DNA of 58,907 nt from NCBI GenBank assembly GCA_003221895.1, contig QHUJ01000130.1:1-58907 (forward strand), in the 5' to 3' direction. Made by a program: the position numbers and the translations under genes. Positions within the stretch are counted from its first letter, which is position 1; each line of letters starts with the position of its first letter. Shown piece by piece: positions 1 to 58,907 of the stretch. Below the pieces are notes generated by a model. That model did not search any database and was not told the origin of the DNA. It worked only from the letters and a program-made list of their open reading frames with translations. The DNA is from Gemmatimonadota bacterium. Lineage in GTDB: Bacteria; Gemmatimonadota; Gemmatimonadetes; Gemmatimonadales; GWC2-71-9.

Positions 1-694
1 CAAAGAGGACGCTCCACGCATCGCGCGCGACGCGGCGATCCTGATTCTCGCCTACGCCTTCGGCTACTCGATGCTGGGTTACGATTTGATCATGGCGCTG
101 TCGGCCAAGTGGGTCAGCAACCTGTTCGGCGCGTTCTACTTTATGGGGAGCTTCCTCGCCGCGCTCATGATGCTGGCAATTCTCGCGATTGTGCTGCGAA
201 GGACGATGGGTCTGTCTGACGTCTACACCTCGCGCCAGCAACATGATCTCGGCAAGTTGTGCTTCGGCTTCACGGTCTTTTGGGCATACCTGATGTGGTC
301 GCAGTACCTCGTGATCTGGTACGGCAACCTCCCCGAGGAGACGTACTTCATCTTCTACCGGCTTTCGGGCGCCTGGCGCCCGGTCGGCATCCTGGTCTTC
401 CTGCTCGTGTTTCTGATCCCCTTCATCGGCTTGCTCGGCGAGAAGCCGAAGAAGTTCCCGCCCACAATGGTGGGCTTCGCGATTGTGAGCCTCGCGGGCA
501 TCTGGCTGGAGCGCTATCTCGAGGTGGTCCCGTCGATCAATCACGCCGGCGGTCCGGCCATCGGTATGCCGGAGCTGGGAATCACGCTCTTCTTTGGCGG
601 GTTGTTCTTCCTTTCTTGGGCGTGGTTTGCGGGACGCTATCCGATCGTCTCTCCGCGACTCGCTGCCGATGCGTTGGAGCGCGAGCACCACTAA
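1..694 (+). CDS. actF: Alternative complex III, ActF-type quinol-oxidising membrane subunit (5' partial)
   Basis: The reading frame is open from base 2, so the gene starts upstream of the window; 230 codons remain. At least five hydrophobic helices are visible, ending in a short charged tail. Segments such as GAFYFMGSFLAAL, WSQYLVIWYGNLPEET and RPVGILVFLLVFLIPF resemble ActF/NrfD-like proteins of alternative complex III. That complex oxidises quinol in the inner membrane and passes electrons to a cytochrome or a blue-copper carrier. ActF is normally late in an act operon, so the other subunits probably lie upstream. Two cupredoxin lipoproteins follow. NrfD/PsrC family membership is the alternative reading. 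Confidence 0.82.
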   Translation, partial: KEDAPRIARDAAILILAYAFGYSMLGYDLIMALSAKWVSNLFGAFYFMGSFLAALMMLAILAIVLRRTMGLSDVYTSRQQHDLGKLCFGFTVFWAYLMWSQYLVIWYGNLPEETYFIFYRLSGAWRPVGILVFLLVFLIPFIGLLGEKPKKFPPTMVGFAIVSLAGIWLERYLEVVPSINHAGGPAIGMPELGITLFFGGLFFLSWAWFAGRYPIVSPRLAADALEREHH

Positions 695-784
695 CGCCGT
701 CTCACGTTTCAACTTCATGAAGATCTGTTCGCTTCCCCCGGTGTACGAGTAGCGCTTGGCCTTTTACTCGAACCCGGAGGGGTA

Positions 785-1132
785 ATGCAGCTCGCGCGTC
801 TGGCGGTCGCGGTGGCGGTTGGCATCGGCGTAATTGCAGCCTGCAGCAGCAGCTCGACGGGGCCCAGCGGGGGCGGGCACACGACGAATATCAGTGTGCG
901 CAACAATTCGTTCAGCCCCACACCGGACACGGTGCCCGTAGGACAGGTGACGTTCACGTGGGAGACCCCGTCCAACGGCCATAACGTGACCTGGCAGACC
1001 GGCCCCGGAACGCTCCCCACAAAGTCCTCAACCCAAACTTCAGGCACCTATCAGGCGACCCTGCAGCTCGGCACGTACACCTACCATTGTACCGTTCACG
1101 CGGGCATGAATGGCACGATCGTCGTGCAATAA
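785..1132 (+). CDS. Cupredoxin (plastocyanin/azurin-like) lipoprotein
   Basis: Small 115-aa exported protein. The N-terminus is a lipoprotein signal with VIAAC placing the lipidated cysteine at residue 20. A Ser/Gly-rich linker leads to one cupredoxin domain. Type 1 copper ligands are readable: His66 in GHNVTW, then Cys102, His105 and Met108 in HCTVHAGM. The start ATG follows a good ribosome site (GGAGGGG, 779-784 region). It lies 90 bases after the alternative complex III subunit and just before a second cupredoxin, so a role as periplasmic electron carrier for that complex is plausible but inferred. Confidence 0.85.
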   Translation: MQLARLAVAVAVGIGVIAACSSSSTGPSGGGHTTNISVRNNSFSPTPDTVPVGQVTFTWETPSNGHNVTWQTGPGTLPTKSSTQTSGTYQATLQLGTYTYHCTVHAGMNGTIVVQ

Positions 1133-1146
1133 GGGGGGAGGCCTCT

Positions 1147-1536
1147 ATGCGGATCCTTCGTTTGCTAGCGGTTACGTGTGCTGCAGTAGCAGCAGCGTGT
1201 AGCAACAGCAGCACCGGGTATGGAAGTTCGCCACCGCCGCCGCCTCCGCCTCCCCCGCCAGGCGGGCATTCGACGACGATCACCGTTTCGAATAATACGT
1301 TCACGCCGACGCCCGACACCGTTTCGGCAGGGACGATCACGTTTCAGTGGGCGGCAGGCGCGATCACGCATAACGTCACGTGGCTGACGGGACCGGGGAC
1401 ACTGCCGACGGGTTCCGGCAATAGAGCCGCGGGCGATACCGCCTACCACGCGACACTCCAGGCGGGCAATTACACCTATCATTGCACGATCCACGCTGCG
1501 TTAGGTATGAGCGGTGTAATTCACGTGAATCCGTAG
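1147..1536 (+). CDS. Cupredoxin lipoprotein with polyproline linker
   Basis: 129-aa paralogue of the preceding gene, 14 bases downstream, with GGGGGGAGG as ribosome site upstream of the ATG at 1147; an upstream in-frame start would lie inside the previous gene and is rejected. Lipobox AAAC gives Cys18. A run of about ten prolines (residues 29-38) links it to the cupredoxin domain. Ligands are His75 (THNVTW), Cys113, His116 and Met121. The spacing between His116 and Met121 is two residues longer than in the first copy (AALG insertion), so the copper sites may differ in potential. A strong terminator follows. Confidence 0.84.
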   Translation: MRILRLLAVTCAAVAAACSNSSTGYGSSPPPPPPPPPPGGHSTTITVSNNTFTPTPDTVSAGTITFQWAAGAITHNVTWLTGPGTLPTGSGNRAAGDTAYHATLQAGNYTYHCTIHAALGMSGVIHVNP

Positions 1537-1563
1537 CAAGGTGCCTCATCGACGTATTCCAAC

Positions 1564-1602
1564 GCTCCCGGGCAGATTCCGTCCCGGGAGCTTAGTTTTT
1601 TT
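1564..1602 (+). terminator. Intrinsic terminator after the cupredoxin pair
   Basis: A 9-bp perfect stem (GCTCCCGGG at 1564-1572 with CCCGGGAGC at 1583-1591) encloses a 10-base loop and is followed by TTAG and seven T. It closes the alternative complex III/cupredoxin transcription unit. The T-rich tail overlaps the presumed -10 box of the XdhC gene. Confidence 0.85.
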
Positions 1603-1606
1603 ACCA
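1592..1606 (+). promoter_or_regulatory. Candidate -10 element of a leaderless XdhC transcript
   Basis: TTAGTT at 1592-1597 lies nine bases before the ATG at 1607 and no Shine-Dalgarno sequence is present between the terminator stem and the ATG. The arrangement fits transcription starting at or next to the start codon. The same TTAG-N-T box occurs before other genes here (9903, 21322, 48859). No convincing -35 box is visible, because the terminator stem occupies that region. Confidence 0.35.
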
Positions 1607-2278
1607 ATGAACGTCTGGCAAGCCGCCGCCAATTTGATCCGCCAGTCGCGCTCGGGTGCGCTCGCTACAGTGGCGCGCGTGCGCGGATCCACGCCTGTCC
1701 CCGCAGGCACCAAGATGCTCGTCGGGGCCGAAGGGCGATTGATCGGCTCTGTCGGCGGTGGCTGCGTAGAAGCGGATGTCATCGAGGCGGGGCTGCGCGC
1801 CCAAGCTGAGCACCGACCGGCGCTGCTGACGCACCACTTGAACGCCGACCTCGCGGGCGATCTCGGACTCTCCTGTGGCGGAACGGTCGACATTTTTGTC
1901 GAGCCCCTGATGGCAGACGAGGCGTACGTGCGCGTCCTCGAAATCGTTGCCACGGCTGAGTCAGGACTTGTCCGCACCGCAACCGAGTGGGGCGATGGCC
2001 CGGTGAAGACGTTTGAGCCGGTCGCGCTCGGGCGGGGGGCGTCGGGGGGGGGCGCGGCGGCGACGCTCACACGCGACGGTCGCTTCATGGAAGAGCGCCT
2101 GATGCCTGCACCGCGGGTATTCGTGTTCGGGGCAGGGCATGTTGGCACCGCGATCGCGCGAGCGGCCGAGGCCGCGGGCTTTCGCGTGATCGTGATCGAC
2201 GACCGCAGCGAGTACGCCGACCCGGCTCGCTTCTCGGAGGGAACACACGCGACGGTCGCTTCATGGAAGAGCGCCTGA
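1607..2278 (+). CDS. xdhC: XdhC-family protein, N-terminal fragment (frame-shifted by tandem duplication)
   Basis: XdhC-type proteins insert the sulfido ligand/molybdenum cofactor into xanthine dehydrogenase and related molybdenum hydroxylases. This part, 223 aa, has the XdhC_CoxI domain (RGSTPVPAGTKM near residue 27; GSVGGGCVEADV with Cys53), a linker, and the start of the C-terminal Rossmann domain (VFGAGHVGTAIA). Reading then runs into a second copy of a 176-bp repeat in the wrong frame and stops at 2276-2278. Deleting one repeat unit restores a normal 321-aa protein. No xanthine dehydrogenase subunits are in view. The chosen start replaces an upstream GTG at 1541 that would read through the terminator. 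Confidence 0.85.
   Translation: MNVWQAAANLIRQSRSGALATVARVRGSTPVPAGTKMLVGAEGRLIGSVGGGCVEADVIEAGLRAQAEHRPALLTHHLNADLAGDLGLSCGGTVDIFVEPLMADEAYVRVLEIVATAESGLVRTATEWGDGPVKTFEPVALGRGASGGGAAATLTRDGRFMEERLMPAPRVFVFGAGHVGTAIARAAEAAGFRVIVIDDRSEYADPARFSEGTHATVASWKSA
2068..2243 (+). repeat. 176-bp perfect tandem duplication, unit 1
   Basis: Bases 2068-2243 are repeated exactly at 2244-2419, with one further shared C at 2420. The unit begins CACACGCGACGG and ends CTCGGAGGGAA. Its length is not a multiple of three, so the second copy shifts the XdhC reading frame. Confidence 0.95.
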
Positions 2279-2419
2279 TGCCTGCACCGCGGGTATTCGT
2301 GTTCGGGGCAGGGCATGTTGGCACCGCGATCGCGCGAGCGGCCGAGGCCGCGGGCTTTCGCGTGATCGTGATCGACGACCGCAGCGAGTACGCCGACCCG
2401 GCTCGCTTCTCGGAGGGAA
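2244..2419 (+). repeat. 176-bp perfect tandem duplication, unit 2
   Basis: Second, identical copy of 2068-2243. Unit 2 carries the start codon of the C-terminal XdhC fragment at 2263. The absence of any mismatch means the duplication is recent or artefactual. Confidence 0.95.
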
Positions 2420-2748
2420 CGGCGGTCCTGAGCGGCGACATCGATACTGCGCTATCGCGCTATCCGCTCACCGCAGCAGATGCGGTGGTGATTGCGACGC
2501 GCGGGCATCGGAACGACGCCGTCATCCTCGAGCGCGTGGCGACGTCGCCGGCGGGATATGTCGGCCTCTTGGGGAGTAAGCGAAAGAAGGCCGTCGTGAC
2601 GAAAGGGCTGACGGCCGCGGGTGTCCCACCGGCGAGTCTGGAACGCGTGCGCGTGCCGGTCGGTCTCGCGATCGGCGCGGTGACCCCGGAGGAGATTGCT
2701 GTCAGTGTCGTCGCCGAGCTGATCGCGTGGAGACGGGGTAAGCCTTAG
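2263..2748 (+). CDS. xdhC: XdhC-family protein, C-terminal Rossmann fragment
   Basis: 161 aa containing the complete XdhC_C NAD(P)-binding Rossmann domain: VFVFGAGHVGTAIA, then IDDRSEYADPARF, TRGHRND, and YVGLLGSKRKK, as in full-length XdhC. Its ATG at 2263 precedes the stop of the upstream fragment (2276-2278), so the two frames overlap by 16 bases and reinitiation could yield a split protein. Removing one 176-bp unit places it in frame with the upstream fragment. It ends directly against the convergent anti-sigma gene. Either a disrupted gene, a functional split gene, or an assembly error. Confidence 0.82.
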   Translation: MEERLMPAPRVFVFGAGHVGTAIARAAEAAGFRVIVIDDRSEYADPARFSEGTAVLSGDIDTALSRYPLTAADAVVIATRGHRNDAVILERVATSPAGYVGLLGSKRKKAVVTKGLTAAGVPPASLERVRVPVGLAIGAVTPEEIAVSVVAELIAWRRGKP

Positions 2749-3888
2749 TCAAGGCAGCGGCTGCACCTGATCGAGCAGCTTGTTGAGCGAATCGGTGGAC
2801 AGCGGTCCCGAAATCTCCACCCGGAGTCTTCCCAGATAACGAGCCAGGCGATCGGCTGGAGCGATCTCGGCTTTCGCTGACGAATCCAGCGCCGCCGTGC
2901 CGCTCTGCCGCTGGAAGATCTGAATCGTCGTCGCCGAATCGATCCGCTGTTCGACGACCACGGTCCCATCGGCCGCGGGGCTGCGGCGGATCTGGCGTGC
3001 CAAGCCTGGCAGACCCACCGGGTCCGTGCCCAGCAGCGACCGCGCGGTGCCGCGGCTGATGATGGGCCAGCTCGTCGTGGTTGCCCGACCGCGCAGCTCC
3101 ACCGATTGCCGCGAAGTCGCTTGGCTCACGCCGGCCGCGCCCCGGGCGAGAGAATCGGTGGACATGTACTCCAGCGCCGGTGCCGGGGCCGGGGCCGCGT
3201 TGCGCGACTGCGATGCCGCGCTTTGCTGGCGGACGATCCCCCCATCCACGATCAACGCGCTAGCCGCTACGGAATCAGTCTTCGCCACGGGGGCGGTCTT
3301 TACCACGCCTTCCGCGATGTCACGCGCGACGGCAAGCGGCGGAGCCTGAGGGATGGGGACGGCAACGGCCGCCACGGTCGACGGCGCAGGCGCCGGCACG
3401 GGGGATGGAGCGCGAGCCGCCGCGTGCGACCGTGGAGTCCCGGGCGCGGGCTTATTCTCGTCGGCACGCTCGGCTGGCTGCGTGAACCGCTCCGCAAACT
3501 TATCTCGCTCATTCGCCTGCTGGACGAGTGCGACGTCGTGTTGCTCCGGCGCTGACGCCACGGGTCCTGTGCTCGGCTGGCGCAGGTAGTAACCGATCCC
3601 CAGTGCGAGCGCGATCGATGCTGCCCACGCCACTGGCGTGCGGACACGCCATGGCGACCGCCTTGGCGGCCGTGGCACGCTCAGTTGCTCGAATGGCGGC
3701 GCGGGTCGTTCAGTGGGCCGGGCAGCTCCCAGGAGTGCGCTTGCCCGGTCCAGCAACGCGCGCTCCTCCTCGAGCATCGTGCGACAGCTTGCGCATTCGG
3801 CCAAGTGCACGTCCAGCGTCTTCCGCTCGGCAAATGGCAGCTCGCCGTCGAGGTACGCGTGCAGCGTCCCCTCATCCACGTGCGGCAT
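2749..3888 (-). CDS. Anti-sigma factor with N-terminal zinc finger (zf-HC2)
   Basis: 379-aa membrane-anchored regulator. The N-terminus carries the zinc-binding anti-sigma motif HLAECASC (His-x3-Cys-x2-Cys), preceded by DGELPFAER. A single transmembrane helix (VAWAASIALALGIGYYL, about residue 100) separates the cytosolic anti-sigma domain from a long Ala/Pro-rich periplasmic region and a C-terminal globular part. Start chosen at 3888 because AAGGAGGACAGC precedes it; an upstream in-frame start at 3915 lacks this. It overlaps the 3' end of the ECF sigma gene, the standard cotranscribed partner. It should bind that sigma factor and release it on an envelope signal that cannot be read from sequence. 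Confidence 0.85.
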   Translation of the reverse strand: MPHVDEGTLHAYLDGELPFAERKTLDVHLAECASCRTMLEEERALLDRASALLGAARPTERPAPPFEQLSVPRPPRRSPWRVRTPVAWAASIALALGIGYYLRQPSTGPVASAPEQHDVALVQQANERDKFAERFTQPAERADENKPAPGTPRSHAAARAPSPVPAPAPSTVAAVAVPIPQAPPLAVARDIAEGVVKTAPVAKTDSVAASALIVDGGIVRQQSAASQSRNAAPAPAPALEYMSTDSLARGAAGVSQATSRQSVELRGRATTTSWPIISRGTARSLLGTDPVGLPGLARQIRRSPAADGTVVVEQRIDSATTIQIFQRQSGTAALDSSAKAEIAPADRLARYLGRLRVEISGPLSTDSLNKLLDQVQPLP

Positions 3889-4378
3889 GCTGTCCTCCTT
3901 CGATTCCTGCGTCATAGGCTTCTACCAATCTCCGGCGCGCCCGCGCCAGTGTCGTTCCAATCGCGCCGCGCGCTAACCCTGTTTGCGTGGCAATCTCGTC
4001 GTACGACATCCCGGCGTCCCACAGCAGCAGCGCTTCGCGATCGCGCGGCGTCAGCTGCTCCAGCGCCGCCCGCACCGCCGATCGCTGCCGATCGGCATCG
4101 ATCGCCTCGTCCGGCTCGCTGTGTACGGCATCGGGCTCGTTCTTCAGCAGCGTCAGATGCCGCTTTTCTCGCGCGGCGCGGCGCGCCTCGTCGCGCGCCA
4201 TGTTGGCGGCCACGACGAACAGCCAACCCCGCGTGTTCTCCGGCTTGTGTACCACGGCTCGTGCGAACGCCTCCTGCGCCAAGTCCGCCGCGCGCTCGGC
4301 GTCCCAGACCTTGCGGTACAGGAAGCGCACGAGCGCCGGATAGGTGTTGCGATATACTTCCGCGATATCGTCGGGCAT
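3872..4378 (-). CDS. ECF-type RNA polymerase sigma factor
   Basis: 168 aa with region 2 (ALVRFLYRKVWDAERAADLAQEAFARA, core binding and -10 recognition) and region 4 (LTPRDREALLLWDAGMSYDEIA, helix-turn-helix for -35). No region 1 or 3, typical of group 4 (ECF) sigma factors. It overlaps the anti-sigma gene, so the pair forms one regulatory unit. A GTG at 4396 would add six residues; ATG at 4378 is preferred because homology-like sequence begins there. An imperfect 19-bp inverted repeat lies just upstream and may carry regulatory information. Confidence 0.86.
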   Translation of the reverse strand: MPDDIAEVYRNTYPALVRFLYRKVWDAERAADLAQEAFARAVVHKPENTRGWLFVVAANMARDEARRAAREKRHLTLLKNEPDAVHSEPDEAIDADRQRSAVRAALEQLTPRDREALLLWDAGMSYDEIATQTGLARGAIGTTLARARRRLVEAYDAGIEGGQHAARG

Positions 4379-4395
4379 AGGACTAATGCGGAACA

Positions 4396-4475
4396 CGGAA
4401 TGTGGAATGCGGAACGTGCATTGAGCGTATCGAGAACCGCGGCAGCCAATTCCGCATTCCGCATTTCACATTCCG
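4396..4475. repeat. Near-perfect 19-bp inverted repeat upstream of the sigma gene
   Basis: 4396-4414 and 4457-4475 are reverse complements at 18 of 19 positions, separated by 42 bases. The right arm is itself built from three TTCCGCATT units. It fills the gap between the VIT-vWA stop and the sigma start. It could form a large hairpin ending the upstream minus-strand transcript, or be an operator. Confidence 0.7.
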
Positions 4476-4482
4476 CATTCGA

Positions 4483-6681
4483 TTATCCACGAAAGTCCCT
4501 CACGAGTCGCTCCAATTCACCCGGCTTCCAGGTCGTCTTACCACCCGTTCCAATCTTGATACTGGCATGCCGACCGGCCACCAACACCGCTGGTTCGAGC
4601 GCCGCCGCTTCCACGAGATCGGGCAGCGCCTGCAGCAGCGCGAAGTAGGCGTCGCTGTAAGGCATCACCGCGACGACGCGCAGTGAATCCCCGTGGCTCA
4701 AGTCGGTCCAGGTGCTGTCCCGCATGATGAACAACCGGCCGCCGATGCGCTGGGTGGGATTGATTCCAGAACGTGCACGCAGCACTGCATCGAGCTGCGA
4801 CTTTTCTCCCGCTGCCGTCACGACAACGGCCTCGAGTTGGACCGCGTCGGCCATGGACCGTTCCCGCGCTGCACGGCTGATAGAGTTCGAGCCTGCCTGT
4901 TCCGCAGGTGCCGGCGCCGGCGCCTGCATGAGGCGACCCTCGGCCTGGCTCCGCAGGGCGATCGTCGGCTCCTGTACGAGGTACGAGGTGTACTCGGTGA
5001 GAATCCCATACCGGAGCGCGAGCTGCTTGAGCGCATCCATCGTTTCCCGCGTCTGTCCACGAAGACGGATCTCCCGCGACAGCGCGCCCGCTTTCCGCGA
5101 TGCCCAGAGCTGCTCGATGTAGCGCGCCTGGTCGTTGTCGCGATCCGCAAGCATCGTCGTGAACTCCTCCTGACGTCCATTGCGCCGGCCGCGGACGGTG
5201 ACGGACTGCTCCCCGCTTCCTGCGCCGCGGTAGCGGCCGAACACAACCATCTCATCTCCAGCAAACAGATCCGGCAGACTGCCCGGCTGCAGGTCGTACA
5301 GTTCGACACCGGATCCCGCCGTAAGAGCCACGTCGGTCAGCACCGGGCTCGCGATCTTCGCGGCCAGCGCGCCAACCGCCCGCTCGATGTTCTCGCCGGG
5401 ACGGATGTACTCCGTCGTGCCCCGTGCCCGCTCCGTCAGGCGATCGAGCAGATACGTGTTCACATCATCGCCGATCCCGAACGAGAACACCCGGAACCGA
5501 CCTCTCCCTTGCTCGGCGCGCTCTGCGATCCGCTCGGGATCTGTCTCACCCGTACTGGCCTGGCCGTCCGTGAGGAACACCACCACGCCGAGTGACTGCT
5601 CGGCCGGCGACGCGGTGAAGGCCTCGGCCAGTGCGCCAGAGATGTTCGTGCCGCCCTCTGCCTGTAAGCTGCGGATCCAGGTCGTGGCGTCGCGACGCCC
5701 GTCGGCCGTCGCAGCCGTCCAGTCCTGCGCATAGCGGCGGACTCCACCGGAGAACGCCACCAGGCGGAAGCGATCGGCCTCGCGCAGGGAGCCGAGCAGC
5801 TGAATCAGCGCGCTCTTGGCCTGTTCGATCTTGTCGCCGGACATCGAGCCGGACACGTCGATCACCGCCACGACGTCCCGTCGCAGGGCGGCGGCATCGG
5901 CCGCGGGACCGGGGGCGAGTAGCAGCATGAAGTATCCATCCTCGCCGACGGGGTGATGCGGGACGAGCGACATCCCGATCATGCCGCGCGCGAGCGGCAA
6001 CAGCAGCTCGAAATCGCCACTGCTGGCACTGGGGGGGGCGTTATCGCCGAGCGTGACCTCGAGCTGATTGTCGCGCCGGATCACCTGCACCTGATGTGTC
6101 GGCGAGTAGGGATCGCCGAAGCGCGACGCGCTATCGACCTGAAGCCGGAAGCTGCGGGGGGCCGTCTGGCGATTGCGGTCGCCGAGATAACGGAACCGCC
6201 AGGCATCGCCGGCGCGGTCCAGGATCTGTGTGTACTTGAGTGTGATCTTGCGCGTTTCGCCCGGGTTGATGGGGAACACCCGTGCGCGGATGAGCCCTTG
6301 CCCGGCGAGCTCGATCAGTGCCGGGTCACGCTTTTGCCGGACAATCGCTTCGTAAATGGAGCGGGCCTGCGTGGCGTCCATCGCTTCGCCGCGCAACTCC
6401 TGATCGCCCTGCCAGAGCGAATAGCTCGAAAACACCGCTTCGCCCGGCAGCGGGAAGTGGTACATCCCCTCGTCCATGACGGGACCGTTGTTGCGGAACC
6501 ATTCTTCGACGGTGACCCGCGCGATGCGCCCGGTGACGCTGACCTGCACGGCGCTGCGCAGGCGCTCGATCCGCCCCATGACGTTGGGTGGAACCGGCCG
6601 AACGGGATCGATCCACCCCTGAGCGGCGAGGGTGGACGTAAGGGCGCAGAGAACCGTGGCTCCGACGAGAGCGAATCGCAT
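4483..6681 (-). CDS. VIT and von Willebrand factor A domain protein, exported
   Basis: 732 aa. Signal peptide MRFALVGATVLCALTSTLAA with probable cleavage after residue 20 or 21. A VIT (vault/inter-alpha-trypsin) domain spans about residues 40-160 (EEWFRNNGPVMDEGMYHFPLPG; EAIVRQKRDPALIE; FPINPGETRKI). A vWA domain spans about 268-440 with an intact MIDAS, DVSGSMS at 275-281, so it can bind a divalent metal. The tail has a small Cys-free C-terminal domain. The architecture is that of bacterial inter-alpha-trypsin-like proteins; their function is mostly unknown. Possible role: metal-dependent adhesion or protein-protein interaction in the periplasm or at the cell surface. Confidence 0.87.
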   Translation of the reverse strand: MRFALVGATVLCALTSTLAAQGWIDPVRPVPPNVMGRIERLRSAVQVSVTGRIARVTVEEWFRNNGPVMDEGMYHFPLPGEAVFSSYSLWQGDQELRGEAMDATQARSIYEAIVRQKRDPALIELAGQGLIRARVFPINPGETRKITLKYTQILDRAGDAWRFRYLGDRNRQTAPRSFRLQVDSASRFGDPYSPTHQVQVIRRDNQLEVTLGDNAPPSASSGDFELLLPLARGMIGMSLVPHHPVGEDGYFMLLLAPGPAADAAALRRDVVAVIDVSGSMSGDKIEQAKSALIQLLGSLREADRFRLVAFSGGVRRYAQDWTAATADGRRDATTWIRSLQAEGGTNISGALAEAFTASPAEQSLGVVVFLTDGQASTGETDPERIAERAEQGRGRFRVFSFGIGDDVNTYLLDRLTERARGTTEYIRPGENIERAVGALAAKIASPVLTDVALTAGSGVELYDLQPGSLPDLFAGDEMVVFGRYRGAGSGEQSVTVRGRRNGRQEEFTTMLADRDNDQARYIEQLWASRKAGALSREIRLRGQTRETMDALKQLALRYGILTEYTSYLVQEPTIALRSQAEGRLMQAPAPAPAEQAGSNSISRAARERSMADAVQLEAVVVTAAGEKSQLDAVLRARSGINPTQRIGGRLFIMRDSTWTDLSHGDSLRVVAVMPYSDAYFALLQALPDLVEAAALEPAVLVAGRHASIKIGTGGKTTWKPGELERLVRDFRG

Positions 6682-6730
6682 GGCGATGCCTTTTTAGGGT
6701 CGCCATGAGAGACGGTACGAGCGGTAGGAT

Positions 6731-6784
6731 TTGCACAGATCAGCTCTAAGCTGCGAGCTGGCAGCCACTTCGCCGTCTGTGCAA
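6731..6784. repeat. 8-bp inverted repeat in the 6682-6812 gap
   Basis: TTGCACAG (6731-6738) and CTGTGCAA (6777-6784) are perfect reverse complements, with several AGCTG-rich smaller repeats between them. This 130-base gap between two minus-strand genes otherwise shows nothing. It may be a weak terminator for the MBL gene or the operator/promoter of the VIT-vWA gene. Confidence 0.45.
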
Positions 6785-6812
6785 CTGCGCAGCTGTTCTG
6801 GTGTCTTGAAGC

Positions 6813-7964
6813 TTATCTAACCGCACACTGATTTGGTCCGGACTCCAGCACCTCTGCATCAGCCTCAGAAATGTCCATCAGTCCGAGGTTGGTCTCTTTG
6901 ATCATGCGGTAGGCATCGGGAAACACGCTGGCGTGGTCTTCGATCCACTTCAGGAACGTCCGCTCGTCCTGAATCGCGGCAGCCGCATTGGTGGCCGCGA
7001 TCACATCGAAGCGTGCGGCAACGGCGCGATCGGCACGCCGCTCATTCTCTGTGGCATAGTGGGCCGGCAGGATCAGCAGGTCGCCCGGCCAGGACTGGCG
7101 TACGCGCTCGAGACTCTGCCACAGGAGCTGGGCCCACGCCGCGGACTTGCCCGCGAGATCGGGCCGGCCGATCGACTGGATGAATAGAAAATCCCCTGTC
7201 AATGCGAGTCCCTCGTCCGCGACGAGTGCAATGCTACCGAGCGTGTGGCCTGGGACGTGGACGGCCCGCAGCGTCGCGCGACCGAACACTACGGTGTCAC
7301 CATCGGTGAGCGGCTGGTAGCTGAGGGTGCCGGGGCGATTGTCGTACGGCGAAACCCCGTCGTCGGGATGGAGGAAATATGGCACGTGCCAGCGCGCGGC
7401 GGCTGCGCGGGCGCCACTCAAGTAATCGGCGTGGATGTGCGTATCGATCACGGCAGCCGCTGTGGCGCCGAGGTCCGTCAGCAATCGCTCGTATCGATCC
7501 ACGTGACGCCCGGGATCGACGATCACGGCGTCGCCGTCGCTGACGAGGACATAACTCAGCGCACCTTTGCCCACGCGATCGAGCTGGACGACATGCGAGA
7601 CGGACGGCGTCGGTGAGAGTCGCCGGGCGACATAGACCGTCTCCCAGCCGGCCATACCGCCGATCACCGAGTAGGCCTGGTAGCCGCGCTCGCGCAGAAA
7701 GGCGGTCGTTTGTTTGCTGGAGTTCCCGTGGCCGCAGATCACGGCCACCGGGCGCGCCGCATCGAGCTGGAGATCCTTCACGTCCGGGAGTCTCAAGATC
7801 TGAGAATGGGGCAGCGCGTGAAACTCGAGCTCGGGCCCAAAGTCGACGTGACCGCGCGCCACTTTGTCGGGCGCCCGCACATCCAGCACCTGGACGGACT
7901 CCCCGCGATCGAGCCGCTCGGCCAACTCCTGCGGTGGAATCTGGGGCAGGGAAGTGTCCGGCAT
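6813..7964 (-). CDS. Rhodanese / metallo-beta-lactamase fusion (persulfide dioxygenase-like)
   Basis: 383 aa. Residues about 8-115 form a rhodanese domain with active-site loop around Cys77 (VICGHGNSS). Residues about 125-340 form an MBL-fold domain with THIHADYLSG (176-184), His240 (VPGHTLGS) and Asp258 (LTGDFLF). The usual HxHxDH is HxHxDY; this fits mononuclear-iron ETHE1/CstB-like enzymes, whose iron uses one His of this motif plus the later His and Asp. Expected role: oxidation of glutathione- or protein-bound persulfides, with the rhodanese domain transferring sulfane sulfur. Rhodanese-first order is less common than MBL-first. Confidence 0.8.
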   Translation of the reverse strand: MPDTSLPQIPPQELAERLDRGESVQVLDVRAPDKVARGHVDFGPELEFHALPHSQILRLPDVKDLQLDAARPVAVICGHGNSSKQTTAFLRERGYQAYSVIGGMAGWETVYVARRLSPTPSVSHVVQLDRVGKGALSYVLVSDGDAVIVDPGRHVDRYERLLTDLGATAAAVIDTHIHADYLSGARAAAARWHVPYFLHPDDGVSPYDNRPGTLSYQPLTDGDTVVFGRATLRAVHVPGHTLGSIALVADEGLALTGDFLFIQSIGRPDLAGKSAAWAQLLWQSLERVRQSWPGDLLILPAHYATENERRADRAVAARFDVIAATNAAAAIQDERTFLKWIEDHASVFPDAYRMIKETNLGLMDISEADAEVLESGPNQCAVR

Positions 7965-7990
7965 GGCAGCTAGTGTCGTCGCCTCCGGCT

Positions 7991-8030
7991 AAAAACGCAA
8001 CGGCCCCCTGTTTCGGGGGCCGCGCGTTGT
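7991..8030 (-). terminator. Intrinsic terminator of the barrel-like protein gene
   Basis: GGCCCCC (8002-8008) pairs with GGGGGCC (8015-8021), extended by partly paired CAAC/GTTG flanks. Read on the minus strand the stem is followed by a T run (complement of 7991-7995). It lies directly after the stop of the minus-strand gene ending at 8048. Confidence 0.75.
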
Positions 8031-8047
8031 CGGGTTTGTCGGAGTCC

Positions 8048-9163
8048 CTACTTAATGGGCATCGCAAAACCAAACATGAGACCGAAGATGTTGGTGGCAG
8101 GCAGGGCCAGATCGGCATTTTTCTTGAACATCGTGTAGTTCGCTTCCACTCGGCCGCCGACGCTGGCAACGATCGGGAACCGGTAGCCCCAGCCCAGATT
8201 CAGGCCAGGACGCGTCGCCGCATTGACGCCCGTGGTCTTGATGTAATGGAGATTGCCGCCCAGCGCGCCGTACCAGCCTCCATGGACCGCGTAGTCGAGT
8301 CGCACGGACAGGTTGCCGGAAAAGTCCGTTTGCCCGCTTGATTGGAAGCGGTGGATGTCGAGGGCGGGCTCGATCGCGACCTTGTCCCCGATGGGGAGAA
8401 TGGCGAACACCGTGGGTGGCAGTGCTACCGCTCGAAATTCGGACACGAGGCTCCCAAACACGTTTCCTAACGCGCCGCCATAGCCCGGGAACGCAAGCGA
8501 GGTCACTGAGCCGACACCGATGAGGTGCGCGTCCGCGTAACCGCCGGCAATGCCTAACTGCGTCCGCCACGCGCGGTGCGCCGCGGGGACCGAGCTGCGC
8601 GTGGCCCCCCCCCGACCGCGGCTGGTCACTGTCGAAACGCCAAACAGGAATGCGTATGCATCGACGGGACCGGCGTTGCTGGTCCTGCCGAAGAACGACG
8701 TACGGCCCTCGAAGCGGCCGCTCAATGCGCCGGTCAACCGAAACCGATAGCCGACTGCACCCTGGATGCCGAGCTGGGTTTCGTTGGCAAGGCCATTGTT
8801 ATACGCCAGCACGCCACCCGCCGCAGCGTAGAGGTTCTTGGTCAACGCGTAATCACCACGCACGCCCAGACTCAAGAACGTCACCGTCAATCCCGACGAG
8901 AATTGCGAGGCCGCGAAGTCCGTTTCCACCGCGAGCTTCTGCGTCCAGGGGATGATCGCATACACGCCGGCCGTGGCGGGCAGCGCGTTCCCGAGATTGA
9001 AACCGGGAAGGCTGATAGCGTCGGTCGGGTCGAGGCCACTGCCGGCCGCCACGAGCCGCGTGAACCCACCCTGAATGCCGAACTCGGTCTGCCAGGACTT
9101 CTGCGCCTGAGCCGTCGTGGCGAGAACAGTTAGGAGTGCGAGCGGGGCGAACGTTCGGTGCAC
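8048..9163 (-). CDS. Exported beta-barrel-like protein with internal duplication
   Basis: 371 aa, unknown function. Signal peptide HRTFAPLALLTVLATTAQAQ. The mature part consists of two related halves, about 25-175 and 190-371, each beginning W-Q/R-T-x-L/F-G-I-x-G-G and each containing amphipathic strands, VYAIIPWTQKLAVE versus VFAILPIGDKVAIE, and YRFRLTGALSGR versus YRFPIVASVGGR. Alternating aromatic/glycine strands suggest an outer-membrane beta-barrel or porin-like fold. GTG start at 9163 chosen because GGAGGA sits five bases before it; the TTG at 9238 would add an untypical leader. Confidence 0.7.
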   Translation of the reverse strand: MHRTFAPLALLTVLATTAQAQKSWQTEFGIQGGFTRLVAAGSGLDPTDAISLPGFNLGNALPATAGVYAIIPWTQKLAVETDFAASQFSSGLTVTFLSLGVRGDYALTKNLYAAAGGVLAYNNGLANETQLGIQGAVGYRFRLTGALSGRFEGRTSFFGRTSNAGPVDAYAFLFGVSTVTSRGRGGATRSSVPAAHRAWRTQLGIAGGYADAHLIGVGSVTSLAFPGYGGALGNVFGSLVSEFRAVALPPTVFAILPIGDKVAIEPALDIHRFQSSGQTDFSGNLSVRLDYAVHGGWYGALGGNLHYIKTTGVNAATRPGLNLGWGYRFPIVASVGGRVEANYTMFKKNADLALPATNIFGLMFGFAMPIK

Positions 9164-9290
9164 GGTGACTCCTCCGAGACGTTGGGGTCGAGAAGGCGGA
9201 AAGGCGCCCCAATATTGAGGAAAGAGGCTTAAACGCAACGCCTTCTGGAGGACTCCCGTTTTGAGGTGACCCGTCTATATTGACCGCATA

Positions 9291-9308
9291 TTGTGAAACA
9301 GTTCACAA
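9291..9308. promoter_or_regulatory. Perfect Rex/CRP-type operator palindrome
   Basis: TTGTGAA-ACAG-TTCACAA is a perfect 7+4+7 palindrome. It equals the Rex consensus TTGTGAA-N4-TTCACAA (NADH/NAD+ sensing) and also contains the CRP/FNR-family core TGTGA-N6-TCACA. It lies 80 bases before the start of the blue-copper lipoprotein and about 130 bases from the divergent barrel gene, so either could be controlled. Which regulator binds cannot be told from sequence. Confidence 0.6.
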
Positions 9309-9387
9309 GCGACACCAACCGACAGTGACACGAGCCCGCTGGTCTCAACTCCCAACCTCAAGCACCCCGTTTCGGAGGAGTCCCGCA

Positions 9388-9849
9388 ATGCGCGTTGCTT
9401 TGCTCACGACCGTCGTCGCCCTCGGCGCACTCGCCTGTGGTAAGAAGGGTGACCAGACACAGAACCAGATGCAGGCGGCGCCTCCAGCGGCTCCCGCGGC
9501 GGCGAGCACCGGTCCCGTCGTCGAGGTCAAGATGACCGGCAACGGTAGCACGAAGGCGGGCTACGAACCCGCCTCCCTCACGATCGCCCCGGGTACCACC
9601 GTGCGCTTTATCAATGTCTCGGGCGGGCCGCACAACATCACTTTCTGGCAGGATTCGGTTCCGGCCGGCGCCGCCGCCGCGCTCAACGCAGGCATGAAGA
9701 ACACCGTCGACAATCTCTCGGGCGCCTTCCTCACGCAGCCCAACGAGACCTACGACGTGTCGTTCGCCAACGCGCCGAAGGGGACGTATAAGGGCTATTG
9801 CACGCCCCACTTGACGCTCGGAATGAAGATCGCGATCAAGGTCGAGTAG
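9388..9849 (+). CDS. Plastocyanin/azurin-like blue-copper lipoprotein
   Basis: 153 aa. Lipobox ALAC with Cys17, an Ala/Pro-rich linker to residue 40, then a cupredoxin domain. Copper ligands are His82 (GGPHNITFW), Cys138, His141 and Met146 in YCTPHLTLGM. Expected role: soluble-phase electron carrier tethered to a membrane facing the periplasm. ATG at 9388 follows GGAGGAG by eight bases; an in-frame start at 9280 would read through the operator palindrome and is rejected. A redox-type palindrome upstream fits respiratory control. A hairpin terminator follows. Confidence 0.86.
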   Translation: MRVALLTTVVALGALACGKKGDQTQNQMQAAPPAAPAAASTGPVVEVKMTGNGSTKAGYEPASLTIAPGTTVRFINVSGGPHNITFWQDSVPAGAAAALNAGMKNTVDNLSGAFLTQPNETYDVSFANAPKGTYKGYCTPHLTLGMKIAIKVE

Positions 9850-9868
9850 TCGTTGTCGTCAACGGAGG

Positions 9869-9902
9869 CGGCTCTGGAGGACTCCAGAGCCGCTTTCTGC
9901 TG
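9869..9902 (+). terminator. Hairpin terminator after the blue-copper gene
   Basis: A 10-bp perfect stem, CGGCTCTGGA (9869-9878) with TCCAGAGCCG (9883-9892), GGAC loop, followed by a pyrimidine-rich tail (CTTTCTGCTGTT). The T run is weak but the stem is strong and correctly placed. Confidence 0.7.
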
Positions 9903-9916
9903 TTAGATTCGCGTCG
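9903..9916 (+). promoter_or_regulatory. Candidate -10 box of a leaderless transcript
   Basis: TTAGAT at 9903-9908 ends eight bases before the ATG at 9917, with no Shine-Dalgarno sequence in between. It matches the TTAG-N-T box seen before other starts here and directly follows a terminator. Confidence 0.35.
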
Positions 9917-10471
9917 ATGACGACCGGCACCCGCGGCACCCGCGAAAGTCTTGCCGAGCGCCTGGGGTCAGGCCCACTCCCCGTCCACGACGCGATTCTG
10001 ATCTGTCGTCTGCTGCTCTCGGCCATCGAAGCCGCGCACGCGCGGGGCACGGCGCATGGGTCGATCAGTGTGGGGGCCATTGTTCTCGACGGGGATCGCC
10101 CGGTGCTGGGGGCCGTCGATCCAGTTGCGCCCGATACGCCGGCCGATGACGTGTACGCGGTTGCGATGGTCCTGTACGAAACGATCAGCGGACGGCCCTG
10201 GGAGCCGAACATGGCGCCCGGCGCGGCCGATTGGTCCCGGATCCCGCGACGGCTGCGGCGCGTATTGCGCAAAGCGTTGAGCCCGGTCGCCGAGCGCCGC
10301 TGGCCTGACGCGTCCGCCTTTCAGCGGGCGCTCTGGGTGCCCCGGCCGCAGGACCCGATCTGGCCCGCAGTGATCGTGCTGGTGCTGGCGGCCGCGATCA
10401 TCGGGGCCTTCGTGTTGTGCAAGCCGCTCGGTCTGTGTTGGGAACGGGAGCCGCCGGCAGAGACGCGTTAA
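9917..10471 (+). CDS. Degenerate protein-kinase-like membrane protein (pseudokinase)
   Basis: 184 aa. Residues 35-95 follow the C-lobe of Hanks-type Ser/Thr kinases: AIEAAHARGTAHGSI aligns with the catalytic loop AHxxGIVHRDIKP, then DGDRPVLGAVDP with the DFG region, and DDVYAVAMVLYETISGRPW with the SDVYSLGVVLYEMLTGRPPF helix. The catalytic Asp and Lys of HRDIK are gone (HGSIS), no glycine-rich loop or ATP-binding Lys exists, and the N-lobe is missing. A single C-terminal membrane helix (about 150-172) ends in a short tail. It cannot be an active kinase as read; a scaffold or sensor role is conceivable. Assignment rests on motif resemblance only. Confidence 0.55.
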   Translation: MTTGTRGTRESLAERLGSGPLPVHDAILICRLLLSAIEAAHARGTAHGSISVGAIVLDGDRPVLGAVDPVAPDTPADDVYAVAMVLYETISGRPWEPNMAPGAADWSRIPRRLRRVLRKALSPVAERRWPDASAFQRALWVPRPQDPIWPAVIVLVLAAAIIGAFVLCKPLGLCWEREPPAETR

Positions 10472-10560
10472 TCCCGTTTCCTGTTGCAGTATTGCAGGGC
10501 ATCGAGTTCTGGAGTACATCTGATGCCGACGATCCACGGGTTGCCCAAGGGGGACGCCAG

Positions 10561-11634
10561 ATGCCTGGACGAATGTTCATCGCACTCGCGGCACTGCGTC
10601 TGGTCGCTCCGGCCTTCGTCGCATGGAGCGCCGTGCCGTCGCCGCACCTCAAGTTGCCACGCGCCGTCAGCGAGGCGCCCCAAGCCACCATCACCGCCGA
10701 CCCGAAGCGCGACGAGCTCGTCCTCGAATTGCCCGCAGCCGATCTGCCCGCGGGAACAGTCGTCGAACCGCCGGCAGCGCTGGCGGAGTTTCCCGTGAAC
10801 GGCTCGCTCTACGCGTTCCACGCCGAGGTGGTGGACGAGCACGGTCGGCGGCTGCCCAATGAGTTTCTCCACCACATGAACGTGATGAGCCCGACCCAGC
10901 GCGAGCTGTTCCTGCCGATTGGCCGGCGCGTGTTGGCGTCGGGAAGAGAGACCGGGGAAGTGCGGTTCCCCTGGATCCTGTTTGGTGCGCAGGTTCAGGC
11001 GGGCGACCAGGTTTTGGCGAACGCCATGCTGCATAATCCGTCTGGCGTGAGTTATCACGGCGTCCGCGTTCGCGTCGTGTTGAGCTACGTGCCCGAGGGA
11101 CGACCGTGGCCCTTCTTCTCAGTGCTTCCCTGGCAGCTCGATGTCGGTTTCCCGGTGGGCGACAAGACGTTCGATCTGCCGCCCGGCCACAGTGAGCGGT
11201 CCTATGACGGAAGCCCTGCGGTCGCCGGCAAGCTGGTGGTGATCGGTGCGCACATGCACGACTACGGCCGGGCGATCGAGCTGTGGGACGCGACCACGGA
11301 GAAACTGCTCTGGCACGGCGAGCCCGCACGGACAGCGGCGGGTGAGTCCGGAGCCGTTCCCCCCACGAAGTTTTGGGGGCTCACGGGAATCGGACTGCGG
11401 ATCACGCCCGAGCATCGTTACCGTGTCCGCGTGATTTATGACAATCCGACCCAGCAGACGATTTCGGCCGGTGGCATGGGGGTCGTCGGCGGGCTGTTCA
11501 TCCCCGACCGCAACGCAGTGTGGCCGGCGACGAACCCGGATGACTCACTCTATCAGCACGACCTGCGGCACTTCATGCGCGTCGGAAAACCGGTGACCAC
11601 GGCGATGCCGATGAGTCACATGCACATGCACTAA
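10561..11634 (+). CDS. Secreted PHM-like (copper type II monooxygenase-like) protein
   Basis: 357 aa with an N-terminal hydrophobic export signal. Two histidine motifs recall peptidylglycine hydroxylating monooxygenases: FLHHMNVM (His104, His105), like the HHM motif of the first copper domain, and GAHMHDYGRAIELWD (His231, His233), like the HTHxLG motif of the second. The C-terminus is unusually His/Met-rich (MPMSHMHMH), a possible copper-binding tail. The mostly beta composition fits. Function is unproven; it could be a copper oxidase-type enzyme or a copper storage/binding protein. Start 10561 is preferred; an upstream frame from 10417 overlaps the pseudokinase gene. Convergent stop overlap with the PAP2 gene. 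Confidence 0.5.
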   Translation: MPGRMFIALAALRLVAPAFVAWSAVPSPHLKLPRAVSEAPQATITADPKRDELVLELPAADLPAGTVVEPPAALAEFPVNGSLYAFHAEVVDEHGRRLPNEFLHHMNVMSPTQRELFLPIGRRVLASGRETGEVRFPWILFGAQVQAGDQVLANAMLHNPSGVSYHGVRVRVVLSYVPEGRPWPFFSVLPWQLDVGFPVGDKTFDLPPGHSERSYDGSPAVAGKLVVIGAHMHDYGRAIELWDATTEKLLWHGEPARTAAGESGAVPPTKFWGLTGIGLRITPEHRYRVRVIYDNPTQQTISAGGMGVVGGLFIPDRNAVWPATNPDDSLYQHDLRHFMRVGKPVTTAMPMSHMHMH

Positions 11635-12569
11635 ACGCTGCGGCTGGACTCCACTCTGTAACCGCGGATCGTCACCCGCCGGGGCTCGCTCGCCTCGGCG
11701 GTTTGCATTAGGCCGATCATTACCGCCGCCACCATCAGTCCTGCCAGCGCATCAGCGGCATAGTGGAATTGTCCGTAGACAACGGCGAGGATGAGGCCGG
11801 CCGTGAACGGCAGCAGCGCGAGTCCGGCGGGCCGCCAGTAGCGGAGCGCCATGCCGGTCGCCACCACCGATGCGGCGACGTGCGAGGACGGGAATGCGGC
11901 GCCCCAGGAATCGCCGCGGTCGAGCAGCCAGGCGGCGAAGCGGGCAGGCCACACCTCGGTGGCCGCATTGTGGGCGCTATCGAATGCGTACCGTGGGCCG
12001 GCGACGGGGAAGAAGATGAACACGATGTAGCATAGATAGAACGTTGCCATCACGGCGAAGATCGTGTGCCGCGACGCGTCGCGCCGGCCGCTCATCCACA
12101 GCGCGAGTGGCGATGCGTAGAGGATTGGGTAATACGCGAGGTAGCACGCGTGCAGCCCCCATGAGAGCACGACACTCGGTGATTCCCGGATCCACCGATA
12201 GGAGATCTGCGAGCCGAACACCCAGGTCTCGAGGCGCTGGATCATGAGATCGTTCTGAAAGCCGGCGCTCAGCGTGAGGATGCCGATTTCGCCGTATAGC
12301 GCCGGCAGCAGCACCATCGGATACCAGTCGCCCAGAAAGCGGCCCACCCGGCCGGCTATGCGCGCCCGCGGCGCGAGCAGGACGAGCGCGCCGATCAACG
12401 CGTGTGCGGCGAGCAACCACGGCCAGGCTGGGACGCCGCCGCCACGAAAGGAGGAATAGAGCAGGGCGCCCGTCGCGATCACGACGTACGCCCCGGTGGC
12501 GAGATCGATGGCTGTGAAGTCGCGCCACAGCGTCTCGCCGCCGCCCCAATTCCGGCCGTTTACAGCCAT
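11631..12569 (-). CDS. PAP2-superfamily membrane protein, AUR1/inositol-phosphorylceramide synthase-like
   Basis: 312 aa, about six membrane helices. The PAP2 motifs are FPSSHVA (His230) and YGQFHYAADALAG (His269, Asp273). The intervals His-39-His and His-43-Asp equal those I recall for the catalytic triad of yeast Aur1 (His255, His294, Asp298), and the Arg of classical PAP2 C3 motifs is absent, as in AUR1-like enzymes. It is the last gene of a sphingolipid operon, overlapping the reductase gene by 10 bases, with GGGAGGTGGG before its ATG. A head-group transfer onto ceramide, or removal of phosphate from it, fits. A generic lipid phosphatase is the alternative. Confidence 0.68.
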   Translation of the reverse strand: MAVNGRNWGGGETLWRDFTAIDLATGAYVVIATGALLYSSFRGGGVPAWPWLLAAHALIGALVLLAPRARIAGRVGRFLGDWYPMVLLPALYGEIGILTLSAGFQNDLMIQRLETWVFGSQISYRWIRESPSVVLSWGLHACYLAYYPILYASPLALWMSGRRDASRHTIFAVMATFYLCYIVFIFFPVAGPRYAFDSAHNAATEVWPARFAAWLLDRGDSWGAAFPSSHVAASVVATGMALRYWRPAGLALLPFTAGLILAVVYGQFHYAADALAGLMVAAVMIGLMQTAEASEPRRVTIRGYRVESSRSV

Positions 12570-13531
12570 CCCACCTCCCGATACCAATTCGCGGCGCGGC
12601 GCAGCCCGTCCTCCAGCTCGATTTCGGCGCGCCAGCCGGTATCCCGCGTCAGGGCCTCGCTCCGGCACGTCCACGCGGGGGCAAGGTATTCATTGCCCTT
12701 GTCGGGCGACAACAAGGTGGGGCGCCCGCTGATCCGCGCAAGGCCCCCGATCGCCAGCAACACCCCGCGCGCCACCAGCGGCGGGACGCCGATGATCCGT
12801 GGCGTCTTTCCGAGCGCGCGACCTGCTGCCAGCGCGAGCGCACGGCTGGTGATGGGCGTCGGGTGCGTGGCGAAATAAACATGACCGGCCGCCGCGGGCG
12901 TAGTGGCCGCCACGATGAGCGCCCGCGCGAGATCCTCGGCATGAATGACCGATAATTCCTGGGATCCATCACCGAATAGCGGCACAAAGCCGCGTTTGGC
13001 TAGCTGGAAGATCTTGAGTGTGGCTCGGTCCCATTCGCCGTACACCAGCGGCGGCCGGACGATCGTCCAGGGGACTGGCATGGCTTGAACGAGCACCTCC
13101 GCTGCCAGCTTCGAGCGCCCGTAGTTGGTGACCGGGGCGGGCCGTCTTGATTCATCGACCGGATGGCCGGGCTCCGTTGGGCCGGCGACCGCGAGCGAGG
13201 AGACGACCACAGTCCGGCGCGCGCCGCCGTCTCGAGCCGCCTCGAGTACGTTCGCCGTCCCGTCGCGGTTCGTGGCCATGTATTCATCGGCGTTCCGCGC
13301 GGCGACCTTCCCGGCGACGTGGTACACCACGTCCACGCCCGCGCACCCCTCGCGCAGGACGGCCGCGTCACCCAGATCGCCTTTCACCTGCCGAACGTCC
13401 TTGCCCCAGCCGAGCGTCTCGGCGAGCGCGGGCCGGCGCACGAGCGCGGTGACCGAGTCTCCGCGCGCGCGCAACGCCTTGACCAGATGGGCACCCACGA
13501 AGCCGGTGCCGCCGGTCACGAAGGCTTTCAC
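12560..13531 (-). CDS. NAD-dependent epimerase/reductase, CerR-like (3-oxo-sphingolipid reductase)
   Basis: 323 aa extended SDR. Rossmann motif VTGGTGFVG (residues 5-13), catalytic Ser111/112, and YGRSK with Tyr137 and Lys141. In Caulobacter a sugar-epimerase-like SDR (CerR) reduces the 3-oxo group of the sphingoid/ceramide intermediate, and its gene lies close to spt. Here the gene sits between the GNAT and PAP2 genes of the same kind of operon, so that role is inferred from context. Start is the GTG of a GTGA overlap with the GNAT stop, which indicates translational coupling. An in-frame start at 13768 would overlap the GNAT gene deeply and is rejected. Confidence 0.72.
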   Translation of the reverse strand: MKAFVTGGTGFVGAHLVKALRARGDSVTALVRRPALAETLGWGKDVRQVKGDLGDAAVLREGCAGVDVVYHVAGKVAARNADEYMATNRDGTANVLEAARDGGARRTVVVSSLAVAGPTEPGHPVDESRRPAPVTNYGRSKLAAEVLVQAMPVPWTIVRPPLVYGEWDRATLKIFQLAKRGFVPLFGDGSQELSVIHAEDLARALIVAATTPAAAGHVYFATHPTPITSRALALAAGRALGKTPRIIGVPPLVARGVLLAIGGLARISGRPTLLSPDKGNEYLAPAWTCRSEALTRDTGWRAEIELEDGLRRAANWYREVGWL

Positions 13532-14640
13532 AGCGACTTGTCGTAGATGCGGAAGGTCTTGGAAACGCGGAACCCCAGCTGGGTGGCGGCCTTGTTCATC
13601 AACGCATTGTCCTCGAGGATCCATCCGGCTTCGCCGCTCGGCATCCCGTGTTTGACGGAATTCTCCCACACCTTCTGATACAGGAGCGCGTCGACTCCGC
13701 GGCCGCGGAATTCCGGGATCACGCCCAACAACAGAATGCGGGCGCGATGGATCTTCCGCGCATGCCACAACACCTTGAGAATGCCGGGGAACATCCGCCC
13801 CGAGCGGTTATGCAGCAGGGCGAGATTGAAATCGGGCAGTCCCACCCCGAATCCCACGATCCTTCCTTCCAGCTCGGCGTAGATCACCAGGTCCGGCACC
13901 ACAATCGGCTTGAGCTGCTTCGCCAGGTGATCGATCTCCGCCTCCGTCAACGGCACGAACCCCCAATTCTTTTCCCAGGCGCTGTTGTACAGCGCCTTGA
14001 TGAGCTCGACTTCTGCGTCGAACCGTTTCATGTCGAGGGTGCGGAGCTTGATGCCGCGACGTTCGCCGGCGCGTTGCGCCAGCCGGACGAAGCGCTCCGG
14101 CGCCGTTTGTGTGCCCCCGCCGTCAAACGCCAGGAGGTCCTTGGCTTTCGCGAAGCCATAGCGCTCGTGGAGTGCCTGATAGTACGGGAAGTTGTAGGGC
14201 ATCATCAGCGAGGGCGGCGTGCCGTTGTTAACAATCAAGAGGCCGCACTCGTCGTTGACCGACGGGCTCATCGGCCCGCGCATCGTGTCGAAGCCCTTGG
14301 TCCGCAGCCACGTCGCGGCGGTATCGAACAACGCGTTGGCGACGGCCTGATCATCGATCGATTCGAAGAAGCCGTAGAACCCGACGCGATCGTTGTGCTC
14401 CTTGTTATGCATGTCGTTCTTGATTGCGCCGATGCGACCCACCGTCCGCCCGTCCGCCCGTCTGGCCGTCCAGTACTGCGCTTCGGCGTGCTCGAAGAAC
14501 GGATTCTTCCCAGGGGTGAGAAGCGTGCGCATGTCTCGGCGCAGCTGCGGCACCCACAACGGATCATCACGGTAGTGGTCGTACGGGAAGGCGATGAAAC
14601 GATCGAGACCGCGCCCGTCGGAGACGGGCACGATCTCCAC
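13528..14640 (-). CDS. GNAT-family N-acyltransferase, bacterial ceramide synthase-like
   Basis: 370 aa, soluble. The C-terminal third has the GNAT acyl-CoA loop (GVIPEFRGRGVDALLY, about residues 297-312). The N-terminal half carries long conserved-looking stretches (FIAFPYDHYRDDPLWVPQLR; MRGPMSPSVNDECGLLI) found in a family of large GNAT proteins. The experimentally defined bacterial ceramide synthase of Caulobacter is of this GNAT type. Position between serine palmitoyltransferase and a CerR-like reductase supports acylation of the sphingoid base. The GTG at 14640 starts five bases after the spt stop; an in-frame extension to 14934 would overlap spt and is rejected. Confidence 0.75.
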   Translation of the reverse strand: MEIVPVSDGRGLDRFIAFPYDHYRDDPLWVPQLRRDMRTLLTPGKNPFFEHAEAQYWTARRADGRTVGRIGAIKNDMHNKEHNDRVGFYGFFESIDDQAVANALFDTAATWLRTKGFDTMRGPMSPSVNDECGLLIVNNGTPPSLMMPYNFPYYQALHERYGFAKAKDLLAFDGGGTQTAPERFVRLAQRAGERRGIKLRTLDMKRFDAEVELIKALYNSAWEKNWGFVPLTEAEIDHLAKQLKPIVVPDLVIYAELEGRIVGFGVGLPDFNLALLHNRSGRMFPGILKVLWHARKIHRARILLLGVIPEFRGRGVDALLYQKVWENSVKHGMPSGEAGWILEDNALMNKAATQLGFRVSKTFRIYDKSL

Positions 14641-14645
14641 TGCGG

Positions 14646-15851
14646 TCAGATGACCCCCAGCTCTTTCCCGAGGCGCCCGAAGACCTCGAGGGCGAGGTCG
14701 ATCTGGTCGGCCGTGTGGGTCGCCATCAGGCTGGTGCGCAGGCGGCACTGTGACGGCGGCACCGCGGGTGGCACCACCGGGTTCGTGAACACGCCGGCAT
14801 CGAACAGCTTGCGCCAGAAGAGGAACGTCTTCTCGAGCGGGCCGATCAGGACCGGAATGATGGGGGTCTCGGTCGGGCCGATATCGAAGCCCAGCGACCG
14901 CATGCCTTCCTGCAGCCGCCGAGTGTTGCGCCACAACTGCTCGCGCCGTTCCGGTTCGCGCTGCATGACGTGCAGGGCGGCGAGCACGCCGGCGGTATTT
15001 GAGGGCGGCAGGGCCGCCGTGAAGATCAAGGGCCGCGAGTGGTGGCGGAGATAGTGAATCACGGTCTCCGATCCAGCGGCGAACCCCCCGATCGACGCGA
15101 GGGACTTCGAGAACGTCCCGACGATCAGGTCGACTTCGTCGACGAGGTCGTAGTGGGCGGCAGTGCCGTCGCCCTTGGGACCGAGGACGCCGACCGAGTG
15201 GGCGTCATCGATCGCCAGCGCCGCGCCGTACTTCTGTGAGAGCTTGAGCAGGCCAGGGACGTCGGCGATGTCGCCTTCCATCGAGTAGACGCCATCCACG
15301 ATGATCATCGTGCCCGTGCCTTCGGGCACCTTCTGCAGCTTGCGCTCGAGGCTCGCCAGGTCGCCGTGGTTGAACCGTTGCGTTTCGCCGTGCGACATCT
15401 TGGCGCCGTCAACGATGGAGGCGTGGTCCAGCTTGTCGAGGAAGACCAGGTCCGCGCGTCCTACCAGGCCGGAGATGACGCCCAGGTTGGCCTGGTAACC
15501 GGTCGAGAAGACGAGGCAGGATTCCTTGCCGAAAAACTCCGCGAGCTCGGTTTCGAGCTGCTCGTGGAGATCGAGGGTGCCGTTCAGGAAGCGGCTGCCG
15601 GTGCACCCGGAGCCGTAGCGTTCCAGGGCGGCCCGGGCGGCGGCGAGGACCTCAGGGTGATGGGTGAGGCCGAGGTAGTTGTTCGACCCCATCATGACCC
15701 GCTCCTGGCCCTCGATCACGACGACCGTGTCTTCGGAGCGGGAGATCGGCTTGAAGTACGGGTAGAGCCCAGCAGCCTGGACTTCGCGCGCCCGGGTGAA
15801 ATTCTTACACTTGTCGAACAGCGCGATGTTCTGCAGGGTCTCTGTGCGCAC
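14646..15851 (-). CDS. spt: Serine palmitoyltransferase (alpha-oxoamine synthase family)
   Basis: 401 aa, PLP-dependent. It condenses serine with an acyl thioester to 3-oxosphinganine. Visible: PLP lysine Lys249 in GTFSKSLASIGG, the DDAHSVG motif (215-221) with the PLP-ring Asp, and His143 (LDHASI) stacking on the cofactor. The conserved region starts with YFKPISRSED, typical of bacterial SPT; KBL and BioF are relatives, but operon context favours SPT. GTG start with GAGG about six bases upstream. First gene of the sphingolipid operon. A divergent intergenic region (15852-16015) separates it from the M6 protease and should hold both promoters. Confidence 0.85.
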   Translation of the reverse strand: MRTETLQNIALFDKCKNFTRAREVQAAGLYPYFKPISRSEDTVVVIEGQERVMMGSNNYLGLTHHPEVLAAARAALERYGSGCTGSRFLNGTLDLHEQLETELAEFFGKESCLVFSTGYQANLGVISGLVGRADLVFLDKLDHASIVDGAKMSHGETQRFNHGDLASLERKLQKVPEGTGTMIIVDGVYSMEGDIADVPGLLKLSQKYGAALAIDDAHSVGVLGPKGDGTAAHYDLVDEVDLIVGTFSKSLASIGGFAAGSETVIHYLRHHSRPLIFTAALPPSNTAGVLAALHVMQREPERREQLWRNTRRLQEGMRSLGFDIGPTETPIIPVLIGPLEKTFLFWRKLFDAGVFTNPVVPPAVPPSQCRLRTSLMATHTADQIDLALEVFGRLGKELGVI

Positions 15852-16015
15852 GAAGCCTCGGTTCTATGTGGTAAGCGGTGGTACAGCTTAGCCTTGCGAT
15901 CCCGAATTGGCAAGGCTCGTTGTGAGACTCAACACAGCCTTTTAGGTACAGTACCGATAGCCTAGATTCGGGCGTTCTCGCGGGGCTAGCCGTTTCTTCG
16001 GGGAGGGTCATAGTG

Positions 16016-18559
16016 GTGCCAGGTTTTGTCCGGTTAGTGGGCGTTTTTGCCGTGTTGTCCACAATCGTCGTCGGTCGCGCCGCAGCGCAAGGCAAGCTGA
16101 ACCCCCACTGGGAAATCCCGGGCTTCGATTTCCGCAAGGACGGTGTTCTGCGCTCGCGTGCGCGCGCCGTGCGCGCGATGCGCGCGCGCCTGATGTCGGC
16201 AGGCCAGTTCTCGACACTCAATCAGTCCCGTCTGGCGCCGAGCGGTGGCGTGCCGTCGCCGTCGGCGACCGCCGTCACCGGCGTGCTTGAAGTCCCCGCC
16301 ATCCTGTTCAACTACAAAGACTCTCCCGCGCCACCCTTCCAGGTGGCGGACTACAACGATGTGCTCTTTGGCCTAACGCCGGCGGGAGCCGCCGCGGGCA
16401 GGCCGTACACCTATCGCTCGTTCTACAGGGAGATGTCGAACGGCGTGTTCGACATTCAGGGCGCTACGTACGGACCCGCGCCGCTCGACAGTAATGAGGT
16501 GTGGTATGTCGGCGGAACCAGCACGACGTGCCAGCAGAACAATCCGTTCAATTCGACGAACTGCAGCGGGCTGTTCAGCAATCTCGCCATTACGCGCATG
16601 CAGTCGGCCTTGCGGGAGGCGTTGATCAAGCTGGATGGGCAGATCAACTTCGCGCAGTACGCCGACACATCCGGTTTCGTGCCGCTGGTGTTGTTCCTGC
16701 ACCAGGCCGCGGGAGCCGAGTGCGGCCCGCCAAGCGCACCCGAAAACCACCTGTGGGCGCACCGCTTTTTCCTGACGACGACCTATGTGTCGCAGGACGA
16801 CGATCCGTTCCATACCGGCCAGAAGGTCAAGATCAGTGACTACATCCTGCAGCCCGCCGTGGGCGGCGCGTCCTCCTGCACACCCACGCAAATCATGCCG
16901 ATCGGCACCGTCGCGCACGAGACAGGGCACGGGTTTGGATTGCCGGATCTCTATGACACGGGCGGGCAGACCGAAGGCATCGGCCAGTGGGGACTGATGA
17001 GCTCGGGCAGCTTCACCTCCGCGCTCAGTCCCGCGCGCATGGAAGCGTGGTCACTGAACGAGCTCGGCTGGGTGACGCTCGCGCCGATCACCACGACCGG
17101 TACCCATACGTTCAACGCGGCGCCCGTATCGGATACCGCGTTTTACGTGGGCGTGTCGGGGGCGAACCCGAGAGGTGAGTACTTCCTGCTCGAGAACCGC
17201 CAGCGCCAGCAGTCCGACAGCGCGTTGATTCGCATTCACTGTCGCCAGGCCGGCAATCCCCCCAACTGCGGCGGTGGTCTGCTCATCTGGCACGTGGATT
17301 CCGCGCAGCTGGCGCAGGGAGCCGGCGGCAACGCGGTGAATGCGGGGCCGATTCACGGTCTGGCCGTGGTGCAGGCCGACAACTTCCGCAATCTCGATGC
17401 AGCTCCTTCCGGCGTGAACTGTCCATCGATGTCCATTGCCCTTAACTGCTCGGACCGCGGCGATGCGGGAGATCTGTATCCCGGTACGACCGCGAACCCC
17501 GCGTTCGTGTTCCGAACCTTGCCGGGAGAAGTAAAGAATTACGACGGGTCGTTCGGAGGATTCGGGATCGACTCTGTGCAGCAGCTCGTGGTCGACAACA
17601 CGTTGTCGTTTCGCATTCGGGTCGGCTCACTGACGGTGGTGCGCGCGACCGACACGACCGCCGTCATTCAATTCTTGGGCGCTTCGTACAACGTCTATCG
17701 CGAACTTCTGAATGATGGTGAGGGCTACCTCGTCAGCTTCCAGGACGGGCAGCTCTCTGCGAGCGGCCGGACACGGTTCCATTTCCAGTCCTGGTCGGAT
17801 GGCGGCCCTATCTCGCATCCCTACACTGGCAGCGTGGCGGGCGGGACACTCACCGCCACCGTGGCGCGTGATTTCAAGCTGATCGCGACCGCGACCTCGG
17901 GCGGTACCATTCAGGCCGACACCGCCATCGATCTCTCCGGCACGTTCATTCCCGAGGGTCGCGCGGTGACGCTCACCGCGACACCCAACTCGGGGGTGAC
18001 ATTCGGTGGTTGGTCGGGTGATACGGTGACGACCAATTCGGTGCTGATGTTGCCGATGGGCCGTCCGTATACCGTCACCGCGAGCTTCGGGACGCTCCTG
18101 ATTTCTTCGCCGGCCGCGCGTCCCCAGGGCGTGATGGGCGCGTTGTACCTGGATTCGTTGAAGACGGCGGGCGGCACCGGGGTCAATAGCTGGAGCATCA
18201 CCGCAGGGGCTCTGCCGCAGGGACTCACGCTCGATGGTCCCAGCGGTGCCATTACCGGCTATCCGCACCAGTCGGGCAATTTCACGTACACGGCGACCGT
18301 GACTTCCGGTGCGCAGACGCAGAGCAAGGTGTTCACGATGTCCGTGAGCGCGCCGACGTTGGCTACGGCCGACGTGCTGACGCAGCTCCTCGGTCCGGGA
18401 GCGCCGCTCAATGCCGATCAGCTACGCTATCTCGATTTCCTGGGAAACAACAATTCTGTGTTTGATATCGGCGACTTCCTCGCGTGGGTCAAAGCGACGG
18501 GCGCGCCGCTGAGTGCCGCGATGATGGACGCATTCCAGAAGCAAGGAGGCCGGCCATGA
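16016..18559 (+). CDS. Secreted M6-family metalloprotease with C-terminal repeat domains
   Basis: 847 aa. Signal peptide (RLVGVFAVLSTIVVGRAAAQ). The peptidase domain has the zinc motif HETGHGFGLPD (about residue 301) and the Met-turn region LMSSGSF, as in immune-inhibitor-A-like M6 proteases. Cys pairs (SCTP, CRQAGNPPNC) may be disulfides. From about residue 615 there is a beta-strand repeat with FGGWSGDTVT (InlB-type bacterial repeat), a putative Ig fold with LPQGLTLDGPSGAITG, and a C-terminal calcium-loop-like segment (NADQLRYLDFLGNNN, DIGDFLAW) resembling dockerin. GTG at 16016 is eight bases after GGGAGGG; 16013 is also possible. ATGA overlap with the next gene. Confidence 0.85.
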   Translation: MPGFVRLVGVFAVLSTIVVGRAAAQGKLNPHWEIPGFDFRKDGVLRSRARAVRAMRARLMSAGQFSTLNQSRLAPSGGVPSPSATAVTGVLEVPAILFNYKDSPAPPFQVADYNDVLFGLTPAGAAAGRPYTYRSFYREMSNGVFDIQGATYGPAPLDSNEVWYVGGTSTTCQQNNPFNSTNCSGLFSNLAITRMQSALREALIKLDGQINFAQYADTSGFVPLVLFLHQAAGAECGPPSAPENHLWAHRFFLTTTYVSQDDDPFHTGQKVKISDYILQPAVGGASSCTPTQIMPIGTVAHETGHGFGLPDLYDTGGQTEGIGQWGLMSSGSFTSALSPARMEAWSLNELGWVTLAPITTTGTHTFNAAPVSDTAFYVGVSGANPRGEYFLLENRQRQQSDSALIRIHCRQAGNPPNCGGGLLIWHVDSAQLAQGAGGNAVNAGPIHGLAVVQADNFRNLDAAPSGVNCPSMSIALNCSDRGDAGDLYPGTTANPAFVFRTLPGEVKNYDGSFGGFGIDSVQQLVVDNTLSFRIRVGSLTVVRATDTTAVIQFLGASYNVYRELLNDGEGYLVSFQDGQLSASGRTRFHFQSWSDGGPISHPYTGSVAGGTLTATVARDFKLIATATSGGTIQADTAIDLSGTFIPEGRAVTLTATPNSGVTFGGWSGDTVTTNSVLMLPMGRPYTVTASFGTLLISSPAARPQGVMGALYLDSLKTAGGTGVNSWSITAGALPQGLTLDGPSGAITGYPHQSGNFTYTATVTSGAQTQSKVFTMSVSAPTLATADVLTQLLGPGAPLNADQLRYLDFLGNNNSVFDIGDFLAWVKATGAPLSAAMMDAFQKQGGRP

Positions 18560-18960
18560 AGGGGCTTCTGAGCGCTGGTCTGCTGGTGGTGGCGACGATG
18601 ATCGGGCTGAGCTGCGGTGATTCGACTTCGAGCGGTCCGGGCCAGCTCAAGGTGCGGCTGACAACGCTGAACTCCGGTGCGGATTCCGCAATCGTCTTCA
18701 CCATCACGGGTCCCACCGGTGCGGTGCTGACCAGCGCGACGGCCGGCATCGGGATGCGAGTGTTTCACGCGCCTTTCGCGGGGAGCACGACGCGATTCGC
18801 GGTCGTGGGTCAGCTCACGCAGGGCGCCGTGATGCTCACCATCGGGGTCCCCAATGTGAGTGAGTTCGGTCAGTACAGCGGCTCCATCCAAGGGGTCGCG
18901 CAGTCGAATTATCAGCTGCGCGCGCTCCCTGGCGGGTACGCGCTCGCCATCACGCGTTAG
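18556..18960 (+). CDS. Small exported lipoprotein, partner of the M6 protease
   Basis: 134 aa, unrecognised. Lipobox GLSC gives Cys20, then GDSTSSGPG linker and a beta-rich domain (LKVRLTTLNSGADSAIVF). No catalytic motif seen. The ATG overlaps the M6 protease stop (ATGA) and AAGGAGG precedes it inside the protease gene, so the pair is translationally coupled. A role as protease anchor, inhibitor or substrate is possible but not shown. Its stop overlaps the stop of the convergent regulator gene. Confidence 0.7.
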   Translation: MKGLLSAGLLVVATMIGLSCGDSTSSGPGQLKVRLTTLNSGADSAIVFTITGPTGAVLTSATAGIGMRVFHAPFAGSTTRFAVVGQLTQGAVMLTIGVPNVSEFGQYSGSIQGVAQSNYQLRALPGGYALAITR

Positions 18961-19316
18961 CCGGCCGCCTCGCGCAGCTCCGGCGCGTCCTTGACGCGCA
19001 CCAGACAATCGTCCAACTCCCGCCGCAGGTTCTGATACAGCGTCAGGAGTCCCCGGCATTCATCGGTCAGCGTAGTGGCGCCGCCGCCCGGCCCACCGGC
19101 CCGCGACACCACGACCGGCCTGCCCAGTGCCTGCTCCATTTGTTGAATCGCACTCCAAGCGGTGCGATAGCTGATCCCCGCTGTGGTCGCCGCGTCCTTG
19201 ATCGATCGCTCGCGCTCCACGGCTTCGAGTAGGCGCGCTTCTCGCTCGCCGAGCACCGCGGTACCGCGGCGCATCAACGTCACATTCGCTCTCGGAACAA
19301 CATCAGGAAACTGCAT
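18957..19316 (-). CDS. ModE N-terminal-type winged-helix regulator
   Basis: 119 aa containing only the DNA-binding domain of ModE/LysR-type regulators: LGEREARLLEAVERERSIKDAATTAGISYRTAWSAIQQME, then LGRPVVVSRAGGPGGGATTLT, the typical ModE wing. The molybdate-binding TOBE domains of full ModE are missing, as in many short ModE-like regulators. Start ATG at 19316 is preceded by GGAGG at suitable spacing; an in-frame start at 19442 lacks one. No modABC or molybdoenzyme gene is adjacent, though XdhC and a PuuD-like gene lie within the window. The effector is unknown. Confidence 0.75.
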   Translation of the reverse strand: MQFPDVVPRANVTLMRRGTAVLGEREARLLEAVERERSIKDAATTAGISYRTAWSAIQQMEQALGRPVVVSRAGGPGGGATTLTDECRGLLTLYQNLRRELDDCLVRVKDAPELREAAG

Positions 19317-19512
19317 TCGGCCTCCGCGATTGCATTGCCCTGCGCTTGCGATATGCCGGAGCGGCCGATTCGTTCCAATCATCCGTTCGGACGTGTTGCT
19401 CGGGTACAACAGGGGTGTGTCAAAACATTTCGCGACTGACAAATGAAGGGCGGCGGGGAGTCTCGATAGGCTTACTACCCGCCTGCGCTCGCCGTCCCTA
19501 TTTTCGTGTCCG

Positions 19513-19585
19513 GGGGCGGTAGCTCAGTTGGGAGAGCACCTGGTTTGCAACCAGGGGGTCGTGGGTTCGAATCCCATCCGCTCCA
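19513..19585 (+). tRNA. tRNA-Ala (anticodon UGC)
   Basis: Full cloverleaf: acceptor GGGGCGG / CCGCTCC with one G-T wobble, D arm GCTC...GAGC, anticodon stem CCTGG/CCAGG with loop TTTGCAA (anticodon TGC), variable loop GGGTC, T arm GTGGG-TTCGAAT-CCCAT, discriminator A. The 3' CCA is not encoded. Single, not in an rRNA spacer. Confidence 0.96.
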
Positions 19586-19674
19586 TCGATCCCCTCCGCA
19601 CACACTGCAAGTGTCTGGACGCCTGAGTGTCGCGCCTCTATCTTCGCGCCCGACCACTCGAGGATAGGGCCCCA

Positions 19675-20316
19675 ATGCAAAACTCACTGAGCGCACTCAC
19701 GCTCTGTTTGCTCCTTGCACCCGCTTTCGCCACAGCCCAAAACCCCCCGGCACCGCCGCCGCCGCCGCCGCCGACACCGTTGCGCATCGCGGCGAGCAGC
19801 CAGGCATCCGTCGAGGTCCATCTCAACGCGCGCCGGATCGGCGACTCGTGGTACGAGGAGGATGCGAGCCTGTCGGGGCCTTCGCGCATTGCCATTTCGT
19901 ACGGGCAGCCGCACGCGCGCGGCCGCAAAGTCGAGGGTGGGCTCATTCCCCAGGACACGGTGTGGCGCTTTGGCGCGAACTCAGCGACGACGTTGCATTC
20001 TGACGTCGACCTCACGCTCGGCGATCTGAAACTGCCGCGCGGCGATTATTCCTTGTTCATCCTGTACACGCGGTCGGGATATGCACTCATCGTCAATCGG
20101 GGAACGGGGCAGTGGGGCACCGACCACGACGCCACGAAGGATATTGGTCGCGTCACGCTCGCCAGCCGCACCATGGCGGAGCCGGAGGGTTCGCTGTCGG
20201 TTTATCTCGTGCCCGATGCGCCGCAGCCGGCGACCGGCCATGCAAACTTGAGTGGTGTACTTCGTATCAAATGGGGTACGACGGAGTTGTCGACCAATTG
20301 GCGAGTCAATCAATGA
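19675..20316 (+). CDS. DUF2911 exported protein
   Basis: 213 aa. Signal peptide MQNSLSALTLCLLLAPAFATAQ, a seven-proline linker (about 26-33), then a domain with ISYGQPHARGRKVEGGLI, WRFGANSATTL, LPRGDYSLF, and SGVLRIKWGTTELS. These motifs are characteristic of DUF2911 proteins, common in Gemmatimonadota and Bacteroidota; function unknown. A predicted beta-sandwich fits. ATG at 19675; an in-frame start at 19627 would lie close to the tRNA and lacks a signal-peptide-like N-terminus. The stop overlaps the next start (ATGA). Confidence 0.83.
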   Translation: MQNSLSALTLCLLLAPAFATAQNPPAPPPPPPPTPLRIAASSQASVEVHLNARRIGDSWYEEDASLSGPSRIAISYGQPHARGRKVEGGLIPQDTVWRFGANSATTLHSDVDLTLGDLKLPRGDYSLFILYTRSGYALIVNRGTGQWGTDHDATKDIGRVTLASRTMAEPEGSLSVYLVPDAPQPATGHANLSGVLRIKWGTTELSTNWRVNQ

Positions 20317-20837
20317 GCGACGAGCGTTATCCGATAGGAAAGTTCACCCCGATCCAGCAGTTTGCGACTGCCGAGCGCGCCGCGGCGATCGAGCAGATCG
20401 CCACCGCGCCGGCGAGCTTCCGCCGCGCGGTCGTCGGTCTCGACGATGCTCAGCTCGACACGCCGTATCGCACGGGCGGATGGACCGTCCGGCAAGTCGC
20501 CCATCATCTGCCCGACAGCCACATGAACGCGTACCTGCGCTTCAAGTGGGGGCTCACCGAGAATACTCCGGCGATCAAAACCTACGAGGAGAAGGATTGG
20601 GCCAAGACACCGGAGACCAGCGCGCCCATCGCCTCGTCGCTCGATCTCCTGACCGCGCTGCACGTTCGCTGGGTGAACCTGCTGCGCGGGATGCAGCCCG
20701 CGGACTTCGCGCGCACCATCAAGCATCCCGAGATGGGTACGCTGTCGTTAGACAGGCTGCTCGCGCTGTACGCCTGGCACGGCCGGCACCACACGGCACA
20801 CGTGACGTCATTACGCCAGCGGATGGGGTGGGGTTAG
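20313..20837 (+). CDS. YfiT/DinB-superfamily metal-dependent protein
   Basis: 174 aa four-helix-bundle protein. The metal site of the YfiT/BstA group is visible as His65 (VAHHLPDSHMN) and the C-terminal WHGRHHTAH cluster (His159/160 and His163). Other typical segments are GWTVRQVAHHL and YRTGGW. Relatives bind Zn/Ni and some transfer bacillithiol or other low-molecular-weight thiols to electrophiles; the specific substrate here is unknown. ATGA overlap with DUF2911, and the CPXCG gene begins at the base after its stop, so the three genes form one operon. Confidence 0.82.
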   Translation: MSDERYPIGKFTPIQQFATAERAAAIEQIATAPASFRRAVVGLDDAQLDTPYRTGGWTVRQVAHHLPDSHMNAYLRFKWGLTENTPAIKTYEEKDWAKTPETSAPIASSLDLLTALHVRWVNLLRGMQPADFARTIKHPEMGTLSLDRLLALYAWHGRHHTAHVTSLRQRMGWG

Positions 20838-21083
20838 ATGGTGGACTTCGCCGACGAAAATCTCGACGAGGATTTCCCGCTCGGCGACGGCACCGCCGAC
20901 ACCGAGGGTATCGTCATGTGTCCGTACTGCGGCGAGCCGAACGAGATCGGCATCGATGCGGGCGGCGGAACGTATCAGGACTACGTGGAGGATTGCCAGG
21001 TGTGTTGCAGGCCCTGGCGGGTCACGGTGTCGTACGATGAGGACGGAAACGCCAAGATTCTTGCGGCTCCACTCGACGATTGA
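20838..21083 (+). CDS. CPXCG-motif cysteine-rich small protein
   Basis: 81 aa, acidic. MCPYCGE (Cys28, Cys31) and DCQVCCRPW (Cys53, Cys56, Cys57) form a likely zinc ribbon, and the segment between is [11 protein letters not shown]. It matches the CPXCG-motif family of small bacterial proteins of unknown role. It starts directly after the YfiT stop with no spacer, so translation is probably coupled. Confidence 0.82.
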
Positions 21084-21297
21084 CGCCTGCCGCCGTAAGA
21101 CCACGTCTTCCTGAAGGGGCCCGGCCGTCGCGCCGCTCCTCGTTCCAGCGCTCCTGCAGTCCCAAGACACGACCGCCGCAACCCAGCCAAAAACCCCGCA
21201 AGGAATCGAGTCACTGGCACATCGGGCCGCCTATCACGACAAATATGATCTGGGTCTAATTCGGAGGAGTTACATCGGACGGACGTACGGCACCGGA

Positions 21298-21327
21298 TTG
21301 ACGTGGCATTAGGCTTGCTTGTTAGTC
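21298..21327 (+). promoter_or_regulatory. Candidate sigma-70-type promoter of the response-regulator gene
   Basis: TTGACG (21298-21303) is followed after 18 bases by TTAGTC (21322-21327), and the ATG comes nine bases later at 21337. The short gap suggests a leaderless or very short-leader transcript. The rest of the 253-base gap 21084-21336 shows nothing convincing. Confidence 0.4.
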
Positions 21328-21336
21328 TTTAGCGAT

Positions 21337-21702
21337 ATGGCACGCTCGATTTTGCTCGTAGACGACGACGCGGATACCCGCATGATGTTGCGCGACTTCC
21401 TCGAAGAGGAAGGCTTTATCGTGCACACGGCGCGGGAGGGTCAACACGCGCTCCATGTTCTGGAAAAGATCGAGCCGCCGGATTTGATCTTGCTCGACTA
21501 CAAGATGCCCGTCATGGACGGCAAACAGTTTCTTGGGGTGCAGCGGCGCATGCCGAAGGTGCAGGCGGTGCCGGTTGTGCTGCTCTCCGCGGCGACGCGC
21601 GAGTGGTCGGGAGCGCACCTCGAAGTCCAAGAGGTGCTGTCGAAGCCCATTGACCTCGAGGTGCTGCTCCTTACCGTCAACCGGATCTGCGCGCCGTCAT
21701 AA
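21337..21702 (+). CDS. Stand-alone response regulator receiver protein
   Basis: 121 aa receiver domain only. Acidic pocket DDD near residues 9-11, phosphoacceptor Asp54 (LILLDYKMP), Lys103 ([10 protein letters not shown]). The conserved Thr/Ser before VLLS is present. No output domain, so it acts through protein contacts or a phosphorelay. ATG at 21337; an in-frame start at 21319 adds six residues that receiver domains lack. The stop overlaps the convergent superoxide dismutase gene. No histidine kinase is adjacent. Confidence 0.88.
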
Positions 21703-22359
21703 CGCCGCTTCGTAGCGCCGCGCGACTTCCTGCCAGTTCACGACATTCCACCAGGCCGTCACGTATTCGGGGCGGCGGTTCTGATACTTCAGATAATAGG
21801 CGTGCTCCCACACGTCGACGCCCAGAATGGGAATCTTCTCGTCCATCAGCGCGCTGTCCTGATTGGGCCGCCCGGCGACTTCGAGTTTGCCGTTCGCCAC
21901 GGTGAGCCACGCCCAGCCGCTGCCGAACTGTGACGTTGCCGCGGTGCTCAACTGCTCCTTGAATTTCGCGAACTCACCGAACGTGCGTTTGATCGCATCG
22001 CCGAGCTTGCCGCTCGGCTCGCCGCCGCCGCCGTTGCCGGCGGGCGCCATGATGGTCCAGAACAGCGAGTGGTTGTGATGGCCACCGCCGTTGTTGCGCA
22101 CCGTCGTGCGGATATCATCGGGAACCGCGTTGATACCCCGCAACAATTCTTCCAGACTCCTGGTGAGCAGCTCGGGATGTTTGCTGAGGGCATTGTTGAG
22201 ATTTGTGACGTAGGCTTGATGATGCTTGCCGTGGTGGATCTGCATCGTCTGCGTGTCGATGTACGGCTCGAGCGCTGCGAAATCGTAGGGCAGTTCGGGT
22301 AGTACGTGGCGGATCTCCCCGCTCGTGCCTGCAGCACGGTGTTCTTTTACTTGTGCCAT
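21697..22359 (-). CDS. sodA: Superoxide dismutase, Mn-type
   Basis: 220 aa. The four metal ligands of the Fe/Mn family are in place: His42 ([11 protein letters not shown]), His97 ([10 protein letters not shown]), Asp182 and His186 ([21 protein letters not shown]). The NQDSALM segment and overall pattern favour Mn (SodA-like), though the metal cannot be fixed from sequence. No signal peptide, so cytosolic. Compared with most SODs the N-terminus has about 20 extra residues ([15 protein letters not shown]). A nearby ATG at 22368 abuts AAGGA; 22359 gives better spacing. Confidence 0.9.
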
Positions 22360-22470
22360 GCGACGCATTCCTTCTAAAGAGGTGCCTCTCAAACCCCGCA
22401 TTGCGCGGGACGGTTCCCCTCGTATTTTGCTGCGCGGACGTGCCCTTCCTTCCCACTTCCGGAGGCGCTC

Positions 22471-23163
22471 GTGGCCGAATTTCTGCTGCGCTGGTTTCAT
22501 TATCTGGGCGGCATCACGTGGATCGGCCTTCTGTATTACTTCAACTTCGTGCAGGGGCCGTTCATGGCGGAAGCGGACCCTGCCGCAAAAAGCACCGCCA
22601 CACAGAAGCTGCTGCCGCGCGCGCTCCGCTGGTTTCGCGCCGGCGCGGGCGTCACGTTTCTCACGGGTATCCTGATCTTGGGGAAACGCCTCGGCGAATC
22701 CCCGCTCGGCGCCGCCGCATGGTCGACCCCCTGGGCCATCACGATCCTCACGGGCGCACTGTTCGGCACCCTCATGTTCTTCAATGTCGTGCTCGTCATC
22801 TGGCCCAAGCAGCAGATCGTCATCGCCTCGGCAAAGGCGGTCGCGTCGGGAGGACAGGCCAACGCCGTCGCTCCGGTCGCCGCGCGCCGGGCGTTCCTCG
22901 CGTCCCGCACCAACGTGGTGTTCTCGATTCCCATGTTGTACTTCATGGGCGCCGCGACGCACTACACACTGCCCGGCGGGGGCAATCACGCCGCATACTG
23001 GACGGGCGTGCTCATTGTCGCAGCATTGCTCGAAATCAACGCGCTCACGGCCACAACGGGCGGCACCACGAAGCCCATCGAGAAAATTCCCGGCGTGATC
23101 GTCACCGGTTTTGTCGTGTGGGCGATCGTGTACGGGATCGCGCGAGCGTTCCTATCGGCTTGA
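22471..23163 (+). CDS. PuuD/urate oxidase N-terminal-like membrane protein (DUF989)
   Basis: 230 aa, about six to seven membrane helices. [24 protein letters not shown] and [21 protein letters not shown] match the membrane half of PuuD, a urate-oxidising protein in proteobacteria whose C-terminal cytochrome c domain is absent here. Histidines such as His10 and those in HYTLP could ligate haem. Many such stand-alone proteins exist and their activity is unproven. GTG start with CCGGAGG upstream. An ABC transporter starts 11 bases after its stop but is functionally unrelated by sequence. Confidence 0.72.
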
Positions 23164-23174
23164 CGGCATAACCG

Positions 23175-24239
23175 ATGGCGTCGGTTACACTCCGCCGCCT
23201 GAGCAAGGTCTTCGCAGGCGGCGTTCAGGCGCTGCACCACCTGGATCTCGAGGTGCGGGACGGTGAGCTGCTGGTGCTGCTCGGAGCTTCGGGCTCCGGC
23301 AAGACCACCGTGCTGCGCTGCATCGCGGGGCTCGAGGAGCCGACGTCGGGTGACGTCGTCATCGGCGAGCGCGTCGTCACACAGGAGTCTCCCGCCGAGC
23401 GCGACGTCGCGATGGTGTTTCAGAGCCACGCGCTGTATCCCCACCTCAGTGTCCGCGACAACATCGCGTTTCCGCTCACAGTGCGGCACGTCGGCGATGC
23501 GCAGGTCACCCGCCGCGTGCTCGAGGCCGCGACGCGGCTCGGCCTGAAGGACGTACTCGATCGCATGCCGCAGCAGCTGTCGGAGGGTGAGCGGCAGCGC
23601 GTGGCCCTGGGCCGCGCCATCGTCCGGGGCCCGCAAGCGTTTCTGCTCGACGAGCCGCTCTCGCGTCTCGACGGCCCGCTGCGCATCGAGTTGCGCGCGG
23701 AGCTGCTCGCCCTCCACCGCGCGCTCGGCGCCACGATGATCTACGTGACGCACGATCAAACCGAAGCGATGACGATCGGCCAGCGCATCGCCATCCTGCA
23801 TGAGGGGCGCCTCCGGCAGGTCGGCACGCCCGAAGAGGTGTACCAGCGTCCCGCCGACGTGCACGTCGCCCGCTTTGTCGGTACTCCGGGCATGAATGTC
23901 CTGCGGGGACGGGGCCGAGCCGCGGAGAAGGGACGAGTCATTGAAGCCGGCAGTCTCGTCATTCCTGTTGAGCTCTCCACCTACGAAGGCGAGCTGCAGC
24001 TCGGCGTCCGGCCCGAGTTCGTGGGTCTCTGCGCCGTCGATCACGGCGTCGGCAATGTGGACGTGCTGGTCGTCGAGCCGCTTGGGAGCGAGACGCTCGT
24101 TCATCTGAACGCCGGCGGTCAGCCGCTGGTCGCGCGGCTGCAAGGATTTGCGGATGTGCCCGTGGGCACGCGCGTGGGAGTGAAAGTCGATCGCCGGCGT
24201 CTGTATCTCTTCGACGCCGCAGGAGCGCCGCTCGTGTGA
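23175..24239 (+). CDS. Sugar ABC transporter ATP-binding protein (MalK/UgpC type)
   Basis: 354 aa. Walker A GASGSGKT (38-45), Q-loop MVFQSHALYPHLSVRDN, signature LSEGERQRVALGRA, Walker B AFLLDEP, D-loop SRLDG, H-loop VTHDQTEAMT. A C-terminal TOBE-like domain (QLGVRPEFVGL) identifies the MalK/CUT1 group that powers oligosaccharide or glycerol-phosphate uptake. The stop overlaps the GTG start of the permease (GTGTGA). Three genes form the transporter; no substrate-binding protein gene is present. Confidence 0.9.
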   Translation: MASVTLRRLSKVFAGGVQALHHLDLEVRDGELLVLLGASGSGKTTVLRCIAGLEEPTSGDVVIGERVVTQESPAERDVAMVFQSHALYPHLSVRDNIAFPLTVRHVGDAQVTRRVLEAATRLGLKDVLDRMPQQLSEGERQRVALGRAIVRGPQAFLLDEPLSRLDGPLRIELRAELLALHRALGATMIYVTHDQTEAMTIGQRIAILHEGRLRQVGTPEEVYQRPADVHVARFVGTPGMNVLRGRGRAAEKGRVIEAGSLVIPVELSTYEGELQLGVRPEFVGLCAVDHGVGNVDVLVVEPLGSETLVHLNAGGQPLVARLQGFADVPVGTRVGVKVDRRRLYLFDAAGAPLV

Positions 24240-26137
24240 ACACGAAACCCTGGGGCGTTGCCGCGGTGGCGGCCGGAGTGGTAGCGGCAGCGACAACACT
24301 GGTGGTGGTGAGCTGGGCGCAGAGCCGGTATCAGAAGGAATTCGCACTGCGGATGGCGCGCACGACCGCGTCCTACGTCTCGGCCGTCACACCGCCACCG
24401 CCTCCGCCGCCCCCGCCGCCTCGCGTGCGGCGCCGGGCACGGCGCGCACCCATACCACCGCCTCCCCCTCCCCCTCCCCCTCCGCTACCGGCGCCGTTCT
24501 CCGCCGGTGCCCGCAGCTATCACTTGCCCGCGCTAATGACTCAGGCGAGGGCATTGAAGTCGCTGCCAGGCTGGACGTCGGACGTGGAGGTCTATTACGG
24601 GACGGCGCCGCTCGTCGATGCGACCGCCGCGCCGCTCACGCCGGATGACCTTCACGAGCTCGATAGCGCAGCCAGCCGGTGGCGCAATGGAGTTGCGCTT
24701 GTACCGCTGCGAGACCGGGAGGGGCGGGAGATCGTTGGGGCGGTCGCCCTGCGGCCGCTGCCTATGCCGACCGGCCCGGTGCCGGGAGGGATTGGTTTCG
24801 TCTTCCCGGCGGCTCTGTTTGCGGTGGGCGTTGCCGCCGCGATCGCATTCCGCGGCCAACCCCTCCGACGCGGCGGCTATGTCGGTGCCGCACTGCTGCT
24901 CGCCGCTGCCGCCTTCGTGGATGTGCGGACCGCGGCGCGCAACAGCACCGATCGCTGGCTGCTGGACACACGCCGCCTGGTCGTGGAGGCCGCCGCGCGA
25001 ATACCGCCGCCGGGTGTGCGCGTGAACGTGAGCGATCTCGCCGCGCTGGTGCGGAATGGCGAAGGGGAGCTGCTCCTTGGAGAGCCCGCCGAGTCCGCGC
25101 CACGCCGGGTGCAAATCGACGGCGAGCGCCGCGCCGTGGTTGCCATGCTGATTGGTTCCGGACGATGGGTCGAGCTGCGCTCCGTGCCGGCGGAGCTCCG
25201 GGCGTCGCGCTGGATCGTGCTGCTGCTGCCGAGCGCGCTGCTCGGTCCCATCGCGATTCTGCTGTTGCGCTGGGCCGAGCGCACTCCCGTGCGGCGGCGG
25301 CGCGAGACCGCGATCGCATGGGGATTTCTTACGCCGGTTGCTTTGCATCTGTTGGTCTTCACGCTTGGTCCAGCGCTCTTCGCCGTCTACCTGGCTGTGC
25401 ATGACAGTCAGGCGGGAGGTCTATCACTCGCGAATTTCAGAGCAGTCGTGGACGATCCGCTTACACAGCTCACGCTGCGAAACACCCTGATCTACGCGCT
25501 GTACGTACCTGTCTCGGTGGTCCTCGCGCTGTTCGCCGCGCTCCTGGTGCATGCCCATCGCGAGCGCTGGAGCGGACGATTGCTCGGTGCGGCGTTCCTG
25601 TCGCCGTACGTCTGCTCTGTCGTCGCGATCGCGCTCATTTGGCAACTGATCTATCAAACGGGGTCCCTTGGCCTCGGCAGGTCCGACTGGCTGAGCAACT
25701 CCGCGACGGCGCTCGCCGCGCTGATGCTGATGTCGATTTGGGCGCACGTCGGCGGGCAGATGATGGTCTTGCTCGCCGGGCTGCAACGCATTCCTCAGTC
25801 GTACAGTGACGCGGCGCGAGTCGATGGAGCCGGCGCCTGGCTCCGCTTCTGGCGCATCACGTTGCCGCTGCTGCGGCCGTACACGGGGTTCGTGTTACTC
25901 ACAGGTTTCATTAGCGCCTTCCAAATCTTCACGTTTGTGCTGGTGCTTACCCAGGGAGGACCGCTCCCCGCGCATTCGACCGAGGTCCTGGTGCACCGCA
26001 TCTATCAATTGGCGTGGGGATCTCCCGGCGGAGCATTCGGCGTAGCGAGCGCGTTCGCGTTCGCCGTGCTGGTGCTAGTCCTGCTCTTCAGATGGCCGCA
26101 GCTGAAGCTGCTTGCCAGGGTGTTGCGGCATGCGTAA
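24236..26137 (+). CDS. Sugar ABC permease (MalF type) with proline-rich N-terminal extension
   Basis: 633 aa, about twice a usual CUT1 permease. The C-terminal part (about 360-633) is the MalF-like channel with EAA-loop YSDAARVDGAGAWLRFWRITLPL. The N-terminal part has a membrane helix (10-28), two ten-proline runs (53-62 and 74-83) flanking an Arg-rich stretch, an extracytoplasmic domain (about 90-175), two further helices and another soluble region (about 235-320) before the next helix. Such an extension is not part of a normal permease; it might sense or bind substrate in place of a missing binding protein (inference). GTG start inside the ATPase stop. Confidence 0.82.
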   Translation: MNTKPWGVAAVAAGVVAAATTLVVVSWAQSRYQKEFALRMARTTASYVSAVTPPPPPPPPPPRVRRRARRAPIPPPPPPPPPPLPAPFSAGARSYHLPALMTQARALKSLPGWTSDVEVYYGTAPLVDATAAPLTPDDLHELDSAASRWRNGVALVPLRDREGREIVGAVALRPLPMPTGPVPGGIGFVFPAALFAVGVAAAIAFRGQPLRRGGYVGAALLLAAAAFVDVRTAARNSTDRWLLDTRRLVVEAAARIPPPGVRVNVSDLAALVRNGEGELLLGEPAESAPRRVQIDGERRAVVAMLIGSGRWVELRSVPAELRASRWIVLLLPSALLGPIAILLLRWAERTPVRRRRETAIAWGFLTPVALHLLVFTLGPALFAVYLAVHDSQAGGLSLANFRAVVDDPLTQLTLRNTLIYALYVPVSVVLALFAALLVHAHRERWSGRLLGAAFLSPYVCSVVAIALIWQLIYQTGSLGLGRSDWLSNSATALAALMLMSIWAHVGGQMMVLLAGLQRIPQSYSDAARVDGAGAWLRFWRITLPLLRPYTGFVLLTGFISAFQIFTFVLVLTQGGPLPAHSTEVLVHRIYQLAWGSPGGAFGVASAFAFAVLVLVLLFRWPQLKLLARVLRHA

Positions 26138-26948
26138 GCACTGGCCGGCCGCTGTTGTGCTCACGCTGCTCGCGGCGGTGATGCTCGCGCCCTTCCTCTA
26201 TATGATCTCAGTTTCGCTCATGAGCGAAACGGAGCTGCTTCGCTGGCCGCCGCCGCTCGTGCCGCATGCGCCGACCGCCGCGAACTACCTTGCCGCGCTC
26301 GAGGGATTGCCATACGAGCGCGTTCTCCTGAACACGGCTGTGCTCGCGGGCTGTGTCATGATCGGGCAAGTGCTGACTAGCGCAGCCGCGGGTTATGCCT
26401 TCGCGCGACTGCGATTCCACGGTCGCGATGGGGCGTTTTCGATCCTCGTCGCCACTCTGGTGATCCCTGCGATTCTCCTCGTGCTCCCGCGATTCTTCCT
26501 GCTGAGGGGCCTCGGCTGGGTCGACACCTACCGCGGACTCGTCTCGACGGAGCTCGTATCGGTCGCGGGCATCTTCCTGATGCGCCAGGCATTCCAGACG
26601 CTGCCGCGCGAGGTCGAGGAGGCGGCCCGCCTGGACGGTGCAGGAGAGTGGACCCTCTTCTGGCGAGTCATGCTCCCACTCGCGAAACCGGCGGTCGCAA
26701 CGGTTGCCCTGCTCGCGTTCATCGATCAGTGGCGCAGTTTGCTGTGGCCCCTCGTGGTCACGCGATCCGCGCAAATGGAAGTGGCAGAGGTCGCGCTGGC
26801 GCATTTCCACACGACCTATCTCGCCAACTGGCCATATCTGATGGCGGCGGCAGTGCTGATCACGCTGCCGGTGTTGCTGGCAGGTCTCCTGGCACAACGT
26901 TACGTGATGCAGGGTCTGCGAATTACCGGGGCCGAGCTCCGAAGCTGA
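26130..26948 (+). CDS. Sugar ABC permease (MalG type)
   Basis: 272 aa, six membrane helices. EAA loop LPREVEEAARLDGAGEWTLFWRVMLPLAKP (near 160-190) docks on the ATPase. Partner of the extended MalF-like permease, whose stop it overlaps by eight bases. Together with the MalK-like ATPase it forms a CUT1 importer for an oligosaccharide. The 3' end overlaps the convergent GH36-like glycosidase gene, which may supply the sugar. Start ATG at 26130 gives MRKHWPA; no clear Shine-Dalgarno sequence is needed if coupled. Confidence 0.88.
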   Translation: MRKHWPAAVVLTLLAAVMLAPFLYMISVSLMSETELLRWPPPLVPHAPTAANYLAALEGLPYERVLLNTAVLAGCVMIGQVLTSAAAGYAFARLRFHGRDGAFSILVATLVIPAILLVLPRFFLLRGLGWVDTYRGLVSTELVSVAGIFLMRQAFQTLPREVEEAARLDGAGEWTLFWRVMLPLAKPAVATVALLAFIDQWRSLLWPLVVTRSAQMEVAEVALAHFHTTYLANWPYLMAAAVLITLPVLLAGLLAQRYVMQGLRITGAELRS

Positions 26949-29652
26949 GACTCCACTCAAGATCGCTTGACGTTCCTTCCGGCCATGAAATCACCGCATG
27001 CCCGCTCTCGAGCCGCTTCACACTGCAGGCGACATCCGCCTTGCAAACTCTGGGGCGTAGTGCGCGCGGCACAGCGATCGTGACGGCGTAAGGCCGGCCG
27101 TCGAGGTTCACCGCCTTCCCGTGCAGCGTCCGGGCCGCCGCATCCCAGCGCTCTTCTCCAAGATCGACGGCGCCTTGAATCACGTGCCGGGTTGTGCCGA
27201 CCAGCTGCGGCCGAGTGGCCGTTGGCCGTAACGCGACAGTCAGCGTGGTGTGCGGGGGAAGTATCGCATTGAGTGTCTGCTGCACGTCGGGCAGCGGCTG
27301 CTCCGCCCAAACGTCGTATACGCTGAATTTCGAACCAGCCGCTCCGCCTGTGACTCCGAGCGCCGCAAGGCTTTGAGCGACCTTGCGTGGCTCATCCTCC
27401 CAGTTCACCAGCACGACGGTCCACCAGCGCGGCGCACCTTCGACGATCCACGTCCCGGCCGGGCGGTCGCGCGTGACACTGTAGAGGCCGCCGGCACCAC
27501 CGGTGTCGGTCACGTGAACCGCAAGGACGTTTTCGCCACCCCAGTTGAGTCCGCCAGCTGGCACGTCGTACCGCCGGAACGCGCGCCAGCCGCTGGCGCC
27601 GCCCACCCTGGTACCGTTCACGAACGTCTCGTCGTTGTCGTCAACCCTGCCCAATTCCAGCCGAACAGATCCGGCCGCCGTCGGTGGCAGCGAGAACCGG
27701 GTCCGATACCACGCGGAACCGTCGTAATCCGCGTGCCCGGCCTGCTCCCACGTCGATGGAACGGGAATTGTCTCCCACGTCTCGTCATCGAACTCGCGTG
27801 CCGCATAGCGCTGGTCGTCGCCGGTCCGGAAACGCCAGGGACCTCGCAGCGGGACTACCGTATCGCCGGCCACCAGCGCGGGTGCGATCTCATGCTCGTC
27901 CACTTGCGTACCGACTACCCGGGCGGGGCGTGTCGTCCGCGCCACCGGGAGCGTTTTCTGCAGCACGGGCAGTCGTTCGGCGGGCAGTTTCGGGAGATTA
28001 TCGGACAGGATTGTCATTCCGCCGGACGCTGCGACCACGGATGCCCAGACGCGCGCTTCATCCAGCGTCAGGGGCGGGCGGACGACGAGGCAGTCCGGAT
28101 CGTTCAGCCAGATCGAGCGATGATAGAAGCTACGCAGCGCCGCCGCGCGGGCCGGTGCCTGAATGCCGGCCCAGCTGGCGTCGACATCTTCTCCAATCCG
28201 CATGCCGTCGACCAGCCCGGCGGCATGTTGCAGCGGTGCGCCGCAGCCCAGGAGGAACCCCTCGGCACCCAATCCGCCGCGCAATGCCGACAGCCCGCGG
28301 CGGTACGCCTCGGCCTTCGTGAGGCCGCCGTAGTGAAGCGCCTCCCCCCCCGCGGTGGCCCACTCCAGAAAATCGACTTTGAGGTAGTCGTAGCCCCACT
28401 CTCGCGCGACGCGGCGCGCGAGATCATACAGCCATTGTTGGACATCGGGATGCGCGCCGTCGAGCGCGAAAATCCGCCCGCCCCAAGGCGCCCGCGTGTC
28501 GACGAGGACCGGCGAGTTTTCGGTGTTTTTGATTAGCCAGGCGCCGTTCGCTGCGACCGGTGCGCGCTCCGCGACGGCGAAGGGGGCAACCCAGAGCCCG
28601 GCCTGGAATCCCGCCGCATGAATACGATCGGTCAGCCAACGATGGCCGTGCGGAAACTTGTCATTGGTTTCCCAGTCGCCCGCAGCTCGCTGATAGCCGT
28701 CATCGAGCTGGATGTAGCGGAGAAAGCGGCGGTCGAAGTGGGCGGTGCAAAAGTCGATGTTCGCCAGCATGTCCGCCTCGCTGACGTCGCTGCCCAGCTC
28801 GTACCACGAGCACCATCCGGTCGGCACCGTGAGCCCGGCGACGCGCTCCCGGTCCACCTCCGAGAGGGGCGTCGCGGCTGAGCTGAGCGCGTCGAGGCCG
28901 TCGCCCGCGGCGACGTAGGCGATGCGCACCGTGGCGCTGTCGCCTTCCGACCGCACCGGCCGGGCGGGGGTCCACTCACTGACCGCCTCGATGGCTCCGG
29001 CGGCGGTGAGGTGCACTTTTGCATCGCCGGGCTCACCGGAATCCCACACGACTGCCAGCCCATGTCCAGAGCGACTCAGACCGATGGCGCCGTGACTCGT
29101 GGCGTCAGCCGGTAAGGGCGTGACTCGACAAGAGTTCCATGACTGATAGCCATTGACGAGCGCGAGTAACGGCGACGGCGTGCCCGCCTCCGCCGGGAGT
29201 ATCTCTGGCTCAGAAGTTGCGAAGAACCTGATACCGCGGATCGTGGCAAGCACGCGATCCGGATACACCGTGACGGTGATGGCGCCATGCGCGCCGGCAT
29301 CCGCAGCAGTGTTCGCGTCCCAGGCCACGAATTCCGCCTCGATCCAGGAGCCGCGAGTTCGTCCCCGGATCACCAGCGACTCGCCGCCAGGCGGGCGGCG
29401 GTTCCCCACGCTGACGTCTTCCAGGTCAGCCAGGGTGACGAGCGTATCGCCGATCCACACGCCCAGTGCTGCATTCCGCAGCAACGGAATGGACCGGTCG
29501 GGAGCGTTGTACCAAAGGGCGATGCGACGCTGGTTGTCGAGATCGAACCTTAACGTGCCCGCGATTGGTGAGCCGCGCCCCACTCGACGGTGCGGACGCC
29601 ACAGGGCGGTCGTTGCTGCGCCAGTCAGGAGAACGAACGTGCGTCGGTCCAT
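26923..29652 (-). CDS. Tat-exported GH36-like alpha-galactosidase with jelly-roll module
   Basis: 909 aa. Tat-type N-terminus (MDRRTFVLLTGAATTALW). Residues about 40-290 form the N-terminal beta-supersandwich; the (beta/alpha)8 barrel follows with WCSWYELGSDVSEAD, IQLDDGYQ, GLWVAPF, nucleophile Asp near 424 (YDYLKVDFLEW) and acid/base Asp near 486 (GMRIGEDVDA). These are GH36/melibiase motifs. A GH2-like sugar-binding jelly roll (about 640-760: GPWRFRTGDD, PVPSTWEQAG, YRTRFSLP, VHVTDTGG) is inserted before the C-terminal beta domain. It probably cleaves alpha-galactosides in the periplasm and feeds the convergent ABC importer. Confidence 0.82.
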   Translation of the reverse strand: MDRRTFVLLTGAATTALWRPHRRVGRGSPIAGTLRFDLDNQRRIALWYNAPDRSIPLLRNAALGVWIGDTLVTLADLEDVSVGNRRPPGGESLVIRGRTRGSWIEAEFVAWDANTAADAGAHGAITVTVYPDRVLATIRGIRFFATSEPEILPAEAGTPSPLLALVNGYQSWNSCRVTPLPADATSHGAIGLSRSGHGLAVVWDSGEPGDAKVHLTAAGAIEAVSEWTPARPVRSEGDSATVRIAYVAAGDGLDALSSAATPLSEVDRERVAGLTVPTGWCSWYELGSDVSEADMLANIDFCTAHFDRRFLRYIQLDDGYQRAAGDWETNDKFPHGHRWLTDRIHAAGFQAGLWVAPFAVAERAPVAANGAWLIKNTENSPVLVDTRAPWGGRIFALDGAHPDVQQWLYDLARRVAREWGYDYLKVDFLEWATAGGEALHYGGLTKAEAYRRGLSALRGGLGAEGFLLGCGAPLQHAAGLVDGMRIGEDVDASWAGIQAPARAAALRSFYHRSIWLNDPDCLVVRPPLTLDEARVWASVVAASGGMTILSDNLPKLPAERLPVLQKTLPVARTTRPARVVGTQVDEHEIAPALVAGDTVVPLRGPWRFRTGDDQRYAAREFDDETWETIPVPSTWEQAGHADYDGSAWYRTRFSLPPTAAGSVRLELGRVDDNDETFVNGTRVGGASGWRAFRRYDVPAGGLNWGGENVLAVHVTDTGGAGGLYSVTRDRPAGTWIVEGAPRWWTVVLVNWEDEPRKVAQSLAALGVTGGAAGSKFSVYDVWAEQPLPDVQQTLNAILPPHTTLTVALRPTATRPQLVGTTRHVIQGAVDLGEERWDAAARTLHGKAVNLDGRPYAVTIAVPRALRPRVCKADVACSVKRLESGHAVISWPEGTSSDLEWSLSFGARPR

Positions 29653-30226
29653 GGTACTACCAATGTTGATAGCGCTGGCGGGTTTGTCTACGATGCTCGC
29701 CGCGCAAGGCACTACGGGCGACAGCAGTACCACCAAAGTGCCGTCCCACCATGCTATCGGCTTCGGGTATTTCGCAACGCTCGGATCATACTGGCAGATC
29801 GAAGCGGCTGAGATTGGCTACGTCCGCAGGATGTCTCACGGGTTGGCGGCGTTTTCTGTTTCCGGCCGGGTGGGAACTTTCATCGACGAGACGGCGGTGG
29901 TGGGCGGTACGAAAGGTATCGTGTTCGCTCCGACACTCGCCGCGCGCACGCATATGAAGCGCATCGCCCAGCTGGGTGAGGATGAGCACGGCACCGCGAT
30001 CGGCCTGGATATGACGCTCGAGGCGAGCGCGTATTTCGCGGGCGGATCGCCGTTCTGGCAGGGCCCGCGCTGGGGCGCCATTGCCCTGCTCCCCGGTCTG
30101 CGAATCGGAAACGCCGCGATTGTGCTTGGCCCCACCGCATTCTTTGCAGGCAGCAAACCCGCCGTGCGGGGCTTGCTGGCCTTCCGCGGTGAGGCGCCGC
30201 TGGCGCGCAAGGAGCGTCATCCCTAG
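29651..30226 (+). CDS. Exported hypothetical protein
   Basis: 191 aa, unrecognised. Signal peptide (MVLPMLIALAGLSTMLAAQG). The mature part has alternating hydrophobic/aromatic strands (IGFGYFATLGSYWQIEAAEIGYVRR, GLAAFSVSGRVGTF, GAIALLPGLRIGNAAIVLGPTAFF), suggesting a small outer-membrane barrel. The ATG at 29651 overlaps the divergent GH36-like start (CCATGG); an alternative ATG lies at 29663. A much longer upstream extension would run antisense through the glycosidase and is rejected. Followed by a histidine-kinase gene. Confidence 0.62.
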   Translation: MVLPMLIALAGLSTMLAAQGTTGDSSTTKVPSHHAIGFGYFATLGSYWQIEAAEIGYVRRMSHGLAAFSVSGRVGTFIDETAVVGGTKGIVFAPTLAARTHMKRIAQLGEDEHGTAIGLDMTLEASAYFAGGSPFWQGPRWGAIALLPGLRIGNAAIVLGPTAFFAGSKPAVRGLLAFRGEAPLARKERHP

Positions 30227-30238
30227 GTTAGCGACCTT

Positions 30239-31794
30239 ATGGTCGCGCCGACGCTGACCTCGGACAATCCCGGTCTCGAGGTGCTGGCGGAAGTCGCCAA
30301 AGTGCTGTCTTCAGGCCGGCCCGCCGATGAAAGGCTTGCCGAAGTCGTCGCCGTATTACGCCGCGGCCTGTCACTGCGTCGTTGTCGCTTATGGCTGCGG
30401 ACCGGCGATGGTTCCCGCTACATCCCCATCACCACTCCCGACGACGAGAAGCAGGTCCCCGGCTACGCCAACGCTGTCTCTGCCTGGGTAGCCACGGGCC
30501 CGCACCGCGAATCGGTCGCCGGAGCGACGCTACTCCGGCTGCCGCTGGTGCACGACGAAGCCGCGTTCGGTTGCTTCGAAGTCATCATCCCCCAGGGGCG
30601 GCACGAACGGATCGCGCACGACGTGCTTGTCGTGGTCGCGCAGATGCTCGCTCCCCTCCTCGCCGCCCACGACCTGTCCCAGGACCTCGTGTCCGAAGTC
30701 GCCCTCCGTACGCGCGAGCTCGAGGCGCAGCGCAACTTCGTGGCGCGCATCATCGATTCGCTGCCGGTAGGGCTGTACGTGATCGATCGGGCCTACCGGA
30801 TCCGCGCCTGGAATCGCAAGCGTGAGGCCGGCACGCAGGGCGTGTCGCGCGAGGATGCGCTGGGCCGCGAAGTCTTCGAGGTACTCGACCGCCAGCCACG
30901 CGATCTGCTCAAGCTCGAGTTCGACCGCGTCTTCACGACCGGCGAGATCCAGCAGATGGAGATGGACTCCCTGGCGACCGGTGAGCCGCGCCACTACCGC
31001 ATCACCAAGATTCCGATGCGCTCCGACGACGACGACATCTCACACGTCATCACGATCGGCGAGGACGTGACGGGATGGCGGCAGGCGCAGCACCGTCTCG
31101 CGCAGAGTGAGAAGCTCGCGGCAGTCGGACAGCTGGCGGCCGGTGTGATGCACGAGATCAACAACCCGCTCGCGACGATTCTCGCCTGCAGCGAAGCGCT
31201 GGCGCTCCGCATCGACGATCTGCCCGAGAAGGAGCGGCAGGCGCAGCAGGAGTACCTGCACATCGTGGACACCGAGGTGCAACGCTGCCGCCGCATCGTG
31301 GATGGCCTGCTCGATTTCTCGCGGCCCAAGCAGTCGAGCCCGAAGGCGCGCGTGGACATCAACGCGGTCATCGAGCAGACCCTCTTCCTCCTCAAGCACC
31401 ACGATCGCTTCAAGTGGCTCACGATCGACCGCCAGCTGGGGGATGGCCTGCCGCAGTTCCCGGCCGACAGCGAGCGGCTGGTACAGTGCTTCATGGCGCT
31501 GATGCTCAACGCCATGGACGCGATGAATTCGCGCGGCGTGCTCACGGTGCGCACCCACCGCAATCCGCAGCGGGCCGACGAGATTCTGGTGGAGTTCATC
31601 GACACCGGCACGGGAATCAGGCAGGAAGATCTGCCCAAGATCTTCGAGCCGTTTTTCACCACCAAACAGCAGGGGCGCGGCACCGGGCTCGGCCTCTCGG
31701 TGGCGTACGGTATCGTCGAGGAGCACCGCGGCCGCATCGAGGTCGAATCGCAGCTCGGCGTGGGGACCAACTTCAAGGTCTTCTTCCCGGTCGG

Positions 31795-31798
<4 letters not shown>
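30239..31798 (+). CDS. PAS/GAF-type sensor histidine kinase
   Basis: 519 aa, no membrane helix. N-terminal GAF-like region (about 10-145), a coiled stretch (145-170), a PAS domain (about 170-285), dimerisation domain with phospho-His305 (GVMHEINNPLATIL), and an ATPase domain with N box (LMLNAMDAM), G1 (DTGTGI), F box (FEPFFTTK) and G2 (GTGLGLS). HEINNPL and the long linker place it in the NtrB/HPK4 class. It shares a 4-base ATGA overlap with an OmpR-type regulator, which is its likely partner. Confidence 0.9.
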
Positions 31799-32469
<671 letters not shown>

Positions 32470-32470
32470 C

Positions 32471-32917
32471 ATGGAGAGTATCCGCGGGCGGTTGACGGTC
32501 TGGTACGCCACCGCCCTGATCGTCAGCATCGCGGTCTTCGCGGTCGTCGTCTACTTAACTCGACGCAGCGCCACGTATCAGGATCTCGATCGCCGCATCC
32601 AATCCGAGGCCGACCTCACCGCGGGCATTCTCGCCGAGAGCTATCGCGCGCGTGGCGTCCTCGTGGAAAAGGACACCGCCGGCCGCCCCGTGCTGACGCC
32701 CGAAGTGGCGGCCGTGCTCGAGGTCGTGCCGGACTTCCTCCTGGTGACGAGCCGCGACGGCCGGCTGCTGTTCGCGTCGCCGGACGCCCGCGCGCTCACG
32801 TTCGCGGAATTCGAGCAGCTCAACGCGATTACCCGGCTTCCCCCCGCTCCCCCCCCCCCCCCCGCTCCCCCCCCCCCCCCCCGCCCCCCCGCTCCCGACT
32901 CGATCAGCTGCTGCTGA
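32471..32917 (+). CDS. Sensor histidine kinase, N-terminal fragment (interrupted at poly-C tracts)
   Basis: 148 codons: first membrane helix (ALIVSIAVFAVVVYL), then a periplasmic sensor region (SYRARGVLVEKDTAGRP, LEVVPDFLLVTSRDGRLL). Translation then runs through tracts of 6, 15, 16 and 7 C separated by GCT or G, encoding a proline-rich stretch, and stops at 32915-32917. The remaining kinase (second helix, HAMP, catalytic part) continues in another frame. A net change of one or two C in the tracts would fuse both into one kinase of about 450 aa. Sequencing error or phase variation; see the finding. Confidence 0.78.
   Translation: MESIRGRLTVWYATALIVSIAVFAVVVYLTRRSATYQDLDRRIQSEADLTAGILAESYRARGVLVEKDTAGRPVLTPEVAAVLEVVPDFLLVTSRDGRLLFASPDARALTFAEFEQLNAITRLPPAPPPPPAPPPPPRPPAPDSISCC
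32838..32897 (+). repeat. Poly-C tract array (6, 15, 16 and 7 C)
   Basis: Four C runs separated by GCT or a single G: 32840-32845, 32849-32863, 32867-32882, 32884-32890. Very slippage-prone. It lies between periplasmic sensor and second membrane helix of a histidine kinase, where the reading frame breaks. Confidence 0.93.
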
Positions 32918-33825
32918 CGATCGTCGCAGCCTTCTTCGTCGGCGTCGTCCCCGCGATTCTGGTCGGCGGGTGGATCGCCGGGCGCGCGCTCGAGCCGGTC
33001 GACCGCATGATCACCGAAGTTCGCGAAATCACCGACGGCCGCAGCCTGCACCGACGCCTCGCCGTCCCGATGGGGCGCGACGAGCTCAGTCGCCTGGCCG
33101 AGACGCTGAATCAGATGATGACGCGCCTCGAGCGCAGTTTCGTGGCGCTGCGTCGCTTCACCGCGGACGCGAGCCACGAGCTGAAAACACCGCTCACGGT
33201 CGTCCGCGCGGGCGTCGAGCGGGCCATCACTCGTCCCGAGGTGCCGCCCGAGACGCTCGCCCCTCTGGAGGAGACCCTGCAGGAAGTGAATCGGATGACC
33301 GAGCTGCTCGACGCGCTCCTGACGCTGGCGCGCGCCGATGAGGGCCGCGCCGAGCTGCATCGGGAAGCGGTCGATCTGCGTGACATCATCGCCGAGGCGG
33401 GCGAGACGGGAGAGCTGCTCGCCGAGCACGCCGGCGTGGGCATGGAGATCCGGCTGCCGCCGCAACCGGTTGTCGTCTCGGTGGACCGCAGCCGCGTGCG
33501 CCAGTTGGCGCTCAATCTCATCGAGAACGCGGTGAAGTACACACCGCGCGGCGGGCAGGTATCGGTGGAGCTCGGCAGCAATGACGGGCGCGCGGTGTTC
33601 ACGGTCGCCGACACCGGCATCGGCATCGCGCCGGGCGACTTACCGAACGTCTTCGATCGCTTCTGGCGGGCCGACTCCGCGCGGACGCGCACGAGTGAGC
33701 GCGCCGGCACCGGCCTCGGTCTCGCCATCTGTAAGTGGATTGCGGAAGCGCACGGCGGCACGATCGAAGTGCAAAGCCGGCCGGGCAGGGGAACGACGTT
33801 TACGGTAGGGTTGCCGCACGGGTAG
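32886..33825 (+). pseudogene. Sensor histidine kinase, C-terminal part (separate frame)
   Basis: The frame from within the C tracts encodes SRLDQLLLTIVAAFFVGVV (second membrane helix), HAMP (VDRMITEVREITDG), the phospho-acceptor ASHELKTPLTVVRAG, N box (LALNLIENAVKYTP), G1 (DTGIGIA) and G2 (GTGLGLAI): a complete catalytic core. The first plausible internal start is ATG at 33007, which would give a soluble kinase without sensor. If the upstream frame is restored it is a canonical HisKA kinase partnered with the upstream OmpR-type regulator. Called broken because the sensor part is in another frame. Confidence 0.75.
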
Positions 33826-33892
33826 ATCCACATCGCGTTGTCATCATTCCGTCATCTGCGTGCAAAACGTCGGTCATTCGTCGTCTGTAATT

Positions 33893-33914
33893 CTCAGACA
33901 GGATCTGTCCTGAG
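33893..33914. promoter_or_regulatory. Imperfect palindrome before the first TonB-family gene
   Basis: CTCAGACAG and CTGTCCTGAG form 9-bp arms with one bulged C around a GAT loop, ending eight bases before the ATG at 33923 and overlapping the ribosome-site region (GAGAGG). Could be an operator or translational hairpin. No regulator can be named. Confidence 0.35.
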
Positions 33915-33922
33915 AGGCGACG

Positions 33923-34414
33923 ATGTACGACGATCTGGAGCGATCCCAGCGACCCAGTCATCTCGAATGGCTGGTCGTGAACGTTGTGATCCCATCGGTG
34001 CTCGTTACATTCGCGCTGCACGCGCGACCGGATCATGCCGGCCTCGTGGTGAGCGCCACTCAAGGACCGATCTGCGTGTTCGGCGTGATCGGGGTCGACC
34101 ATCCACTCAGCCATGCACTCAACGCACCCATCCCCGACTTCTATCCTCAGGTCGTGAGTATGGCACGCCCGGCGTATCCACCGGGCTTCCGCAGAGCAGG
34201 CATCGAAGGCCGCGTCTTCCTCCGTGCGCTCGTGGAGACGAGCGGTCGGGTCCGAGGTTCGTCAATCGACGTCGTACAGTCGCCCCGCGTTGAGTTCAAT
34301 GACCCGGCGCGGCGCGCGCTCGCTGCAGCCCTATTCAAACCGGCACGGCTCGCAGGACAGCCGATAGCCGCGTGGATCACGATTGCGGTGAACTTCAACG
34401 TCCCTTGGGAGTGA
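33923..34414 (+). CDS. TonB C-terminal-domain protein
   Basis: 163 aa. One N-terminal membrane helix (HLEWLVVNVVIPSVLVTFAL), a short periplasmic spacer, and a TonB-type C-terminal domain (about 75-160: ARPAYPPGFRRAGIEGRVFLRALVETSGRVRG...VVQSPRVEFNDPARRALAAALFKPARLAG). It lacks the Pro-rich spanning region of classical TonB, so it may not reach the outer membrane. First of three tandem TonB-family genes; the four-base gap to the next gene indicates an operon. Confidence 0.82.
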   Translation: MYDDLERSQRPSHLEWLVVNVVIPSVLVTFALHARPDHAGLVVSATQGPICVFGVIGVDHPLSHALNAPIPDFYPQVVSMARPAYPPGFRRAGIEGRVFLRALVETSGRVRGSSIDVVQSPRVEFNDPARRALAAALFKPARLAGQPIAAWITIAVNFNVPWE

Positions 34415-34418
34415 TACC

Positions 34419-35048
34419 ATGCGCGCGATCAGCTCAGTGATCTCGCTCACCGTCCACGTCGCTGTCGGCGTCGCGGTCCTCTTCGGCACTACCAAGACAG
34501 GCAGGTCCGATGTGCCGAGCGATGGTGTACGGCAGATTGTCTTTCCAACAGTTCAAACGGAAAACCGGAGTGACGGACTGTCCGGGGTTCCGGTGCCGGG
34601 TCCGATAACAGTCGTGGCGCCGGACTTTGATCCGATCTCGATCCCCTCGATGTCCCAAACTGGTGCGACCATGCAGTCGCTGTCGCCGACCCTCTCCGTA
34701 TCTGACGGTCTACCCGCTACGAATCCGGCGCCTGGCTGGAACCCTTGGCGGAGCGAGGAGAACGCCGAGGTGCTGACCGCCCCGCTTCCCGTCTATCCCG
34801 AGCTGTTGCGTCAGGCGGGAGTGCAGGGAAAGGTCGTTCTTGAAGCCGTGGTCGACACTACCGGACGGGTTCTCCCGCAATCCATTCTGGTCGTGTCCGG
34901 GACTAATCCCGCGTTTGTCGCTCCAGCGCGACAGGCTTTGCTGGCTACGCTGTTTCGGCCGGCTAGGGTTGGCGGGAAGGCGGTTCAGATGCGGATACGG
35001 ATTCCGTACGATTTCGCCATACGAAACGGCATGGGACGTGGGCGATGA
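34419..35048 (+). CDS. TonB-family energy transducer
   Basis: 209 aa. N-terminal helix (ISSVISLTVHVAVGVAVLFG), a long flexible periplasmic stretch rich in Pro/Ser/Thr, then the TonB domain (about 120-200: APLPVYPELLRQAGVQGKVVLEAVVDTTGRVLPQSI; LFRPARVGGKAVQMRIRIPYDF). The AGVQGKVVLEAVVDTTG stretch closely matches the third TonB protein, showing recent paralogy. SD GGGAGTG precedes the ATG. Likely transmits proton-motive force from ExbB/ExbD to outer-membrane receptors. Confidence 0.84.
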   Translation: MRAISSVISLTVHVAVGVAVLFGTTKTGRSDVPSDGVRQIVFPTVQTENRSDGLSGVPVPGPITVVAPDFDPISIPSMSQTGATMQSLSPTLSVSDGLPATNPAPGWNPWRSEENAEVLTAPLPVYPELLRQAGVQGKVVLEAVVDTTGRVLPQSILVVSGTNPAFVAPARQALLATLFRPARVGGKAVQMRIRIPYDFAIRNGMGRGR

Positions 35049-35166
35049 GTGTGACGCTGAAGGGTCATCCGGCTGTCATCGTTTTGTAATCTTCGGGCTA
35101 CTAGCGGGCATCTTACGACGGGTACTATTACTTAGCCAACCAGTCACCAGCCCCGGAGGCACGGCG

Positions 35167-35844
35167 GTGTTCAATCACCTGATCGAGTCGAATCGCAAGA
35201 CCAACAAGAAGGGCGCATTCGGTCTCGGCTTTATATCGCTGATCGGTCACAGTGTGATCGTGCTTGCCGCGGTTGTCGCGACGCTCACGGCCGGTCAAAA
35301 GAAGGATGAGCAAACGATCGATACCGCGATGGTCTTCCTGAATCAAGACGAGCAGAAGAAACCGGAAGAGCAGCCGCCGATCGTGGACGTGCCGCAGCTC
35401 AAGGGCTTCCAGACGGTCGTCGCGCCGACCGACATTCCGACAAACATTCCTCCGATCAATTTGCAGGAGCATTTCGACCCCAAGGACTACACGGGCACCG
35501 GCGTCGAGGGCGGCATTGGCACGGGCATCGTGCCGTCGTCCGATCAGGTGTTCATGGAGTCCGTCGTGGAAGAGCGTCCTGAAGTGTTGTCGGGACCGGC
35601 GCTCAATTACCCCGATTTGTTGCGGCAGGCGGGCGTGCAGGGTCGCGTGCTGGTCCAGGCCATCATCGACACGTCCGGCCGCGCCGAGCCGCCGTCGGTG
35701 AAGATCATTCAGAGTCCCAATCCGGGCTTCGACCAGTCGGCGAAGAATTACGTTTTGCGGGCGCTGTTCCGGCCCGCGCGCGTGCACGGCCGGGCCGTCC
35801 GCGTGCTCGTGAATTTGCCCATCGATTTCAAGATCAAGCGGTAG
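35167..35844 (+). CDS. tonB: TonB-family energy transducer next to ExbB/ExbD
   Basis: 225 aa. N-terminal helix (FISLIGHSVIVLAAVVATLTAG) with the His of the TonB S/H motif, a Pro/Glu-rich periplasmic spacer, and a C-terminal domain with LNYPDLLRQAGVQGRVLVQAIIDTSGRAEPPSV. GTG at 35167 is preceded by GGAGG at eight bases; an in-frame start at 34840 would overlap the previous gene and is rejected. It is 42 bases upstream of exbB, so it is the TonB of this complex. The gap 35049-35166 probably contains a promoter, none is clear. Confidence 0.88.
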   Translation: MFNHLIESNRKTNKKGAFGLGFISLIGHSVIVLAAVVATLTAGQKKDEQTIDTAMVFLNQDEQKKPEEQPPIVDVPQLKGFQTVVAPTDIPTNIPPINLQEHFDPKDYTGTGVEGGIGTGIVPSSDQVFMESVVEERPEVLSGPALNYPDLLRQAGVQGRVLVQAIIDTSGRAEPPSVKIIQSPNPGFDQSAKNYVLRALFRPARVHGRAVRVLVNLPIDFKIKR

Positions 35845-35886
35845 TACGCCAGTACCCACAGCGCCGCGCGCACTCGAGGAGACACG

Positions 35887-36630
35887 ATGAGTTACGCTGA
35901 ACTATGGTCGTCGATGGGACTGTTCGCCAAAGGCATCGTGGTCGTCATGTTCGTCATGTCGGCCTGGTCATGGGCGGTCAGCATTTCCAAGCAGATCTAC
36001 CTCAGGAAGTCACAGAAGGAGACGCGCAAGTTCGCGCCTGAGTTCTCGCGCTATCTGCAGGAAGAGCAGCTCGACGGGGCCATCGCCCTGGCCGAGAAGA
36101 ACAAGAAGAGTCACGTCGCGCGCGTGCTGGGCGAAGCGCTGGCCGAAGTGAAGCCGCTGCTGCGCGACCGGGCGACGATCACCGCGGCCGACATCAACTC
36201 GGCGGAGCGCGCGGTCGAGCGGCAGATGTTGATCATCACGGCCGAGCTGAAGCGCGGCCTCGGCATCCTGGCGACGACCGGCGCGACCGCGCCCTTCGTC
36301 GGCCTGCTCGGCACCACGATGGGTATCGTCACGGCGTTCCAGGGCATGTCGGCGTCGGGCGGCTCGGGCTCGCTGGCGGCGATCACCGGCGGCGTCGCCG
36401 AAGCGCTCATCACGACGGCGTTCGGTCTGCTCGTGGCGATTCCGGCGGTGTGGCTGTACAACTATTTCGCCACCAAGATCGACTTCCTCACGGTGGAAAT
36501 GACGTACACGTCGAAAGAGCTGATCGACTACCTCATCAAGAGCGTCGGCAGCGAATTCGGCCGGTCGATCTTCACCAAGGAATTCCAGACACAGAAGACG
36601 TCGCAGACCAGCGGCCCCATCAAGGGATAA
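35887..36630 (+). CDS. exbB: ExbB/TolQ/MotA-family proton channel
   Basis: 247 aa, three membrane helices: about 15-35, 115-140 (GLGILATTGATAPFVGLLGTTMGIV) and 155-180 (GGVAEALITTAFGLLVAIPAVWLYNYF). The conserved Thr/Ala/Gly pattern of helices 2 and 3 fits ExbB. It forms a pentamer around ExbD and couples proton flow to TonB. SD GAGGAG before the ATG. Followed six bases later by the first exbD. Confidence 0.9.
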   Translation: MSYAELWSSMGLFAKGIVVVMFVMSAWSWAVSISKQIYLRKSQKETRKFAPEFSRYLQEEQLDGAIALAEKNKKSHVARVLGEALAEVKPLLRDRATITAADINSAERAVERQMLIITAELKRGLGILATTGATAPFVGLLGTTMGIVTAFQGMSASGGSGSLAAITGGVAEALITTAFGLLVAIPAVWLYNYFATKIDFLTVEMTYTSKELIDYLIKSVGSEFGRSIFTKEFQTQKTSQTSGPIKG

Positions 36631-36636
36631 CCCACC

Positions 36637-37104
36637 ATGGCGATCGGTGGCGCGAAGAAGACGGAAGGCGCGGTCGCAGCGAACATCAACGTCACGCCGA
36701 TGATCGACGTGATGTTGGTGCTGCTGATCATCTTCATGATCGTGACGCCGGCCATCACGGCCGGCTTTCAGGCGACCCTCCCGCGGGCCAAGAACCCCGA
36801 GTCGCGCGAGGAAGCCGACGGGGAGATCCGGCTGGGCATCGACCGGGACGGCAAATTCTATCTCGACATTACCGGCACCAGCGGCAAGTACACCGGCCCA
36901 CGCTATATCAGCGACGAGGATTTGCCGACGCAGCTGATGAACCTGTACGCGGCGCGGACGATCGACAAAATCATGTACCTCAAGGCCGATGAAAGCGTGA
37001 AGTACGAGCGCGTGCAGCAGGCACTCGAAATCGCTCGCAAGGCGGGGGTCCGGGTCGTCGGCGCGATCGCCGAGCAGGAACGCTCGGCGAAGAAGGAGCA
37101 GTAG
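36637..37104 (+). CDS. exbD: ExbD/TolR-family protein 1
   Basis: 155 aa. One helix with the essential membrane Asp (INVTPMIDVMLVLLIIFMIV) and a periplasmic domain (GEIRLGIDRDGKFYLD; LKADESVKYERVQQALEIARKAGV). ExbD dimers sit inside the ExbB pentamer and carry the protons. It is longer than the second copy by an acidic/basic insertion (PRAKNPESREEADGEI). Adjacent paralogous copies are frequent in Bacteroidota/Gemmatimonadota. Confidence 0.9.
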   Translation: MAIGGAKKTEGAVAANINVTPMIDVMLVLLIIFMIVTPAITAGFQATLPRAKNPESREEADGEIRLGIDRDGKFYLDITGTSGKYTGPRYISDEDLPTQLMNLYAARTIDKIMYLKADESVKYERVQQALEIARKAGVRVVGAIAEQERSAKKEQ

Positions 37105-37107
37105 CGT

Positions 37108-37539
37108 ATGGCCATGGGAAGCGGAGGGTCGGGCAGTGGGCTGAGTGCGGACATCAACGTCACGCCCATGATCGACGTGTTGCTCGTGCTCCTCATCATC
37201 TTCATGATCACGCTGCCGCTGTCCCGGCGGGCGTTCGACGTGCAGGTGCCACCCGAGCAGAAGAACCAGCCGAAGCAGAAGCCGCAGCAGAGCGATCAAA
37301 TCGTCCTGGAGCTGAATCCTGACGGCTCGTACGCGATCAATAAGCAGCCGGTCACCTTCGAGCAGATGGACGCCAAGTTCCACGAGCTGTACGATCAGCG
37401 CCCGGCGAAGCTGCTCTTCATCAAGTCCGCGCCGAATCGTAAGTATGGCGACATCGTGCGCGCCATGGACATCGCGCGCGGCGCGGGCGTCCAGGTGATC
37501 GGCTTCACGCCGCCGGATCAGAAGGCCGGCGCCCCGTAG
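37108..37539 (+). CDS. exbD: ExbD/TolR-family protein 2
   Basis: 143 aa. Helix with the Asp motif (DINVTPMIDVLLVLLIIFMI), then EQKNQPKQKPQQSDQ, a Gln/Lys/Pro-rich linker, and a periplasmic domain ending ARGAGVQVIGFTPP. Three bases after the first exbD. Together with the first copy it could form a heterodimer in the ExbB pentamer. An intrinsic terminator follows its stop. Confidence 0.9.
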   Translation: MAMGSGGSGSGLSADINVTPMIDVLLVLLIIFMITLPLSRRAFDVQVPPEQKNQPKQKPQQSDQIVLELNPDGSYAINKQPVTFEQMDAKFHELYDQRPAKLLFIKSAPNRKYGDIVRAMDIARGAGVQVIGFTPPDQKAGAP

Positions 37540-37564
37540 GCCGCTCGTCCTGAGGTTGTGAATT

Positions 37565-37596
37565 CCGGGGCACGAAACCGTGCCCCGGTTTTCGTT
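37565..37596 (+). terminator. Intrinsic terminator after the exb operon
   Basis: CCGGGGCACG (37565-37574) pairs perfectly with CGTGCCCCGG (37579-37588) around AAAC, followed by TTTTCGTT. Directly after the second exbD. A -10-like TATCTA at 37603-37608 follows and precedes the ATG of the next gene by six bases. Confidence 0.88.
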
Positions 37597-37614
37597 ATAG
37601 GGTATCTATTAGCC

Positions 37615-38376
37615 ATGCCTGACCCCACGGGCTCCCGTCCACCTTTCGACGCCTACTCGCTGCCGCTTCCCCGGCGACGCGAGGGGCCCGCGGCCGCGCT
37701 CTCGTTTCTCGCACATGTAACGATCGCCGTGCTGGTTCTGTGGCGTGGCGCGGCGATGTTCGCGGGCGGCGGTGGCGGAGGCTCCGGTCCGCGGGGGGGA
37801 GGGGGCGGTGGTGGCCGGCCCGCCGTCAGCTGGTTCGCATTGCCGGCGCCAACGGCGGCGCAGGCGCAGGAGGTGCCACCGGCGCCTCCAGCGGTGACGG
37901 TGCCCACCATTGCTGTTCCAACACCCGAGCCCGTGAAGATCGAGATGCCAACTCCTGATGTCGCCGCCGTTGCGGCACCGGCGGCGGCAGTCGGGACGGG
38001 TGCCGGAACAACGGGCGGAGCGGGGCAAGGTCCCGGAACGGGAGGCGGGCAGGGAACGGGGACCGGAACCGGAATCGGTTCGGATTCCGGTGTTGGCTCG
38101 GGAGGCGATGCGCGTGATATTTTCCCCGCTTCGCCGCGGTGGACGATTTTCCCACCGCCCGGCGCGCCTCGCGAAGCGCGCGGCCGGCGGCATGAGGTGC
38201 GGTTCTGGGTCACGGCGGAAGGACGAGTCACCCGCGTCGAAGTGACGCCCCCGATCAAGGACGCCGGGTACCGGCGCGACTTCACTGAACGGATGATGGG
38301 CTATCTCTTCAATCCGGCGACTACGCGTGACGGGCGACACGTCGACTACGTCGCCAGCGTAACCGTCATCCCGTAA
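37615..38376 (+). CDS. Gly/Pro-rich TonB-like envelope protein
   Basis: 253 aa. One membrane helix (AAALSFLAHVTIAVLVLWRGAAMF), a glycine-rich stretch (GGGGGGSGPRGGGGGGG), a Pro-rich spacer (PPAPPAVTVPTIAVPTPEPVK), another Gly/Thr-rich stretch, and a C-terminal TonB-like domain (HEVRFWVTAEGRVTRVEVTPPIKDAGYRRDFTERMMGYLFNPATT). This is the TonB plan with low-complexity linkers. ATG at 37615 is preceded by a -10-like box right after a terminator, so it is probably a separate unit. It is a fourth TonB-like protein beside three in the adjacent operon. Confidence 0.76.
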   Translation: MPDPTGSRPPFDAYSLPLPRRREGPAAALSFLAHVTIAVLVLWRGAAMFAGGGGGGSGPRGGGGGGGRPAVSWFALPAPTAAQAQEVPPAPPAVTVPTIAVPTPEPVKIEMPTPDVAAVAAPAAAVGTGAGTTGGAGQGPGTGGGQGTGTGTGIGSDSGVGSGGDARDIFPASPRWTIFPPPGAPREARGRRHEVRFWVTAEGRVTRVEVTPPIKDAGYRRDFTERMMGYLFNPATTRDGRHVDYVASVTVIP

Positions 38377-38408
38377 ACACCACTCTCTCAACCGAAAGCA
38401 GGGGAAGC

Positions 38409-39911
38409 GTGCGGCAGCTCTTCCAGCGCAAGCCGATCGCGGAGCTCCTGGTCAGCGAGCTCGATACGCCGCACTCGCTGAAGCGCGTGCTCGGCGCCGG
38501 CGACCTCATCATGCTCGCGATCGGTGCCGTCATCGGCGCAGGAATCTTCGGTGCGATCGGAACAGCTGCCGCCGGCCAGTACGACGCCGCCGGAAACATG
38601 GTGCGTGCCGGTGCTGGACCCGCCCTCGTGCTCTCGTTCGTGCTCTTGGGCGTGTGTTGCGCCCTGGCGGGCCTCTGCTACGCCGAGCTCGCGTCCATGA
38701 TTCCGCAGGCCGGCAGCGCGTACGCCTACTCGTATGCGACGCTGGGCGAAGTCGTCGCGTGGATCATCGGCTGGGACCTGATTCTCGAATACGCGGTCGG
38801 GAACGTCGCCGTGGCGATCTCATGGGGCGACTACTTCAACACGTTGATGCGCAACTTTGGCGTCCATCTTCCGGTCTGGATTACGACCGGATATCGCACG
38901 GCGCTGCTCAGCCCCGATCCCGCCGTCCACGGCCTGCTGCAGACCGCGCCCCACGTGGCCGGCGTCCCGATCCTGATCAACCTGCCCGCGTTTCTCATCG
39001 TCGGGTTGATCACCTGGCTGCTGCTGTTGGGCGTGCGCGAGAGCGCGCGCACGAACAACATCCTCGTCATCATCAAACTGCTGGTGCTCGCCCTCTTCAT
39101 CGTCGCCGGATTCAGCCACCTCAATTCGGTGAACTACACACCGTTTGCGCCGAATGGCTGGCGCGGCATTCACCAGGGCGCCGCGATCGTGTTCTTCGCC
39201 TATATCGGCTTTGACGCGATCTCGACCGCCGCCGAGGAAACGAGGAATCCGCAGCGCAATCTTCCCATTGGGATTCTCGGCGGCCTGGCGATCTGTACGC
39301 TGATCTACGTCATCGTCGGCGCCGTGCTCACGGGAATGGTGAAGTACACGGAGCTGGGCGTGGCCGATCCGCTCGCGAAGGCGCTCGAGGTGGCGGGGTT
39401 CCGCACTGTCGGATGGATCGTCGCGCTTGGCGCGATCGTATCGATGTCGGCGGTGTTGCTGGTGTTCCAGTACGGCCAGCCGCGCATCTTCTTCGCGATG
39501 GCGCGCGATGGCCTGCTGCCGCCGTGGGCGGCCCGCATCTCCGCCCGCCGCCGCGTCCCCTACATCACGACGATCGTCACAGGGGTGTTCGTCGCCGTGT
39601 GGGCACTCATCGGCGACGCCAACGAGACCTACAATCTCACGAACATCGGCACGTTGTTCGCGTTCGCGCTGGTCTCGGCGGGCGTCCTGGTCCTGCGGCG
39701 GACAGATCCAGATCGCCCGCGACCCTTCCGGGTGCCGTGGGCCATCGTGGTGGCCCCCGTGTCGGCCGCCCTCTGCATCTACGTGATGCTGGGATTGCCG
39801 CTCGAGACGTGGATCAGATTTGCGGCGTGGCTGGTAATCGGGTTGGCGCTGTATGTGGGGTACGGGTTCAAACACAGCAGAATCCGAGCCGGCGCGAATC
39901 GCGGGGGGTAA
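38409..39911 (+). CDS. APC-family amino-acid permease
   Basis: 500 aa, about 12-14 membrane helices. GAVIGAGIFGAIGTAA in helix 1 is the substrate-binding GxG motif, and GFDAISTAAEETRNPQRNLPIGI is the conserved loop of cationic amino-acid transporter-like proteins. An inner-membrane amino-acid/polyamine importer or exchanger; substrate unknown. GTG start with GGGGAAG ahead. 32 bases after the TonB-like gene, so possibly the same operon. Confidence 0.88.
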   Translation: MRQLFQRKPIAELLVSELDTPHSLKRVLGAGDLIMLAIGAVIGAGIFGAIGTAAAGQYDAAGNMVRAGAGPALVLSFVLLGVCCALAGLCYAELASMIPQAGSAYAYSYATLGEVVAWIIGWDLILEYAVGNVAVAISWGDYFNTLMRNFGVHLPVWITTGYRTALLSPDPAVHGLLQTAPHVAGVPILINLPAFLIVGLITWLLLLGVRESARTNNILVIIKLLVLALFIVAGFSHLNSVNYTPFAPNGWRGIHQGAAIVFFAYIGFDAISTAAEETRNPQRNLPIGILGGLAICTLIYVIVGAVLTGMVKYTELGVADPLAKALEVAGFRTVGWIVALGAIVSMSAVLLVFQYGQPRIFFAMARDGLLPPWAARISARRRVPYITTIVTGVFVAVWALIGDANETYNLTNIGTLFAFALVSAGVLVLRRTDPDRPRPFRVPWAIVVAPVSAALCIYVMLGLPLETWIRFAAWLVIGLALYVGYGFKHSRIRAGANRGG

Positions 39912-39918
39912 CCCGACG

Positions 39919-40872
39919 TCACGCGGTCCCCAACAGCTGCGCCGCCAGCCGCAGCGCGCCGACCGGTGCGTCCACCGAACTGCCCAAGTCGGCGAGCCTG
40001 GCACGCGGGTTGTCCGCGCCGAGGCGCGCGCGCAGCGCGGTCAGGAGCGGCGACCCCACACGCACTAGTCCTCCAGCGGTCGCCACGCGGATGGGATCGC
40101 TCCCCGGAAAGTGTCGCGTCAGGATCTGCACCAGCTGCGCCAACTCCACCGCGGCGGCCTCCACGGCCCGCTGCGCCACGGTCTCACCTTCTTTCGCAGC
40201 ATTGAGTACGTGTGGAGCGAGTGCGGCCACTTGCGCCGGCGTCGCGGTCGCCGTCCACCGAATCAGGTCATCAAACGTCTGCAGTCCAAGGGCGACCAGC
40301 AGCCGTTCGAGCAGGGTGGATGACTCCTCGAGGCCGTCCTGCGCGCGAGCCGCGGCCGAGAGGGCGCGGCGTCCGAGCCAGTAGCCACCGCCCTCGTCAC
40401 CGAGCTGCCATCCGTGCCCGCCGGCACGATGCAGTTTGCCGTCCGGCGTACGCGCATAGGCGATCGATCCGGTCCCGGCGTTCACCAGCACGCCCGGTCC
40501 GTCGCCGAACGCAGCGGCGAGCGCGATCTCGACGTCACCGCGCACGTCCACGCGCGATGCGATCCCCGCGGCGGTGATTGCGGCGGCGAGCGCCTGTTGC
40601 TCGGGCGCGCGCCCCGCGCCGGCCGCACCCACGAGGGCGACGCCGGCGGGCAGCGTTATGCGCGCCTGCGATGCGGCCCGTCGCGCCACATCGAGAATCA
40701 CGGCCGCCGATCGCTCCGCCCCCCCGGGCCGCATCGCCGAGCCGGGCCCTTCGGCGCGAGCGAGGACCCGACCTTGCCGGTCGCCGACGACGACGGCCGT
40801 GTGCGAGCCGCCGGAGTCGATGCCGAGCAGGACGGCCGGACGTTGCGACGGCCCGCCGGCCGGATCCGTCAC
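39919..40872 (-). CDS. BadF/BadG-type sugar kinase, GlcNAc/MurNAc kinase-like
   Basis: 317 aa, actin-like ATPase fold. Phosphate-1 motif GIDSGGSHTAVVV, phosphate-2 NAGTGSIA, adenosine motif TAGGLVRVGSPLL, and the sugar loop GGHGWQLGDEGGGYWLG, which is typical of eukaryotic-type N-acetylglucosamine kinases and MurK. It should phosphorylate an N-acetylated amino sugar after uptake. The GTG start overlaps the symporter stop (GTGA), so kinase follows transporter in one operon. Membership in the BadF/BadG/BcrA/BcrD family alone does not fix the substrate; context favours GlcNAc or MurNAc. Confidence 0.82.
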   Translation of the reverse strand: MTDPAGGPSQRPAVLLGIDSGGSHTAVVVGDRQGRVLARAEGPGSAMRPGGAERSAAVILDVARRAASQARITLPAGVALVGAAGAGRAPEQQALAAAITAAGIASRVDVRGDVEIALAAAFGDGPGVLVNAGTGSIAYARTPDGKLHRAGGHGWQLGDEGGGYWLGRRALSAAARAQDGLEESSTLLERLLVALGLQTFDDLIRWTATATPAQVAALAPHVLNAAKEGETVAQRAVEAAAVELAQLVQILTRHFPGSDPIRVATAGGLVRVGSPLLTALRARLGADNPRARLADLGSSVDAPVGALRLAAQLLGTA

Positions 40873-42362
40873 GCTGGCTCCTGTGGCCGTCCGGCCGTCA
40901 GGCCGTCCGGCCGCCCAACAAGCGACGAGATCATTCCCACCACCACCGTGACGAGAGTACCGAGCGGCACGTACCAGGGCCACGCGAGCCCAGGCAGCCA
41001 GTGCACCGGGAAGTGCGGAAGCACCGCGCCCAGCACGACGGGTGACATGAGGACGACACTCACAGCGATCGCGACGATCACGTCGATTTGGCGCGCCCGC
41101 GGCCAGGCCCCACCGAGGATGTACGTCCCGAGCAGGCTGCCGTAGGTGAGCGACGCGATACTCAGGGCCAACTGCACGACGGGTGTATCTCGATCGCCGA
41201 TGAAGACGATCGCGCCCATCACGAGCACCGCAGTCCAGATCAGGGTAAGCCAGCGTCCCACCCACAACAGGTGTTCCAGGTCGTGCCGGCCGGTGAGGGG
41301 AGCGTAGAAATCATGCGTCGAAGCGGAGGCGAGAGAGTTGACGGCCGACGCATGGCTGCTCATGGCAGCGGCCAGGATTCCCGCGACCACCAGTCCCGCG
41401 AGCCCGGCTGGAAGTTGCGTGATCACGAACGTTGGGTAGATCGCGTCACTTCGCATGACGCCATCGTCCGCGCCGGCGAGCCACAGGCTCGTGCCGACGA
41501 GGAGGAACAGGGCGAACTGCGCGATGATGAACACGCCAGACCCGATGAGTGCCCGCTGTGCATCCCGCAGTCCCCGTGCCGCCAGCAGCCGCTGCACGAT
41601 CAGATGATCGGTGCCATGCGATGCAGCGGCGAGAAGCGCTCCACCCACCAACCCGCCCCAGAACGTGTACAGAACTTTGAAGGAGGGCCGAAAGTCGAGG
41701 ACGGCAAGTTTCCCTGCGTCCCACGCGCGGGCGAACGCACCCCAGCCCCCCGCGAGATGCGTGGCGACGATGAGCGTTGCAATCCCCCCGAGCAGATAGA
41801 CGCCCAGCTGGATGACGTCCACCCACACCACGGCACGGAGACCGCCGAACCAGGTGTAGAGGAGTGTCACGATGCCGATTGCCAGGATCCCGATTACGAG
41901 GGCCTTGTCGGTGGGTTTGCCGTACGTGATGATAGCGAGTGGAATCGCGGTCGCGAAGATCCGGACGCAGTCGGCCAATGCGCGTGTCACGAGAAAAACG
42001 GCGGACGCGCTCCGCCGTGCAGCTGGCCCGAAGCGTCGCTCCAAACGCTGGTACGCCGTGTCCTGGGTTCCCTCGAAGTAGCCCGGGAGCAAGAGCTTGG
42101 CGACGCCGATCCGGCCGACCAAATAACCAAATGCGATCTGCAAGAATGTGAGATCCCCCCGCGCCGCGATCCCAGGGACCGAGATCACAGTGACGGCCGA
42201 CGTTTCTGTGGCGACGACCGACAGCATCAAGGCCCACCAGGGAAGCCCGCGGTGCCCGAGGAAATAGTCTGTGGCGTCGCGCTGCCGTCCCGCCAGCGCC
42301 AACCCGAACACGATGACGGCGGCGAAGTACGCGACAATGACGGTGATGTCGAGCGGACGCAC
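40869..42362 (-). CDS. Sodium:solute symporter (SSS family)
   Basis: 497 aa, about 13 membrane helices. DATDYFLGHRGLPWWALMLSVVATETSAVT is the classic SSS helix-2 region, and FGGLRAVVWVDVIQLGVYLLGG the later Na+/substrate part. In this cluster it is upstream of and overlapping a GlcNAc/MurNAc-type kinase, suggesting uptake of an amino sugar or a muropeptide sugar; the substrate is inferred from context. GTG start lies 13 bases after the stem of the upstream ErpA terminator, without a ribosome site. Confidence 0.85.
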   Translation of the reverse strand: MRPLDITVIVAYFAAVIVFGLALAGRQRDATDYFLGHRGLPWWALMLSVVATETSAVTVISVPGIAARGDLTFLQIAFGYLVGRIGVAKLLLPGYFEGTQDTAYQRLERRFGPAARRSASAVFLVTRALADCVRIFATAIPLAIITYGKPTDKALVIGILAIGIVTLLYTWFGGLRAVVWVDVIQLGVYLLGGIATLIVATHLAGGWGAFARAWDAGKLAVLDFRPSFKVLYTFWGGLVGGALLAAASHGTDHLIVQRLLAARGLRDAQRALIGSGVFIIAQFALFLLVGTSLWLAGADDGVMRSDAIYPTFVITQLPAGLAGLVVAGILAAAMSSHASAVNSLASASTHDFYAPLTGRHDLEHLLWVGRWLTLIWTAVLVMGAIVFIGDRDTPVVQLALSIASLTYGSLLGTYILGGAWPRARQIDVIVAIAVSVVLMSPVVLGAVLPHFPVHWLPGLAWPWYVPLGTLVTVVVGMISSLVGRPDGLTAGRPQEPA

Positions 42363-42365
42363 GGC

Positions 42366-42400
42366 TAGAAAAGAAAGGGCCCGCGACCTGCGCGGGCCCT
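42366..42400 (-). terminator. Intrinsic terminator of the ErpA-like gene
   Basis: Stem 42376-42385 with 42391-42400 (10 bp perfect, loop five bases). On the minus strand it is followed by TTCTTTT. It lies between the ErpA-like stop and the start of the symporter at 42362, leaving no room for a normal leader. Confidence 0.88.
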
Positions 42401-42427
42401 GACTCCTGTATCAGGATGGATCAACGC

Positions 42428-42784
42428 TCAAACCGTGAACGACGATCCGCAGCCACAGCCACCGGACGCGTTCGGGTTCTCGAACGCAAACCCGGATTCC
42501 TGGAAGTTGCTCTTGTAGTCGATCACCGTCCCGTTGAGATACTGCGAGCTGAATTCATCGACAAACAGACGTACGCCTGCGCTTTCGATCACCACGTCAT
42601 CCGACCCCGGCTGCTCTTCGATGTTCAGGCTGTAACGGAAACCCGAGCAGCCGCCCGGCAGCACGGCGACGCGCAGCCCAGCCGACTCCTGCGGCACCTT
42701 CTCCTCGGCCAGGAATTTCTTGACTTCTTGCCCCGCGCGCTCAGTGAGCGTGAGGGTCACGGTTGGTCTCTGTGTCGTGCTCAT
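42428..42784 (-). CDS. erpA: HesB/IscA/ErpA-type iron-sulfur carrier
   Basis: 118 aa. The three ligand cysteines are present: Cys46 (LPGGCSGFRYSL) and Cys110/Cys112 (GGCGCGSSFTV). VDEFSSQYLNGTVIDY and FENPNA complete the A-type carrier signature. It receives [4Fe-4S]/[2Fe-2S] clusters from the scaffold and delivers them to apoenzymes. ATG at 42784 gives MSTTQRP; an in-frame start at 42835 would extend upstream without support. Divergent from the second symporter. No isc/suf genes nearby, as often for ErpA. Confidence 0.88.
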   Translation of the reverse strand: MSTTQRPTVTLTLTERAGQEVKKFLAEEKVPQESAGLRVAVLPGGCSGFRYSLNIEEQPGSDDVVIESAGVRLFVDEFSSQYLNGTVIDYKSNFQESGFAFENPNASGGCGCGSSFTV

Positions 42785-42879
42785 CACTATCCTCCAGTCT
42801 GGCAGCAACTTAGAAGGTCGCCGCCAGGCTGTCAACCGCGGCTTGCCTAACTCGCAGTCACCCCGCCAATTGGTGGCCC

Positions 42880-44634
42880 ATGCGACTGACCATCATCGAC
42901 TGGCTCGTCATCGGCGCGTACTTCGCGCTGAACGTCGGAATCGGTTTCTACTACAAGGCCCGGGCGTCGAGCAGCGTCAGCGAATTCTTCCTTTCCGGTC
43001 GCAACGTGCCGTGGTGGCTCGCCGGCACGTCGATGGTCGCGACGACGTTCGCCGCGGACACCCCGCTCGTCGTTACGGGCCTCGTAGCGAAGAATGGCAT
43101 CGCAGGCAACTGGATCTGGTGGAGCTTCCTGATGAGCGGGATGCTCACCGTGTTCTTTTACGCGCGGCTGTGGCGGCGCGCCGGGGTGATGACGGACATC
43201 GAGTTCGCCGAGATCCGCTATTCGGGAAAGCCAGCCGCGTTCCTGCGCGGCTTTCGCTCGGTGTACCTGGGCGTGATCGTCAACTGCATCATCCTGGGCT
43301 GGGTCAACCTCGCGATGGTGAAGATCCTGGGCCTGATATTCGGGATCGATAAAAACCACGCGCTCCTCATCGTCCTCGGTTTGATCGCCCTGACGTCCTT
43401 TATTTCAACCTTGGCGGGACTCTGGGGCGTGCTCGTCACCGACATGGTGCAGTTCGTGATCAAGATGGGCATGGTGATCGTACTGGCCGTGTTTGCCGTG
43501 AACGCGGTCGGCGGCATCGACATGATGAAAGAGAAGCTGATCTCGAGTGGCCGCGGTGAAGCGTTGAATCTCGTGCCGGCTTTGAATTCGGTGTGGATGC
43601 CGATGATCACGTTCCTCGTGTACGTGTCGGTGAACTGGTGGGCGACGTGGTATCCAGGAGCTGAGCCCGGCGGCGGAGGATATGTCGCGCAGCGCATGTT
43701 CAGCGCCAAGGACGAGCGGCATTCGATGCTTGCGACGCTCTGGTTCAACATCGCGCACTACGCCATCCGGCCGTGGCCGTGGATTCTCACCGCGCTCGCG
43801 TCGCTGATTCTGTTTCCGGGGCTCAAGGACCCCGAGACCGGCTACATCCGCGTGCTCATCGACTATCTGCCGGCGTCGCTTCGCGGGCTCATGATCGCCG
43901 CCTTCGCGGCCGCGTACATGTCCACCATCGCGACGCAGCTCAACTGGGGCGCGTCCTATCTGATCAACGACTTCTGGCGCCGGTTCGTGAAACGGGACGG
44001 CTCGGAACAGTACTACGTCCGGGCGTCACAAGTGGCCACGGTGCTGCTCACCCTCGTTTCCGCGGAGATCACGCGCCACATGGACTCGATCGGTGGCGCG
44101 TGGAAGGTGCTGATCGTCACGGGGGCGGGAACCGGTGGGGTGTTGCTACTGCGCTGGTACTGGTGGCGCATCAACGCGTGGAGTGAAGTCGCGGCCATGA
44201 TCTGCGCCGCGGTCGTATCGATCTCGCTGCAGGTGGTCTTTGGGTTCGACACCGACCAGCCGAAGCAATTCGCCCTGGTGATGCTCACCACTGTCGCGAT
44301 CACGACCATCGTGTGGCTGGCCGTCACTTATCTCACCAGCCCGGAGCCGAACGAGACCCTGGTCGCCTTCTACCGGCGCACCCATCCGTCACGAACCGGG
44401 TGGGCGCCGATCGCCGCACTCGCGCCCGAGGTCAAGGTCGCGAGCGATGGACTGAACAACCTGCTGGACTGGGTGGCCGGCTGCGCGCTAGTCTACGGGG
44501 TGCTGTTCGGTGTCGGAAAGCTCTTGCTGGGCGACGTGACAACTGGACTGATCTTGCTGGCGATCAGCGCGATCAGCGGTATCGTGATCTACCGCGACTT
44601 GTCGCGCCGGGGTTGGGCTACGGTGGTGGAGTGA
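42880..44634 (+). CDS. Sodium:solute symporter, large SSS-family member
   Basis: 584 aa, about 14 helices. SVSEFFLSGRNVPWWLAGTSMVATTFAADTPLVVTG is the SSS signature region; the Asp-Thr-Pro-Leu variation differs from the first symporter. The protein carries a cytosolic insert near the C-terminus (TSPEPNETLVAFYRRTHP) typical of SSS proteins found next to peptidoglycan-degradation or sugar genes. Substrate unknown. It is divergent from erpA and convergent with the serine hydrolase. Confidence 0.85.
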   Translation: MRLTIIDWLVIGAYFALNVGIGFYYKARASSSVSEFFLSGRNVPWWLAGTSMVATTFAADTPLVVTGLVAKNGIAGNWIWWSFLMSGMLTVFFYARLWRRAGVMTDIEFAEIRYSGKPAAFLRGFRSVYLGVIVNCIILGWVNLAMVKILGLIFGIDKNHALLIVLGLIALTSFISTLAGLWGVLVTDMVQFVIKMGMVIVLAVFAVNAVGGIDMMKEKLISSGRGEALNLVPALNSVWMPMITFLVYVSVNWWATWYPGAEPGGGGYVAQRMFSAKDERHSMLATLWFNIAHYAIRPWPWILTALASLILFPGLKDPETGYIRVLIDYLPASLRGLMIAAFAAAYMSTIATQLNWGASYLINDFWRRFVKRDGSEQYYVRASQVATVLLTLVSAEITRHMDSIGGAWKVLIVTGAGTGGVLLLRWYWWRINAWSEVAAMICAAVVSISLQVVFGFDTDQPKQFALVMLTTVAITTIVWLAVTYLTSPEPNETLVAFYRRTHPSRTGWAPIAALAPEVKVASDGLNNLLDWVAGCALVYGVLFGVGKLLLGDVTTGLILLAISAISGIVIYRDLSRRGWATVVE

Positions 44635-45799
44635 GCGCGTCGTTCACGAGATCGGCCGCGCGCCTGCGTACCTGAAGGATTTTGGTGTTGGCGCGTGTGG
44701 GATTCACGCGGTTCGTCAGCAGGATAATGAAGAGGTCGCGGTCGGGGTCGAACCAGATGGACGTGCCGGTGAAGCCGGTGTGTCCGAATGCGTTCGGCCC
44801 CATTTTCGTTCCGGCGCTCGAGTTCTCGGACGGCGTGTCCCAGCCCAGCGCTCGGCTGGAGCCGGGAGGAATATTCTGACGCGCGGTGAACGTCCGGACC
44901 AGGCTGGAACTCAGCTTGGGTGCGTTCCCCCCGGGCTGCCCGCCCGCGGGTGACACCCCCGCTCTGGTTTCGAGCAGCCACCGCGCAAACCTGGCCAAGT
45001 CTGGCGCCGTACTGAACAACCCCGCGTGTCCTGAAACGCCTCCGAGTCTCCCCGCATTCTCATCATGCACTTCGCCGCGAAGCAGTCGATGGCGAAAGGC
45101 CGTGTCATTCTCAGTCGGCGCGATGCGATCGCGCCAGCTCTGAGGCGGAAGGAATCGCGTGGACTTCATGCCGAGTGGTTCGAACAGGCGAGCATCGAGG
45201 AATTCATTCAGCCGCTGGCCGGTGATCGCTTCAACCGCCTGCGTGAGCGTGATCGCGCCGAGGTCCGAGTAGATGAACGTGTCGCCCGGTTGGCGCAGGA
45301 GGGCCGTGGTGTCGATCAGCGCCAGAGCCTCGTCGCGTGTCTTGGCTTCGGCGTACGTTGGGCGCCAGGCCGGCATCCCGGAGGAATGTGTGAGCAGGTG
45401 CCGAATGGTCACGCGCTCCTTGTTCGCTCCCTGGAATGCGGGAACGTACTGCTGCACCGGTGCATTGAGATCGAGCTTGCCCGAATCGACGAGCATCATC
45501 GCCGCGGTCGTCAGACCGATGACCTTCGTAAGCGATGCGAGATCGTAGATCGTCTCAGTGGTGACGGGGCGGGGATCGTCCGCTCCATAATGACCCATGG
45601 CCGCGAGCAGCACGACGCTGTCGCGGTACCCCACCGCAATCACGCCACCCGGAAAAGCGCTATCGACCTGCGAACGCAGATACCCGACGACCGGATCGAA
45701 GCGGCCATATGATGGCGCGGTGGCGGGTGCCGGCGCCGCATGCGAGTGCGCGCAGCCAATCAGCAGCAGCGCGGCGACCCGTGCCGTCCGTCGAGGCAT
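44618..45799 (-). CDS. Serine hydrolase of the beta-lactamase/DD-peptidase family, lipoprotein
   Basis: 393 aa. Lipobox LIGC with Cys16. Active-site Ser88 and Lys91 (LASLTK), Tyr of YSDLG, and HTGFTG as third motif show a class C-type/AmpH-like fold (SxxK, YxN variant YSD, HTG). The protein may cleave D-Ala- or stem-peptide-containing substrates; it is probably not a resistance beta-lactamase. Its ATG overlaps the NagZ-like stop (TGATG). Convergent with the SSS gene, whose last 17 bases it overlaps. Confidence 0.83.
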   Translation of the reverse strand: MPRRTARVAALLLIGCAHSHAAPAPATAPSYGRFDPVVGYLRSQVDSAFPGGVIAVGYRDSVVLLAAMGHYGADDPRPVTTETIYDLASLTKVIGLTTAAMMLVDSGKLDLNAPVQQYVPAFQGANKERVTIRHLLTHSSGMPAWRPTYAEAKTRDEALALIDTTALLRQPGDTFIYSDLGAITLTQAVEAITGQRLNEFLDARLFEPLGMKSTRFLPPQSWRDRIAPTENDTAFRHRLLRGEVHDENAGRLGGVSGHAGLFSTAPDLARFARWLLETRAGVSPAGGQPGGNAPKLSSSLVRTFTARQNIPPGSSRALGWDTPSENSSAGTKMGPNAFGHTGFTGTSIWFDPDRDLFIILLTNRVNPTRANTKILQVRRRAADLVNDALTPPP

Positions 45800-47562
45800 C
45801 ACGGGATGATGATGTGCGCCGGCGGCCTCGGGGGCGCCAGCGTGGAATCCGAGACCACCAGGCCATAGCCGATCGGATAGCCAGGCGGAATGCGAATCGG
45901 CAGCTTGCCGCGAATTGGTGACCAGCCGAGCAACGCCCGACCGGCGGCACGTTCCGCCGAGCGGACGCCGCTCCACGCGATGAGATACGATTTCACCTTC
46001 GGTGCCTGACTGAGCAGGTACGGGCTGCCGAGCGACACGAGCACCGTCGGCTTCACCGAGTCGGTGACCGCGATGAGCCGGGCCAGAGAATCGGGCAACG
46101 CGATGTTTCCCCTCGACGATATGGGACGCACGTTCATCGCGAATACGATGGTGGGCGCGCGAGTGATGGTCGTGCGGGCCGAGTCGTAGGATGCGGTTCC
46201 CGACATCGGCCACAGCCGAAAGAAGCTCACACTGTCGCCGCCGAGCCGCAGCAGCTCGAGCATGCGCTGGCCGACGTAGCTGTTGAGTTCATCGCCGTAG
46301 GCGATCAGCGCGATGCGACTGCGGGCACCGCGGAGCCGCGCGATCGTGCCGGCGGTGTCGCGCACCAACGTCAGCGCGCGCTGGGCGATGTCGTCCGCCG
46401 CGTCCTGGAATGTTTTGGACCCGACCACCCGCGCAATCGAATCGAGTGGCACGGTACGCCGACCGAAAAGTCCCAGGCTGCGCTTCACTTCCAACACGCG
46501 CCGCACCGATGCATCGAGCCGCTCGGCGGAGAAGCGTTTGGTCTGCAATGCTGTGAGCATGGACGCGATCGCGGAGTCGGGATCCGCCGGCATGAGCAGG
46601 AGGTCCGACCCCGCCACGAAGGCGCGCACCGCGGCCTCACCGGCGCCGTATTTGGCCACGATCGATCCCATCATCAGCGCGTCCGTCACGACCATGCCGC
46701 GGAACCGCAGTGAATCGCGCAGCAGGCCCGTGAGGACCGCGCCCGACAGCGTCGCCGGATCTTCGCTGCCGGTGAGCGCCGGATACGCGATGTGAGCGGT
46801 CATGACGACCTGAGCCCCGGCGTCGATGCCCGCGCGGAACGGCACCAGCTCGACGGAATCGAGCCGGGAGTAATCGGAGCGGATCGTGGGTAGACCGATG
46901 TGCGAATCAGTCTCGGTATCGCCGTGCCCGGGGAAGTGCTTCAGGGTGGCGAGCATGCCATTGTCCTGCAGCCCGCGCACGTAGGCGCGCACCAGACGCG
47001 CAACCGCGCGGGGATCCTCGCCGAACGAGCGGATATTGATGATCGGGTTCAGCGGATTGTTGTTGACGTCGGCGTCGGGCGCAAAGTTCACGTGAATGCC
47101 CACCGCCCGACCCTCGAGGGCGGCGACGCGGCCGATGGTATAGGCGTCGCGCTCAGCGCCCGTCGCCCCGGCGGCCATGATCATCGGGAACGCCGTCGCG
47201 CCCACGACGCGCATGCCAGCGCCCCATTCGAGATCTGCCGAGACCAGCAGTGGCAGCTTGGAGCGGCGCTGCAGCGCATTCAGTTTGGCGGCGATGTCGT
47301 ACGGTGAGCCGACCGAGACGATGATCCCGCCGACTTCGAGCGAATCGACCCAGCGCGTCGCGATCTGGTAGGCGGAGTCGTCCAGCGCCATGTAGTTTCC
47401 GCCGAGCCAGGGCACCACGAGCTGAGCTATCTTCTGTCGTGGTGTCAGCTTCGCGAGCACCGCGTCAACGGAAACCGGCGCCGGTGCGGCGGGCCGGGCG
47501 GTTTGGCTGCCGCCACACGCGGTCAACAGCGTAACGATCAGGAGTGTATGCGCGCGCATCAT
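45799..47562 (-). CDS. nagZ: GH3 beta-N-acetylhexosaminidase (NagZ-like) lipoprotein
   Basis: 587 aa. Lipobox TAC with Cys16. The GH3 barrel has the NagZ signature KHFPGHGDTETDSHIGLP (His in the mobile loop acting as acid/base) and nucleophile Asp in VVTDALMMGSI near residue 297. The C-terminal GH3 domain (about 390-587) is present, so it is the longer two-domain form. It removes GlcNAc from muropeptides or chitin-like oligomers at the cell surface or periplasm. Divergent from and overlapping at the start with the NamZ-like gene; next gene is coupled. Confidence 0.88.
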   Translation of the reverse strand: MMRAHTLLIVTLLTACGGSQTARPAAPAPVSVDAVLAKLTPRQKIAQLVVPWLGGNYMALDDSAYQIATRWVDSLEVGGIIVSVGSPYDIAAKLNALQRRSKLPLLVSADLEWGAGMRVVGATAFPMIMAAGATGAERDAYTIGRVAALEGRAVGIHVNFAPDADVNNNPLNPIINIRSFGEDPRAVARLVRAYVRGLQDNGMLATLKHFPGHGDTETDSHIGLPTIRSDYSRLDSVELVPFRAGIDAGAQVVMTAHIAYPALTGSEDPATLSGAVLTGLLRDSLRFRGMVVTDALMMGSIVAKYGAGEAAVRAFVAGSDLLLMPADPDSAIASMLTALQTKRFSAERLDASVRRVLEVKRSLGLFGRRTVPLDSIARVVGSKTFQDAADDIAQRALTLVRDTAGTIARLRGARSRIALIAYGDELNSYVGQRMLELLRLGGDSVSFFRLWPMSGTASYDSARTTITRAPTIVFAMNVRPISSRGNIALPDSLARLIAVTDSVKPTVLVSLGSPYLLSQAPKVKSYLIAWSGVRSAERAAGRALLGWSPIRGKLPIRIPPGYPIGYGLVVSDSTLAPPRPPAHIIIP

Positions 47563-48786
47563 CTCGTTGTCATTGTCTGTGGACTCGGCTGCTCCGCGGG
47601 ATCTCGTACGCCTTCACCGCCGGCGATCCAGGTCCGGCCCGGTATTGAAGTGCTGCTGGCCGACTCGACTCATCTGATTGCCGGCAAACGTCTCGGCCTG
47701 CTCTCGAACCATACCGGGGTCGATCACCTCGGTCGCCGTGATGTCGATCTCCTGCGCACGGCTCACGACACACGGCTTACGGTGTTATTCAGTCCCGAGC
47801 ACGGATTTCGGGGAACGGAAGATCGTCCCGGACTGCCCGACAGCAGGGATTCGGCTACCGGCCTCCCAATCTACAGTCTCTATGGCGGATCGCGTAGCGC
47901 GGCGCGATCCGCCCTCGATTCCGTCGACGTGGTACTGATCGATCTGCAGGACATCGGCGCCCGCTATTACACGTATATCGCGACGGCGACGATCCTGATG
48001 CGCGACGCCGCGCGCGCCGGGAAACGCGTGATCGTGCTCGATCGCCCCGATCCGGTCGGCGGAGTCGCCGTCCAGGGCAACGTCCGCCCGCGCGTGGGCG
48101 ATCCGGATTCCGCCTTCGTCGGATTCCTGCCGATCGCGATGCGTCACGGGATGACCCTCGGTGAGCTCGCGCTCATGGCGAACGACGTCATGGCCATCGG
48201 CGCCGATCTGGCCGTCGTGCCCGCGGCAGGCTGGAAGCGCGACATGCTATACGACCAGACGAGTCTCCCCTGGGTCAAACCGTCGCCAAACATGCCCGAT
48301 CTCGAGAGCGCCCTTCATTATCCCGGCCTCTGCCTGTTCGAGGGTACGAACGTCTCCGTCGGCCGCGGCACCGGGATGGCGTTTCAGGTCCTTGGCGCAC
48401 CGTGGCTGAATCCCACGGAGGTCCTCAAGCGGCTGGATCCAGCGGGGCTCGCCGGCGTGGAAATCACGCCGGCCGTCTTCACGCCCGTCGCGCCCACCGA
48501 CGGGAAATACGCGGGCATCGCCCTGCACGGGGTGCGAGTCCACGTGACTGACCGGACCGGGTACGATCCCACGAAGCTCGCCGTCGCGCTCCTTGTCGCC
48601 ATCCGCGCGACGCATCCTACGCAGTTCCAGTTCCGCGCGGAGAGTTTTGACCGGCTCGCCGCGGGACCGGAGCTGCGGGCGGCCATCGAGGCGGGGAACC
48701 TCGCGCCCGCGGCTTGGGGGTCGTGGGACGCCGATCTCGTACGCTTCCGCGCGCTGCGGGCGAAGTATTTGCTGAAGGAGTATTAG
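47548..48786 (+). CDS. namZ: Exo-beta-N-acetylmuramidase NamZ-like (DUF1343) lipoprotein
   Basis: 412 aa. Lipobox GLGC with Cys15. DUF1343 hallmarks: LGLLSNHTGVD, FSPEHGFRG (with the Glu proposed as catalytic in Bacillus NamZ), IDLQDIGARYYTYI, LDRPDPVGG, PGLCLFEGTN-SVGRGT. NamZ removes terminal MurNAc from peptidoglycan fragments, complementing NagZ. Its ATG at 47548 lies inside the 5' end of the divergent nagZ; the overlap is 15 bases. An in-frame start at 47503 lacks the lipoprotein signal. Confidence 0.87.
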   Translation: MRAHHLVVIVCGLGCSAGSRTPSPPAIQVRPGIEVLLADSTHLIAGKRLGLLSNHTGVDHLGRRDVDLLRTAHDTRLTVLFSPEHGFRGTEDRPGLPDSRDSATGLPIYSLYGGSRSAARSALDSVDVVLIDLQDIGARYYTYIATATILMRDAARAGKRVIVLDRPDPVGGVAVQGNVRPRVGDPDSAFVGFLPIAMRHGMTLGELALMANDVMAIGADLAVVPAAGWKRDMLYDQTSLPWVKPSPNMPDLESALHYPGLCLFEGTNVSVGRGTGMAFQVLGAPWLNPTEVLKRLDPAGLAGVEITPAVFTPVAPTDGKYAGIALHGVRVHVTDRTGYDPTKLAVALLVAIRATHPTQFQFRAESFDRLAAGPELRAAIEAGNLAPAAWGSWDADLVRFRALRAKYLLKEY

Positions 48787-48858
48787 CCGGCGCATTGCCC
48801 ATTGGTGCATGTTCCAGCAAATCAAGGGTTTTAGACCTACCGCCCCTGCGGCCGGCGA

Positions 48859-48874
48859 TTAGCTTCTCCCGGGC
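48859..48874 (+). promoter_or_regulatory. Candidate -10 box before the CDP-alcohol transferase gene
   Basis: TTAGCT at 48859-48864 lies ten bases before the ATG at 48875. The 20-base environment (ATTAGCTTCTCCCGGG) closely resembles the one at 50995-51010 upstream of the pyrophosphatase gene (ATTAGCTTGTCCCGGC). No -35 at standard spacing. Confidence 0.35.
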
Positions 48875-49573
48875 ATGAATGTCATCCCCCAGAGCATCAA
48901 GGACGGTTTTGTCCGATTGACCGGCCCGCTGGTGCGTGCCTTGATTCGCGGCGGCGTCCATCCGAACGCAATTACGACCCTCGGTACCCTGGTGCTGATC
49001 GGCTCGGGCATTGCGTTCGGACTCAGCAAGGTCCGGCTGGGGGGTTCTCTGCTGCTGCTGAGCGGGGTGTTCGACATTCTCGACGGTCAGGTCGCGCGTC
49101 AGGGCGCTATGATGACCACGTTCGGCGCGTTCTACGACTCGACGGTCGACCGGATCGGCGAAGCAGCGGTCTTTACGGGATTGATCATCTACTTTCTGAC
49201 CGGTCCGCTGCCGCTGGAGCTCGTACCGACCGCGTTCGCGGCGGGATTGATCGCGCTCGTCGCGTCGCTGCTCGTCTCGTACACGCGGGCGAGGGCGGAA
49301 GGGCTCGGGGTCGAGTGCAAAGTGGGCATTGCGGCGCGCGCGGAGCGGATTCTCTTCCTCGGCCTGCCCGCGATGGTGTTCGGGGAAGGGCCGGGGCGCC
49401 CAGGCGTCCTGCTGTTCTATATCGTGTCCGTGCTCGCGTTCGTCTCCGTGATCACGGTGATCCAGCGGATCGCGCATGTCGCGCGCGTGGCGCGCGGCGT
49501 TCCGCCGCCCGCGCCGTTTCCCAAACGTGAGACGTTACCAGGAGTCGCGGCGGTACGCCGCAAGGGACACTGA
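48875..49573 (+). CDS. CDP-alcohol phosphatidyltransferase, possible phosphatidylinositol(-phosphate) synthase
   Basis: 232 aa, about six helices. The CDP-OH-P motif is intact: DILDGQVARQGAMMTTFGAF and Asp-x3-Asp (YDSTVD), i.e. D-x2-DG-x2-AR-x8-G-x3-D-x3-D. It transfers a phosphatidyl or similar group from CDP-diacylglycerol to an alcohol. The next gene, overlapping by one base (TGATG), is inositol-3-phosphate synthase, so the alcohol is probably inositol or inositol phosphate. Actinobacterial PIP synthases and Bacteroides inositol-lipid enzymes have the same motif and context. Confidence 0.8.
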   Translation: MNVIPQSIKDGFVRLTGPLVRALIRGGVHPNAITTLGTLVLIGSGIAFGLSKVRLGGSLLLLSGVFDILDGQVARQGAMMTTFGAFYDSTVDRIGEAAVFTGLIIYFLTGPLPLELVPTAFAAGLIALVASLLVSYTRARAEGLGVECKVGIAARAERILFLGLPAMVFGEGPGRPGVLLFYIVSVLAFVSVITVIQRIAHVARVARGVPPPAPFPKRETLPGVAAVRRKGH

Positions 49574-50934
49574 TGGCTCGGGAACAAATGAATACGGCTG
49601 TCATGACCGGGGGTGGACGAGAAATCGCCCCGGCGACAGGAAAACTCGGTATCATGCTCGTCGGTCTCGGCGCGGTGTCGACGACGTTCATCGCCGGCGT
49701 GGAAAACGTGCGGCGCGGGCACTCGCTGCCGATCGGGTCGCTCAGCCAGATGGCCACGATTCGCCTCGGCAAACGCACCGACAAACGCGCCCCCAAGATC
49801 AAGGAGTTCGTGCCGCTCGCGGATCTCAAGGACCTCGTGTTCGCCGCGTGGGATCCCATTCCCGACGACGCCTACACCGCCGCGGTTAAGGCCGGTGTGC
49901 TCGATCGGCACGAGCATCTCGACCCGATCAAGGCGTTCCTGCAGGACATCACGCCGATGCCCGCCGTGTTCGATCAGTACTACGTGAAGCGGCTGCAGGG
50001 GACGAACGTCAAACGCGGCAAGAACAAGCGCGAGCTGGCCGAACAGCTGCGTGACGACATCCGCGCATTCAAGAAGAACTCCGGGCTCGACCGGATCGTG
50101 ATCGTCTGGTGCGCGTCCACCGAAGTCTTCCTCACCCCGGGGCCCGCGCATCAGTCGCTGCAGGCCTTTGAAAAAGCGATGGAGCAGAATGACCAGTCGA
50201 TTGCCCCGTCGATGGTGTACGCCTACGCGGCGTTGATGGAGAACGTCCCCTTCGCAAACGGCGCGCCCAATCTGACGGTCGACCTCCCCGTCATGGAGCG
50301 GTTGGCGGAGGAGCGCCACGTGCCGATCGGCGGCAAGGACTTCAAGACCGGTCAGACGATGATGAAGAGCGTACTCGCGCCGGCGTTCAAGGCTCGGATG
50401 CTGGGGCTCTCCGGCTGGTACTCCACGAACATCCTGGGCAATCGCGACGGTGAAGTGCTCGACGACCCCGAATCATTCAAGACGAAGGAAGAGTCGAAAC
50501 TGGGCCTGCTCGAGCACATTCTGCAGCCGGATGTCTATCCGGAGCTGTACGGGAAGGTGTACCACAAGGTGCGGATCAACTATTACCCGCCGCGTGGTGA
50601 CAACAAAGAGGGCTGGGACAACATCGACATCTTCGGATGGCTCGGCTATCCGATGCAGATCAAGGTCGACTTCCTGTGCCGGGACTCGATCCTCGCGGCG
50701 CCGATCGTGCTCGACCTGGCATTGTTCTTCGACCTGGCCGCGCGGGCGGGTCTGTCGGGCATCCAGGAGTGGCTCTCTTTCTACTTTAAGAGCCCCCAAT
50801 TCGCGCCTGGCCTGTACGCCGAGCACGATCTGTTCATTCAGCAGATCAAGCTGAAGAACACCTTGCGATGGATGATGGGCGAGGAGCAGATCACTCACCT
50901 CGGCATCGAGTACTACGAATACGCGGAAAAATAG
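49573..50934 (+). CDS. ino1: Inositol-3-phosphate synthase
   Basis: 453 aa. Converts glucose 6-phosphate to 1L-myo-inositol 3-phosphate (NAD-dependent). Evidence: N-terminal LGIMLVGLGAVSTTFIAGV (NAD site), the catalytic-region segments VPIGGKDFKTGQTMMKSVLAPAF and GWYSTNILGNRDGEVLDDPESFKTKEESK, and VYHKVRINYYPPRGDNKEGWDNIDIFGW. These are specific to the Ino1/MIPS family. TGATG coupling with the CDP-alcohol transferase. This points to inositol-containing lipids rather than free osmolyte. Confidence 0.93.
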   Translation: MAREQMNTAVMTGGGREIAPATGKLGIMLVGLGAVSTTFIAGVENVRRGHSLPIGSLSQMATIRLGKRTDKRAPKIKEFVPLADLKDLVFAAWDPIPDDAYTAAVKAGVLDRHEHLDPIKAFLQDITPMPAVFDQYYVKRLQGTNVKRGKNKRELAEQLRDDIRAFKKNSGLDRIVIVWCASTEVFLTPGPAHQSLQAFEKAMEQNDQSIAPSMVYAYAALMENVPFANGAPNLTVDLPVMERLAEERHVPIGGKDFKTGQTMMKSVLAPAFKARMLGLSGWYSTNILGNRDGEVLDDPESFKTKEESKLGLLEHILQPDVYPELYGKVYHKVRINYYPPRGDNKEGWDNIDIFGWLGYPMQIKVDFLCRDSILAAPIVLDLALFFDLAARAGLSGIQEWLSFYFKSPQFAPGLYAEHDLFIQQIKLKNTLRWMMGEEQITHLGIEYYEYAEK

Positions 50935-50956
50935 CTGCAGCAGCAGGTGATCGAAG

Positions 50957-50986
50957 GGGCCGTCGCGCATGGCTTTGCGACGGCCC
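50957..50986 (+). terminator. Strong hairpin after ino1
   Basis: GGGCCGTCGC (50957-50966) pairs perfectly with GCGACGGCCC (50977-50986), ten-base loop. No T run follows, so it is either a factor-dependent terminator or an mRNA-stabilising stem. A TTAGCT box follows at 50996-51001. Confidence 0.55.
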
Positions 50987-51070
50987 AGCACCCTATTAGC
51001 TTGTCCCGGCCATGATCGTGGTAGCTCCCGCAGCCGACAGGTTCTGCACCACCCCAGGAGACGCTCGCGA

Positions 51071-53557
51071 ATGATCAGTTTGACGCCGTTGCTCGCGTTC
51101 CTTCAGAACGCTGCCACGCCCACGCCCGCCCCATCCCAGCATGCCGCCGGCGGTGAAGCGGCACTCGTCCTGCCGGACCTCAATCAGGCGACGTTCCTGG
51201 GCGGAATTGGCGGGCGCGCGCTGCTGCTCTGGGGTCTCGTGATCTGCGCGCTGGGGTTGCTCTTCGGTCTCGCGCAGTACACCCAGCTGCGCAACCTGCC
51301 GGTGCATCGGGCGATGCGCGAGATCTCGGAACTGATTTACGAGACCTGCAAAACGTACCTCCTCACGCAGGGTCGCTTCCTTCTTATTCTCTGGGTCTTC
51401 ATCGGCTCGATCGTCGCGCTGTACTTCGGCACGCTTGCCGAGACCGTGAATGCGGCGGGTGTGACCGTGCGCGGCTTTCCGGCGATCAAAGTGATCGTCA
51501 TCCTGTTGTTCAGCCTGATCGGGATCGCTGGGAGCTACGGCGTCGCCTGGTTCGGCATTCGCGTGAACACCTTCGCCAATTCCCGCACCGCCTTCGCCAG
51601 CCTCACGGGCAAGCCGTATCCCAACCACGCCATTCCGCTGAAGGCCGGGATGAGCATCGGGATGTTGCTGATCAGCGTCGAGCTGCTGCTGATGCTCCTG
51701 ATCCTGCTGTTCATTCCGGGGGACTATGCGGGACCCTGCTTTATCGGCTTCGCGATCGGCGAATCACTCGGCGCCGCTGCCCTGCGTGTCGCGGGCGGCA
51801 TCTTCACGAAAATCGCCGACATCGGCGCCGACCTCATGAAGATCGTGTTCAAGATCAAGGAGGATGATGCGCGCAATCCCGGCGTCATCGCCGATTGCAC
51901 GGGCGACAACGCGGGCGATTCGGTGGGGCCGAGCGCCGACGGGTTCGAGACGTACGGCGTAACCGGCGTCGCGCTCATCTCATTCATTCTGCTCGCCGTG
52001 CATGATCCGCTGGTCAAGGTGCAGCTGCTTGTCTGGATCTTCGCGATGCGCGTGATGATGATCGTGGCGTCCGGCCTCTCGTACTTCCTGAATGCCGCGT
52101 TCACGAAAGCCAAGTATCAAAACTCCGACCATATGAATTTCGAGGCTCCGCTGACGACGCTCGTCTGGCTCACGTCGTTCGTGTCCGTGGCCCTGACGTT
52201 TCTGGCTTCCAGACTGTTGATCCCGCACATCGGCGGCGATCCCACATTGTGGTGGAAGCTGTCGCTCGTGATCACCTGCGGGACGCTCGCCGGCGCCATC
52301 ATCCCCGAGCTCGTGAAGGTCTTTACCTCCGTCGGGTCGCGTCACGTGCGCGAGATCGTCACATCGTCACGCGAGGGCGGGGCCTCGCTGAACATTCTGT
52401 CGGGCTTCGTGGCCGGGAACTTCAGCGCGTTCTGGTTAGGGATGACGATGATGACGCTGATGGCCATCGCGTTCGGCGTCAGCACCACCGGTCTCGGCGG
52501 GCTGATGCTCGCTCCGGCGGTGTTCGCGTTCGGCCTGGTCGCGTTCGGATTCCTGGGCATGGGACCGGTGACGATTGCGGTCGACTCCTACGGACCGGTC
52601 ACCGACAACGCGCAGTCGGTTTACGAGCTGTCGTTGATCGAGCAGGTGCCCAACGTGCGCGGGGAGATCAAGAAGGACTTCGGGTTCGAGCCGAACTTCG
52701 CGCGGGCCAAGGAGAATCTGGAAGAAAACGACGGGGCGGGAAACACCTTCAAGGCGACCGCAAAGCCTGTGCTGATCGGCACGGCGGTCGTCGGCGCCAC
52801 GACGATGATTTTTTCTATTATCGTAGCGCTGACCCACGGGCTCGAACCGGAGCTGTTGTCGAACCTGTCGATCCTGCACCCGCCGTTTTTGCTGGGACTG
52901 ATTACCGGCGGCGCGGTGATCTACTGGTTCACCGGCGCGTCGACGCAGGCGGTGACCACGGGCGCGTATCGCGCCGTCGAATTCATCAAGGCGAACATCC
53001 GGCTCGAGGGGACGACCAGGGCCTCGGTGTCCGACAGCAAGAAGGTGGTGGAGATCTGCACCCAATACGCGCAGAAGGGGATGTTCAACATCTTCCTGAC
53101 CGTGTTCTTCGCGACGCTCGCCTTCGCGTTCTTCGAGCCGTACTTCTTCATCGGGTACCTGATCTCGATCGCGTTGTTCGGGCTCTATCAGGCCATCTTC
53201 ATGGCCGATGCCGGCGGCGCGTGGGACAACGCCAAGAAGATCGTGGAGACCGAGCTGAAGCAGAAAGGCACGCCATTGCACGACGCCACCGTCGTCGGCG
53301 ATACCGTGGGCGACCCATTCAAGGATACGTCGTCGGTCGCGATGAACCCGATCATCAAGTTCACGACCCTGTTTGGCCTGCTCGCCGTCGAGCTGGCGGT
53401 CTCGCTGACCGCCCGGCGCGGGGCCACGCTGAGCCTGGTGCTCGCGGGGACGTTCCTGATCATCGCGCTGGCGTTCGTTTGGCGCTCCTTCTACGCGATG
53501 CGGATCGAGTCCGCCGTCAAATCGGAACGGGCTCCCGCGCGGGCGCAGGTTCGTTAA
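51071..53557 (+). CDS. hppA: Membrane-bound H+-translocating pyrophosphatase
   Basis: 828 aa, about 16 helices. Couples PPi hydrolysis to proton (or Na+) pumping. The PPi site motifs are ARNPGVIADCTGDNAGDSVG and, in the second half, FMADAGGAWDNAKK and DATVVGDTVGDPFKDTSSVAMNPIIK. The position next to GNTF is Lys (GNTFKATAK), as in K+-independent enzymes. The motif DNxGDxxG is present but CTGD/SVGPSADGF differ from the usual family sequences, so it is a divergent subclass. ATG at 51071 is preceded by AGGAG; an in-frame start at 50969 runs through the terminator hairpin. Confidence 0.9.
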   Translation: MISLTPLLAFLQNAATPTPAPSQHAAGGEAALVLPDLNQATFLGGIGGRALLLWGLVICALGLLFGLAQYTQLRNLPVHRAMREISELIYETCKTYLLTQGRFLLILWVFIGSIVALYFGTLAETVNAAGVTVRGFPAIKVIVILLFSLIGIAGSYGVAWFGIRVNTFANSRTAFASLTGKPYPNHAIPLKAGMSIGMLLISVELLLMLLILLFIPGDYAGPCFIGFAIGESLGAAALRVAGGIFTKIADIGADLMKIVFKIKEDDARNPGVIADCTGDNAGDSVGPSADGFETYGVTGVALISFILLAVHDPLVKVQLLVWIFAMRVMMIVASGLSYFLNAAFTKAKYQNSDHMNFEAPLTTLVWLTSFVSVALTFLASRLLIPHIGGDPTLWWKLSLVITCGTLAGAIIPELVKVFTSVGSRHVREIVTSSREGGASLNILSGFVAGNFSAFWLGMTMMTLMAIAFGVSTTGLGGLMLAPAVFAFGLVAFGFLGMGPVTIAVDSYGPVTDNAQSVYELSLIEQVPNVRGEIKKDFGFEPNFARAKENLEENDGAGNTFKATAKPVLIGTAVVGATTMIFSIIVALTHGLEPELLSNLSILHPPFLLGLITGGAVIYWFTGASTQAVTTGAYRAVEFIKANIRLEGTTRASVSDSKKVVEICTQYAQKGMFNIFLTVFFATLAFAFFEPYFFIGYLISIALFGLYQAIFMADAGGAWDNAKKIVETELKQKGTPLHDATVVGDTVGDPFKDTSSVAMNPIIKFTTLFGLLAVELAVSLTARRGATLSLVLAGTFLIIALAFVWRSFYAMRIESAVKSERAPARAQVR

Positions 53558-53567
53558 CGAGGGCAGC

Positions 53568-54002
53568 GTGACGTCTGCCCAGATCGCCGTCACGGCGCTC
53601 GGCGCCGTCGCTATCGTCTGGGTGCTCTGGTACTTCCTCTACTCGCGGGGCAACGCAGTCGCGTCGACGCCGACGGCAGGAGGCGTGCAGGAAGTGCGTG
53701 TCACGGTGAAGGGCGGGTACACGCCCGACACGATCGTCGTGCGGGCGGGCCAGCCGGTCCGGCTGCAGTTCTACCGGGACGAGACCGCCGACTGCTCGGA
53801 ACGCGTGGTGTTCGAGGAGTTCGGCATCGACCAGCAGCTTCCACCGTTTCAGACGACCACCGTTGAGTTCACCCCCGAGAAACCGGGCGAGTATCCGTTC
53901 CGCTGCGGCATGAGCATGCTGAAGGGTCTGCTCGTTGTGGAGCCGGCCGGTGAGCGCCGGGCCGCCCCATCTCCCCACAAATTCCACGGCGTCGCGGCAT
54001 GA
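53568..54002 (+). CDS. Membrane-anchored cupredoxin-domain protein
   Basis: 144 aa. N-terminal membrane helix ([19 protein letters not shown]), a linker, then a cupredoxin_1 domain: [52 protein letters not shown]. Cys in DCSE and the C-G-M-x-M motif are the likely copper ligands, as in the copper-efflux-linked cupredoxin family. The 3' end overlaps the copA start by four bases (53999-54002), so it is coupled to the exporter. Possibly a periplasmic copper acceptor or chaperone for CopA. Confidence 0.82.
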
Positions 54003-56590
54003 GCAAAACCCGCATCGTCCTGCCGATCGAAGGGATGACCTGCGCGAGCTGCGCCGCCACGGTGCAAGAAGCGCTCACGGGCGCGGCGGGCGTGTCGTCC
54101 GCCGGAGTCAACTTCGCGACGAACAAGGCGGCCATCGAATACGACGACGGCCATACGAATGTCGCCGAATTGATCAAGACCGTCCGCGCCGCCGGCTACA
54201 ACTGCGGCAAGGCGAGCGTGACGTTCGGGCTCACCGATCTGCATTACGCGCCGAGCGTGGCGCCACTGGAGCAGTCGCTGGCGTCCGTGCCCGGTGTCAT
54301 TCGCGCCGTCGCGAACCAGGCGACGGAAACGGCGACCGTCGATTACGTGCCCGGCGTCGTGACCGCCGCCGATTTGGAACAGGCGGTCACGGCGGCCGGG
54401 TTCGAGGTGGCGGAGCCCATTGCCGCCGAGGACCCGATCGAGCGCGAGCGCATTGCGCGCAGCCGCGAAATCCGCACGCTGACCTGGAAGTTCGTCCTGG
54501 CGGCCGTCGTGACGGTTGTCGCGATGCTCGGCTCGATGTTGCTGATGGCCGATCGTCCCATGGGCGACAATGGGACGATGAAACAGGTGGATTTGCTCGG
54601 CCGGCTGTTGATGCCGGTCGCCATTGCGCTGAGGGACTGGGTGAGCGGCCAGGGGTGGGTGCTCGACCTCGATTGGGTGAAGTGGGGTCTGGCGCTCGTC
54701 ACGCTGCCCGTGGTGATCTGGTCCGGACAGCAGTTCTACAAGGGCACCTGGAGCGGCTTGCGTCACCGCACCGCCGATATGAACACGCTGATCGGCGTCG
54801 GCACCGGCACGGCGTTCCTGTACTCACTTGTGGCCACGGCAGCGCCGGGGTTTTTCCTGCGCGCCGGTCTTCCGGCTGATGTCTACTACGAGGCGGTTAC
54901 GGCGATCATTGCTCTGGTGCTGCTGGGCCGGCTGCTGGAAGCGCGCGCCAAAGGGCGGACGTCGGAGGCGATCCGCCGGCTGGCGGCGTTGCGCGCCAAG
55001 GCCGCGCACGTGGTGCGCGATGGTCACGAAACCGACGTCGCGGTCGAAGAGGTGGTCGTCGGCGACCTCGTGATCGTGAAGCCAGGCGAGAAGATCCCGG
55101 TGGACGGCGTGGTGACCGACGGTGCGTCCGCGGTCAACGAGTCGATGCTGACCGGTGAGCCGATTCCCGTTGCCAAGAAGCCGGGCGACGAAGTCGTCGG
55201 CGGCACGCTGAACACGACCGGGAGCATCACGTTCCGTACCACGCGCGTCGGCAAGGAAACGGCGCTGGGTCAGATCGTGCAGCTCGTCGAGGACGCGCAG
55301 GCGACGAAGGCACCGATCCAGAAGTTGGCGGACCGCGTCGCCGGCGTATTCGTGCCGATCGTCATCGCGTTGGCGATCGCGTCGTTCGTCGCGTGGTTCG
55401 ACTTCGGGCCGTCGCCGGAGGCGCGTGCCCTCGTATATGCGACGGTGGCATTCGTCACTGTGCTCATCATCGCCTGCCCATGCGCGCTCGGACTCGCCAC
55501 GCCCACCGCGATTCTGGTCGGAACGGGAAGGGCCGCAGAGTACGGCATTCTGATCCGCAGCGGCGAGGCGTTGGAGCGGCTGGCGAACGCGAAGACCGTG
55601 CTGCTGGATAAGACCGGTACGATCACCGAAGGCAGTCCTACGGTTACGCACATCGTCACGGCCAAGAAGCCCGACGGCACACCCATCAGCCCGGCGGACG
55701 TGCTCAAGTGGGCCGCCTCGGTGGAGCAGCGCTCGGAGCATCCGCTGGCTCAAGCGATTCTCAAGGCGGCGCAGGACAAGCAGGTCTCGCTCCTGCCGGT
55801 CGAGAAATTTGCCGCGATGGAAGGTCGCGGGGTGCGGGGCACGGTCGATCGCCGCATCATCGAGGTCGTCTCCCTGCGCCACGCGCGCGAGCGGAGCCTC
55901 GAGCTGGGGTCGCTCGGCGCCGATGCCGATCGCCTCGCGGCGCAGGCGCGCTCGCCGGTGATCGTGGTCGTCAACAACACCGTCTACGCGGTGATCGCGA
56001 TCTCCGATCCGATCAAACCGACGTCGAAAACCGCCATCGCGCAGCTGACGCGGCTGGGCATGCCGATCGTGATGGTGTCGGGCGACTCCCGCAAAGGCGC
56101 GGAAGCGGTGGCCGCCGAGGTCGGGATCGAAGACGTGATCGCCGAGGTGCTGCCGTCGCAGAAGGCGGATCTCGTAAGGAAGCTGCAGCGCCAGGGCAAG
56201 CATATCGTGATGGTCGGCGACGGCATCAACGACGCGCCGGCACTGGCGCAGGCCGATGTCGGGATCGCGATCGGGACCGGCACCGACATCGCGATGGAGG
56301 CCTCCGACGTGACGCTCATCCGTGGCGACCTGCGCGCCGTGTTCACCGCGATCGAGCTGGCGCGCCGGACGATGCGCACCATTCGCTGGAACCTGATCTG
56401 GGCGTTCGGCTATAACGTACTGCTGATTCCTATCGCGGCGGGCGCGCTCTATCCGATCACGGGATGGGTGCTGTCGCCGGTGCTGGCCAGCGCGGCCATG
56501 GCCTGGTCGAGTCTCTCGGTCGTGCTGAACAGCCTGACACTGCGGCGCTTCGAGCCGCGCTGGACCACGCTCGTGGCGGAGGGACCCTGA
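53999..56590 (+). CDS. copA: Copper-exporting P1B-type ATPase CopA
   Basis: 863 aa. First HMA domain with GMTCASC (residues about 10-18); a second HMA-like region (about 77-140) has lost the Cys pair. Eight membrane helices with the CPC metal site ([10 protein letters not shown], near 490), phosphatase loop TGEPIP, phosphorylation site DKTGTITEG (near 537), and [10 protein letters not shown] hinge (near 740). Exports Cu+ from cytosol to periplasm. An inserted loop ([16 protein letters not shown]) lies between the first helices. Operon: cupredoxin, copA, small protein; copZ convergent. Confidence 0.94.
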
Positions 56591-56592
56591 CG

Positions 56593-56883
56593 ATGCGGTA
56601 CTTTCATCGCACCAGCGCGAGTCCCGAGCAGGTGCTCGACGTGGCCAAGACCTTCTTTGGCGGGCGCCTCGCTCCGGCCGAAGAATCCCCGCGCCGGCGC
56701 GCATATCAGGGTACCCTGGGACGCATCACGATCAGCGCGCGTCCCGAAGGCGGGCACTACACGTTCGTGGAGGTCGTGACGGATCAGGTGGGCGAGTCCG
56801 AGCTCGACAAACTGGCGAAGCGATTTCTCGGCGACGTCCATCGGCTGGTGGAGCCGACGCACGTTCCGCGCGGCGCCTACTAA
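56593..56883 (+). CDS. Small uncharacterised protein of the copA operon
   Basis: 96 aa, soluble, no recognised domain. Sequence: VLDVAKTFFGGRLAPAEESP, then a beta-rich middle (YQGTLGRITISARPEGGHY), and QVGESELDKLAKRFLGDVH. It begins two bases after the copA stop, so it is cotranscribed. Unknown function; no metal ligands such as Cys pairs are present. Stop overlaps the convergent copZ stop. Confidence 0.6.
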   Translation: MRYFHRTSASPEQVLDVAKTFFGGRLAPAEESPRRRAYQGTLGRITISARPEGGHYTFVEVVTDQVGESELDKLAKRFLGDVHRLVEPTHVPRGAY

Positions 56884-57098
56884 CCAGCGATTTTCGCCCC
56901 GTAGCCCACGCGCACGATCGCCGCGACGAGCTGGTCGGTCGTTACAGAATCGTCATCGAAGTCCACTTCCGCTTCGCCGTCCGGCAAATCGATCACGGCG
57001 GAGTAGACGCCGTTTACAGCCTTCAACGCCTGCTCGACCTTGGCCTGGCAGTGGCCGCAGGTCATGCCTGTCACGCGCAGCTTCACATTGGCCATCAT
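56880..57098 (-). CDS. copZ: CopZ-like copper chaperone (HMA domain)
   Basis: 72 aa single HMA domain. GMTCGHC (Cys14, Cys17) binds Cu(I), with the typical beta-alpha-beta continuation (KVEQALKAVNGVYSAVIDL; VDFDDDSV; AAIVRVGYGAKI). It delivers copper to the HMA domain of CopA. Convergent with the copA operon. Two ATGs at 57098 and 57095; AGGAG is better spaced (7) for the second. Confidence 0.92.
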   Translation of the reverse strand: MMANVKLRVTGMTCGHCQAKVEQALKAVNGVYSAVIDLPDGEAEVDFDDDSVTTDQLVAAIVRVGYGAKIAG

Positions 57099-57126
57099 CT
57101 GCTCCTGATGTAGCTTTCACGCCCAC

Positions 57127-57139
57127 TATAATTTACGAC
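57127..57139 (+). promoter_or_regulatory. Consensus -10 box of the PDH E1 alpha gene
   Basis: TATAAT at 57127-57132, exactly seven bases before the ATG at 57140, which is the normal -10 to +1 distance, so the mRNA probably begins at the start codon. No Shine-Dalgarno sequence is present. The -35 region (about 57103-57108) reads TCCTGA, a weak match. Confidence 0.55.
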
Positions 57140-58243
57140 ATGGATTCCCGCGCCGCGCGTGTGACGCCCGTGCCTTCTTCCATGGCTGCCTCCGTCCCCG
57201 CCACCCGGCCAACGGCCGCGATTCCGGCGGGCACGGTGCTGTCGCGCGAGCAGCTGCTCGAGATCTACTACTACCTCCGCCTGACCAGGACGCTGGAGGA
57301 GCGCCTGGTTGCCCTGTACCGCCAGACCAAGGTGATCGGCGGGCTGTTTCGCTCGCTCGGCCAGGAGGGGGAATCGGTTGGATCGGCGTACGCGCTGGAG
57401 CGCGGCCGCAACAAGGACATCCTCTCCCCCCTGATCCGCAACCTCGGATCGCTGCTCGTTATGGGCGCTCCGCCCATCGAGATCCTGCGGCAGTACATGG
57501 CGAAGGCCGACAGCCCGACCCACGGCCGAGAGCTGAACGTCCATTTCAACGATCTCGAGAGAGGCTACCTCGGGCAGATCTCGCACCTCGGTGACATGAT
57601 CCCGGTCATGGCCGGCATCGCGTTGACCTTCAAGCTGCGCCGCGAGCCCCGGGTCGGCCTCGTGTACATCGGCGACGGCGGGACGTCGACCGGCACCTTT
57701 CACGAAGGCTTGAACCTCGCCGCCGTCCAGCGGCTCCCCCTCGTTGTGATCGGCGAGTACAACCACTGGGCCTACTCGACGCCGCCCGAGAAGCAATTCG
57801 CCGTGAAGGACCTCGCCGAGAAGGCCAAGGGCTATGGAGTGCCGGCGGTGACGGTGGACGGGAATGATGTCTTCGCGGTCTATGAGGCGACCAGGTTTGC
57901 TGTCGAGCGCGCGCGTCGCGGCAAGGGCGTGCACTTCATCGAGGTGAAGACGTACCGCCGCAAAGGACACGCCGAGCACGACGACCAGCATTACGTGCCG
58001 AAAGCCGATCTGGAACGCTGGGCTGGCGAGAACGATCCGATCGATCGCTACGTCCAGCGGGTGCGTTCCGCCGACCTCGTCGCCGACAAGGAGCTCACAG
58101 ACATCGACGATCGCGTGCGGGTCGAGGTCGATCAGGCCACCGACGCGTGCGTCGATGAGCCGCTCCCTGCTGCAGAGACGGCGCTTCCGGGCGTCTATGT
58201 CGACCCGCCGGCCGCCGACAAACTCTGGTTCAAGGCCCTGTGA
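57140..58243 (+). CDS. Pyruvate/branched-chain 2-oxoacid dehydrogenase E1 alpha subunit
   Basis: 367 aa. Thiamine-diphosphate motif GDGGTSTGTFHEGLNLAA...GEYNHWAYSTP (GDG to N, about 26 residues). YRQTKVIGGLFRSLGQE and the conserved THGRELNVHFN are found in PDH and BKDH E1 alpha. The substrate cannot be assigned from this subunit alone. Decarboxylates a 2-oxoacid, with the beta subunit passing the acyl group to E2 lipoate. Short N-terminal extension (MDSRAARVTPVPSSMAAS) before the domain. TGATG coupling with E1 beta. Confidence 0.86.
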   Translation: MDSRAARVTPVPSSMAASVPATRPTAAIPAGTVLSREQLLEIYYYLRLTRTLEERLVALYRQTKVIGGLFRSLGQEGESVGSAYALERGRNKDILSPLIRNLGSLLVMGAPPIEILRQYMAKADSPTHGRELNVHFNDLERGYLGQISHLGDMIPVMAGIALTFKLRREPRVGLVYIGDGGTSTGTFHEGLNLAAVQRLPLVVIGEYNHWAYSTPPEKQFAVKDLAEKAKGYGVPAVTVDGNDVFAVYEATRFAVERARRGKGVHFIEVKTYRRKGHAEHDDQHYVPKADLERWAGENDPIDRYVQRVRSADLVADKELTDIDDRVRVEVDQATDACVDEPLPAAETALPGVYVDPPAADKLWFKAL

Positions 58244-58907
58244 TGGCAGAAGTCACGTTCCTCGAAGCGTTACGCCAGGGTCTCTGGGAGGAGATGGAGC
58301 GCGACGAACGCGTCTTCATCCTCGGGGAGGACGTCGGTCTGTACGGGGGTGCTTTCAAGGTCACCGAGGGATTCAGCAAGCGCTTCGGCGAGTCGCGCGT
58401 CATCGATACGCCGATCTCCGAAGCGGCGATTGTGGGCGCGGCGGCCGGTGCGGCCCACATGGGATTGCGCCCCGTCGCCGAGATGCAGTTCATCGACTTC
58501 ATCTCGTGCGCCTACGACATGCTGACCAATTATGTCGCGACCGCGCGCTATCGCGCCGGGCTCGCGACGCCGATGGTCGTGCGCGGCCCGTGCGGCGGCT
58601 ACGTGCGCGGCGGCCCGTTCCATTCCCAGAACCCCGAGGCCGCGTTCCTGCATACGCCGGGACTGAAGATCGTTTATCCGGCAACCGCGCGAGATGCCAA
58701 AGGACTCATCAAAGCGTCGATTCGCGACGAAGATCCCGTCCTGTACCTCGAGCACAAATGGCTCTACCGGCGTATCAAGGAGCAGCTGCCCGACGGCGAG
58801 GAGATCGTCACGCCCATCGGCCAGGCTCGACTGGCGCGCGAAGGCAAGGATCTGTCGATCATCAGTTACGGTGCGACGTTGTGGAAGTCACTCGAGGCCG
58901 CCGATAA
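58243..58907 (+). CDS. 2-oxoacid dehydrogenase E1 beta subunit (3' partial)
   Basis: 221 codons read to the end of the window with no stop, so the gene is truncated by the window edge. Motifs: TFLEALRQGLWEEMERD, FILGEDVGLYGGAFKVTEGF, DTPISEAAIVGAAAGAAHMG, VRGPCGGYVRGGPFHSQNPEAAF, PATARDAKGLI. These define the E1 beta pyrimidine-binding domain of PDH/BKDH. ATG overlaps the alpha-subunit stop (TGATG). Likely followed by E2 beyond the window. Confidence 0.9.
   Translation, partial: MAEVTFLEALRQGLWEEMERDERVFILGEDVGLYGGAFKVTEGFSKRFGESRVIDTPISEAAIVGAAAGAAHMGLRPVAEMQFIDFISCAYDMLTNYVATARYRAGLATPMVVRGPCGGYVRGGPFHSQNPEAAFLHTPGLKIVYPATARDAKGLIKASIRDEDPVLYLEHKWLYRRIKEQLPDGEEIVTPIGQARLAREGKDLSIISYGATLWKSLEAAD

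Follow-up and report, generated by a model that had tools for sequence, protein, structure and literature searches.

A perfect 176-bp tandem copy within xdhC of a draft Gemmatimonadota genome, probably an artefact at a G-rich tract

XdhC proteins are chaperones of the molybdenum cofactor: they bind it, help to sulfurate it and insert it into enzymes of the xanthine-oxidase family, and in an R. capsulatus xdhC mutant the enzyme is inactive and lacks its cofactor (PMC2997495). Tandem duplications inside genes have a precedent in the pneumococcal capsule genes where, according to Waite et al. (2001, 2003) as they are cited in PMC4022640, they are reversible. In one study of E. coli, microhomology was present at 40 of 40 sequenced amplification junctions (PMC3161906). 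Repeated sequence can also be generated outside the cell, and both duplicate sequence left at joins and the artificial concatenation of identical sequence are described errors of metagenome assembly (Chen et al. 2020, PMC7111523). These systems are all relevant to an xdhC gene found in the window, by which is meant the whole stretch of 58,907 nucleotides that was analysed (contig QHUJ01000130.1 of a Gemmatimonadota bacterium, probably an uncultured one from soil, assembly GCA_003221895.1), where a 176-bp segment of the gene is followed directly by an identical copy of itself.

As assembled, the gene is split on the + strand into two overlapping frames. The first, ORF1 (1607-2278), runs from an ATG at 1607 to a TGA at 2276-2278 and encodes 223 residues, comprising the N-terminal XdhC_CoxI domain (PF02625, E=4.5e-21) with its conserved cysteine motif, the first third of the Rossmann domain (positions 1-44 only of the PF13478 profile) and a tail of about 11 residues that is out of frame. 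The second, ORF2 (2263-2748), starts with an ATG at 2263, terminates with a stop codon ending at 2748 and encodes 161 residues that contain the XdhC_C Rossmann domain complete (PF13478, full profile, E=1.3e-40). When the segment is read once, the frame is uninterrupted over 321 residues and the protein matches the solved XdhC-type structures 2we7/2we8 and 3on5; the two domains of the family lie in one frame solely in this single-copy reading. The initial annotation had named the gene xdhC, placed a second-frame ATG 16 bases before the first-frame stop and held that removal of one copy would give a normal 321-residue XdhC, and these three statements agree with the two domain matches, the 16 bases that ORF1 shares with ORF2 from position 2263 onwards, and the single-copy translation, respectively. 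Upstream of xdhC are two adjacent small cupredoxin-like genes (785-1132 and 1147-1536; halocyanin/amicyanin/plastocyanin), which have weak NCBIfam matches.

The genome contains one XdhC_C locus, with two matches that both come from the duplicated gene, and no further XdhC-type gene was found in it. Seven matches to the domain with which client enzymes bind molybdenum occur in the same genome, and 10 of 10 genomes of the genus have matches to it, 3-8 each, which are domain pieces and not gene counts. An explanation in which XdhC has been lost for want of client enzymes was therefore rejected. Since this is the sole XdhC_C gene found and matches to client enzymes occur across the genus, fixation of a null allele should carry a cost.

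The duplicated unit occupies 2068-2243 (copy 1, corresponding to about codons 154-212 of XdhC) and 2244-2419 (copy 2), both on the + strand. Both TRF and direct string comparison give a match of 176/176, in keeping with the identity reported in the initial annotation, and the matching run extends one base further, to 2420, giving 177 bases in all. As had also been recognised, the unit length is not divisible by three (176 mod 3 = 2), such that the frame is shifted from 2244 onwards. The junction, at 2230-2260 of the window, reads GGAGGGAA up to the join and CACACGCG after it and is free of Ns. Microhomology at the junction amounts to one base only, and inspection of the boundary sequences found no repeat at the unit ends that would have been present before the event. 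Perfect tandem copies with units longer than 53 bp were otherwise absent from 1.21 Mb of the same genome, and there were none in 0.80 Mb of the congeners G002, G007 and G008, and so the duplication is not a product of chance. A perfect 53-bp tandem repeat of 2.4 copies is found elsewhere in the genome (L086, 683-808), with a related copy at 1356-1438. A search with the exact junction gave no match in a collection of genome contigs from which the window's own genome is possibly absent.

Comparison with the closest relatives, which had been proposed as a check, was carried out with the eight congeners that are readable across the site (G001, G002, G003 and G005-G009) and one further family member (G019). 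The segment is single-copy in all of them, and the xdhC frame is uninterrupted in five (G006, G007, G008, G009 and G019). Neither a duplication nor a trace of one was found among the relatives readable at the site, and none of those compared has an xdhC split in the same layout. The duplication is thus private to its own genome among the genomes compared. Pairwise dN/dS over xdhC against four complete congeners is about 0.07-0.14, the same as the values between congeners, and the gene is otherwise under normal purifying selection; any real inactivation would therefore be so recent that it has not yet marked the sequence. Congener G002 has a different lesion, a deletion of about 259 bp in xdhC (L009 about 2088-2109, QHVB01000028.1) that removes residues 35-113 and shifts the frame and that is either real or an assembly error; it lies upstream within the gene and is independent of the duplication in the window. 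Contigs also end inside xdhC in G001, G003 and G005 and in the adjacent anti-sigma gene in G004 (L003, L008, L010, L126). A general fragility of xdhC in the genus was set aside, as these ends fall at different places and the four drafts consist of 340-420 contigs.

What, then, distinguishes this position within the gene? A G-rich tract of the quadruplex type, GGGCGGGGGGCGTCGGGGGGGGG, occupies 23 bases of the + strand at 2030-2052, and copy 1 begins 15 bases beyond it. No such tract was seen at the same place in the aligned relatives. The sampled sequence has 134 quadruplex motifs in 2.43 million strand-bases; at that density, the 20 nt on the 3' side of a same-strand motif would take in a boundary placed at random with a probability of about 0.1%, which becomes about 0.4% when both boundaries and both strands are counted, both figures having been calculated post hoc. 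DNA folding of 2020-2100 gives z = -1.9, a value that carries no information on the point. A polymerase copying the + strand meets the tract after it has copied 2243 to 2068, and therefore a stall at the tract followed by a slip back of 176 bases would yield exactly the product that is observed. The geometry of such a stall is alike in the cell and in a library reaction, and it follows that geometry alone does not tell whether the event is real or artefactual.

The quality of the surrounding sequence also bears on this point. The genome is a draft of 250 contigs with 3% contamination, of which 1.21 Mb was sampled. On the same contig a sensor-kinase gene (HAMP/HisKA/HATPase, 32492-33822) changes frame at 32840-32890, where a C-rich tract (C15, C16 and C7 with GCT) replaces about 51 ordinary codons of congener G008. 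This second frame-breaking anomaly is probably a local error of sequence or assembly. When ORFs of congeners with orthologues in the sampled genome were compared, 257 of 264 were in one frame, and the sensor kinase is among the exceptions. Runs of at least nine G or C occur at 38/Mb in the genome, against 25/Mb in G002, 9/Mb in G008 and 0/Mb in G007, at equal GC content. That two conserved genes are broken at G/C tracts on one contig would point to sequence quality and not to biology. A third frame break, at 42835-42841, was discounted, as the ORF has no Pfam match and is probably no gene. Overlaps between contig ends have been left unmerged in the sampled genome (202 and 489 bp, 97.5-98.2% identical). 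As these two overlaps have no common length, the k-mer of the assembler, which was sought from them, was not recovered; an apparent overlap of 181 bp was dropped because it was absent on BLAST and masked bases had possibly been counted as matches. Where records of congeners were retrieved, they describe Gemmatimonadetes metagenome bins from soil, and the sample names of several match those of a grassland soil study that used 250-bp reads, assembled mostly with IDBA-UD at k up to 200 (Diamond et al. 2019, PMC6784897).

The best explanation of these observations, to which we assign a probability of about 0.6, is that the extra copy arose artificially at the G-rich tract, through local misassembly or in the library; this figure, and the weights expressed in words for the readings that follow, with the remainder left to something else, are judgements and were not computed. 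Under the artefact reading the true gene is an ordinary single-copy XdhC of 321 residues, and its repeated segment would be an error introduced locally in a draft assembled from short reads. While the library was being made or sequenced, the polymerase would have been held up on the G-rich strand, leaving poor or chimeric reads at the tract, and the assembler or gap-closer may then have kept a 176-bp overlap, or walked a false loop, without collapsing it. This reading is favoured because the copy is exact, the junction has a single base of microhomology, the G-rich tract lies alongside, the relatives are single-copy and the contig carries a second frame-breaking anomaly; the standing of the gene as the sole XdhC, its normal constraint, the excess of G/C runs, the proximity of the tract and the unmerged contig-end overlaps were also counted in its favour. 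Against it were counted the lack of Ns at the join, the imperfect identity of the other contig-end overlaps and the possibility that the tract might equally hold up a polymerase inside the cell. A de Bruijn assembler, moreover, requires some reads with the k-mers of the junction, and the event, being unique in 1.21 Mb, is not a systematic artefact of the assembly.

A possible but distinctly less probable reading is that the population sampled really does carry the tandem duplication, as a very recent and transient null allele that inactivates XdhC. Replication would stall at the G-rich tract on the + strand, the nascent end would slip back by 176 bases and the segment would be copied again; the product would be unstable, since the two copies could recombine or slip on each other and one of them be lost. 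The boundary coincides with the point at which a polymerase arriving from the right would stall, the copies are perfectly identical and joined without Ns, junction k-mers usually derive from reads, and nothing in 1.21 Mb suggests a systematic artefact of like kind. Tandem duplications within bacterial ORFs are indeed known, for instance in pneumococcal wchA (PMC4022640). However, the single base of microhomology sits poorly beside the amplification junctions sequenced in one E. coli study, all of which had microhomology (40/40, PMC3161906), and the duplication would leave a genome with client enzymes but no working XdhC, was not seen in the relatives and shares its contig with a second gene broken at a G/C tract.

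A recent event, a switch and an artefact were the options offered by the initial annotation, and while that list holds its members are unequal: an artefact and a transient null allele rank above a switch and a split protein, because the readable relatives are single-copy, selection is normal, a usable Shine-Dalgarno sequence is lacking and the contig has a second anomaly. It is thus more likely that the repeat reflects an error of assembly, or no more than a short-lived mutation, than a biological switch, and we find no support for a switch that has evolved as such or for a split protein that functions. An evolved reversible switch, in which gain and loss at a high rate would turn off XdhC and its dependent molybdenum hydroxylases in part of the population, is very improbable. 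The locus does have one feature of such a contingency locus, namely a tandem copy inside an ORF whose length is not divisible by three, such that loss of one of the perfect copies restores the frame; the spontaneous duplications in pneumococcal capsule genes behave in this way, as Waite et al. (2001, 2003) are cited in PMC4022640, and the G-rich tract could drive repeated events. Recurrence, however, is not seen, there being a single copy and no trace of a second in every readable relative and no G-rich tract at the same place in those aligned; the unit ends had no repeat beforehand, and xdhC does not serve the surface or defence functions that contingency loci commonly have. Least probable of all is a functional split protein, which the initial annotation had considered conceivable and in which ORF2 would be translated by stop/start coupling to ORF1 through their 16-base overlap and the two chains would cooperate, for although the Rossmann domain is complete in ORF2, and ORF1 supplies the N-terminal domain and its conserved cysteine motif, ATG 2263 has no Shine-Dalgarno sequence at usable spacing (the sole GGAGGG ends 21 nt upstream, too distant for normal initiation), ORF1 stops within the Rossmann fold with an out-of-frame tail, and no relative has a split gene of like layout.

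The distinction matters for how the record is used. As given, it would lead annotation pipelines to enter xdhC as a pseudogene or as two separate genes, and would suggest, perhaps wrongly, that this bacterium is unable to mature its molybdenum hydroxylases. If it were both real and polymorphic, the locus would offer a compact test of tandem duplication driven by a G-tract as reversible control of an enzyme class, and if the switch reading were true, replication stalling at the tract would repeatedly create and lose the copy in the only XdhC gene, a single reversible event by which a soil bacterium would shut down all at once its enzymes of the xanthine-oxidase family.

In its single-copy reading the gene has the same two domains and conserved cysteine motif as the XdhC family (R. 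capsulatus XdhC; 2we7/2we8, 3on5), from which it differs in being split as given and in lying apart from molybdenum-hydroxylase genes in the window. With pneumococcal capsule phase variation, as far as it is related in PMC4022640, it has in common an inactivating tandem copy inside an ORF that could be reversed by the loss of one copy; the capsule genes, however, specify a surface structure, whereas the gene of the window encodes a chaperone of cofactor maturation and its duplication is known from one sequence. The likeness to the errors of metagenome assembly (Chen et al. 2020, PMC7111523) comprises identical sequence placed head-to-tail or left unmerged, wrong protein-coding genes and a second anomaly on the contig, with the difference that the join in the window is free of Ns and involves just two copies.

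Follow-up and report, generated by a model that had tools for sequence, protein, structure and literature searches.

In Caulobacter crescentus, the ceramide genes comprise AasR, CerR, AcpR and Spt, with CerS located apart (PMC11324152). Ethanolamine phosphoceramide is abundant in Bacteroides vesicles, and one paper, as far as the consulted part of it goes, found no match for the synthase (PMC8791184); an alternative inositol-lipid cluster has been described in Bacteroides vulgatus and Prevotella, whereas B. fragilis produces no inositol lipids (PMC9246714). Among the matches listed in a search of open-licence PMC articles, we found no printed account of the operon described below or of Gemmatimonadota sphingolipids, and the string "Gemmatimon" was absent from the main texts of the Black Sea sphingolipid papers. 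Stankeviciute and co-workers reportedly covered many phyla in a survey of 2022.

The window, the whole 58,907-nucleotide stretch of Gemmatimonadota DNA that was analysed, contains four genes arranged head to tail on the minus strand, in the order SPT, GNAT, SDR, PAP2:
14646..15851, minus strand: first gene, serine palmitoyltransferase (SPT; NF047600, PDB SPT chains)
13528..14640, minus strand: protein of the GNAT family, predicted to be a bacterial ceramide synthase (CerS; PF00583, kin on a Pseudomonas plasmid, adjacency to SPT)
12560..13531, minus strand: extended SDR, predicted CerR (PF01370, kin on a Pseudomonas plasmid)
11631..12569, minus strand: membrane protein of the PAP2_3 family, predicted to transfer a phospho-headgroup to ceramide (PF14378, triad, fold)

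All four frames are open: SPT (15851-14646) runs from GTG to TGA over 401 amino acids, GNAT (14640-13528) from GTG to TGA over 370, SDR (13531-12560) from GTG to TAA over 323, and PAP2 (12569-11631) from ATG to TAG over 312. SPT and GNAT are separated by a 5-nt gap, GNAT and SDR overlap by 4 nt (GTGA), and SDR and PAP2 overlap by 10 nt, exactly as the initial annotation had given the coordinates and junctions.

In an NCBIfam search, the SPT product scored 535.7 bits with NF047600, below the cut-off of 640 and above its scores with bioF (400.2 bits) and glycine C-acetyltransferase; its best PDB match was to SPT chains (1.5e-128), and among alpha-oxoamine synthases it matches SPT best. The GNAT protein matched PF00583 (2.6e-7) and showed 35.7% identity over 99% to a GNAT encoded on a Pseudomonas plasmid next to LptF/LptG and AasR-CerR-AcpR-SPT, at the position that CerS takes in a cluster of the Caulobacter type and adjacent to SPT. 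Given that E. coli YghO is also kin (34.9%), GNAT kinship alone is no proof of CerS function. The SDR matched PF01370 (4.2e-38) and showed 33.7% identity over 95% to the SDR of the same plasmid, which lies at the CerR place between the fatty acyl-AMP ligase and the acyl-carrier/SPT genes; by eye, at least 19 of the 24 plasmid records with an SDR match also turned up in the SPT or GNAT listings. CerS and CerR kinship is anchored through this plasmid of Caulobacter-type gene order. These relationships support the assignment of the GNAT as a predicted ceramide synthase and of the SDR as a predicted CerR, and the families and plasmid kin agree with the ceramide unit of SPT, CerS and CerR originally proposed for the locus.

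Conservation was assessed in 200 genomes of the phylum, 76 of which contain SPT. In 72 of these 76, a GNAT gene lies no more than 5 kb from SPT (a count that used 111 of 123 GNAT rows, the 12 weakest being dropped). A PAP2 homologue lies no more than 6 kb away in 59, and in 55 of the 59 it is on the SPT strand. PAP2 was present in 68/76 genomes with SPT versus 17/124 without it (Fisher p 7e-28, uncorrected for kinship), and its adjacency persists in different families and classes of the phylum and also beyond it: GNAT-SDR-PAP2 occurs on Acidobacteria/Vicinamibacteria contigs, and in Nonomuraea a 5-kb stretch holds genes of all four kinds. PAP2 was not found in 8 of the 76 SPT genomes. In two genomes (G194 and G204) the contig stops shortly after or inside the SDR gene, and the apparent absence of PAP2 may reflect that contig end; in another (G148), approximately 6.8 kb beyond SDR is without PAP2. 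Candidate finishing genes occupy the place of PAP2 in some other SPT-GNAT-SDR clusters, namely an LTA synthase in Rubrobacter and an inositol-lipid-like block in three genomes (G105, G108 and G026).

The PAP2 protein matched PF14378 (PAP2_3) at 8.4e-17, and PAP2_3 and PAP2 were its only Pfam families at E <= 0.01. The triad His230, His269 and Asp273, with spacings of 39 and 43, is present as first noted, and is invariant across 26 aligned rows. The spacing stated for yeast Aur1 in the initial annotation was also correct, the AUR1 sequence likewise giving 39 and 43. As a sign of AUR1, however, this spacing was rejected: it occurs in all PAP2 groups compared, including 132/140 window-type frames (a set in which one genome may be represented more than once), 3/7 frames set apart as IPC-type and 2/3 Bacteroidota SDR-linked frames, so that the likeness drawn from it is not diagnostic. 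The window PAP2 matched no NCBIfam model at E <= 0.01, including NF052609 (phosphoinositol dihydroceramide synthase, curated cut-off 480 bits), and no PDB sequence, AUR1 chains included, at E <= 1. A 26-row PAP2 profile also did not find AUR1 chains in the PDB at E <= 1, and gave only three weak matches, all to PAP2 phosphatases (YodM best, E 0.018). A Hymenobacter PAP2 used as positive control matched NF052609 at 1.9e-102 (342.8 bits, itself below the cut-off of 480) and found AUR1 chains at 5.7e-15. Proteins weakly matching the Hymenobacter protein (best 8.8e-11) occur in 4/200 genomes of the phylum, that of the window not among them.

A quick tree was built from 70 chosen rows, a selection of the frames, and has long branches; in it the window PAP2 was split from the IPC-type clade (SH-aLRT 99). 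The eight rows set apart as IPC-type include three from Gemmatimonadota and one from Streptomyces whose function is not established. Joining the window PAP2 to all eight was not rejected by the AU test (p 0.16), whereas joining it to the four surest was (p 3e-95), under a constraint that also forces the other four out. Descent of the window PAP2 from IPC synthases of the AUR1 kind is not supported by the searches with NF052609 and for AUR1 chains.

For the predicted structure of PAP2 (pLDDT 90.2), the best solved fold was AUR1, with the top match to AUR1 with ceramide (9vj4, Z 17.0 over 257 residues; 9ivc, Z 16.7 over 272 residues) and with the N-terminal helices included. LpxE (Z 14.1 over 162 residues), YodM and PgpB followed, covering 162-170 residues, so that AUR1 came ahead of any PAP2 phosphatase and covered 100 residues more; helical proteins can reach Z ~13 by chance in such searches. 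The model thus supports AUR1 as the nearest solved fold, and this match does not separate a transferase from a phosphatase. The structural comparison with Aur1 that the initial annotation had suggested holds by fold, whereas by sequence no AUR1 chain is found; a generic PAP2 protein as best match, which it had named as speaking against its proposal, was not seen by fold, and by profile appeared only as the weak phosphatase matches above.

We consider that the four genes probably form one unit, in which a ceramide would be made and PAP2 would then transfer a phospho-headgroup to it from a glycerophospholipid, whichever the donor. This reading is based on the gene order and its conservation, the protein families, the triad, the fold and the donor genes. 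The genes would be co-transcribed. SPT would condense serine with acyl-CoA; the GNAT (CerS) would N-acylate the product and the SDR (CerR) reduce the keto group, presumably in that order, to give dihydroceramide. PAP2_3 would be an inner-membrane enzyme of about eight helices whose active site faces the periplasm; the phosphoryl group would be taken up by a triad histidine, diacylglycerol would depart, and the 1-OH of ceramide would accept the headgroup. Adjacency of PAP2 and SPT, the four-gene sets beyond the phylum, the AUR1 fold, the Bacteroidota SDR-PAP2 pairs and the other finishing genes elsewhere count in its favour, and the position of PAP2 outside the IPC-synthase family by model and sequence, the PAP2_3 homologues that several genomes have away from ceramide genes, and the eight SPT genomes without a detected PAP2 count against it. 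Of the ceramide and phospho-headgroup operon initially proposed, the ceramide unit and the tie of PAP2_3 to it by conserved order are supported, and an AUR1-type IPC synthase by descent is not supported.

The window also contains two genes that may supply a donor, 33 kb from the four-gene set:
48875..49573, plus strand: phosphatidylinositol-phosphate synthase (PIPS), possible donor supply (NF045883, PIS structure 5d92)
49573..50934, plus strand: myo-inositol-phosphate synthase (MIPS), possible donor supply (PF07994, PF01658)

PIPS scored 145.7 bits with NF045883 (cut-off 170) and matched structure 5d92 at 2.8e-29; MIPS matched PF07994 (3.5e-96) and PF01658 (1.7e-33). MIPS was found in all 85 PAP2-bearing genomes among the 200. 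Its presence gives weak support for an IPC product, since 180/200 genomes have it, with or without ceramide genes. Among the 76 SPT genomes, MIPS is missing only from G015, which has SPT-GNAT-SDR, in which PAP2, MIPS and PIPS were not found, and which keeps PS synthase and PS decarboxylase; co-loss of PAP2 and MIPS is therefore a single case. In a family set of 102 genomes, seven were without MIPS: neither MIPS nor PAP2 was found in G015 (99% complete), G234 (72%) and G248 (80%), whereas four incomplete genomes (G205, G239, G243 and G256; 63-75%) had PAP2 with MIPS not found, which counts against phosphatidylinositol as donor. By itself the coincidence in G015 carries little weight, as MIPS occurs in 49/50 and PAP2 in 46/50 of the family genomes with a completeness of 90% or more. 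Because G015 retains the phosphatidylethanolamine genes but lacks PAP2 and the phosphatidylinositol genes, phosphatidylinositol, supplied via PIPS and MIPS, is slightly favoured as a tentative donor, a choice to which the PIPS-MIPS pair in the window and the MIPS of all PAP2 genomes also contribute; phosphatidylethanolamine comes next, less likely yet a serious competitor, and any other is improbable.

PAP2 proteins are for the most part phosphatases, and this one may instead be a lipid phosphatase that works for the unit or for inositol lipids, acting for instance on PIP, ceramide-1-phosphate or phosphatidic acid, which we regard as possible and distinctly less likely than transfer. LpxE, YodM and PgpB are its next solved folds, YodM is the best profile match, and the joint absence of PAP2, PIPS and MIPS from G015 would fit a PIP phosphatase equally well; the phosphatase folds, however, span far less of the protein than AUR1 does. 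In addition, PAP2 is missing from 95/180 MIPS-bearing genomes and therefore is not generally needed for phosphatidylinositol, and it tracks SPT.

Phosphatidylethanolamine as donor would leave the transferase unit unchanged and yield ceramide phosphoethanolamine (EPC), an outcome that we consider rather unlikely. The window PAP2 scored 68.4 bits with a profile of Bacteroidota SDR-linked PAP2 proteins versus 14.5 bits with an IPC-type profile; Prevotella F0039 has both kinds, so that their tasks probably differ; PS decarboxylase was present in 7/7 genomes looked at, that of the window included; and B. thetaiotaomicron produces EPC, for which the consulted part of PMC8791184 found no synthase match. 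Against this, G015 lacks a detected PAP2 yet has retained PS decarboxylase as well as PS synthase, and a grouping of the Bacteroidota SDR-linked rows with the IPC-type set withstands the AU test (p 0.34). That PAP2 is a chance neighbour, or an enzyme of general PAP2 type with substrates other than ceramide, is very unlikely given the conserved adjacency within and beyond the phylum and the association with SPT, although PAP2_3 homologues lie away from ceramide genes in several genomes, those of G119, G041, G044 and G133 being 40-46% identical to the window PAP2.

If the ceramide phospho-headgroup transferase reading is correct, complex phosphosphingolipids would be built in much of a phylum that lives in soil and water, by four genes in one compact and portable unit, and it would become testable which kind of enzyme completes bacterial ceramides in several phyla. 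The PAP2_3 proteins linked to CerR in Gemmatimonadota, Acidobacteriota, Nonomuraea and Bacteroidota might even constitute a separate family of bacterial synthases that add phospho-headgroups to ceramide. Such a family would differ from both AUR1/BT_1522 and the sphingomyelin synthases and would include the EPC synthase of Bacteroides, for which there would then be a candidate; we put this forward tentatively.

Among known systems, Caulobacter crescentus shares the SPT, GNAT and SDR enzyme types with the window unit, as anchored through the Pseudomonas plasmid. The window unit has its GNAT together with SPT, whereas CerS of Caulobacter is apart; the space between its genes is too small for a carrier protein or acyl-ACP synthetase, unlike in Caulobacter; and it has PAP2, whereas Caulobacter phosphosphingolipids arise by a ceramide kinase route. 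The IPC and PI-dihydroceramide synthases, fungal AUR1 and Bacteroides BT_1522, share with the window PAP2 a fold of PAP2_3 type that extends through most of the protein and the His-His-Asp triad with its spacing; their genomes, too, contain genes for ceramide or for PI. Their motifs PAAPPW, MPSLH and Y.SHHY are replaced by PVAGP, FPSSH and YGQFHY in the window PAP2, which sits with SPT-GNAT-SDR and not, as in their type, in a MIPS/PIPS cluster. Sphingomyelin synthase-related protein (SMSr, PDB 8ijq) catalyses in principle the same class of reaction; it matches the fold less well than AUR1 and over a shorter stretch (Z 12.1, 195 residues), and Pfam shows only PAP2_3 and PAP2 in the window protein. 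Homologues of the alternative inositol-lipid cluster of Bacteroides vulgatus and Prevotella (28-33% identical) lie on contig C88 of the window genome, and also beside the ceramide clusters of relatives; this cluster is not part of the four-gene unit, and in Gemmatimonadota it includes, in addition, a class III aminotransferase and a Gfo/Idh dehydrogenase. PAP2 follows SDR on the same strand, as in the window, in Bacteroides finegoldii, where the two overlap, and in Prevotella F0039. These SDR-linked PAP2 proteins share the FPSSH motif with the window PAP2 (28% over 203 residues); unlike it, they have no SPT or GNAT alongside in the stretches read, and the tree places them on the same large side as the window PAP2, in another branch.

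The four genes of the ceramide unit were found exactly where the initial annotation had placed them, with open frames on the minus strand; the phosphatidylinositol genes of the window are listed with them:

11631–12569, minus strand, PAP2 protein (triad His230, His269, and Asp273)
12560–13531, minus strand, SDR, predicted CerR
13528–14640, minus strand, GNAT protein, predicted CerS
14646–15851, minus strand, serine palmitoyltransferase (SPT)
48875–49573, plus strand, PIPS
49573–50934, plus strand, MIPS

The window, contig C131, comes from a genome of 3.71 Mb with 97% completeness. The SPT, GNAT, SDR, and PAP2 genes abut, leaving no gap for a carrier-protein or acyl-ACP synthetase gene within the unit, and this arrangement fits the acyl-CoA type of SPT, which the introduction of PMC11324152 ascribes to Bacteroidetes. 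A plus-strand frame of 356 amino acids (10564–11634) without a Pfam match ends in the last bases of the opposite-strand PAP2 gene. The four genes form a real, conserved unit, predicted to make ceramide, with the PAP2 protein as its probable headgroup transferase.

The top curated model for the window SPT was serine palmitoyltransferase (535.7 bits, below the model cut-off of 640), with the bioF (400.2 bits) and glycine C-acetyltransferase models scoring it lower, and SPT chains headed the list in a PDB sequence search. The identities of GNAT and SDR were anchored via a Pseudomonas plasmid (L190) rather than via Caulobacter sequences. This plasmid carries, in order, genes for a fatty acyl-AMP ligase, an SDR, a phosphopantetheine-binding protein, and SPT, with a GNAT gene alongside, near LptF and LptG; the same order is given for Caulobacter in PMC11324152. 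The window SDR and GNAT were 33.7% and 35.7% identical, respectively, to the plasmid counterparts, and these values together with the SPT model match support the proposal that the three proteins are enzyme types of the Caulobacter route. Given that E. coli YghO is also related to the window GNAT, kinship alone proves little, and adjacency to SPT does more to argue for its role. Bacterial cerS is said, in the introduction of PMC11324152, always to sit in an operon other than that of the de novo genes, whereas the window GNAT lies directly at SPT, and 72 of the 76 genomes with SPT have GNAT no more than 5 kb away from it.

Among 200 genomes of the phylum, we found homologues of PAP2 (E ≤ 1e-3) in 85, GNAT (E ≤ 1e-10) in 111, SPT (E ≤ 1e-100) in 76, and MIPS in 180. 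PAP2 was present in 68 of the 76 genomes with SPT versus 17 of the 124 without it, and 59 of the 76 had it no farther than 6 kb from SPT, with both genes on one strand in 55 of these 59. The corresponding numbers for the 102 genomes of the window's family were 92 for SPT, 88 for PAP2, and 95 for MIPS. In a scan of named genomes, from which the best 80 of 242 relatives were kept as loci, SPT and PAP2 were both present in 55 of the 80. Three Acidobacteria/Vicinamibacteria contigs (L113, L118, L121) carry GNAT-SDR-PAP2 with no SPT recognised there, and the actinobacterium Nonomuraea has PAP2, SDR, GNAT, and SPT (in two pieces) inside 5 kb, on both strands. L081 and L084, recorded as Acidobacteria and Actinobacteria contigs, encode PAP2 proteins 83% and 70% identical to that of the window, and are probably Gemmatimonadota contigs misplaced in those bins.

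The window PAP2 belongs to PAP2_3 (PF14378; 8.4e-17), and its triad was invariant across 26 rows comprising the window protein and 25 homologues (32–82% identical to it). Other PAP2_3 homologues, 40–46% identical, lie apart from ceramide genes (G044:C7, G119:C158, G041:C218, and G133:C7; L139–L142), and genome G050 carries, on contig G050:C5 (L146, 4818–6727), a second overlapping SDR-PAP2 pair, whose PAP2 is less closely related. To the AlphaFold2 model of the window protein (mean pLDDT 90.2, pTM 0.88), Foldseek returned a sole match at E ≤ 0.001, AUR1 with ceramide (9vj4), followed by AUR1-Kei1 (9ivc; 4.3e-3). Alignment with VIA-align also ranked AUR1 first (Z 17.0 over 257 residues for 9vj4 and 16.7 over 272 for 9ivc), ahead of LpxE (14.1 over 162), YodM (13.4 over 170), and SMSr (12.1 over 195). 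Since the AUR1 matches span 257–272 residues and the small phosphatases lack the N-terminal helices, these helices are AUR1-like as well. With helix ends set by hand from the model, 12 basic residues fell on one membrane side and 7 on that of the triad, a count that weakly suggests a periplasmic triad.

The description of the PAP2 protein as AUR1-like thus holds for fold and triad and does not extend to AUR1/BT_1522 family membership, outside which the protein falls by the sequence tests made. It matched neither NF052609, the NCBIfam model of phosphoinositol dihydroceramide synthase, nor AUR1 chains in PDB searches by sequence and profile. For comparison, a Hymenobacter PAP2 (L164, plasmid record), from a cluster that shows homology to MIPS, also contains PgpA, GtrA, and a CDP-alcohol transferase, and resembles BT_1522-1526 as described in PMC9246714, matched NF052609 at 1.9e-102, under the model's curated cut-off, and found AUR1 chains at 5.7e-15. 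The window motifs PVAGP, FPSSH, and YGQFHY contrast with PAAPPW, MPSLH, and Y.SHHY in inositolphosphoceramide-synthase-like (IPC-type) proteins. PAP2 directly follows SDR in Bacteroides finegoldii, and the same pair occurs in Prevotella F0039, which holds an IPC-type PAP2 in addition; the SDR and PAP2_3 pairs span 4700–6663 of L135 and 4942–6918 of L137, that of B. finegoldii lying between rnr and dusB. The PAP2 of these two pairs is a candidate for a missing phosphosphingolipid enzyme. The window PAP2 scored 68.4 bits with a Bacteroidota SDR-linked profile versus 14.5 with an IPC-type profile (three sequences per profile). In the PAP2 tree, IPC-type rows, as set apart by us, separated from the remainder (SH-aLRT 99), but this split does not fix the deep branching order, because AU tests rejected neither joining the window PAP2 (p 0.16) nor joining the Bacteroidota SDR-linked rows (p 0.34) to the IPC-type set.

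With regard to the donor lipid, PIPS and MIPS overlap by 1 base and lie 33 kb from SPT; by eye, the PIPS-MIPS and ceramide units share a contig, 31–41 kb apart, in five genomes (G002, G022, G138, G013, G044). PAP2 was present in 85 of 180 MIPS-bearing genomes and in none of 20 without MIPS. The sole SPT genome of the 76 without MIPS, G015, has SPT-GNAT-SDR, a PS synthase-type gene adjoining PS decarboxylase, and two more CDP-alcohol transferases, of which one showed no likeness to PIPS in blastp; a search of this genome found neither MIPS nor PAP2, and the PIPS partner found beside MIPS in its kin was not seen. Its genus-mate G250 has MIPS with an adjoining transferase gene, together with a partial PAP2 where a contig breaks off, and no SPT was found in it. 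The G015 pattern, one case in a small genome, points to PI over PE as donor. Against PI stand four incomplete genomes with PAP2 in which MIPS was not found, as well as the closer relationship of the window PAP2 to a protein of Bacteroidota with a possibly different task, and the donor reading is therefore split between PI and PE.

Some ceramide clusters end in other genes. On a Rubrobacter radiotolerans plasmid (L174, 5671–11263), SPT, GNAT, and SDR are followed by a sulfatase-fold protein of the LTA synthase family that might transfer phosphoglycerol onto ceramide, and on a plasmid of Streptomyces sp. NBC_01001 (L189, 3639–8165) they overlap with a condensation-domain protein, perhaps for further acylation. 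In many relatives, a block resembling the alternative inositol-lipid cluster of Bacteroidota adjoins the ceramide genes (L063–L065, L067, L069, L071, L074–L076, L078–L080, L082; L183–L186). It starts slightly more than 1 kb past PAP2, in the opposite direction, in at least 13 of the 80 loci, many of which are short, and just past SDR in G105, G108, and G026, whose clusters lack PAP2 and whose PAP2 homologue lies elsewhere. We interpret these arrangements as a core for ceramide that can be combined with interchangeable finishing modules, and a finishing task of PAP2 is therefore supported.

The window genome has such genes on contig C88 (L177, 6349–12578), namely those for a HAD hydrolase, an NTP transferase, an unnamed protein, a CDP-alcohol transferase, and an LPG-synthase-like membrane protein, 28–33% identical to the B. 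finegoldii and P. massiliensis counterparts. The block perhaps makes an amino-polyol phospho-headgroup. Compared with the alternative inositol-lipid cluster of Bacteroidota such as B. vulgatus (PMC9246714), the block on C88 and those of the relatives have two extra genes, for a class III aminotransferase and for a Gfo/Idh dehydrogenase.
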